NCBI GenBank assembly: GCA_946408025.1
Contig: CAMJQJ010000016.1
Coordinates: 1 to 32,195 of the forward strand
DNA length: 32,195 nt
From: an uncultured Faecalitalea sp.
Lineage (GTDB): Bacteria; Bacillota_I; Bacilli_A; Erysipelotrichales; Erysipelotrichaceae
Direction: 5' to 3'
Each line of letters begins with the position of its first letter. The first letter of the stretch is position 1. This document shows, piece by piece, positions 1 to 32,195 of this stretch. A model generated the notes under the pieces. The model did not search any database. It was not told the origin of the DNA and was given only the letters and a program-made list of their open reading frames with translations. The translations under genes and the position numbers were made by a program.

Positions 1-428
1 CGACATAATAATCGGCATGCCTTAGCACTTGATACAATTGGGGCCAATAGAATCTTGCTATCTGCATATTTAGGTAAATCTAAAGGCAATCCAGCTCCAG
101 ATATGATTGCATCCGCTCCAGCTTCAACAGAGGCTTTTACATAGGACTCATAATTTCGGGATGCGACCATGATATTAACCCCTAAAAGCCCTCGTTTTAC
201 TTCATTAACTTTTTTGATTTCTTTTTTTAAAGCACGGATATTCGCTTCTAATGAATTAATTTCAAAATCTGGCTCATTAAATCCTGGCATAGCAGCTGAA
301 ATAACACCCATGCCGCCTTCTTTTCGTACTGCCGAAGCTAAGTTAGATAATGATACGCCTATTCCCATACCGCCTTGAATAATAGGCACTTCTAAAATCT
401 TATCTTTTATTTTTATAGGCTTTAACAT
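1..428 (-). CDS. FabK/nitronate monooxygenase-like FMN enzyme (3' end cut off)
   Basis: The first 142 residues of a TIM-barrel flavoprotein are visible; the gene continues past the left edge. The protein starts MLKPIKIKDKILEVPIIQGG, followed by GMGIGVS, and carries an AGADAIISGAGLP segment, as in the nitronate monooxygenase/FabK (2-nitropropane dioxygenase) superfamily. Its ATG overlaps the fabK stop by 7 bases, so it is the next cistron of the lipid operon and is probably translationally coupled. It is a paralogue of the adjacent FabK, not a duplicate: the glycine-rich N-terminus and spacing differ. It may be a second enoyl-ACP reductase or an auxiliary flavin oxidase; the part that would decide this is outside the window. 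Confidence 0.8.
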   Translation of the reverse strand, partial: MLKPIKIKDKILEVPIIQGGMGIGVSLSNLASAVRKEGGMGVISAAMPGFNEPDFEINSLEANIRALKKEIKKVNEVKRGLLGVNIMVASRNYESYVKASVEAGADAIISGAGLPLDLPKYADSKILLAPIVSSAKACRLLC

Positions 429-1366
429 TGACATTCCTCTATTTTCTTTTTCAGCTCTTCTAGTTGTATCTTAGAATCATGCATCATATTTTCAAAAATT
501 TCAGATAGAGGACGGATTCCCTTACAAAGACCAGCAATCTGTCCCATCATTACTGAGCCAGTTTTCATATCTCCTTCAAATACCGCTCGTCTTAATCCTC
601 CAAGAGTCAATTTCTCCATTTCTTCGGGTTTTGCACCCGCTCTTTCTAATTTTAAATACTGACGACTCATTGAATTTTTTAAAATACGCACCGGTGTATT
701 TAAAGTTCTTCCTGTTACGACCGTATCAGTGTCCTTCGCCTTCAAAACGGCATTTTTATAATTTTCATGAATAGGACATTCTACACTAGTCAATAAACAA
801 GTTCCTAACTGAACACCACAGGCACCTAAAGATAAAGCAGCATTAAAACCTCTACCATCTGCAATTCCTCCAGCAGCAATAACCGGAATTTGAACCGCAT
901 CTACTACTTGAGGTAATAAAGCCATCGTTGTCTGTTCATTGACATGCCCGCCGGCTTCTGTTCCTTCGGCAATGATTCCATCAGCCCCTGCTCTTTCCAT
1001 ACGAATTGCAAGGGCCACACTGGCAACAACTGGAAAAACTTTCGTTCCTGAAGCCTTCAACATATCCATATACTTCCCAGGATTTCCAGCTCCTGTAGTC
1101 ACAACAGGAACATGATTATCCGCAATCACTTTCATTATCGCTTCTGTTTCTGGATTCATTAACATAACATTGACCCCAAAAGGTTTGTTCGTCAAAGAAC
1201 GAATTTTATGAATACTATCCTGAACTTGTTGAGCGTTCATGGCACCTGTGCCTAGAATACCTAGAGCACCACTTTCAGATACTGCAGCAGCAAATTCTGG
1301 TGTTGCGATATTAGCCATAGCCCCTTGAAATATTGGGTATTTTATATTTAGCATATGATTAATCAT
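422..1366 (-). CDS. fabK: Enoyl-ACP reductase II FabK
   Basis: FMN-dependent enoyl-[acyl-carrier-protein] reductase, catalysing the last step of each fatty-acid elongation cycle. The 314-residue length fits the family (pneumococcal FabK is about 324). Seen: PIFQGAMANIATPEF at residues 11-25, the flavin-phosphate loop region TTGAGNPG at 90-97, and GTEAGGH with His141, which by motif corresponds to the catalytic His of pneumococcal FabK. I chose the ATG at 1366 because AGGAGG lies eight bases upstream, inside the end of fabH; a longer reading frame upstream has no such site. It overlaps fabH by 8 bases and the next FabK-like gene by 7. FabK use, instead of FabI, is typical of FabT-regulated Bacillota. 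Confidence 0.93.
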   Translation of the reverse strand: MINHMLNIKYPIFQGAMANIATPEFAAAVSESGALGILGTGAMNAQQVQDSIHKIRSLTNKPFGVNVMLMNPETEAIMKVIADNHVPVVTTGAGNPGKYMDMLKASGTKVFPVVASVALAIRMERAGADGIIAEGTEAGGHVNEQTTMALLPQVVDAVQIPVIAAGGIADGRGFNAALSLGACGVQLGTCLLTSVECPIHENYKNAVLKAKDTDTVVTGRTLNTPVRILKNSMSRQYLKLERAGAKPEEMEKLTLGGLRRAVFEGDMKTGSVMMGQIAGLCKGIRPLSEIFENMMHDSKIQLEELKKKIEECQC

Positions 1367-2339
1367 TATCTTTTCCTCCTTTGATATGAATCCTACAAGC
1401 TGCCCATGTAAATCCCGCACCAAAGCCTACTAATACAAGATTCATATTTTCTTTGATTCGTTTTTGTTCCCATGCCTGACCTAGGGCTAATGGAACACTA
1501 GCAGCTGAGGTATTACCAAATTGATTCAAATTGATAAACATCTTATCCATTGGGAATTTTATTTTTTTACTCACATGTTCTAAAATACGAATGTTTGCCT
1601 GATGCGGAATCATTAAGTCGATTGAATCTAGACTCTCTCCTTCAAGAACATGTTCGATAGCATCCGGCATAGATTGGATTGCGAAACGAAAAACTTCTCT
1701 TCCATTCATCCTTAAATAAGGCTTTTCTTGTATTATATTTTTTAAACTTGGCTGCAAAGACCGTCCGGCACAAAACAGAGCTTTTTCATTGTCGCCTTTT
1801 GATCTGGCATAAAACTTCATGTTAGATCCATCATTACATCGTTTGATCAAAACAGCACCAGCTCCATCACCAAATAAAACGCAGGTGTTTCGATCTTGCC
1901 AATCTAAAATTTTTGATAATGTCTCAGCCCCAATGATCAAAGCAATCCCTTTATCTAGTATTTTTGAAGCACACTGTAAAGCATAAATAAATCCACTACA
2001 TGCCGCATTGATATCAAAAGCCATAACTGGATCATCATTCAATCCTAAAGCTTGCTGTACTAAACATGCACAAGATGGCGTGACATTATCCGGAGTACAG
2101 GTCGCCACGATAATCAATGAAATCTGATGTTTATCGATATGATTTTCTTCAATAGCCTTTTTTGCCGCCTTGATTGCTAAATCACTGGTATTCTCATTTT
2201 CCGATACTGTTCTTTGCTGGATGCCCGTTCTTGACTGAATCCATTCATCGCTTGTATCTACCGTACTTTTTAACATGTCATTGGTTACACAATTTGAACC
2301 ATAAGCATAGCCACATCCAATTATCTTAACATTTTCCAT
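1359..2339 (-). CDS. fabH: Beta-ketoacyl-ACP synthase III FabH
   Basis: Condenses an acyl-CoA primer with malonyl-ACP to start fatty-acid synthesis. All three catalytic residues are visible: Cys114 in NAACSGF, His246 in IPHQANI and Asn276 in NQFGNTSAAS. At 326 residues it has normal length and an uninterrupted thiolase fold. The start at 2339 has AGGAGA eight bases upstream, and its first 19 bases overlap the end of accA in another frame, so the two are likely coupled. Its position after the four acc genes puts malonyl-CoA supply and chain initiation on one transcript. Confidence 0.96.
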   Translation of the reverse strand: MENVKIIGCGYAYGSNCVTNDMLKSTVDTSDEWIQSRTGIQQRTVSENENTSDLAIKAAKKAIEENHIDKHQISLIIVATCTPDNVTPSCACLVQQALGLNDDPVMAFDINAACSGFIYALQCASKILDKGIALIIGAETLSKILDWQDRNTCVLFGDGAGAVLIKRCNDGSNMKFYARSKGDNEKALFCAGRSLQPSLKNIIQEKPYLRMNGREVFRFAIQSMPDAIEHVLEGESLDSIDLMIPHQANIRILEHVSKKIKFPMDKMFINLNQFGNTSAASVPLALGQAWEQKRIKENMNLVLVGFGAGFTWAACRIHIKGGKDND

Positions 2340-3256
2340 GATCCATCTCCTAAATGGCGAAATTTTTCATATCGTCTTTCTACTAATGTAGAAATCTTCA
2401 TTTGTGTTAGATCCTGTAAAGCATCTCTCAACATTACATCCATTCTTTCTACCACGCTTTGAAGATTTGAAGCAGCTCCACCAAATGGTTCAGAAACAAT
2501 TCCATCAATTACTTTTTTTTCTAATAGATCTTTGCTGGTAAGCTTCATCACATCACAAGCTTCTTTAGCACGTGAACCATCTTTCCAAAGTATGGAGGCA
2601 AAACCTTCTGGAGAAAGAATAGAATAAACTGCATATTCTAACATGAAAATCTTATCCGCTACGCTTAGCGCAAGAGCTCCTCCGCTACCTCCTTCCGAAA
2701 GAACAAAGCATACAACAGGCGTTTTTAATGAAGAAAAAGTATATAGACAATCTGCAATTGCCTGTGCCTGTCCTTTCTCTTCTGCTTCTTTACCTGGATA
2801 AGCTCCTGGCGTATCAACAAAAGTAATGATTGGTCTATTAAATTTTTCTGCCTGCTTAGCCAGACGAAGAGCCTTTCGATATCCTTCTGGCTGAGGCATT
2901 CCAAAATGTTGCTTCAAATTTTCTTCAACTGTTTTTCCTTTAGATTGTGCCAAAATTGTTACAGGCATTCCATGAAACGATCCTAAACCACATAACATGG
3001 CTGGATCATCCAAACTTTTACGATCTCCATGTAATTCAACAAATTCATCAAATAACAAATCGATATAATCTTGAGCTTTAGGTCGATCAGGTCTTCTAAC
3101 AAGTTCAACATGATCCCAAGGAGTTAAGACGGTCTCTTTTTGAATCGTTTCAATTTGTTTTTGATAGTCATTCCACATATCCAAATCTTTTTCGTCGACC
3201 TGCATCTGTTGAATCTTTATTTCATTTATTTTTTGCTGTGCTTCCTTAAGATTCAT
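2321..3256 (-). CDS. accA: Acetyl-CoA carboxylase carboxyltransferase alpha subunit
   Basis: Alpha half of the carboxyltransferase that moves CO2 from carboxybiotin to acetyl-CoA. A predicted helical N-terminus (residues 1-50) precedes the crotonase-like core with VELHGDR, FVDTPGAYPG and the oxyanion-type segment SEGGSGGALAL. Its 311 residues match bacterial AccA. The ATG shares four bases (ATGA) with the accD stop, the usual coupling for 1:1 subunits. The C-terminus overlaps fabH by 19 bases. Confidence 0.96.
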   Translation of the reverse strand: MNLKEAQQKINEIKIQQMQVDEKDLDMWNDYQKQIETIQKETVLTPWDHVELVRRPDRPKAQDYIDLLFDEFVELHGDRKSLDDPAMLCGLGSFHGMPVTILAQSKGKTVEENLKQHFGMPQPEGYRKALRLAKQAEKFNRPIITFVDTPGAYPGKEAEEKGQAQAIADCLYTFSSLKTPVVCFVLSEGGSGGALALSVADKIFMLEYAVYSILSPEGFASILWKDGSRAKEACDVMKLTSKDLLEKKVIDGIVSEPFGGAASNLQSVVERMDVMLRDALQDLTQMKISTLVERRYEKFRHLGDGSWKMLR

Positions 3257-4125
3257 GATATGCTCCTTTTACAATGGAATGACAAAAGTCTTTCCAGCTC
3301 TTCTTTCATTTTTTCGCGAGGTACGATTCGATCGATAAATCCTTTCTCCAAGACAAATTCAGCAGTCTGGAAATTATCTGGTAATTTCTCATGAATCGTA
3401 TCTTCAATAACTCTTTTACCTGCAAAACCAACCAAAGCATAAGGCTCACTTAAAATAATGTCGCCTAACATCGCAAAGCTGGCGCTGACTCCTCCAGTTG
3501 TTGGATGTGTCAAAACAATGATTGATAATAATCCCATTTCACTATGTTTTTTCATAGCCGCAGAAGTTTTCGCCATTTGAACCAAAGATAAGATTCCTTC
3601 TTGCATTCTTGCTCCTCCACTTGTACAGCACAAGATCAAAGGTAACTTTTTCTTTGTTGCCAATTCAATTGCCCTGGTAATTTTTTCTCCTACAGCCGCT
3701 GACATGCTACCCATGAAAAAATTTGAATCCATAACTCCAATCACACAAGAAAAACCACCTATTTTTCCTGTTCCCGTGATTATAGCCTCATTCATTCCTG
3801 TTTGTTTTTGTAATCTCTCTAACTTTTCTTTATATCCTGGAAAATCATCAGGGTCGATACTGATCATTTTGGCATTAGTTTCTTTAAACGTATTTTCATC
3901 AATTAATTGACGAATTCTTTCTCTTGCAGAAATTTTGAATGGATGATGACATTTGGGGCAAACATAATGGTTTGATACAAGATCCATCATAGCTACAGAA
4001 GTATGACAATGAGTACAACTCATAAAAACATGATCAGGTATTTCTTTCGATTTTGGTTTAGCTTTTTTACGCCATTGATGAAAAATATCTAGGCGACTCT
4101 TTCTTTCTTTAAATAAACTGTCCAT
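3253..4125 (-). CDS. accD: Acetyl-CoA carboxylase carboxyltransferase beta subunit
   Basis: Beta half of the carboxyltransferase. The N-terminal four-cysteine zinc ribbon is intact: CTHC at residues 37-40 and CPKC at 56-59. The crotonase-like core follows, with the TSGGARMQEG motif. The 290-residue length is typical. The gene overlaps accC by 17 bases at its start and accA by 4 at its end. In other bacteria the AccD zinc ribbon also binds nucleic acid and can modulate its own translation; whether that happens here is unknown. Confidence 0.96.
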   Translation of the reverse strand: MDSLFKERKSRLDIFHQWRKKAKPKSKEIPDHVFMSCTHCHTSVAMMDLVSNHYVCPKCHHPFKISARERIRQLIDENTFKETNAKMISIDPDDFPGYKEKLERLQKQTGMNEAIITGTGKIGGFSCVIGVMDSNFFMGSMSAAVGEKITRAIELATKKKLPLILCCTSGGARMQEGILSLVQMAKTSAAMKKHSEMGLLSIIVLTHPTTGGVSASFAMLGDIILSEPYALVGFAGKRVIEDTIHEKLPDNFQTAEFVLEKGFIDRIVPREKMKEELERLLSFHCKRSIS

Positions 4126-5476
4126 TTTCCTTTAACCTCTTTAGTAAAACAGGTGCATACCCTATATCATGACTTCCTTCAATAAATTCTTTCTGGTATA
4201 GCGTTAAGTAGTTAAATTCAATATTGGTCTTTACTCCTGAAACAATTGTTTCTTCCAAACTTGCTCTCATTTTTTTGATACATTCTAAACGATTTCCACC
4301 TACAACGATCAATTTTAAAATCATAGAATCATAATACGGTGAAATAATTGATCCATTATAAACTGCAGTATCTACTCGAACACCATTTCCACCTGGAACA
4401 TGCATAAAAGTAATCGGCCCTGGGCTTGGAGCAAAATCGTGAGCTACATCTTCGGCGTTGACTCGGCATTCTATCGCATGACCATGACACTGAATATCTT
4501 CCTGATTTAAAGTAAGGTGTTGTCCGGCTGCAATCTTGATTTGCCATTTTATCAAATCAATACCCGTAACTGCTTCTGTCACAGGATGTTCAACTTGAAT
4601 TCTTGTATTCATTTCCATAAAATAAAAATTTCCATGTTTATCCATTAAGAATTCCATAGTACCTGCTGAATCATACCCAATAGATCTTGCAGCCTCTACT
4701 GCTTGTGACAATAATTGATTTCGGTTGTCACTTGTTAATGATGCACATGGAGCTTCTTCAATAATTTTTTGGTTTTTTCGTTGAAATGAGCAATCTCTTT
4801 CATATAGATGAACTACATGCCCAAAATGATCTCCTAAGATCTGAACTTCGATATGTTTCGGGTTTTCAACATATCTTTCCATATAGACTTCATCATTTTC
4901 AAAGCACACTTTAGCTTCTTGTCTAGCTTCGGTATATGCATTTTCTAATTCTTCTTCGTGATATACAATGCGCATACCTCGACCACCACCACCTAAGCGG
5001 GCTTTGATAATAACTGGATATCCAATTGAGTCAGCCATTTTTTTAGCTTCTTCAACACTCTTTAAGGCATTTTCACACCCTTCAACAACAGGAACACCTG
5101 CTTCTTTCATAAGCTTCCGTGCTTGCGTTTTATCTCCCATCATTTTTATCAATCTAGGATTTGGCCCAACAAACGTCATATCACATTCTTGTACTAAACG
5201 AGCAAATCTAGCATTTTCACTCAAAAAACCATACCCTGGATGTACCGCATCACAACCTGTTGAACAAGCCGTTTGTACTATCAATCCCATATTTAGATAG
5301 CTATCTTTAGCTGGGGCTGGGCCAATGCAAACTGCTTGATCCGCTAATTGTACAGCTAACGATTCTTTATCAGCCGTGGAATATACAACAACTGTTTCGA
5401 TCCCTAACTCTTTACAGGCACGGATAATTCGAACCGCAATTTCACCACGATTAGCAATCAGTAAACGGCGAATCAT
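4109..5476 (-). CDS. accC: Biotin carboxylase (acetyl-CoA carboxylase)
   Basis: ATP-grasp enzyme that carboxylates the biotin on AccB. Seen: N-terminal LLIANRGEIAVRIIRAC, HPGYGFLSENARFA, the ATP-binding glycine loop GGGGRGM near residue 163, the EVQILGD and MEMNTRIQVEHPVTE signatures, and the C-terminal carboxylase domain with CRVNAED. Length 455 is normal. The start shares ATGA with the accB stop. A 17-base overlap into accD follows. Confidence 0.97.
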   Translation of the reverse strand: MIRRLLIANRGEIAVRIIRACKELGIETVVVYSTADKESLAVQLADQAVCIGPAPAKDSYLNMGLIVQTACSTGCDAVHPGYGFLSENARFARLVQECDMTFVGPNPRLIKMMGDKTQARKLMKEAGVPVVEGCENALKSVEEAKKMADSIGYPVIIKARLGGGGRGMRIVYHEEELENAYTEARQEAKVCFENDEVYMERYVENPKHIEVQILGDHFGHVVHLYERDCSFQRKNQKIIEEAPCASLTSDNRNQLLSQAVEAARSIGYDSAGTMEFLMDKHGNFYFMEMNTRIQVEHPVTEAVTGIDLIKWQIKIAAGQHLTLNQEDIQCHGHAIECRVNAEDVAHDFAPSPGPITFMHVPGGNGVRVDTAVYNGSIISPYYDSMILKLIVVGGNRLECIKKMRASLEETIVSGVKTNIEFNYLTLYQKEFIEGSHDIGYAPVLLKRLKENGQFI

Positions 5477-5898
5477 TCAATCTCTCCTAAAATAATCAAA
5501 GCTTGTCCATACTCAACCATAGAACTATCTTCTACACAGATTTCTTTTACAATACCCTCTTGATCTGACTGAATCTCATTCATTGTTTTCATTGCCTCTA
5601 CCATGCAAACTACATCTCCTTTATGCACGATATCCCCAATATTTACATATGGCTTTTCTTTTGGAGATTTCGCTCGATAAAAAGTACCTACCAGTGGAGA
5701 AGTAATCTCAATCTTGTTTTCATCCTCTATTGGTTTTGGCTCTTCTTGTGTATGCACGATCTGTGAAACAGGAATACTTTGTGCAGGACCTGTTGGTTTT
5801 TCTAAACGAATCTTTAGATTGCCTTCTTCAAGTTCCATATGTGAAAGATTACTTGCTTCAAAGATTTCGATAATTTCTTTGATTTGCTTTGTTTCCAT
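5473..5898 (-). CDS. accB: Biotin carboxyl carrier protein
   Basis: Carries the biotin that shuttles CO2 between AccC and AccA/AccD. The C-terminal lipoyl/biotinyl domain has EAMKTMNEI, with the biotin-accepting lysine at about residue 104. The middle linker (PTGPAQSIPVSQIVHTQEEP) is Pro/Gln-rich and flexible, as usual. Three start codons lie close together (GTG 5907, ATG 5904, ATG 5898); the GAGGAG site ends at 5908, giving ideal eight-base spacing only to 5898, so I take METKQIKEI as the N-terminus (141 residues). It overlaps accC by 4 bases. Confidence 0.95.
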   Translation of the reverse strand: METKQIKEIIEIFEASNLSHMELEEGNLKIRLEKPTGPAQSIPVSQIVHTQEEPKPIEDENKIEITSPLVGTFYRAKSPKEKPYVNIGDIVHKGDVVCMVEAMKTMNEIQSDQEGIVKEICVEDSSMVEYGQALIILGEIE

Positions 5899-5922
5899 AC
5901 CCATCACTCCTCTTATTGAAAA

Positions 5923-5944
5923 TGAGCCAAGACGTCTTAGCTCA
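5923..5944 (-). terminator. Hairpin between acpP and accB (possible partial terminator)
   Basis: The arms TGAGCTAAGA and TCTTGGCTCA flank a CG centre, giving a stem of up to 10 pairs with one T-G wobble, though the innermost pairs cannot close on a 2-base loop. On the minus strand it is followed by only four Ts and then the accB ribosome site. The short U-tract suggests attenuation or RNA processing, not full termination, which would leave acpP more abundant than the acc genes. Confidence 0.5.
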
Positions 5945-5958
5945 CTGTGTTCAATGAT

Positions 5959-6186
5959 TTACTTCTTTTTTGCTTCAATAATATCAATTACATCTTGAAC
6001 TGTTTCCAGTTTTGCAAGCTCTTCATCTTCGATACGAATATCAAATTCGTTTTCTAATTCCAATGCCAATTCAACAGCTGCCAATGAATCAATTCCTAGA
6101 TCATCATTCAACTTAGCTTCTGGTTTAATTTCTTCTTCATCTACATTGATTGCATCAATCAATACTTTTTTGATATCTTCAAACAT
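5959..6186 (-). CDS. acpP: Acyl carrier protein
   Basis: Carries growing acyl chains on phosphopantetheine. The attachment motif GIDSL places the serine at residue 34, and the 75-residue acidic four-helix protein ends in the family-typical DIIEAKKK. The ATG at 6186 has AGGAGG seven bases upstream. A longer upstream frame would run through the promoter and is rejected. It is the first cistron of the operon and is separated from fabT by a terminator, so it has its own promoter. Confidence 0.97.
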   Translation of the reverse strand: MFEDIKKVLIDAINVDEEEIKPEAKLNDDLGIDSLAAVELALELENEFDIRIEDEELAKLETVQDVIDIIEAKKK

Positions 6187-6203
6187 AATTTTCCTCCTAT
6201 TTA

Positions 6204-6218
6204 CTTTGATATTCAAAG
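6204..6218 (-). promoter_or_regulatory. FabT-type operator box 1 (acpP leader)
   Basis: Inverted repeat CTTTGA-TAT-TCAAAG, a perfect match to the TTTGA-N3-TCAAA core known for FabT/MarR lipid regulators. It lies between the predicted transcription start and the acpP ribosome site. Confidence 0.75.
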
Positions 6219-6232
6219 CTTTTAACGAGCGT

Positions 6233-6261
6233 ATTATAATCGTTTTGATTGTCAAAGTAAA
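6233..6261 (-). promoter_or_regulatory. acpP promoter
   Basis: The -10 is TATAAT (6233-6238) and the -35 is TTTACT (6256-6261) with a 17-base spacer. The second FabT-type palindrome fills most of that spacer, so bound repressor would block RNA polymerase directly. Confidence 0.8.
6244..6256 (-). promoter_or_regulatory. FabT-type operator box 2 (promoter spacer)
   Basis: TTTGA-CAA-TCAAA on the minus strand, with both five-base arms perfect, located between the -35 and -10 of the acpP promoter. Confidence 0.78.
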
Positions 6262-6264
6262 TAG

Positions 6265-6277
6265 TTTGATAGTCAAA
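6265..6277 (-). promoter_or_regulatory. FabT-type operator box 3 (upstream of -35)
   Basis: TTTGA-CTA-TCAAA on the minus strand, with perfect arms, just upstream of the -35. It is 21 bases (about two DNA turns) from box 2, so two repressor dimers could sit on the same face. Confidence 0.75.
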
Positions 6278-6300
6278 ATTTATATTTTTTTCGTAAAATT

Positions 6301-6329
6301 AAAAAAATCTGCCTATCCTGGCAGATTTT
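6301..6329 (-). terminator. fabT terminator
   Basis: A ten-pair stem (AAAATCTGCC / GGCAGATTTT, six-base loop) is followed on the minus strand by a run of Ts. The stem begins inside the fabT stop codon. It separates fabT transcription from acpP. Confidence 0.85.
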
Positions 6330-6822
6330 ATGCTCCTTTTTTCTGATCTGAATACTCATCACTGAAATATTCCAATATATTTTCAAGTGTAGCGTTTAAA
6401 ACTTCATTTTCCTCAAGTCCTAAATCACCAATAGCTTTATTAATCATATTCTCATGGAACTCATCATGTATTTTCAAAATATTTAACGCTTTAGGGGTAT
6501 TCTTTAACCGAACGATGCGACGATCTGTTTCATCACGATATCGTTCAACATACCCTTTCTTTTCTAATCTCGAAACATTTGTTGTCAATGTCCCTGAAGT
6601 AACCATCAATGTTCTAGCTATGTGGCTCATCGTATTAGAGCTCGCCTTTTCGATACGTTCAATGATATGAACTTCATTAATTGATAACTCCACTCCTTTT
6701 TGCCTCAGGTTATTTGCTTCAATATACAATATATAGTTAAAAAGCCCTACTAAAAGCTCATTAAGCGTATGTCGAGTCTTTTTCTTTTTTTCATTTTTAT
6801 TATTTAATTCTGTCTGTGTCAT
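6328..6822 (-). CDS. fabT: MarR-family regulator, probable FabT
   Basis: Winged-helix repressor, probably of fatty-acid synthesis. The MarR core is clear: dimerisation helices (LNELLVGLFNYILYIEANN), recognition region MSHIARTLMVTSGTLTTNVSRLEKKGYVERYRDETDRR with the DxR wing, then C-terminal helices. Gene position upstream of acpP and three TTTGA-N3-TCAAA boxes at that promoter support FabT. In streptococci FabT represses with acyl-ACP as corepressor; that is carried over by homology. The start is uncertain: an ATG at 6870 gives 16 more residues, but a good promoter lies between 6830 and 6858, so I prefer 6822 (164 residues). That ATG has no Shine-Dalgarno and lies about seven bases from the -10, suggesting a leaderless mRNA. 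Confidence 0.82.
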   Translation of the reverse strand: MTQTELNNKNEKKKKTRHTLNELLVGLFNYILYIEANNLRQKGVELSINEVHIIERIEKASSNTMSHIARTLMVTSGTLTTNVSRLEKKGYVERYRDETDRRIVRLKNTPKALNILKIHDEFHENMINKAIGDLGLEENEVLNATLENILEYFSDEYSDQKKGA

Positions 6823-6829
6823 TGCTAAC

Positions 6830-6858
6830 AAAATACATTGTTTTATAATATAAGTCAA
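6830..6858 (-). promoter_or_regulatory. fabT promoter
   Basis: -35 TTGACT (6853-6858), 17-base spacer, -10 TATTTT (6830-6835). The predicted transcription start falls at or within a base or two of the ATG at 6822. No TTTGA-N3-TCAAA box is visible here, so autoregulation is not evident. Confidence 0.6.
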
Positions 6859-6865
6859 GTTTACA

Positions 6866-6883
6866 GACATAAAAAGTTATGTC
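6866..6883. repeat. Inverted repeat upstream of the fabT promoter
   Basis: GACATAA-N4-TTATGTC, seven-base perfect arms, eight bases upstream of the fabT -35. It has no T-tract, so it looks more like a protein-binding site than a terminator. Its sequence differs from the FabT boxes. Confidence 0.4.
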
Positions 6884-6902
6884 ATTTTCCCTATCTTAGT
6901 TT

Positions 6903-6930
6903 GTAAAAAAAACTCCTTTACACAAAGGAG
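6903..6930 (-). terminator. tRNA-Ser terminator
   Basis: CTCCTTT / AAAGGAG stem with a four-base loop, followed on the minus strand by eight Ts. It lies 11 bases past the tRNA CCA end. Confidence 0.88.
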
Positions 6931-6941
6931 CAATGGGTTAC

Positions 6942-7030
6942 TGGCGAAGATGGTGGGATTCGAACCCACGCGCCCTTACAGACCTATCGCATTTCGAGTG
7001 CGACCTCTTAGACCTCTTGAGTACATCTTC
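6942..7030 (-). tRNA. tRNA-Ser(CGA)
   Basis: 89-base class II tRNA with encoded CCA. The acceptor stem GAAGATG pairs with CATCTTC and the discriminator is G. The anticodon stem TCGCA/TGCGA holds the loop CTCGAAA, anticodon CGA, which reads UCG serine codons. A long variable arm (around GTCTGTAAGGGC) is as expected for serine, and the T arm contains GGTTCGAATCC. Confidence 0.95.
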
Positions 7031-7052
7031 ATATTTTGAATTTTCCTCTTTG

Positions 7053-7081
7053 AAATTACGCCAGTTAGGCAAAAAAATCAA
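7053..7081 (-). promoter_or_regulatory. tRNA-Ser promoter
   Basis: -35 TTGATT (7076-7081), 17-base spacer, -10 TAATTT (7053-7058), 23 bases upstream of the mature tRNA 5' end. Confidence 0.65.
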
Positions 7082-7169
7082 GAGTTCTTTCTAATATTCT
7101 TGAGGTTTTCTTTCTATTAATTGTAAATAATGTATAATAATTGATGCGTAATTATTTTAGGAGGCAATT

Positions 7170-8426
7170 ATGATCTTAGAACAAATTGATAAAGAACTAT
7201 TAGCTATGGCAGAAGAATCTGATTCTGTATTAAAAGATATTTACCAAAATATTGATGATATATGTTTACATAATTCAAATCGCATCTTATCTGCATTTAT
7301 CGAAAATCAAGTATCTTACTCCGATTTTGCAGACATTAATGGATATGGAAATTATGATGAAGGACGTGACAAGATCGAAAAGATCTTCGCAACTGTATTA
7401 GGATGTGAAGATGCATTGGTCCGCCCACAAATCATGAGTGGAACCAATGCTATTTACTTAACTTTATCCGCTTTGCTAAAACACGGAGATACAATGATTT
7501 CAATTTCTGGATCTCCTTATGACTCATTACAAGAAATGATAGGTATCATCGGTGAATCTACCCAATCTCTAAAGGCAAATGGTGTCAAATATGAGCAAAT
7601 TGATTTAGTAAATGATGATTTCGATGATGACAAGATCATAGAACGTGTAAAACAAGGAAATGTGAAGCTAATTGAAATTCAAAGATCAAGAGGATACTCT
7701 CATCGTTTATCTTTAACTATCGCAAAACTTGATAGAATCATCAAAAAAATTAAAGAAATAGATTCAGAAGTCATCATCATGGTTGATAACTGTTATGGTG
7801 AACTGGTTGAAAAAGTAGAGCCTGGACACATTGGTGCGGATGTTGTTGTTGGATCTTTGATGAAAAATCTTGGTGGAGGGATCGCATCCACAGGTGGATA
7901 TGTCGCCGGTAACGCTAAATTAATTCATATGGTAGCTGAAAGGCTTACTGCACCTGGTATTGGAAAAGACCTCGGAGCAAACTTTAATTTAAATAATTCT
8001 TTCTTCAAAGGTATTTTTATGGCTCCTAGCGCTGTAAGAAGTGCACTTAAAACAGCTGTATTTACAGCCTATATGTTAGAAAAGTTAGGTTATAAAAATG
8101 TATCGCCTGCTTATAACGAAGAAAGGACCGATATTATCCAGACCTTGGAATTAGAAACTAAAGATAATCTGGTTAACTTTACACAAGGAATTCAAGAAAC
8201 AAGTCCTATTGATTCATTTGTTCGTGTCTTACCAGCACCGATGCCAGGTTACCCATTTGATGAAGTTATGGCTGCCGGAAGTTTTACACAGGGAAGCACG
8301 ATTGAATTAAGCGCCGATGCCCCTGTAGTAGAACCATATACTTTATATATGCAAGGTGGATTAAGCTTAGAATACGGGAAACTTTCAATTTTATTAGCAT
8401 TAACAAATATGAAAAAGGCAAAATAA
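7170..8426 (+). CDS. YnbB-type PLP-dependent enzyme (methionine gamma-lyase-like family)
   Basis: 418-residue fold-type I PLP enzyme of the family annotated as methionine gamma-lyase-like or aluminium resistance protein (B. subtilis YnbB). Seen: the cofactor phosphate region MSGTNAIYLTLSALL (89-103), VDNCYGE with Asp206, and the probable Schiff-base Lys232 in VGSLMKNLGGGIASTGGY. The physiological substrate of the family is not settled. The ATG at 7170 has AGGAGG seven bases upstream, and TATAAT at 7133-7138 is a likely -10 with a poor -35. It is a single-gene unit closed by a strong terminator. Confidence 0.88.
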   Translation: MILEQIDKELLAMAEESDSVLKDIYQNIDDICLHNSNRILSAFIENQVSYSDFADINGYGNYDEGRDKIEKIFATVLGCEDALVRPQIMSGTNAIYLTLSALLKHGDTMISISGSPYDSLQEMIGIIGESTQSLKANGVKYEQIDLVNDDFDDDKIIERVKQGNVKLIEIQRSRGYSHRLSLTIAKLDRIIKKIKEIDSEVIIMVDNCYGELVEKVEPGHIGADVVVGSLMKNLGGGIASTGGYVAGNAKLIHMVAERLTAPGIGKDLGANFNLNNSFFKGIFMAPSAVRSALKTAVFTAYMLEKLGYKNVSPAYNEERTDIIQTLELETKDNLVNFTQGIQETSPIDSFVRVLPAPMPGYPFDEVMAAGSFTQGSTIELSADAPVVEPYTLYMQGGLSLEYGKLSILLALTNMKKAK

Positions 8427-8427
8427 A

Positions 8428-8462
8428 GGAAGCTGTTGGAAATTTCTAACAGCTTCCTTTTT
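8428..8462. terminator. Bidirectional terminator between ynbB-like gene and SDR gene
   Basis: Ten-pair perfect stem GGAAGCTGTT / AACAGCTTCC with ten-base loop and T-rich flanks on both strands (TTTTT rightward, TTTATTTT leftward). Its right arm encodes the last codons of the leftward SDR gene. Confidence 0.9.
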
Positions 8463-9192
8463 GTCCTCCATCGATACGAATAACAGTATTATTGATAAAA
8501 TTTGCTTCATCACTAATCAAAAATTTAACTAAATAAGCAACCTCTTTAGGATCCCCATATCGATTGACCATTATCTTTTCTACTTCCTCTTTTAAAAATT
8601 CTTCATCATATCCATCAAGTTCATTTTCTGTCCCGATAAATCCAGGTGCAATACAGTTTACATTCACATATGGTGCAAACTCAAAAGCTAAGTTATGTGT
8701 CAAAGATATCAAAGCTGCTTTTGAAGCATCATAATCAATGCACATAGGATAATATGTATTGATTCCATTGGTGGAAGAAATATTGATGATTCTTCCATAT
8801 TCTTTCTCTAACATATGTTTATAAACTCTTTTTGCACAATTAAAAGAACCCACTACATTAACATCCAAAGTTTTTTTAAATTCTTCATTTGTTTTTAAAT
8901 GGAATAAATTGGATAAATCAATTGCAGCATTATTAATAAGGATATCAACCCCACCTAATTTTTCTTCAATTTCTGTAACCATTTGATTTACCTGTTCTAC
9001 ATTCGATACATCAGCGCAAATCGTTATACAACGAACAGAATATGTATTAATGATTTCTTCTTTTAATTTTTTGGCTGCTTCATGGGAAGTCAAATAATTG
9101 ATCACAATATCATAATGGTTTTTTGCCAGTTCCAAGGCAATGGCTTTTCCAATACCTTGAGCTCCTCCAGTAATAAGTACAACTTTATTCAT
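8446..9192 (-). CDS. SDR-family oxidoreductase, FabG-like
   Basis: Classical short-chain dehydrogenase of 248 residues. NAD(P) motif TGGAQGIG at 8-15, NNAA at 87-90, catalytic Ser139/140, Tyr154 and Lys158 in YDASK, and the PGFIGTE loop after the active site. It is likely a 3-oxoacyl reductase or a sugar/alcohol dehydrogenase; being outside the fab operon, it cannot be assigned as the elongation FabG. The start at 9192 is dictated by the Rossmann strand (NKVVLITGG), but the upstream bases are a pyrimidine-rich terminator tail with no Shine-Dalgarno. Confidence 0.88.
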   Translation of the reverse strand: MNKVVLITGGAQGIGKAIALELAKNHYDIVINYLTSHEAAKKLKEEIINTYSVRCITICADVSNVEQVNQMVTEIEEKLGGVDILINNAAIDLSNLFHLKTNEEFKKTLDVNVVGSFNCAKRVYKHMLEKEYGRIINISSTNGINTYYPMCIDYDASKAALISLTHNLAFEFAPYVNVNCIAPGFIGTENELDGYDEEFLKEEVEKIMVNRYGDPKEVAYLVKFLISDEANFINNTVIRIDGGQKGSC

Positions 9193-9195
9193 AGG

Positions 9196-9223
9196 TAAAA
9201 AAGAAAGAGCTTATTAAGCTCTT
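9196..9223 (-). terminator. efp terminator
   Basis: Stem AAGAGCTT / AAGCTCTT with three-base loop, followed by TCTTTTTT on the minus strand. The stem spans the efp stop codon, and the T-run ends four bases before the next gene's ATG. Confidence 0.8.
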
Positions 9224-9771
9224 CCTGCATATTTTCCATCTGTTGAGAATACAACAATTTTTTCTCCTGGTTCAATAAATTGAGGAACTCTTAATGATAA
9301 ACCAGTTTCTGTTACTGCATCTTTTGTCTGATTTGATGGTGCCCCTTTGATAGCCGCATCCGTTTCTGTAATCGTCAACTCAACTTTTTCTGGTACTGAA
9401 ACAGATAACAACAATCCTTCAAAGAACATTAGCTGAACTTCTGCACCTTCAACAATAAAGTATTTGTTAAAACCTACCTGATCTTCAGTTAATTCATATG
9501 TATCATATGTTTCCATGTCCATAAAATAATATGTTGAATCTGCCTGATATGAATATTGAGCTGATTTTTTAGAAATATTAGCTTGTTCGAATTTAGTTGA
9601 GGCATTGAAATTTCTTTCTTGTGTATTGCCTGTCTTTAAATTCTTCATTTTTGTTTTTAAAATTGCAGCCCCTTTTCCAGGCTTAACATGTTGGAAATCT
9701 AATACTTGCCAAGGATCTCCATCAACTATCAAAGTTAATCCAGTTCTAAAATCACCTGCTGAAATTGCCAT
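9214..9771 (-). CDS. efp: Elongation factor P
   Basis: Ribosome-binding factor that relieves stalling at proline runs. 185 residues in three beta-barrel domains: KOW-like N-domain with the loop PGKGAA (Lys33 at the tip, the residue modified in many bacteria), then two OB-type domains ending in the family signature around GLSLRVPQFIEPGEKIVVFSTDGKYAGRA. Start at 9771 has AGGAGA nine bases upstream. Own promoter and terminator, so probably monocistronic. Confidence 0.96.
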   Translation of the reverse strand: MAISAGDFRTGLTLIVDGDPWQVLDFQHVKPGKGAAILKTKMKNLKTGNTQERNFNASTKFEQANISKKSAQYSYQADSTYYFMDMETYDTYELTEDQVGFNKYFIVEGAEVQLMFFEGLLLSVSVPEKVELTITETDAAIKGAPSNQTKDAVTETGLSLRVPQFIEPGEKIVVFSTDGKYAGRA

Positions 9772-9816
9772 AGTTATCTCTCCTACACTTTCTATTTATA
9801 TGTTCTTACACGCTTA

Positions 9817-9845
9817 ATTGTATCAGTTTTGATAAACATCCTCAA
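9817..9845 (-). promoter_or_regulatory. efp promoter
   Basis: -10 TACAAT (9817-9822) with an extended TGA just before it, 17-base spacer, weak -35 TTGAGG (9840-9845). The TG extension compensates for the weak -35. Confidence 0.7.
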
Positions 9846-9852
9846 GATTTTA

Positions 9853-11082
9853 TCAGAATATCGTCAAGCGCTCATCTTCTTTATGCGATTTGATATATTT
9901 GCTCCATTTTATATAACCATATGTCGTATTTGTAAAATATCCTAACTTTAAGATCAACAATACATATTGTCCTGAGATAATATTAATAATTGCCTCTAAA
10001 GCAGCACAGATATACCACGCGATCCACTGTTCCCTGAATCTAAAGAAGATAAACAAGCCGTTCGCGATACCCACTGCTGAAGCACATGCATCTATATAAA
10101 TAATTGCTGTTTCTATTGATTTATTATTATAAAAATCTGTTGCAATATCCAATCCACTAATCAAATATCCAACAACGAAAGTCCATAAAACAATTCCAAC
10201 GATAACTAATATTTCTTGCCAGCCTTTTAAACGTCTAACAACAGTTAGCTCGTCTTCATCTTCATCCTTATGTCTTGACCAGTTGATATAACTAATAATA
10301 TCTATAGGCAACCAGAAGAACAGTGTTGTTGCCATGGTTGCGAATCGATACATTAATACAACACACATTGCAATCTCAACTATTTCAACTAGTACAGATA
10401 CGAGGAAATTGTACCTTGATTGTTTTGAAATCAAAAGTTCACAAAGAATATTTAAGAAAGTATCCAACAAATATAGCAACATAATGATGATACCATTTAC
10501 ACCATTCGCACTTTCTTCTGGGAAAAGAACAGAGAATATCGTTGCCAAAACCATGATTGACATAAACCATGATTTTTCATAAGTTGTAAACTGTCTTGAG
10601 AATAACATCATTATCAAAAGAGACAATGCCAATATCACGGATGCATTGGCAAAATTAAAGATTGGCATAGTCTGATTAGCCATAACCTGTTGATAAGCCT
10701 CTTCTAGTTCTTTTTTATTAACATCCTGATGATCAAAATAGAGTACAGTTCCATTTTGTGTTTTAAACTCATACCCCGTGATTTCTTTAGTCTCTAACTT
10801 TTCATACTCGTCATATGAGTAAGTTATTATCATTTCTTTATCGCCTGCTCGGTAGGTAACATCACAAATCGTATCTTCCTCGCCATCGTAGTCTTCCATC
10901 TCAAAATCTCTTGTCATTTCTACAGTCTGGACAAACGAAAATGAACCTACACTTGAATTGACTTTAGAAAATCCTAGGCCATATGAGACCAATGAACCTA
11001 CGATCAACAAAACCAATACAATAATTTCTGCTGACCTTAACTTCCTATTAGGTTCAATGTTTTTTTGAAAAAATTTAATCAT
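9853..11082 (-). CDS. PnuC-like nicotinamide riboside/vitamin transporter with N-terminal outside domain
   Basis: 409-residue membrane protein. The C-terminal two-thirds (about 170-409) has seven or so hydrophobic segments and PnuC-type features: NGLFIFFRFREQWIAWYICAA near 341-361 and TTYGYIKWSKYIK at the end. PnuC proteins facilitate uptake of nicotinamide riboside or related vitamins, trapped by cytosolic kinases. Unusual here: an extra N-terminal helix (about 19-38) followed by about 105 acidic, soluble residues (40-143) before the next helix, roughly doubling the usual length. The start at 11082 is supported by AAGGGAG upstream and by a promoter at 11132-11160, which excludes an upstream ATG at 11148. 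Confidence 0.75.
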   Translation of the reverse strand: MIKFFQKNIEPNRKLRSAEIIVLVLLIVGSLVSYGLGFSKVNSSVGSFSFVQTVEMTRDFEMEDYDGEEDTICDVTYRAGDKEMIITYSYDEYEKLETKEITGYEFKTQNGTVLYFDHQDVNKKELEEAYQQVMANQTMPIFNFANASVILALSLLIMMLFSRQFTTYEKSWFMSIMVLATIFSVLFPEESANGVNGIIIMLLYLLDTFLNILCELLISKQSRYNFLVSVLVEIVEIAMCVVLMYRFATMATTLFFWLPIDIISYINWSRHKDEDEDELTVVRRLKGWQEILVIVGIVLWTFVVGYLISGLDIATDFYNNKSIETAIIYIDACASAVGIANGLFIFFRFREQWIAWYICAALEAIINIISGQYVLLILKLGYFTNTTYGYIKWSKYIKSHKEDERLTIF

Positions 11083-11102
11083 ACATTTAAAACTCCCTTC
11101 AT
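11079..11102 (-). CDS. Possible leader mini-ORF before pnuC
   Basis: ATG at 11102 with AGGAAAG nine bases upstream opens a seven-codon frame (MKGVLNV) whose TGA overlaps the pnuC ATG as ATGA. It could couple translation to pnuC, or be chance: the pnuC ribosome site lies inside it. Confidence 0.3.
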   Translation of the reverse strand: MKGVLNV

Positions 11103-11131
11103 ATAAAAACTCTTTCCTAAAACGCGTGCTT

Positions 11132-11160
11132 ATTATAATAAATTTCATACATTTTGTAAA
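11132..11160 (-). promoter_or_regulatory. pnuC-like gene promoter
   Basis: -35 TTTACA (11155-11160), 17-base spacer, -10 TATAAT (11132-11137). It predicts a leader of about 45 bases before the ATG at 11082. Confidence 0.78.
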
Positions 11161-11300
11161 TTTGTATTGATTTCATTTCTTTTTGACAAGTTTAAACAAA
11201 AAAAACAATCACTTTTTATATTAATCAAATCTTAATATTCTCTATTCCGTTTTTTGTTACAATAAGAATGATAAAAACAAATATTAAAAGGATGGATATC

Positions 11301-12122
11301 ATGAATGCTATAGAAATAACTAATTTAACCAAAAATTATGGTAAATTTACAGCAGTAAACAATATATCTTTAAAAGTTAAACAAGGAGAAATCGTTGGTT
11401 TTGTAGGAAAAAACGGTGCTGGAAAAACAACCACAATTCGCTGCATGCTCGACTTTTTAAAACCAACAAAAGGGAAAATTTTTATTAATGGATTAGATGC
11501 TTCTAATAAAAGTGATACCATAAAAACTTTTTTAGGTTACATGCCTAGTGATACAAGCTTCTATGAAACTATAAGATGTATTGATATTTTTAAATTGTCT
11601 TGTGACGTTTCAAAGACTTCAAGAGAAAAAATTTTTTCTTTATGTAATTATTTTGAGTTAGATCCTCATAAAAAATTTAAAGATCTAAGTTTAGGGAATA
11701 AAAAGAAAGTATCAATCATTCAATCATTATTAAAAGATCCTAGTATATTGATTCTTGATGAGCCAACAAGCGGTTTAGACCCTTTGATGCAAAAGAAATT
11801 TTTTGATTTATTACTTGATTTAAAAAAGCAAAACAAAACAGTTTTTCTTTCATCTCACAATTTAGCAGACATTCAAAAATATTGTGATCGAGTTCTGATC
11901 ATTAAAGATGGAGTAATTGTCGAAGACATGAACATGAAAGACATTCTTACTTCTTTAAAACAAATTGTCACATATAAAACAAAAGACGGAAAAGAAGTCA
12001 GCTTCGAAAACAATGATGATACCAATACACTGATAAAAAAATTATCTCTGTTAAATTTAGAAAGTCTTGAAATTCGATACACTAGCGTAGAAGATGAGTT
12101 CATCAAGTATTATGAAGGGTGA
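11301..12122 (+). CDS. ABC-2 type exporter, ATP-binding protein
   Basis: 273-residue nucleotide-binding subunit. Walker A GKNGAGKTT at 36-44, Walker B ILILDEP at 149-155, H-loop SSHNLAD. The signature is degenerate: LSLGNKKK instead of LSGGQ. The C-terminal 60 residues extend past the core, as in BcrA/CcmA-like exporters. The ATG at 11301 is chosen for the AAAGGA site eight bases upstream; an ATG at 11268 lacks one. Its stop overlaps the ribosome site of the permease gene. A likely -10 (TACAAT, 11258-11263) has a poor -35. The exported substrate is unknown. Confidence 0.88.
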   Translation: MNAIEITNLTKNYGKFTAVNNISLKVKQGEIVGFVGKNGAGKTTTIRCMLDFLKPTKGKIFINGLDASNKSDTIKTFLGYMPSDTSFYETIRCIDIFKLSCDVSKTSREKIFSLCNYFELDPHKKFKDLSLGNKKKVSIIQSLLKDPSILILDEPTSGLDPLMQKKFFDLLLDLKKQNKTVFLSSHNLADIQKYCDRVLIIKDGVIVEDMNMKDILTSLKQIVTYKTKDGKEVSFENNDDTNTLIKKLSLLNLESLEIRYTSVEDEFIKYYEG

Positions 12123-12127
12123 TTTAT

Positions 12128-12931
12128 ATGAGTAACATTAGACATTTATTTTTGTTTCAATTAAAGATGAAAATCAAATCCATTTCTATATGGTCATTAA
12201 TAATGTTTGGCATCATGTCAATGTATATGTTCTTTTTTTCAACAATGCAGGAAATGGCACAAGTAAAATTTGAGATGCTGCCTACAGAATATTTACAACT
12301 TGTCGGAGTCAGTGACATGGCACAAATGAGCAATTATGTAAACTTTTTTGGAATGATATTAAACATCTTAGTTATCATTATCTCAATTTATGCCATTACC
12401 ACAGGAATCAATCTAATATTAAAAGAAGAAAAAGATAAAACTATAGAATATTTATATTCACTGTCAGTTACTAGAAAACAAATTTATATTTCAAAACTCT
12501 TGATTGGTTTTCTTTCTATCTTTATGGCTGTATTTGCTGCCTCAATTGCAGGAATTCTTTTTGGATATATCGTAGGTGATAACACTTTTGATTTAGTTAA
12601 AATGTTCTCTATTATCAAAATCACCGGATTCGTTCCTTTTTTCTTTCTCAGCCTTGGTTTATTCATGTCAGCCTTAAGCACTAAACATTCTAGTGCAAGC
12701 CTAGGTTGTGGAATTGTTATGATTTCATATATGTTAGGATATCTTGGTAAGATTCTCGAAGACAAAGCCGACTTTTTAAAATATTTTAGTCCTTTTGAAC
12801 TTTTATCACCTACAAACGCTGAATCTTTATCTAATGAAACACTAATAGCATTCTTGATCATTATAGTCATTAGCATCATCTTACTCATTCTGTCTTCTTT
12901 CACATATAAAAATCGTGATTATAATCTATAA
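12128..12931 (+). CDS. ABC-2 type exporter, permease
   Basis: 267-residue membrane protein with about six hydrophobic helices, matching ABC-2 permeases (YhaP/BcrB-like shape): helix at 20-42, then after a loop ILNILVIIISIYAIT, the cytosolic EEKDKTIEYLYSLSVTRKQIYISK coupling segment, and four further helices. The EEKDKTIEYLYSLPVTR-type motif is characteristic of this family. I use the ATG at 12128, eight bases after GAAGGG; a GTG at 12119 is too close to that site. Together with the upstream ATPase it forms one two-gene exporter. Antibiotic or peptide self-protection is a common role, unproven here. Confidence 0.87.
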   Translation: MSNIRHLFLFQLKMKIKSISIWSLIMFGIMSMYMFFFSTMQEMAQVKFEMLPTEYLQLVGVSDMAQMSNYVNFFGMILNILVIIISIYAITTGINLILKEEKDKTIEYLYSLSVTRKQIYISKLLIGFLSIFMAVFAASIAGILFGYIVGDNTFDLVKMFSIIKITGFVPFFFLSLGLFMSALSTKHSSASLGCGIVMISYMLGYLGKILEDKADFLKYFSPFELLSPTNAESLSNETLIAFLIIIVISIILLILSSFTYKNRDYNL

Positions 12932-12945
12932 AAAAATCCACCAAA

Positions 12946-13761
12946 TTATATATTTAATAACCCTATTGAGATCATGATCAAAACAAAGGTCATGATCATT
13001 TCTTTATTTATAATCTCTTTAAAGAAAAAATAGCCACATAAACTAATCGTTACTATTGTCGCCATTGAATACGTTGGATACACGACAATAGAAGGTAAAC
13101 GATTCAAAGACATCAATAAAAAGTATGACGAAAAATAATTAGGAATACCAATCATAAAACCATAAAGCAACTCTTTTCTAGTTATATTTTGCTTCTTTAC
13201 CAACATCAAGATGAAACTAAATATCGCTGCAGCCAAAAAAGAAATAAAGAAATACTCACTTGCCAAATCTACTTCACCATAGAATTGATAAATCTTGTTC
13301 ATCGTATCACCTAAACCACTAATGAGCATGAAAAGCAATAAGATAAACCCTAATTTGAAATTAATTTTCGATTGATAAAAAAACAAACACATCGATATAA
13401 AAGATAAAAACATTCCAAATAACTGAAGCCAAGTTGGCATCTCATTAAAAACCAGCATTGAAAACATTAATGGAACAAACACCCCTAAACGCCCGTATAA
13501 ACTTGTTAAAGCAACTCCATTCAGTTTCATACTTAATTGCATAAAAAATAAACCAGAAATTAAGAGAAAACCATTTAACAGCCCTAAAGTTAATGTGATT
13601 TTTTCATAGTATATCGTTTGTACAAAAAATAAAGATAAAAAGGCACACACGATATAGTTACAAAAAAATTTCCCATATAGACTATGCCTCTGGGTATTAC
13701 TAAAGCGCAAAGAAATTGAGACAGTGGTGCTACTTAAAATCGCCAAAACAAGAAAAATCAT
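12946..13761 (-). CDS. DMT/EamA-like transporter
   Basis: 271 residues with ten predicted membrane helices and very short loops, the layout of the drug/metabolite transporter superfamily. The first half ends near TWLQLFGMFLSFISMCLFFY; the second repeats the pattern, with PSIVVYPTYSMATIV matching the P-x-x-x-x-x-P type helix of EamA domains. The AAGGAG site is just upstream of 13761. It starts 25 bases after the anion permease gene and is probably cotranscribed. Substrate unknown. Its stop lies 14 bases from the convergent ABC permease and no terminator is visible. Confidence 0.78.
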   Translation of the reverse strand: MIFLVLAILSSTTVSISLRFSNTQRHSLYGKFFCNYIVCAFLSLFFVQTIYYEKITLTLGLLNGFLLISGLFFMQLSMKLNGVALTSLYGRLGVFVPLMFSMLVFNEMPTWLQLFGMFLSFISMCLFFYQSKINFKLGFILLLFMLISGLGDTMNKIYQFYGEVDLASEYFFISFLAAAIFSFILMLVKKQNITRKELLYGFMIGIPNYFSSYFLLMSLNRLPSIVVYPTYSMATIVTISLCGYFFFKEIINKEMIMTFVLIMISIGLLNI

Positions 13762-13786
13762 AAAGCTCTCCTTTTTTCACGCCATA

Positions 13787-14899
13787 TTATATGAACTTAA
13801 CGAACAGAAAAAGTATCAAGAGAATGAAAAAATTCAATATTGTAAAATACAAAAAGAAAGTTTTTGACTTACAGTGAGTTGATCTCAAGTAAAATTTAAT
13901 TGTTATCAAGCTTGCCAAAGAAGCAATAGGTGTACCCAAACCTCCAATATTTACCCCTAACAAAAGATCATGAGCATTTTCTGTAAAATTAGATAACAAA
14001 ATTGCTGCTGGAACATTGCTAAAAATTTGCGATGCTAAAACAGAAGTCATCAATGCATCTTTTTCCATCCAGGACTGCAAAACATTTCGTACAGAATCCA
14101 GATTTGACATATTCCCTGCAAAGATAAAGAAAAAAACAAATGTTAACAATAATATATAATCTACTCTTTTAAACAATTCTCGATCAAGAAAAAAGATAAC
14201 ACCTACTACAATGAAAAGTAAAACCAAATGAGGCAATACATGAAATACAGTCAACAAACATAATATAAATAGGCCTAACAAAACTTTTAGTTCCATCTTA
14301 TTACTGATTGAAAGTTTTTCTGGAAAGTGGATTTGAATATTCCTATTTTTGCATAAAATCGAAAATACCCCCAATATGATCAAGCTAAGTAAAGAAATTG
14401 GAATCATGGTCACAAAGAAATTCATCATATCCAATTTAAAAAAACCACATAAATATATATTCTGAGGATTACCAATCGGTGTTGCCATACTCCCTAAATT
14501 TGCGGCAATTGTCTGCAACACCAAAACGGGAATGATTCTTTTTTCCTCTTTTGCCATTTGCAGAATTGAAATAGTAAATGGTACAAAAGTAATTAATGCC
14601 ACATCATTGGTTATAAGCATTGCAGCAAAAAAAGGTGCAATTATTAAAATAATCTGCAAAATACGTAAACTTCGATTCCCTGATAATAAAGTTTGAGCCA
14701 AACTTTCAAATACCCCACATTTTTGAATACCTGCGATAATGATCATCAAACAAAACAATAAACTTAATGTTCTGATATCTATGTAATTTATATATTCTAT
14801 AGATAGCGGAACAAAGAAAGAAGAAATTATAGCTGCAATTGCAGCTACGATCAAAATAATTTCAGATTTTATCCATTGTATAACTACATCTTTTTTCAT
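13787..14899 (-). CDS. CitMHS/ArsB-superfamily anion permease
   Basis: 370 residues, 10-11 membrane helices, ion-transporter superfamily. Family-type sequence: ITNDVALITFVPFTI near 95-110 (the N-D-V helix hairpin of YbiR/ArsB-like carriers), NLGSMATPIGNPQN near 145-158, and the C-terminal repeat SNVPAAILLSN with GGLGTPIASLASLI. The substrate could be a di/tricarboxylate or inorganic anion; it is not near the arsenic genes, so an arsenite role is not implied. AGAGGGGA lies six bases upstream of the start. First gene of a two-gene unit with the DMT transporter. Confidence 0.82.
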   Translation of the reverse strand: MKKDVVIQWIKSEIILIVAAIAAIISSFFVPLSIEYINYIDIRTLSLLFCLMIIIAGIQKCGVFESLAQTLLSGNRSLRILQIILIIAPFFAAMLITNDVALITFVPFTISILQMAKEEKRIIPVLVLQTIAANLGSMATPIGNPQNIYLCGFFKLDMMNFFVTMIPISLLSLIILGVFSILCKNRNIQIHFPEKLSISNKMELKVLLGLFILCLLTVFHVLPHLVLLFIVVGVIFFLDRELFKRVDYILLLTFVFFFIFAGNMSNLDSVRNVLQSWMEKDALMTSVLASQIFSNVPAAILLSNFTENAHDLLLGVNIGGLGTPIASLASLITIKFYLRSTHCKSKTFFLYFTILNFFILLILFLFVKFI

Positions 14900-14936
14900 A
14901 TAGTCCCCTCTTCTAAAAAATCAATTAGCAGCATAA

Positions 14937-14966
14937 ATTTTAAAAAATGGCCAAAGACATTGTCAA
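14937..14966 (-). promoter_or_regulatory. Promoter of anion permease/DMT unit
   Basis: -35 TTGACA (14961-14966), 18-base spacer, -10 TAAAAT (14937-14942). Confidence 0.7.
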
Positions 14967-14999
14967 TATGAAAAATCATGCATTTCAAAATTGTCATTT

Positions 15000-15035
15000 A
15001 AAATGAGACTTTCTTTTGTAAAAAAGTCCCATTTT
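15000..15035 (-). terminator. Hairpin after flavin reductase gene
   Basis: Thirteen-pair stem (AAAATGGGACTTT / AAAGTCTCATTTT with one G-T pair), ten bases past the stop at 15045. Only four Ts end the stem, so termination may be incomplete. Confidence 0.6.
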
Positions 15036-15044
15036 AAACAACCA

Positions 15045-15515
15045 TTACTTATCTCGAATTTCTAGTACTTCACCAACAAACATTCTGTGTGGTGCTTCTT
15101 CGGTATAATAGTGTTCAATTATTTCTTTTGGAATATGCTTTAAATCAAGATCTTGGTAATAAATTTTTTTACATACTAAAGTACATTCTGCTTCTTTAAA
15201 GGTGATAGCTTTTCCTAAAAATTCAGGAGTCAATTTTGTCAAAGATAATTTATCTCCATTTCGTTTAGATTTAGTCCCTAATATTTTTAAATCCTCTCTA
15301 TAATCTTCTCCAAAAAAACTAATTGTAAAATAATCATTATCATTCATATATTTATAAGTATATCGACATGGTTTTATATATACAGTAGCACAAGGTTTTG
15401 ACCATAATGTACCTAACCCTCCCCAGGAAATGGTCATTGTATTAAAATCTTTTTTTGTCCCGGCTGTGACAAGTGCCCATTTTTGATCGAATTGTTTAAA
15501 AATATCATAATTCAT
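15045..15515 (-). CDS. Flavin reductase-like FMN-binding protein
   Basis: 156-residue split-barrel flavoprotein of the flavin reductase/flavoredoxin family. WALVTAGTKKDFNTMTISWGG at the start matches the N-terminal FMN-binding region (VTAG...N.MT.SWG), followed by KPCATVYIKPCRYTYKYM and FTISFFGEDYREDLKILGTKS. Such proteins pass electrons from NAD(P)H to free flavin or act as small redox carriers. Start at 15515 has AGGAG upstream. It is divergent from the chromate-transporter genes with overlapping promoter -35 elements, so the two units may be co-controlled. Confidence 0.85.
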   Translation of the reverse strand: MNYDIFKQFDQKWALVTAGTKKDFNTMTISWGGLGTLWSKPCATVYIKPCRYTYKYMNDNDYFTISFFGEDYREDLKILGTKSKRNGDKLSLTKLTPEFLGKAITFKEAECTLVCKKIYYQDLDLKHIPKEIIEHYYTEEAPHRMFVGEVLEIRDK

Positions 15516-15557
15516 AAAACTTCTCCTTCTTTGATTATCTTAATATCTCTAATCCTT

Positions 15558-15586
15558 ATTATATAACGATGATTCATTTTGACCAA
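15558..15586 (-). promoter_or_regulatory. Flavin reductase gene promoter
   Basis: -35 TTGGTC (15581-15586), 17-base spacer, -10 TATAAT (15558-15563). The -35 overlaps that of the divergent chromate-transporter promoter. Confidence 0.72.
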
Positions 15587-15608
15587 TTTGTATAATATTT
15601 TGTATAAT
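15579..15608 (+). promoter_or_regulatory. Chromate transporter gene promoter
   Basis: -35 TTGACC (15579-15584), 18-base spacer, -10 TATAAT (15603-15608). An identical TATAAT lies 12 bases earlier because of the tandem repeat. Confidence 0.7.
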
Positions 15609-15610
15609 AT
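15587..15610 (+). repeat. Tandem 12-base repeat over promoter
   Basis: TTTGTATAATAT occurs twice head to tail. Each copy contains a -10-like TATAAT, so copy number could shift promoter spacing. Confidence 0.85.
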
Positions 15611-15634
15611 TCGCATTGTGAAAGAAGGGATTTT

Positions 15635-16183
15635 ATGAAGATATATTGGGAACTAATCAAATCTTTTGTGAAAATCGGTGCATTTACTTTTGGCGGTGGC
15701 TATGCAATGTTGCCTCTACTACAAAGAGAAATTGTTGAAAATCATCATTGGTGTACTGAAGAGGAATTAATGGATTACTTTGCGGTAGGACAGTGTACTC
15801 CAGGAGTCATTGCAGTTAACACAGCAACTTTTATTGGATATAACTTAAAAGGCGTTTTAGGGGGAATCATCGCAACACTTGCCATTGTGTTTCCTTCCAT
15901 CGTAATTATCCTATTAATTGCAAGCTTATTACAAAATTTCTCTGATATTGCCATTGTTCAACATGCATTGTCAGGAATTCGAATTGCTGTTTGTGTATTG
16001 ATCTTAAATGCTATCATCAAATTATTTAAAAGTGGAATCAAGGATTATATTGGCATCATTATTTTTGTCTTTGCCCTTATTTCAACTTATCTTAACATTC
16101 TCCCTACCATTGCCATCGTTATTTTGTCTGCTATGGCAGGAATTATCATTCAGCTTCTAAAAGCTAGAAAGGAGAATGTATGA
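15635..16183 (+). CDS. Chromate transporter family protein, N-half subunit
   Basis: 182-residue short-chain CHR protein, corresponding to one half of a full ChrA. Seen: FTFGGGYAMLPLLQREIVE near residues 17-35, GQCTPGVIAVNTATFIGY near 52-69, then four hydrophobic helices. Short CHR proteins act as pairs encoded side by side, as here. AAGAAGGG precedes the start. The transported anion may be chromate or another oxyanion or sulfate; the name reflects homology. ATGA overlap with the next gene indicates coupling. Confidence 0.88.
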   Translation: MKIYWELIKSFVKIGAFTFGGGYAMLPLLQREIVENHHWCTEEELMDYFAVGQCTPGVIAVNTATFIGYNLKGVLGGIIATLAIVFPSIVIILLIASLLQNFSDIAIVQHALSGIRIAVCVLILNAIIKLFKSGIKDYIGIIIFVFALISTYLNILPTIAIVILSAMAGIIIQLLKARKENV

Positions 16184-16734
16184 CTTGGATCTTATTATTT
16201 TGGGAATTCTTTAAGACTGGACTATTCGCTTTAGGTGGTGGTCTTGCCACAATCCCTTTCCTTTATGATTTAATTGACAAATACCATTGGTTCACAACCG
16301 AAATGTTAATGAACATGATTGCGATAAGTGAATCAACTCCTGGTGCCATGGGTGTAAACATGGCTACATATGTAGGATACTATACTACCCATTCTTTATT
16401 AGGGGGAGTCATAACAACCTTAGGACTTGTTCTACCAAGTATCATAATCATTTGTATCGTTGCACAATTTCTAAAAAAGTTCAAAGAAAGCAAATACGTA
16501 CAAAACGCTTTTTATGGTCTTCGACCTGCTGTCTGTGCCATGATTGCTAGCGCTGGTTTATCCGTTTTTGCAACCACTATGTTCATAAACGGAGATTGGA
16601 ATATAAATAACTTTCAATATTTTCCATTTATATTATTTCTTATTGGATTGGCCTTCACACAACGGTTTAAAAAATTACATCCTATTGCGATAATCTGTAT
16701 TTTTGCGATTTGCGGAATATGTTTTCAATTATAA
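16180..16734 (+). CDS. Chromate transporter family protein, C-half subunit
   Basis: 184-residue partner of the preceding short CHR protein: FALGGGLATIPFLYDLIDKYHWF at the N-terminus, ESTPGAMGVNMATYVGY in the middle, and a hydrophobic C-half. The two paralogous halves are expected to form a heterodimer, probably in opposite membrane orientations. The AAGGAG ribosome site lies in the end of the upstream gene. No clear terminator follows. Confidence 0.88.
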   Translation: MTWILLFWEFFKTGLFALGGGLATIPFLYDLIDKYHWFTTEMLMNMIAISESTPGAMGVNMATYVGYYTTHSLLGGVITTLGLVLPSIIIICIVAQFLKKFKESKYVQNAFYGLRPAVCAMIASAGLSVFATTMFINGDWNINNFQYFPFILFLIGLAFTQRFKKLHPIAIICIFAICGICFQL

Positions 16735-16748
16735 ATTCTAAAAAATAC

Positions 16749-16777
16749 TTACCAAATCAACATTGTCACTTTATAAT
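16749..16777 (+). promoter_or_regulatory. Promoter of YczE-like gene
   Basis: -35 TTACCA (16749-16754), 17-base spacer, -10 TATAAT (16772-16777). It implies a leader of about 115 bases. Confidence 0.5.
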
Positions 16778-16860
16778 ATAAGTCGCTAAATAGATAATTC
16801 CATTATATCATTACTCTTAATTGATATTTTGTTTCAAATAAGTAATAGAAAGGATAAAAA

Positions 16861-16886
16861 ATACCAAAATCGAACAATTTTGATAT
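16861..16886 (+). other. Leader hairpin before YczE-like gene
   Basis: ATACCAAAAT and ATTTTGATAT form nine of ten pairs around a six-base loop, ending just before the AGGTG ribosome site. It could affect translation; there is no T-tract. Nothing else is recognised in the 164-base gap 16735-16898 apart from the promoter. Confidence 0.35.
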
Positions 16887-16898
16887 TTAGGTGATTAA

Positions 16899-17606
16899 AT
16901 GAAAAAAGAAAATGTATATAGAACGGTTTTTTATATTGCTGGTTTATTGATCTTAGCTCTAGGGCTAACATTAAACACAAAAGCAGGACTCGGGGTATCT
17001 CCTATCATTTCCGTTCCCTATACCTTTTCTCAAATCTTTGATTTGAATTTTGGTAATGCAACTCTTGTATTTTATTGTATCTTTGTCTTTATTGAATTAA
17101 CGCTTCATTTTATCCGCCGAAATTCTAATTCTTTGAACAAGAAAAACTTTAGATTAATTTTATTTATGGATATTCTTCAAATTCCTCTAAGCATCGTATT
17201 TACGCGATTTATGAATCTTTTTTCAAATTTATTTCCTAATTTTGCATCTAATTCAACAAACCCAGAACAATTTTCGATACAACTATTTGTTCTTATCATT
17301 GCAATCCTTTGCACTGGTATCGGTGCTTCATTATCCCTATCTATGCGTTTTATCCCTAATCCTGGAGATGGCATTGTTCAAACATTAGCTGATTGTGTAA
17401 ATCAAACTGTGGGAACGACAAAAAACTGTTTCGACCTTCTAAATATATCTATCACAATAACGGTAGGATTTCTTTTGGCCGGGCATCTAACTGGTGTCGG
17501 TATTGGAACTTTAATTGCAGTAATTGGTGTTGGAAGAACAATTGCAATTTTCCAACATTTTACGCAAAATAAAATAAATTCACTAACTGGTTTATCTAAT
17601 ATATAA
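16899..17606 (+). CDS. YczE/YyaS/YitT-type membrane protein
   Basis: 235-residue protein with five or six membrane helices. The N-terminus LGLTLNTKAGLGVSPIISVPYTFSQI and the later ASLSLSMRFIPNPGDGIVQTLAD are typical of the YczE-like family (AGLG.SP and PGDG motifs). Function of the family is unknown; some members neighbour membrane-transport or antibiotic genes. A weak AGGTGAT ribosome site precedes the ATG. It lies alone, with its own promoter and a strong terminator. Confidence 0.8.
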   Translation: MKKENVYRTVFYIAGLLILALGLTLNTKAGLGVSPIISVPYTFSQIFDLNFGNATLVFYCIFVFIELTLHFIRRNSNSLNKKNFRLILFMDILQIPLSIVFTRFMNLFSNLFPNFASNSTNPEQFSIQLFVLIIAILCTGIGASLSLSMRFIPNPGDGIVQTLADCVNQTVGTTKNCFDLLNISITITVGFLLAGHLTGVGIGTLIAVIGVGRTIAIFQHFTQNKINSLTGLSNI

Positions 17607-17630
17607 AAAGTCCTGATTTCAGGACTTTTT
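17605..17630 (+). terminator. Terminator of YczE-like gene
   Basis: AAAAAGTCCTG-ATTT-CAGGACTTTTT, eleven-pair perfect stem with a run of five Ts, beginning in the stop codon. Confidence 0.92.
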
Positions 17631-17639
17631 AATTATCTT

Positions 17640-17668
17640 TTGTATCAAGCTACCACAAAAGTTATAAT
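17640..17668 (+). promoter_or_regulatory. nagA promoter
   Basis: -35 TTGTAT (17640-17645), 17-base spacer, -10 TATAAT (17663-17668). Confidence 0.72.
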
Positions 17669-17711
17669 ACAAGTAGCAAAAATTCTGTATAAGATAAAGA
17701 AAGGATTCTCT

Positions 17712-18854
17712 ATGCGTACTTGTATTGGAAACGGAAAAATATTTGTTAATAAGGACCTTACACTCCCAAAAGGTTATGTTTTAATTGAAGATGGCATCAT
17801 CACTTATTGTGGACAAGAAAAGCCAAAATGCTCTTTCGATAAATATATCGATGCCTTAGGAAATCATATCTGTCCCGCACTTATAGACACACATACTCAC
17901 GGAATTGGGGGATATGACTTTAATACATGCTCTTTAGAAAACTTTGAGGAAATAGAAAAATTAGAATATAAAGAAGGCGTAGGCTCTTTATTTTGCAGCT
18001 TAGTTCCTGAAACGCACGAACGTTTAATTGAGCTTTTAAAAATGTATGATACTTGTAAATCTTCATTACTAGGTGGCATTCATTTGGAAGGTCCTTTTTT
18101 AAACCTTTCAAAAAAAGCTGTTATGAAAGAAGAAATGTTACAAAGCCCACATTATGATCATTTTAAAGAATATATCAATAGAACGACAAAATTGAAATCT
18201 ATGACATATGCATGTGAGCTAGATACCAATCATCAACTTTTACAACAAGGAATTGAAGCCGGCATAATCATGAACATAGGACATAGTGATGCAACATGTC
18301 AACAAGTCCTGGAGGCAGAAAAACATGGTGCGAAAGGTGTTACACATTTATATAATGCCATGTCCCAACACGAACATAGAAATCCCGGCGTTGTAACAGG
18401 CGCTTTTGTAAGTGATGGATTAATTTGTGAACTAATAGCCGATGGATTTCATGTACACCCAGATGTAATTAAAGCGACTTATAAAGTGTTAGGTAAAGAT
18501 CGAATCATCTTAGTCAGCGATGCAAATCCATTCAAGTCAGCTAAAGAAGGCGACTATATTTTTAGTGGAAAAAACATTCATGTCACGAAAGATAAAGCTT
18601 TAGTAAAAGAGACAGGAAGAATTGCCGGCAGTACATTAAAAATGAATGTTGCCTGTCAAAATATGATGAAATATTGTCATTGTAGTATATCTGATGTACT
18701 TAATATGGCGGCTTTTCTTCCAGGAAATTATTATGAATTAAATCGCGGTAGCTTAGAAAAAGGAAAGATTGGAGATATCATAATCATAAATGATTCGTTT
18801 GATATTCTTTCAATGTATAAAGACGAAACTTTTTATAACTACGAATTAATTTAG
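17712..18854 (+). CDS. nagA: N-acetylglucosamine-6-phosphate deacetylase
   Basis: Amidohydrolase that makes glucosamine-6-phosphate from GlcNAc-6-phosphate, feeding amino-sugar catabolism and cell-wall recycling. The protein has 380 residues. Metal and substrate residues seen: HTH at 61-63, Glu126 in GIHLEGPFL, His191 in NIGHSDA, His212 in THLYNAM, and catalytic Asp270 in LVSDA. The start at 17712 has AAAGGA eight bases upstream; a frame opening at 17640 begins at the -35 element and is excluded. nagB is not adjacent, so this gene is probably a single unit. The stop lies three bases from the convergent redox-protein gene. Confidence 0.93.
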   Translation: MRTCIGNGKIFVNKDLTLPKGYVLIEDGIITYCGQEKPKCSFDKYIDALGNHICPALIDTHTHGIGGYDFNTCSLENFEEIEKLEYKEGVGSLFCSLVPETHERLIELLKMYDTCKSSLLGGIHLEGPFLNLSKKAVMKEEMLQSPHYDHFKEYINRTTKLKSMTYACELDTNHQLLQQGIEAGIIMNIGHSDATCQQVLEAEKHGAKGVTHLYNAMSQHEHRNPGVVTGAFVSDGLICELIADGFHVHPDVIKATYKVLGKDRIILVSDANPFKSAKEGDYIFSGKNIHVTKDKALVKETGRIAGSTLKMNVACQNMMKYCHCSISDVLNMAAFLPGNYYELNRGSLEKGKIGDIIIINDSFDILSMYKDETFYNYELI

Positions 18855-18857
18855 TTC

Positions 18858-19619
18858 TTAGATAAACAACTCATTCTCTTTTCTATCTGAACAAACCTTT
18901 TTTAACATCGCACTTGCCGCTTTATATTTAACAATATGGATGCTTCTAGCCAAATAAGGACATACAGATATACAACGCATGCAAGAAATGCATTTATCCT
19001 TATCTATTTTTGATGGATCATTAAAATCAATGGCCTGCATAGGGCATTCGGTAGCACAAACTTTGCAATTTACACATTTCTTTGTGGGTTTTGGAACCAA
19101 ACCACTAAGCTTTGATACCTTATATGGTCGATTCCCCGGAATTTGTGGTTTTGACATATCTTTCTCTTCTAGCTTTTTCTTAATTGCTTTTGTAAAAGCT
19201 ATCAATTGGTCTTTATCTTGTGTATCTGGTCTTCCACTTGCGTATTGTCTAACAATAGAATGTTCAGCAATTGCAGAAATCGCCGCAACCGTTTTGAACC
19301 CAGCTTTATCTGCCAAATCTTCTAACTCTGCTAAAGTATCCTCATAAGCTCGATTTCCATATACACATACTAAAATTGCCCTAGCTCCATTCCCTTGAAT
19401 CAAAGAAAGTCTTTCAGACACCACAGATGGGACCCTTCCACCATATGACGGAACGGAAATAACCGCAACATCATCTTTCGTTAGTTGGTTTTTATCTAGT
19501 GTAGAATTTCTTTTTAACATGTTTAGTGTAATAACTTTCTTATTTAATTCATTAGCAACGATTTTCGCTACTTTTTCAGTTCCACCAGTGGGACTGAAAA
19601 CAATTTCAAATATCTTCAT
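18858..19619 (-). CDS. EFR1-type flavodoxin/ferredoxin fusion protein
   Basis: 253 residues. The N-terminal flavodoxin-like domain has FSPTGGTEKVA (8-18), an FMN phosphate loop, and SVPSYGGRVP (55-64). The C-terminus has two [4Fe-4S] ferredoxin motifs, CVNCKVCATECP (Cys182, 185, 188, 192) and CISCMRCISVCP (Cys210, 213, 216, 220). Such EFR1 proteins move low-potential electrons in anaerobes; the partner is unknown. AAGGAG precedes the ATG at 19619. No adjacent gene shows a clear functional tie. Confidence 0.87.
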   Translation of the reverse strand: MKIFEIVFSPTGGTEKVAKIVANELNKKVITLNMLKRNSTLDKNQLTKDDVAVISVPSYGGRVPSVVSERLSLIQGNGARAILVCVYGNRAYEDTLAELEDLADKAGFKTVAAISAIAEHSIVRQYASGRPDTQDKDQLIAFTKAIKKKLEEKDMSKPQIPGNRPYKVSKLSGLVPKPTKKCVNCKVCATECPMQAIDFNDPSKIDKDKCISCMRCISVCPYLARSIHIVKYKAASAMLKKVCSDRKENELFI

Positions 19620-19694
19620 ATCTCGTTCTCCTTACATAGTTTAATCATCATATACCAAATTAATATATTAATCCATTTTATTCAGCATTTTCTT

Positions 19695-19732
19695 AAAAAA
19701 GGTATTGGCTATTTTTATAGCTAATACCTTTT
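19695..19732 (-). terminator. Terminator of MMPL/coiled-coil operon
   Basis: AAAAGGTATTAGCT / AGCCAATACCTTTTTT stem with a G-T pair and a short A/T loop, followed by T-run on the minus strand. Confidence 0.85.
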
Positions 19733-19744
19733 AGTTTTAAATTT

Positions 19745-22057
19745 TTAATTAGAACTTGTTACTTTAAAAATATATTGGGTAGAATTAGTAGCCTCTTTAG
19801 GGGCTCCACTAAAAGAAGAATACTTTTTATTCAGGGAATCAATCTGCTGAGCTAATTCATTTAGCTTGTTAAGTTCTTCTGATGCAATAGCTAGAGAGCC
19901 TAGACCCTCTTCATTAAATGTTGACTGACCATTTACAAGCTGGTCTGCCCCATCTTCTAATTCATCAAATGCCTTTTGCAAGCTTATCAATCCACTGCTC
20001 ATTTCAGAAAAATTATTCTTTTGGGCTTCCAGTTGTTCTGCCCCTTGATCTAACGCTTTTGACCCTTCTAATAATTCACTGTTATAGCTAACTAAAGTCT
20101 CACTACCTTCATTCAATTGATCGATCCCTTTCATGGATTCTTCATATAATACATTCAATCCTTGATCTAGCTGTTCACAACCTTGGCTCAAACTCTTTGA
20201 ACCAGCCTCTAATTGTTTTACGCTCTGTTGCAACGTTGAAATTATAGATTCAGGATCTTCCGGCAAACGATTTACGACAGTATTTAAATAGGCATCTAAT
20301 GTATTTAATGTTTCTTTTGACTGTATGATATCATTTTCTAACTGTGGTAAAACCTTATTACTTTCTGCTAAAATATCATTCATTTTAGAAATAGAATCTG
20401 ATAATGTTTTCAAAGATAGTTCTAATGATTGAGAATCAATAGGTTCTAAAGATGATAAGTTTGAATAATCTACCGTTAAAGTGGATGCTTCTATTTTTTC
20501 AGATTCAATTGCTTCAATTTGTTCTTGAAGCTTTGCCCTTAATGTTTCATCCTCTGTACTTTGCTGCACCTGCTGTAATGCCACAATGGTTTCATCTAGT
20601 TTTTCATTTGTTGTTTGAGCGGCTTGATTTAATGCATCATTTGCTCTTTGCATTTGATTGCGATATGAATCAATGATCTGATTGTTCTGACTTACCTTCT
20701 CGTTGTTCGTCTCAATTACTTTGTTATATTCTTGCACAGCATTAACAAATTCCGTTTTAACTTGATTCAAACTTTCCATTGAATTATTTATTAAATCTAT
20801 AGAGTTACTCATTTCAGTCATGATTGCTGAGTCTTTTTGTATCGTTTTTTCCATTTGATCCAGTTGTTGTTTGCTGTTCAAAATAATATTGCTTATTTCA
20901 TCTATTGTTTCAGGATCTAAGCTCGATATTTTTGAATTAATTTGTTCAATACCTGATTGTAGTTTTTGTGCACCTATATGTAAATTTTGAGTTCCATCAC
21001 CCACATCTTTTATTCCCTTAGGAACTGAATATAATTGTTTATTTCCTTTATCTATTGCTTCTACTCCAGAAGTGTATTCGTTCAGTGCATTGTATAAACT
21101 TGTTGTTCCTTCATGCATCAACACTGATGATTGAGCCAAATTTTCAATTTGTGGATAAGCTGAAGTTAATGGTTGCGATTCTTGATTCATTAAATGGATA
21201 CCTTCTTGTAAAGCCTTGGAACCATTTAATAATTGATCTCCTGCACTCATCAATGATTGGATCCCAGAAGTTACAGAAGAAGATTCAAATAAATTCTCAA
21301 AAGGTATTTCGTTGCTCATTCCTATAAAAAATGAATCCAGAGAAAAGTTTTCTACATCAGCTTCGATACTGGTTTCTTCGACAAGTGAAAATTTATCCGT
21401 CAATGTGTGCAAACCCATTTCATCTAAAGTTTGTTTTAATCCCGGCACACTTGCAAAAACATATGCTTCATGACTGCCATCATTAATAACTCTACCATTG
21501 TTTCCTTCTACATTTTTTACAGTTTCGTTGTCCAAGATCATACCTGCTGCACATAAAAAACTAGGATGAATTGTTACCGGTTGATTTTGTATCATAACAG
21601 TCTGTGAAACATTAGGTTTCATATTTATCTTTATAGATAAATGTCCAGTTTTTCCCTGCAATTTATCTGCTGTTATTTCTTTACCATCAAGATAATATTT
21701 GATTTCAAAATTTACAGGTAATTTTTTATGACAATCTCCTTGATAATAAATATCAGTATCTTCTGTATTCCACGTATACAAATTGCCATTCACTTTTGGC
21801 TCCACATTTGACTCCACATTTTCAACATTTGAAAGATCAAGAATTTCCTGAATATTCCTTAATCCATCTTCATCATGAAGCCAACTTGAAACAATGGTCT
21901 TTGAAACAGTACCATCTCCATCTAATAAAGTATATACAGTCTCTTTTTTTTCGGTTGGATTTTCATTTTGCTCCTCAGCGTATATCGGTGTACATAATGG
22001 AACTTGCATTGAAGCAATTAAGCAAATACTAATTACATTTTTAATTTTTCTATTCAT
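19745..22057 (-). CDS. Secreted coiled-coil protein with Leu-x-x-Gly heptad repeats, MMPL partner
   Basis: 770 residues. A signal peptide (hydrophobic 8-24, likely cleavage after IYA at 27) leads to a 230-residue beta-type domain opening with KETVYTLLDGDGTVSKTIVSSWL. Then come two sets of x-x-x-Leu-x-x-Gly heptads (about 266-290, 317-372, and again about 620-720, e.g. LEAGSKSLSQGCEQLDQG) around a long helical region rich in Gln, Asn and Ser. There is no C-terminal membrane helix or sortase motif, so it is probably released or held by its partner. The ATG lies eight bases inside the end of the MMPL gene, with GGAGG upstream. YhgE-like proteins carry similar heptads, but have membrane anchors. 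Confidence 0.78.
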   Translation of the reverse strand: MNRKIKNVISICLIASMQVPLCTPIYAEEQNENPTEKKETVYTLLDGDGTVSKTIVSSWLHDEDGLRNIQEILDLSNVENVESNVEPKVNGNLYTWNTEDTDIYYQGDCHKKLPVNFEIKYYLDGKEITADKLQGKTGHLSIKINMKPNVSQTVMIQNQPVTIHPSFLCAAGMILDNETVKNVEGNNGRVINDGSHEAYVFASVPGLKQTLDEMGLHTLTDKFSLVEETSIEADVENFSLDSFFIGMSNEIPFENLFESSSVTSGIQSLMSAGDQLLNGSKALQEGIHLMNQESQPLTSAYPQIENLAQSSVLMHEGTTSLYNALNEYTSGVEAIDKGNKQLYSVPKGIKDVGDGTQNLHIGAQKLQSGIEQINSKISSLDPETIDEISNIILNSKQQLDQMEKTIQKDSAIMTEMSNSIDLINNSMESLNQVKTEFVNAVQEYNKVIETNNEKVSQNNQIIDSYRNQMQRANDALNQAAQTTNEKLDETIVALQQVQQSTEDETLRAKLQEQIEAIESEKIEASTLTVDYSNLSSLEPIDSQSLELSLKTLSDSISKMNDILAESNKVLPQLENDIIQSKETLNTLDAYLNTVVNRLPEDPESIISTLQQSVKQLEAGSKSLSQGCEQLDQGLNVLYEESMKGIDQLNEGSETLVSYNSELLEGSKALDQGAEQLEAQKNNFSEMSSGLISLQKAFDELEDGADQLVNGQSTFNEEGLGSLAIASEELNKLNELAQQIDSLNKKYSSFSGAPKEATNSTQYIFKVTSSN

Positions 22058-24113
22058 AACGTGATCCTCCTTTTTTCATCTTTATTTTGTTTTCTAATAA
22101 CAACATACTAGGAAGCACAAATAAAATACTAATAACAGAAATGATTGCTCCACGTGCTAGAAGCGTACATAAACTAGAAATTAAATCCATTTGCGAAATA
22201 AAAGACACACCTATACATGCTGCAAAGAAAGATAATCCACTTGTAATGATAGACGGAGCACTTTTACCAATTGCCGTCCGAACAGCCTCATTCATGTTTC
22301 TATTTTTTCGATATTCCTCTTGCACTCGAGTTGTCAATAAAATCGCATAATCAACACAGGCACCTAATTGAATCGTTCCAATAACAATACCTGCAATAAA
22401 TGGTAAAGTTGTCTGGGTAAAAAATGGAATAGCCATGTTAACTGTTATCGCAAGTTCAATTGCACAAACCAGCATTATTGGTAAAGAAATAGAATGAAAA
22501 GTAATTAAGATAATAATAAATATTGCTAAAATAGAGATAATATTAACTACCTTAAAATCTTGATTAGCTGTTGTTATTAAATCTTTTGTCAATGCTCCTT
22601 CTCCTGTTATGAGAGCTTTTTTATCATATTTATGCAATATTTCATGTAATTGATCGATCTGTGTATTTTCATCTTCTGTAGCAGCGTGATAATCACTATT
22701 CGCAATAATTAATTGATATCCATTATTATTAAATATTTCTTTTATAGCTTCCGGTTCAAATGAAGTTGGGAATAATCCACCTGCAAATTCATCATACGAT
22801 AATACAGTCTCAATCCCTTTCACCTGTTTTATCTCTTTGACCAAAGATTTCATTTCTTTATGTTCTAGATCTTGACCAACCAATATAAAATGTGTGGTAT
22901 TCATATCAAAACGTTCTTTAAGTTCTTGTGTTCCTTGCATACTATAAAGAGAAGAAGGTAATGAAGCCGTCAAATCGTAATACTGCGAAACTTGAGTTTG
23001 AAAATAGCACATAGGCATAAAAATACAAACAGCCGCTATGCAGAGTGCTTTAGCATGAGCAACGATCCAAGAAGGAATTAGGTGCCATTCTTTGATCAAA
23101 ACACGATGTGTATATTTTTCGATCAAGCCATCAAAGCGCATCAACATGCTTGGCAATATAAAGATCGTGCATAATACACCCAACACGACGCCTTTAGCCA
23201 TGACAATACCGATATCTGATCCTAATTTTAGCTGCATAAAACATAAAGTTAAAAAACCTGCAATAGTAGTAACAGAACTAGAAGTAATAGATTTAAATGT
23301 TGCGACTATAGCTTTTTCCATTGCTTCTTCGTTTCCATTTTTTGACTTCACTTTTTCCTCCTGATAACGATGCAGTAAAAAAATTGAATAATCCATCGTT
23401 ACGGCTAATTGTAATATTGCTGCCAATGCTTGGGTAATATATGAAATCTCATGTAAGAAAAAATTGCTTCCAAAATTATAGATAATTGGAAAAGCTATTC
23501 CTATCATGAAAATAATCGGTGCTATAGTTGACTCCAACCCCAAATATAAAATCACCAAACTTAAGATGACCGCAATAACTATATAGCGCTTCATCTCTGT
23601 ATTTGCCAAATCTTTGGTATCTTCTGCTATTGCACTCATACCAGCTAAATAACAATTTTCTGGTGATATCTTTTTGATTCGGGAAATTGCATTCATTGTT
23701 TTTTGAGAAGCTGTATCTTCATCAAAGGTAATAATAAATATCGTTGCATCTTTATCATATAGTTGCTCTTGTACTTTATCCGGTAACATTTCTTTCGGAT
23801 ACGAAAGATCAATCAAATCATCTTTCCACAAAGCATCTTTAACACCATCAATTTTTTCTATCTCTTGTTTAAAAGATGAAACTTCTTTATCAGTTAATTT
23901 GTTTGTCACCATGATTCCAGTACTAGCCAAATTAAAATCCTCATCTAAGATTTTTTGTCCTTTCATAGATTCACAATCCGATGGCAGGTAAGAAAGAATA
24001 TCATAATTGATATTTGTATTCATGTAACCAATAATACTGGGAATCAAAAGAAGTACTGCAATCAACAATATCTTGTTTCTGTACTTCACTATAAACTTAG
24101 ATATCTTTTCCAT
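22050..24113 (-). CDS. MMPL/RND-family exporter
   Basis: 687-residue RND-type membrane transporter with two repeats. Each repeat has one helix, an outside domain, and a bundle of five more. The sixth-helix region carries the proton-relay-type TMDYSIFLLHRYQEE and, in the second half, GACVDYAILLTTRVQEEYR. It probably exports a lipid, peptide or toxic compound. The start at 24113 is chosen for AAAGGAG upstream; an ATG at 24188 lies upstream of the promoter and is excluded. It overlaps the secreted coiled-coil gene by 8 bases, so the two are made together. Divergent from a TetR regulator. Confidence 0.9.
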   Translation of the reverse strand: MEKISKFIVKYRNKILLIAVLLLIPSIIGYMNTNINYDILSYLPSDCESMKGQKILDEDFNLASTGIMVTNKLTDKEVSSFKQEIEKIDGVKDALWKDDLIDLSYPKEMLPDKVQEQLYDKDATIFIITFDEDTASQKTMNAISRIKKISPENCYLAGMSAIAEDTKDLANTEMKRYIVIAVILSLVILYLGLESTIAPIIFMIGIAFPIIYNFGSNFFLHEISYITQALAAILQLAVTMDYSIFLLHRYQEEKVKSKNGNEEAMEKAIVATFKSITSSSVTTIAGFLTLCFMQLKLGSDIGIVMAKGVVLGVLCTIFILPSMLMRFDGLIEKYTHRVLIKEWHLIPSWIVAHAKALCIAAVCIFMPMCYFQTQVSQYYDLTASLPSSLYSMQGTQELKERFDMNTTHFILVGQDLEHKEMKSLVKEIKQVKGIETVLSYDEFAGGLFPTSFEPEAIKEIFNNNGYQLIIANSDYHAATEDENTQIDQLHEILHKYDKKALITGEGALTKDLITTANQDFKVVNIISILAIFIIILITFHSISLPIMLVCAIELAITVNMAIPFFTQTTLPFIAGIVIGTIQLGACVDYAILLTTRVQEEYRKNRNMNEAVRTAIGKSAPSIITSGLSFFAACIGVSFISQMDLISSLCTLLARGAIISVISILFVLPSMLLLENKIKMKKGGSRYE

Positions 24114-24138
24114 ATTCAAACTCCTTTCAATAGAGACG

Positions 24139-24167
24139 AGTATATTCCTAAACTGACCATTAGTCAA
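24139..24167 (-). promoter_or_regulatory. MMPL operon promoter
   Basis: -35 TTGACT (24162-24167), 17-base spacer, -10 TATACT (24139-24144). A TGAC/GTCA palindrome covers the -35 and part of the spacer. Confidence 0.82.
24154..24166. promoter_or_regulatory. Putative TetR-family operator
   Basis: TGAC-N5-GTCA inverted repeat lying on the MMPL promoter. Arms are only four bases, so the site needs experiment, but its place fits repression by the divergent TetR protein. Confidence 0.5.
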
Positions 24168-24259
24168 TATTTTAATTATATTTTTCAATTAAGTTAATTT
24201 TTAAGGTGTTTTTATTGAACTATAAGTCATTTTTTATTAAAATATTTATGGTGATATCA

Positions 24260-24865
24260 ATGAAATCAAAAGTTATCGAAAACAAAAAAAATAAAAAAAA
24301 CGCCCTTTTGAAAAGCGCTTTTGAATTATTTTTAAAAAAAGATATTCATGAAGTAACGGTACAGGACATTACAAAAAACGCAAATGTTGCCAAAGGGACA
24401 TTTTATTTATACTTTCAAGATAAATATCAAATTCGTGATGTCTTAATCCAAACAGAAGCTAAAAAATTATTTGAAAGTGCTCAAGAGGAATTAGAAAAGA
24501 ATGATATTCAAGATTTCGAGGACTCCGTAATTTTTATTATTAATCAAGTTTTATTAAAGCTTGAAAATAATCCTATCATATTAAAGTTTATTAAGAAAAA
24601 TCTCTCTTGGGGTATTTTTCACGAACGATTACAGTCAAGTATTGAAGAAGATTCTTTAAATATGATCGCAAAATTTAGTGCATCAGCTATCAAGAACCAT
24701 TATGTAATTGATCGCCCTGATGTTGTTCTTAACATTATTATTGAAGCTGCTGGAAGTACATGCTATAACTCGATCCTTTATAACCAGCCACTACCAATTG
24801 AAAAGTTAAAACCATATTTATATAAAGCTATTCGCGCTATATTATCTAGCTATAAATATTCGTAG
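24260..24865 (+). CDS. TetR-family transcriptional regulator
   Basis: 201 residues. The N-terminal helix-turn-helix is intact: ALLKSAFELFLKKDIHEVTVQDITKNANVAKGTFYLYFQDKYQIRDVLI, with the T-x-x-x-F-Y-x-Y-F-x-D-K signature. The C-terminal ligand domain is divergent, as usual. It probably represses the divergent exporter operon, with the exported compound as inducer (inference). I use the ATG at 24260, eight bases after GGTGAT; a GTG at 24206 has no ribosome site. Very lysine- and asparagine-rich start. Confidence 0.88.
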   Translation: MKSKVIENKKNKKNALLKSAFELFLKKDIHEVTVQDITKNANVAKGTFYLYFQDKYQIRDVLIQTEAKKLFESAQEELEKNDIQDFEDSVIFIINQVLLKLENNPIILKFIKKNLSWGIFHERLQSSIEEDSLNMIAKFSASAIKNHYVIDRPDVVLNIIIEAAGSTCYNSILYNQPLPIEKLKPYLYKAIRAILSSYKYS

Positions 24866-24909
24866 AGTTTATTATGTACTTATTTTGTTTATCGTTCTTC
24901 AGTAAATAA

Positions 24910-24925
24910 ATCAAATTTTTTTGAT
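24910..24925. promoter_or_regulatory. ArsR-type operator box 1
   Basis: ATCAAA-N4-TTTGAT, perfect arms, just upstream of the arsR -35. Confidence 0.65.
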
Positions 24926-24932
24926 ATGTTCG

Positions 24933-24961
24933 TTGACACATTCATTAACAGAGGTTATTAT
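24933..24961 (+). promoter_or_regulatory. arsR promoter
   Basis: -35 TTGACA (24933-24938), 17-base spacer, -10 TATTAT (24956-24961), bracketed by operator boxes 1 and 2. Confidence 0.82.
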
Positions 24962-24964
24962 AAA

Positions 24965-24986
24965 CACATCAAAAATATTTGATGTG
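24965..24986. promoter_or_regulatory. ArsR-type operator box 2
   Basis: CACATCAAA-N4-TTTGATGTG: nine-base perfect arms, the strongest of three copies, at the predicted transcription start and directly before the ribosome site. Confidence 0.82.
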
Positions 24987-24997
24987 AGGTATCTAGT

Positions 24998-25306
24998 ATG
25001 GAAAAAGATTACTCTAAAGATGCAAGAATCTTCAAAGCACTTTGTGATGAAAAAAGACTTTGTATCATCAGTCTATTAAAAGAGGGAGAAAAATGTGCCT
25101 GCGAATTAATCGAAAAAATGGGGATTGGACAATCTGCTTTATCCTATCACATGAAAATACTATGTGATTCAGAAATTGTAACAAGTAAACAAGATGGAAA
25201 GTGGACCCATTACAGGCTCAGTCAATCTGGAAGTGACAACGCATTAAAAAGATTAGCTGAAATAACTGCACCAACATTAGATAATCGTACAAAATATCAT
25301 AAATAA
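24998..25306 (+). CDS. arsR: ArsR-family metalloregulator
   Basis: 102-residue winged-helix repressor. The metal-site motif EKCACELIEK (Cys33, Cys35) corresponds to the ELCVCDL arsenite site of classical ArsR; Cys16 and Cys22 are additional thiols. The recognition helix is QSALSYHMKILCDSEIV and the wing KQDGKWTHYRL. It lies first in the arsenic unit and is expected to bind the ATCAAA-N4-TTTGAT boxes and release on As(III). A GTGAGG site lies upstream. Confidence 0.92.
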   Translation: MEKDYSKDARIFKALCDEKRLCIISLLKEGEKCACELIEKMGIGQSALSYHMKILCDSEIVTSKQDGKWTHYRLSQSGSDNALKRLAEITAPTLDNRTKYHK

Positions 25307-25327
25307 GGTCATCTTAAGATGACTTTT
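25305..25327 (+). terminator. Hairpin after arsR
   Basis: AAGGTCATCTT / AAGATGACTTT, an eleven-base inverted repeat with no spacer and one G-T pair, beginning at the arsR stop and followed by few Ts. It probably attenuates read-through into arsP, leaving regulator made in excess. Confidence 0.55.
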
Positions 25328-25342
25328 ATAAAAACCTAATAC

Positions 25343-25358
25343 ATCAATTTTTTTTGAT
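25343..25358. promoter_or_regulatory. ArsR-type operator box 3
   Basis: ATCAAT-N4-TTTGAT (one arm mismatch to the other boxes), between the arsR hairpin and the arsP ribosome site. Suggests an internal, separately repressed promoter, but no clear -35/-10 pair is visible. Confidence 0.55.
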
Positions 25359-25378
25359 ATGAGGAAAGGAGGACTTTT

Positions 25379-26395
25379 TTGAAAATCATAGAATCAATAT
25401 TTATATTTATACAAGATCAAATACTTGGAATGAAATGGTTGAATTACTTAATAGAACAGTTTTTAACTATGTTAGGATTTGATATTACTACTCGTTTTGG
25501 TGGCAGCATTCAGTTTTTCCTTTATGATGTCATAAAAATTACGATTCTGCTTTGTACTTTGATTTTTCTCATCTCATATATACAAAGTTATTTTCCCCCA
25601 GAGCGAAGCAAAAAAATATTAGGTAAGTTTCATGGAATCAAAGCCAATATTGTATCTGCCTTACTCGGAACCGTCACACCATTTTGCTCTTGTTCATCCA
25701 TACCACTTTTTATCGGATTTACTAGTGCTGGTTTACCAATAGGTGTTACTTTTTCTTTTCTTATTTCTTCTCCAATGGTTGATTTAGGAAGTCTAGTTTT
25801 GTTAATGAGTGTTTTTGGCGTAAAAGTGGCTATCGCCTATGTTATCATTGGACTAATCATAGCTGTTTTAGGTGGAACATTAATAGAAAAATTACACATG
25901 GATCAATATGTAGAAGATTTCATCAAAAATGCAAGCAGTGTAGAAATTGACTCCCCAAATCTTACTAGAAAAGATAGAATAGAGTTTGCCAAAGAACAAG
26001 TATCTGATACATTTAAAAAAGTATTTCCATACATTCTAATTGGAGTTGGTATCGGAGCTTTCATTCATAATTGGATTCCAGAGGATTGGATCAAAGCTAT
26101 TTTAGGAAGCAACAATCCATTTGGTGTAATCATCGCAACACTGATAGGTGTGCCTATGTATGCTGACATATTTGGTACAATTCCTGTTGCAGAAGCACTT
26201 TTAGTAAAAGGAGCCCAGTTAGGCACGATCCTTTCCTTTATGATGGCTGTTACAACATTAAGCCTGCCATCAATGATCATGTTAAAAAAAGCGGTGAAGC
26301 CTAAATTGCTTGCATTATTTATTTCTATTTGCACAATAGGAATCATTATCGTAGGGTATATTTTTAATGTTTTCCATATATTTTTAATTTCATAG
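25379..26395 (+). CDS. arsP: ArsP-like permease (organoarsenical/arsenite efflux candidate)
   Basis: 338-residue membrane protein of the DUF318 permease family, eight or more helices. The key motif TPFCSCSSIPLF (Cys103, Cys105) is that of ArsP, which exports trivalent organoarsenicals in Campylobacter; ArsR context supports an arsenic role. A second repeat appears around TIPVAEALL near 260. The gene starts with TTG at 25379, six bases after AGGAGG; the first ATG is 17 codons in and lacks a site. A cytosolic loop (180-225) is charged. Substrate could be inorganic or methylated arsenite. Confidence 0.85.
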   Translation: MKIIESIFIFIQDQILGMKWLNYLIEQFLTMLGFDITTRFGGSIQFFLYDVIKITILLCTLIFLISYIQSYFPPERSKKILGKFHGIKANIVSALLGTVTPFCSCSSIPLFIGFTSAGLPIGVTFSFLISSPMVDLGSLVLLMSVFGVKVAIAYVIIGLIIAVLGGTLIEKLHMDQYVEDFIKNASSVEIDSPNLTRKDRIEFAKEQVSDTFKKVFPYILIGVGIGAFIHNWIPEDWIKAILGSNNPFGVIIATLIGVPMYADIFGTIPVAEALLVKGAQLGTILSFMMAVTTLSLPSMIMLKKAVKPKLLALFISICTIGIIIVGYIFNVFHIFLIS

Positions 26396-26407
26396 GAGGT
26401 ATTTAAA

Positions 26408-26749
26408 ATGAAACTATTTGCCAAAAAAGAAGAAAAGAAAACATGCTGTTGCGCTGAAAAATGTACATCTGAAGCTATGCAAAAAGCAGAAAGCGTAAAG
26501 AAGGATGATGGAATTAAGATCTTAGGATCAGGATGCGCAAAATGTATTGCCTTAGAAAATGCGACACAAAAAGCTGTTTCAGAATTAGGATTTGATTTGA
26601 AAATTGAACATATTACAGATTTTTCTCAAATAGCCAGTTATGGTGTAATGTCTACTCCAGCCTTGGTTTTTAAAGGGAAAGTCGTATCATATGGAAAAGT
26701 ATTATCTGTTGAAGAAATTAAAAACATCTTAAAACAGGCACAGAATTAA
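26408..26749 (+). CDS. Cys-rich thioredoxin-like protein of arsenic operon
   Basis: 113 residues. The C-terminal 75 form a small thioredoxin-like domain with the CxxC motif GSGCAKC (Cys43, Cys46) and the cis-proline loop MSTPALV, as in the redox-active disulfide protein 2 family. A 30-residue N-terminal tail contains TCCCAEKC (Cys13-15, Cys19), lysine-rich, that could bind As(III) or a metal. Genes of this kind often sit beside ArsP-like permeases. It may recycle ArsC or hand arsenite to the permease (inference). AGGAGG is ten bases upstream. Confidence 0.82.
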   Translation: MKLFAKKEEKKTCCCAEKCTSEAMQKAESVKKDDGIKILGSGCAKCIALENATQKAVSELGFDLKIEHITDFSQIASYGVMSTPALVFKGKVVSYGKVLSVEEIKNILKQAQN

Positions 26750-26786
26750 TTCATGAATTACAATAATAGTGAAAGGTGAATTTATT

Positions 26787-27200
26787 ATGAAAAAGAATCT
26801 TCCAAAAGTTGCTTTTATTTGTGTTCATAATTCTTGCCGCAGCCAAATTGCAGAAGCATTAGGAAAAGCGCTGGCTTCTGATGTCTTTGAAAGCTATTCA
26901 GCAGGAACTGAAACAAAACCACAAATCAACCAAGATGCAGTGCGATTGATGAATCAAAAATATTGTATTGATATGGAAAAGACACAATATTCCAAGCTTT
27001 TGTCAGATATTCCATCTGTAGATATAGTTATTACAATGGGTTGTAATGTAGATTGCCCATACCTTCCTTGCAGATACAGAGAAGATTGGGGCTTGCAAGA
27101 TCCAACAGGTAAAAGTGATGAAGAATTTATAAAAACAATAGAAACAATTCACAACAAGATTTTAGATTTAAAATATAGAATTCAAGAAAAGTTAGTTTGA
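26787..27200 (+). CDS. arsC: Arsenate reductase, thioredoxin-coupled
   Basis: 137-residue low-molecular-weight phosphatase-fold enzyme. P-loop CVHNSCRS with nucleophile Cys12 and Arg18; redox cysteines downstream in MGCNVDCPYLPC (Cys86, Cys90, Cys95), which take the place of the Cys82/Cys89 pair of staphylococcal ArsC; WGLQDPTGKSDEEF is the family C-terminal motif. It reduces arsenate to arsenite for efflux. The start at 26787 is preferred to a GTG at 26769 because AAAGGTG lies between them. It is the last gene of the unit. Confidence 0.92.
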   Translation: MKKNLPKVAFICVHNSCRSQIAEALGKALASDVFESYSAGTETKPQINQDAVRLMNQKYCIDMEKTQYSKLLSDIPSVDIVITMGCNVDCPYLPCRYREDWGLQDPTGKSDEEFIKTIETIHNKILDLKYRIQEKLV

Positions 27201-27245
27201 TTCGATTTTCTAATTATAAAAATTCTTTATTAATCGTGTATTACA

Positions 27246-27275
27246 GGAATGTCCCTCAAGGTCATTTCTTTTTTT
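27246..27275 (+). terminator. Arsenic operon terminator
   Basis: GGAATGTCC / GGTCATTTC stem (one mismatch, one G-T) with a five-base loop and a long T-run. It lies 46 bases past the arsC stop. Confidence 0.72.
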
Positions 27276-27322
27276 ATAGATATTTAATACTATTTACTGC
27301 ATTTGAATTATACAACCTTTTA

Positions 27323-27351
27323 TTGACAGATCTTATAAATCAGAATATCTT
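27323..27351 (+). promoter_or_regulatory. Promoter of glycyl radical enzyme genes
   Basis: -35 TTGACA (27323-27328), 17-base spacer, -10 TATCTT (27346-27351). A second TATAAT at 27391-27396 has a poor -35. No clear operator or cre site seen in 27201-27448. Confidence 0.6.
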
Positions 27352-27448
27352 TAATGTATCAAATGTACCATACAACACTTATAAGATGTTTATAATATCT
27401 CTTTGTGTTTTTTTAATATTTACACACCAATAATATAGAAAGGATCCT

Positions 27449-29872
27449 ATGAAACAGTTTTTAGAATTTGAACCACATACAAATGATATCGATGAAGAAC
27501 GGTTAACCCGTTTGCAAAGAAAAATGTCCAATCGAGTTGCCTCCATATGCAGTCAACGAGCAATGTTGTATACAGAAAGCTTTAAAAAGACCACAGGAGA
27601 ACCTTACATTATCCGAAAGGCAAAAGCTTTTGCACATACTTTAGAAAATATGAGTATTTTTATTGAAGAAGATAGTTTAATATTTGGAAATCAAGCAAGT
27701 TCTAATTTTGCTGCTCCAATTTTCCCAGAATACTCTATTGACTGGATAATTGATGAATTAGATGGACGCAATGGATCCATTCCTTTTGATAAGAGAAATG
27801 GTGATGTCTTTCAATGTTCCAAAAAAGTAAAAAACGATTTATATTCTATTGCAGACTATTGGCATGGACATACCCATGAAGATGAGGTACAAAGAAATTT
27901 AACAGATGAGATTCGCCAAGCTGCAAAACAAGGTGTTCTGCATCTTGGAGGTATATCTATGTCTGGAGACGGGCATATTGTACCAGACTATCCAGCGCTT
28001 TTAAAACATGGATTTCGCTGGTATATTCATGAAGCCAAAGAGAAATTAAAAGACAATATTTTGTCCAAAGAACAAATAGACTTTTATACCGCGGTTATCA
28101 TTTCTTTAGAAGGTGCATTAACTTTCTTTAAGCGATATAGTTGCTTGTTAAAAGAAGCCGAACAAAAAGAAAAAGATCCTAAAAGAAAACAAGAATATGC
28201 TCAAATGGCCAAAATGGCAGAAAATATGATGGAAGGACCTGCTCATTCTTTCTGGGAAGGATGTGAAGTTGCTTACATGGTACACATACTTCAAATGATC
28301 GAATCAAATGGTCATTCCTTCTGTTATGGAAGATTTGATCAATATATGTGGGATCTTTATCAAAAAGACATTATTAATAAAATAATCTCCAAAGAAAAAG
28401 CATTGGAAATCATCACACACATGTTTATCATGAACTCTTCAAATAATAAAGTTCGTCCTTATGGGCATACACGTTTTTCTCAAGGCTATCCACTTTATTC
28501 CAATTTGGTTGTTGGAGGATATACACCAGAAGGAAAAGATGGAACAAATGAACTTTCATACCTATGCATAGAGGCCATGAATTTGACTGCTTTGGCAGAG
28601 CCAAACTTCTCAATGCGATACAATAAGAACACTCCTGATTCATTGATCCGATTGGCTGCAAAATTGATACGTACTGGTTGTGGTATGCCTTCTATGTTTA
28701 ATGATGAAATTGCAGTGAAAGGATTGGTTGATTTAGGCATTCCAAAAAAAGATGCTTTAGATTATTGTCCTATCGGATGTGTAGAAACGGGAGTTCCCGG
28801 AAAATATGGGCATCGCGCTACAGGGATGACTTATGTAAACTGGGGGAAAGTTTTCGAAATTGTATTATTTCACGGGAAAGATCCTAAGACTGGAATTCAA
28901 TTATTTCATTTGCAAGAAAATGATTATGCAACCTATGATGAACTTTGGCAAGCTTGGAAAACTGCTTTAAAATTTTATTCGGATATGGCAGTTGAATCCG
29001 ACAACATTTGTGATGCTTCATTAGAAATCTATGACGCAGATCCATTTGCATCTTGTTTCATTGACAACAGCATGAAATTAGGCAAAACATTAAAAGCTGG
29101 CGGATGTAAATACGACGTAATTTCTCAGTCTAATATTGGACCAGTTATCGTTGGAAATAGCTTAGCTGCTATCAAAAAACTAATTTTTAAAGAGAAGAAA
29201 ATTACTTGGAAACAATTGATGGATGCCATAAAGGATAACTGGGAAAGCGCAGAATCTATGTATATTCGAAAGCTTGTCCTGAATGTTCCAAAATTTGGAA
29301 ACGATGAGGATGAAGTGGATGATTTAGTAAAAGATGTCTTTAACTCTTATCTGGAGTTATTACCTCATTATAAAACATTGCGTACTGGAAAAGGTCCGGA
29401 AATATCATGTTATACCATGTCTACAAGCAATATTACTTCTTACGTTCCAAATGGGTTTGATGTTGGGGCTACACCAGATGGCCGCTTTGCTGGTTCTCCA
29501 TTAAACGAAGGTTGCTCTCCAACACAATCAACCGATACACATGGACCAACTGCAGTTATAAATTCTGTTTCAAAGCTTCCAAATGACAAAGTAGCTGCTG
29601 GTCAATTATTAAATATGCGTTTTGCACCAGGAGCTTTAGCAGGAGATGAAAATTTAGATAAATTTGTCGCGTTTTTAAAAGCCAGTCTTTTAAAAGGAAT
29701 CTATCACAATCAATTTAATGTTTTATCTAGTGAAACACTAAGAGAGGCGCAAAAAGATCCGAATAATTATAGAGATTTGATTGTAAGAGTTGCTGGTTAT
29801 TGTGCTCAATTTGTATCTTTGATGCCTGAAGCGCAGGAAGCAATTATTGCACGTACAGAGAATGAGTTATGA
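27449..29872 (+). CDS. Glycyl radical enzyme, YbiW/PflD-like
   Basis: 807-residue glycyl radical enzyme. The catalytic loop is DYCPIGCVETGV (Cys444, Glu446); the radical site is RVAGY (Gly783) near the C-terminus. It is not pyruvate formate-lyase: PFL has adjacent Cys-Cys, while GCVE marks the dehydratase/lyase branch. By memory it resembles E. coli YbiW in GNQASxxxAAPIFPEY, LQMIESNGHS, and GCxETxxxGKxGxRxTGM. YbiW and PflD have been reported to open 1,5-anhydro-hexitol-6-phosphates; assigning that substrate here is inference. RVAGYCAQF has Cys785 where YbiW and PflD have Ser. AAAGG lies seven bases upstream of the ATG. Confidence 0.9.
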   Translation: MKQFLEFEPHTNDIDEERLTRLQRKMSNRVASICSQRAMLYTESFKKTTGEPYIIRKAKAFAHTLENMSIFIEEDSLIFGNQASSNFAAPIFPEYSIDWIIDELDGRNGSIPFDKRNGDVFQCSKKVKNDLYSIADYWHGHTHEDEVQRNLTDEIRQAAKQGVLHLGGISMSGDGHIVPDYPALLKHGFRWYIHEAKEKLKDNILSKEQIDFYTAVIISLEGALTFFKRYSCLLKEAEQKEKDPKRKQEYAQMAKMAENMMEGPAHSFWEGCEVAYMVHILQMIESNGHSFCYGRFDQYMWDLYQKDIINKIISKEKALEIITHMFIMNSSNNKVRPYGHTRFSQGYPLYSNLVVGGYTPEGKDGTNELSYLCIEAMNLTALAEPNFSMRYNKNTPDSLIRLAAKLIRTGCGMPSMFNDEIAVKGLVDLGIPKKDALDYCPIGCVETGVPGKYGHRATGMTYVNWGKVFEIVLFHGKDPKTGIQLFHLQENDYATYDELWQAWKTALKFYSDMAVESDNICDASLEIYDADPFASCFIDNSMKLGKTLKAGGCKYDVISQSNIGPVIVGNSLAAIKKLIFKEKKITWKQLMDAIKDNWESAESMYIRKLVLNVPKFGNDEDEVDDLVKDVFNSYLELLPHYKTLRTGKGPEISCYTMSTSNITSYVPNGFDVGATPDGRFAGSPLNEGCSPTQSTDTHGPTAVINSVSKLPNDKVAAGQLLNMRFAPGALAGDENLDKFVAFLKASLLKGIYHNQFNVLSSETLREAQKDPNNYRDLIVRVAGYCAQFVSLMPEAQEAIIARTENEL

Positions 29873-29873
29873 T

Positions 29874-30779
29874 ATGAATAAAGGATTAATTTCTACACTA
29901 CAGCACTATTCGACCAAAGATGGTCCAGGAATTCGCACCACTGTATTCTTTGTTGGATGTAATCTACGTTGCACATGGTGTGCAAACCCTGAATTGATCG
30001 AGCCAACAAAAAAACTACTGTACTATAAGCAGCACTGTATTCGTTGTGGGACTTGTTCCAAACTTGAACCTCATGCAATCCAGATTTTTGAAGATGGTTG
30101 CCATATTGACCGCACCAAATTGCACAATATTCAAAAAATTGTAGAGTGTTGCCCTAAAAATGCTTATGAAATCAAAGGAAGAGAAATCTCTGCAAAAGAC
30201 TTAGTAAATCTACTTTTAAGAGATAAAACTTTTTATGAAGTATCAAACGGGGGTGTTACTTTTTCAGGCGGTGATCCAATGCTGCAAGCTGATTTTGTAA
30301 AAGAAGCAGCACAACTTTTACATCAAAATGGCATTCATGTTGCCTTAGACACTGCAGGCAATGTTCAATGGTCAATTCTAAAAAATCTTCTACAAGATAT
30401 TGATTTGATCCTATTTGATATAAAGGCAATTGATCCTATATATCATAAGAAATGCACAGAGGTAACTAATGAAAAAATCATAGAAAATGTCAAAAAGATT
30501 GCACAATTGAAAAAAGATTTATGGATTCGTCTTGTTATTGTGCCAGGATGGAACGATGATTTAGAAGATATTGAAAAACGATTTCAATTGATCAATTCAC
30601 TTGGAGATTGTGTTAAACGAGTTGATATTCTAAAATATCATAATCTTGGTTCCAGCAAATATGAGCAATTAGGACTGAAATACTCTATTTCTAAAGATAC
30701 AGCTTGTTCTGATACTTTAGTTCAACAGATCAAAACGATTGCTCACTCCTATAATGTAAAGATTAATGTTGATAATTAA
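29874..30779 (+). CDS. Glycyl radical enzyme activase (radical SAM), YbiY-like
   Basis: 301-residue radical SAM protein that installs the glycyl radical on the preceding enzyme. The SAM cluster is GCNLRCTWC (Cys29, Cys33, Cys36) after DGPGIRTTVF, and FSGGDPML is the GGE-type SAM contact. The inserted ferredoxin region is reduced: CIRCGTC (Cys55, 58, 61) then CCP (Cys92, 93), a layout like YbiY, with at most one full extra cluster. I start at 29874, one base after the stop of the enzyme gene; an ATG at 29862 would overlap by 11 bases, also plausible. Confidence 0.9.
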   Translation: MNKGLISTLQHYSTKDGPGIRTTVFFVGCNLRCTWCANPELIEPTKKLLYYKQHCIRCGTCSKLEPHAIQIFEDGCHIDRTKLHNIQKIVECCPKNAYEIKGREISAKDLVNLLLRDKTFYEVSNGGVTFSGGDPMLQADFVKEAAQLLHQNGIHVALDTAGNVQWSILKNLLQDIDLILFDIKAIDPIYHKKCTEVTNEKIIENVKKIAQLKKDLWIRLVIVPGWNDDLEDIEKRFQLINSLGDCVKRVDILKYHNLGSSKYEQLGLKYSISKDTACSDTLVQQIKTIAHSYNVKINVDN

Positions 30780-30813
30780 TCAAAAAGACTAAACATTCAG
30801 TGACTTAATTTTT

Positions 30814-30859
30814 AAGGATATGCTTCTGTTTTTAGTATAGAAGATATCCTTTTTCTTTT
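30814..30859 (+). terminator. Terminator of glycyl radical operon
   Basis: AAGGATAT-G-CTTCT / AGAAG-ATATCCTT stem of 13 pairs with one bulge, followed by a T-rich run. Confidence 0.85.
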
Positions 30860-30945
30860 ATCTGTTTATTTTTATAGCATTAATTCTTATTTTTCGTTAC
30901 ACTAAAAAAGATATAAGAGAAATATTATGAATTGGAGAACCAAAT

Positions 30946-31932
30946 ATGAAAAAGAAAATAATGTCTGTTTTTTGTATATTTATTTTATTAATAAATATTT
31001 CTGGATGTGGTATATCACTTCAGGAATCTTCTATCTATGAGGAGCCAGAAAACTGGGCCTATTTAGAAATAGATAAAAAAGCATTAGCTGATGTATTCTT
31101 TATTTGCCCTACTGTTTTTGGAGGAAACGAAAATACATTTAACATGTCTCTAGACGATAAAGAAACAAAAGAAGCTTTTTTAGGTGCTACAAATATGGAA
31201 AAAGGGATTTATGATCAAGACAGTCGTTTTTTTGCCCCTTATTATCGTCAAGCAGGGTTAAATGTTTATGAACTTGAAAAAGACCAAAGAGAAACTTATT
31301 TATCTATTGCATTTGATGATATCAAAGAAGCATTTCTTTATTACATGGATCATTATAACTCTGAAAAACCTATTATTCTTGCAGGTTTTTCCCAAGGAGC
31401 CGACATGTGCATTCGATTATTAAAAGACAAGCAGGTCCAAGAAGAATTAGATGATCTTTTGGTTGCCTGCTATGCTATTGGATGGAGCATAACGGAAAAG
31501 GAATTAAGTGAAAATCCGAACCTTAATATGGCGCAAAAAGAAGATGATACAAATGTAATTATATCTTTTAACAGTGAGTCTGAAAAAATCAATGATTCAT
31601 TGATGATTCCTTCTGGAATACACACTTTATCAATTAACCCTTTAAACTGGAAAACTGACAATACCATTGCTCAAAAAGAAGAAAATCTAGGTGCATGTTT
31701 TACAAATTATGAAGGAACCATCACTTCTGAAATATCTCAATTTACAGGAGCTTACATCGATCCACTACGTGGTTCCTTAAAAGTTCTTGATGTTGATCCA
31801 GAGCAATATCCTCCTGTACTATCTATTTTCTCTGAAGGGATTTATCATTTATACGATTATCAATTTTTTTATCGCAATTTACAAGAAAATGTAAATGTTC
31901 GTTTGAACGCGTATTTAAACGAACATGATTAA
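30946..31932 (+). CDS. DUF3089-type alpha/beta-hydrolase lipoprotein
   Basis: 328 residues. The signal peptide ends in lipobox NISGCG (Cys21), so the mature protein is probably membrane-anchored outside the cell. The core matches DUF3089 hydrolase features: ADVFFICPTVFGG, FFAPYYRQA, and a nucleophile-type AGFSQGADM (Ser about 149, GxSxG); later acidic and His residues (e.g. near EGIYHLYDYQF) could complete a triad. The substrate is unknown; the family is uncharacterised. GGAG is upstream of the ATG. A partial gene follows 23 bases later, probably cotranscribed. Confidence 0.82.
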   Translation: MKKKIMSVFCIFILLINISGCGISLQESSIYEEPENWAYLEIDKKALADVFFICPTVFGGNENTFNMSLDDKETKEAFLGATNMEKGIYDQDSRFFAPYYRQAGLNVYELEKDQRETYLSIAFDDIKEAFLYYMDHYNSEKPIILAGFSQGADMCIRLLKDKQVQEELDDLLVACYAIGWSITEKELSENPNLNMAQKEDDTNVIISFNSESEKINDSLMIPSGIHTLSINPLNWKTDNTIAQKEENLGACFTNYEGTITSEISQFTGAYIDPLRGSLKVLDVDPEQYPPVLSIFSEGIYHLYDYQFFYRNLQENVNVRLNAYLNEHD

Positions 31933-31955
31933 TAAAAACAGAATAAGGAGAACTT

Positions 31956-32195
31956 ATGAACTTCGATACTAATAAATTTGTAGAATATAAAAAATTACAA
32001 GATACAACTAATATTCAAGATTGTTATCAACACACGATTCAAGCATTAAAATATATTTGCTCTAGGCTTGAAGAAGAAATGACGAATTATCATTTCATGA
32101 ATCGATTTGTTGAAAACCAAATGAATTTTTCTTATTTTCAGCTTACAAATGATTCTCTCAAAAATAAGAAGTTAAAAATACAAGTTATTTTTGTA
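31956..32195 (+). CDS. Hypothetical protein, 3' end cut off
   Basis: Eighty residues are visible before the right edge: MNFDTNKFVEYKKLQDTTNI onward, mixed helical, with no signal peptide, membrane helix or recognised motif. A good AAGGAG lies five bases upstream of the ATG. It sits 23 bases after the lipoprotein gene with no terminator, so it is likely in the same transcript. I do not recognise the family. Confidence 0.7.
   Translation, partial: MNFDTNKFVEYKKLQDTTNIQDCYQHTIQALKYICSRLEEEMTNYHFMNRFVENQMNFSYFQLTNDSLKNKKLKIQVIFV

Follow-up and report, generated by a model that had tools for sequence, protein, structure and literature searches.

Does a secreted, heptad-rich protein encoded directly behind an MMPL pump gene act together with that pump, and if so, how? 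The question arises from a 32,195-nucleotide stretch of DNA from an uncultured Faecalitalea sp. (the window), in which the two genes lie on the reverse strand, opposite a divergent regulator gene. The features of the locus are as follows.

24260-24865, forward strand: divergent TetR-family regulator, 201 aa (PF00440, E 3.5e-12)
24154-24166, no strand assigned: palindromic candidate operator TGACCATTAGTCA (TGACYnnnRGTCA), from motif counts
24139-24167, reverse strand: putative pump promoter TTGACT-17-TATACT, read from the sequence; the candidate operator covers the -35 box
22050-24113, reverse strand: MMPL/RND pump core, 687 aa, a minimal form without internal coiled coil, from profile and homologue fold
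23388-23393, reverse strand: pump D241-Y242, a TM4-type Asp-Tyr pair
22347-22352, reverse strand: pump D588-Y589, the second Asp-Tyr pair (TM10)
22050-22057, reverse strand: overlap of pump stop and partner start, ATGAATAG, 8 bases
19745-22057, reverse strand: secreted partner, 770 aa, ATG at 22057
21974-22057, reverse strand: partner signal peptide, residues 1-28, predicted cleavage after IYA (...PIYA/EEQ)
21314-21952, reverse strand: beta-rich conserved base domain (ND), residues 36-248, AlphaFold2 pLDDT mostly 80-90
19823-21280, reverse strand: predicted helical hairpin with xxxLxxG heptads, residues 260-745, from AlphaFold2 and heptad analysis
19760-19789, reverse strand: conserved C-terminal beta strand, residues 757-766, from AlphaFold2 and relatives
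19697-19732, no strand assigned: hairpin 3' of the partner gene, resembling an intrinsic terminator

A minimal pump in a two-gene unit

The preliminary description of this DNA had proposed an RND-type pump core, and profile search bears this out: PF03176 MMPL repeats match two stretches of the protein (E 7.3e-60; score 203 bits, curated cut-off 20.5). We place the pump start at the ATG at 24113, which is preceded just 5' by the Shine-Dalgarno sequence GAAAGGAG. A longer frame from a TTG at 24188 (712 aa) was rejected because that codon lies upstream of the pump promoter and the ribosome site precedes 24113. Across 17 homologues D241 is invariant, Y242 is nearly invariant, and D588-Y589 is invariant; we take these to be the Asp-Tyr pairs expected to carry protons in MmpL/RND pumps. 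The 687-aa sequence contains two short extracytoplasmic domains and no coiled-coil insert. In structure comparison using the predicted fold of a homologue (the pump part of a natural fusion, described below), the best match was truncated MmpL4, which is MmpL4 with its coiled coil removed, followed by MmpL5 and MmpL3. The source genome, which is 79% complete, yielded a single pump and a single partner of this type.

The 8-base overlap between the pump gene and the gene for the 770-residue protein, as originally described, is exact at 22050-22057. The motif AAGGAGG sits within the last codons of the pump gene, ahead of the partner start, and translation of the two genes is likely coupled. Overlap, or a spacing of 20 nt or less, occurs in 102 of 128 pump-partner pairs. 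The two-gene unit is closed by the hairpin at 19697-19732. Past this, on the same strand, is a gene for an EFR1-family flavodoxin-ferredoxin protein (18858-19619).

A secreted partner with a base domain and a long hairpin

The sequence agrees with the earlier view of the partner as a secreted protein with a signal peptide and no anchor. The signal peptide is its sole hydrophobic stretch; the sequence lacks a further transmembrane segment, a lipobox, and a tail of the sortase type, and the xYA/E cleavage pattern is preserved in its relatives. The many Leu-x-x-Gly heptads previously noted also stand up to counting, with 13 LxxG motifs (versus 4.2 in shuffled sequences) and six LxxG pairs spaced exactly seven residues apart (versus 0.02). 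The partner scores 22.2 bits against TIGR03057, the xxxLxxG heptad repeat model, and so passes the curated cut-off of 18.6. Clusters of heptads occupy residues of about 275-370 and 615-710 of the hairpin.

Conservation across 11 relatives is highest in the base domain, where mean identity is 51%; it falls to 33-35% in both heptad arms and to 20% between them, in the presumed hairpin tip. The C-terminal strand could return to the base domain. Across the partner family, the arm beyond the base domain ranges from 257 to 1006 residues. In one locus (L064:10618-14055) the partner is 1145 aa long and contains 48 LxxG motifs, many of which follow one another every seven residues without a gap.

The base domain appears to belong to an unnamed family. 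A Pfam/NCBIfam search with 25 base domains gave no family match beyond stray weak ones, and a base-domain profile had no match among PDB sequences. The nearest PDB folds are adaptor mu-homology domains (target-normalised TM about 0.4-0.47), a remote likeness that gives no function; by this distant match the fold may be beta-sandwich-like. Profile searches with the partner identified no catalytic or wall-binding domain. Matches of the partner to PF21725 T7SS_signal, SMC, Mce, and MCP models were rejected as coil likeness because their scores are below curated cut-offs and they are located in the coil. Foldseek matches of the arms to SMC, Rad50, and chemoreceptors were likewise set aside as coil likeness.

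Near-obligate pairing with an exporter

All 142 distinct partners recovered in our searches adjoin an exporter gene or are fused to one: 131 are beside an MMPL pump, three are fused to such a pump, and eight are beside an ABC-FtsX permease. Of those beside a pump, 128 were assigned automatically as lying behind it and the other three (L203, L217, and L223) by inspection. Half of the partners (72) came from searches that used the partner as query, so the pairing is not a product of query choice. Within the host family (58 genomes), a full-length pump of this type is present in 17, and each of these 17 genomes has the partner gene immediately behind it; the three that have a partner but no pump carry an ABC-FtsX permease before it.

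A second set, of named genomes, contained 80 loci recovered with the pump as query, from Lachnospiraceae, Clostridiaceae, Erysipelotrichaceae, Oscillospiraceae, Peptoniphilaceae, and others. The partner is directly downstream in 69 of the 77 scorable pumps; the remaining eight comprise four contig ends, one fusion, one upstream partner, one case of masked bases, and a single pump without a partner (L222). The two-part design is thus present throughout the Clostridia and Erysipelotrichia examined, including many gut lineages. The gene order is reversed, partner before pump, in two Oscillospiraceae (L217:3144-8109 and L203:3409-8046), and in each the partner has an amphipathic tail at its end. 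MMPL pumps also occur in another pairing (L074:5232-11028 and L076:7647-12666): behind the gene for a pump of about 815 aa lies one for a large protein (1118 aa in L074 and 807 aa in L076), which bears GLUG repeats, carries a membrane anchor at its C-terminus, and lacks the base domain.

Distances among the pumps track those among their partners (r 0.86, against at most 0.20 after permutation); shared species history enters into this figure, which lends weak support to a link. The preliminary description had proposed a survey of the pair across genomes, and here the pairing proves conserved. It had also allowed that the secreted protein might be independent of the pump. The universal adjacency, natural fusions, and occurrence of the base domain with a second exporter class instead support the interpretation of pump and partner as a conserved functional unit, and by these comparisons the partnership is well supported.

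Fusion, exchange between exporters, and membrane tethers

Three loci encode pump and partner as a single polypeptide: L168 (1636 aa), L255 (1280 aa), and L256 (1251 aa). L255 and L256, from two genera, cluster together in a quick, midpoint-rooted tree of partners, and starred branches force at least two fusion origins when L168 is counted. Separate genes look to be the common state and fusions to be derived. The exporter had been called split; the genes are indeed separate, but the word may mislead, given that the separate state is the common one.

In the same tree the eight partners linked to ABC exporters group together (support 99) within the pump-linked diversity, which is most simply explained by a single acquisition of the partner by an ABC-FtsX exporter. 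Their operons (L071, L072, L075, L138, L140, L143, L144, and L147) encode an ABC ATPase, an FtsX/MacB-like permease, and an ND lipoprotein, apparently an undescribed exporter type. They share with the pump loci the base domain, hairpin, and C-terminal strand encoded directly after the permease gene; they differ in being ATP-driven and in that the partner is a lipoprotein in eight of eight cases.

Pattern-based counts, which will include some errors, indicate a lipobox in all eight ABC-linked partners and in about 17 of the 128 pump-linked partners. By the same kind of count, about 20 of the 128 have an amphipathic ending such as FFDKIxxFFxxL, and 90, including the partner in the window, have neither. 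All of the tethers (lipobox, amphipathic tail, and fusion) are located at the base end of the protein; the lipobox and the amphipathic tail both fall there because the hairpin brings the two termini together at that end. The position of the tethers suggests that the base is at the membrane and the tip points outward.

We predicted the structure of residues 1-935 of L256, a natural pump-base fusion, with AlphaFold2. The alignment combined pump-only rows with 15 pump-base rows, 12 of which are neighbouring genes read in-frame through the pump stop. The domains were predicted well and the base was not placed confidently on the pump (pTM 0.67; linker pLDDT about 35). We read this model as neither for nor against docking; the gene pairing and the fusions support docking of the partner on the exporter.

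A candidate operator on the pump promoter

Control by TetR, part of the original description of the locus, gains support from the candidate operator. The motif TGACYnnnRGTCA was found upstream of 73 of 137 pumps (0.1 expected from shuffled sequences). Where the TetR gene is divergent and close, 60 of 63 loci have the motif; the counts are three of 11 where it is divergent and distant, one of 26 where it is codirectional, and seven of 35 where no TetR gene was recognised. Because the motif tracks close divergent TetR loci, we assign it to that TetR subfamily. The TetR gene is kept as a neighbour in relatives, and a repressor bound over the -35 box would block the pump promoter. Taken at the level of comparison between loci, TetR control of the pair is well supported.

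The genome contains one other exact site (G000:C13:15424), within a coding frame that reads as nicotinate phosphoribosyltransferase. We take that site to be a chance occurrence rather than a second operator, and the regulator therefore looks to act locally.

Directly behind the TetR gene (24998-27200) are genes for an ArsR/SmtB-type regulator, a permease related to SaoE/SO_0444 transporters (below cut-off), a 113-aa thioredoxin-like protein, and an ArsC-like protein, a putative metal or arsenic handling cluster. Further along (27449-30779) are a glycyl radical enzyme and its activase. The enzyme passes the broad TIGR01774 model and no substrate-specific equivalog cut-off (choline, hydroxyproline, sulfopropanediol, and others).

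Comparison with known systems

The pair resembles MmpL4, MmpL5, and MmpL10, members of a pump class with which mycobacteria export lipids, in having an MMPL core and a coiled coil that would be directed outward. In the MmpL5 trimer, coiled coils build a tube through which the drug is proposed to cross the wall (PMC12501195), and oligomerisation of MmpL10 depends on its coiled coil (PMC12183618). In these mycobacterial proteins, however, the coil is built into the pump chain (about 255 residues in MmpL10), whereas the hairpin here is roughly double that length (about 485 residues) and belongs to a second protein that also has a base domain. No gene for an MmpS-like protein was seen next to the pair, and the MmpS profile did not match the partner, which at 770 aa is unlike MmpS, a small protein with a single TM segment and an Ig-like domain.

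The FarE/FarR system of Staphylococcus aureus, a single MMPL/RND pump with a divergent TetR regulator (PMC10019231), resembles the locus in gene arrangement alone. FarE exports linoleic acid, and no coiled-coil partner is described for it in the papers found. The heptad itself (X-X-X-Leu-X-X-Gly) is shared with YhgE/Pip proteins (TIGR03057), where it also lies outside the membrane. Proteins of the YhgE type (L073 and L077) differ in carrying ABC2-type membrane segments in the same chain and in lacking the base domain; the ABC2-type profile PF12698 did not match the partner.

Membrane fusion protein (MFP) adaptors are similar in that a secreted or anchored partner bears a helical hairpin and one family serves both RND and MacB-type ABC pumps. 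Such adaptors are known in Gram-positive bacteria: Spr0693 assembles into a tube of six subunits on a MacB-like pump (PMC5768738). Spr0693 belongs to the membrane fusion family, and our partner differs by profile. The HlyD/MFP lipoyl and beta-barrel profiles matched neither the partner (at E 1) nor the 25 base domains (at 0.01); the base domain is unrelated by sequence, and the heptads are of the xxxLxxG type. The analogy with adaptors, already drawn in the preliminary description, is strengthened because one partner family is common to RND and MacB/FtsX-type pumps, as Gram-negative adaptors are.

How the pair may work

With somewhat more confidence than doubt, we favor a model in which an MmpL4/5-like pump receives its wall-crossing coiled coil in trans from a docking partner, under TetR repression. 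The pump would be a proton-driven MmpL4/5-like core that lacks the coiled-coil insert of mycobacterial MmpL4, MmpL5, and MmpL10. The beta base of the partner would rest on the pump at the membrane's outer face, with the long heptad hairpin extending from it across the wall zone. The hairpin, probably as an oligomer matching that of the pump, would guide or shield an amphiphilic substrate on its way from the membrane. TetR, on the operator at the -35 box, would keep both genes off until a ligand appears, likely the substrate itself or a related amphiphile. That the partner does the job of the MmpL coil in trans is the simplest reading by analogy, because the insert-less core pump almost always travels with the hairpin partner; the further step to a conduit, as against a rod or a scoop, is tentative. 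Counting against the trans coil are the glycine-rich heptads, unlike the MmpL coiled coil, the only moderate prediction of the arms by AlphaFold2 (pTM 0.41), and the lack of a tether on the partner in the window.

The same base domain works with ABC-FtsX permeases, and the wide range of arm length on a conserved base would also suit a strut or actuator. The partner would then dock on the pump without forming a conduit, and the hairpin would be a rod that positions the pump in the wall or relays conformational change to another envelope component, as in FtsEX with the coiled-coil protein PcsB. FtsEX-PcsB is a known pairing of FtsX with an extracellular protein (PMC5768738). The partner of the pump is without a catalytic or wall-binding domain. 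PcsB-type partners, on the other hand, bear hydrolase domains, and we consider the strut unlikely.

Most pump-linked partners are untethered and the base may be beta-sandwich-like, features that would fit a chaperone-like acceptor that binds a lipid-like substrate at the pump exit and carries or sequesters it. We regard such a scoop as quite improbable, since lipoprotein, amphipathic-tail, and fused forms hold the partner at the membrane in many lineages and the extreme length of the hairpin is left unexplained. An independent secreted protein or pump cargo that is merely co-transcribed, as might be suggested by the standard Sec signal peptide (the pump is not needed for export of the partner) and by the fusion fold, where fixed docking was not seen, is highly improbable given near-universal pairing across >100 lineages, natural fusions, and transfer of the module to an unrelated exporter.

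We found no earlier description of such a partner in the open-access literature searched. What sets the pair apart is an MMPL pump whose coiled coil would come from a second protein, one with a base domain that has no family name and that also occurs with FtsX exporters. How greasy substrates pass a thick wall in bacteria without an outer membrane is poorly known, and the pair bears on that question; the candidate operator offers a ready handle on its inducer. More broadly, and with rather more doubt than conviction, we suggest that proteins with this base domain are a family of exporter adaptors not described before, which act in trans in monoderms, are unrelated to MFPs, and form a helical conduit across the wall. 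If so, adaptors would have been invented twice independently, the second time for both proton-driven MMPL pumps and ATP-driven FtsX exporters.
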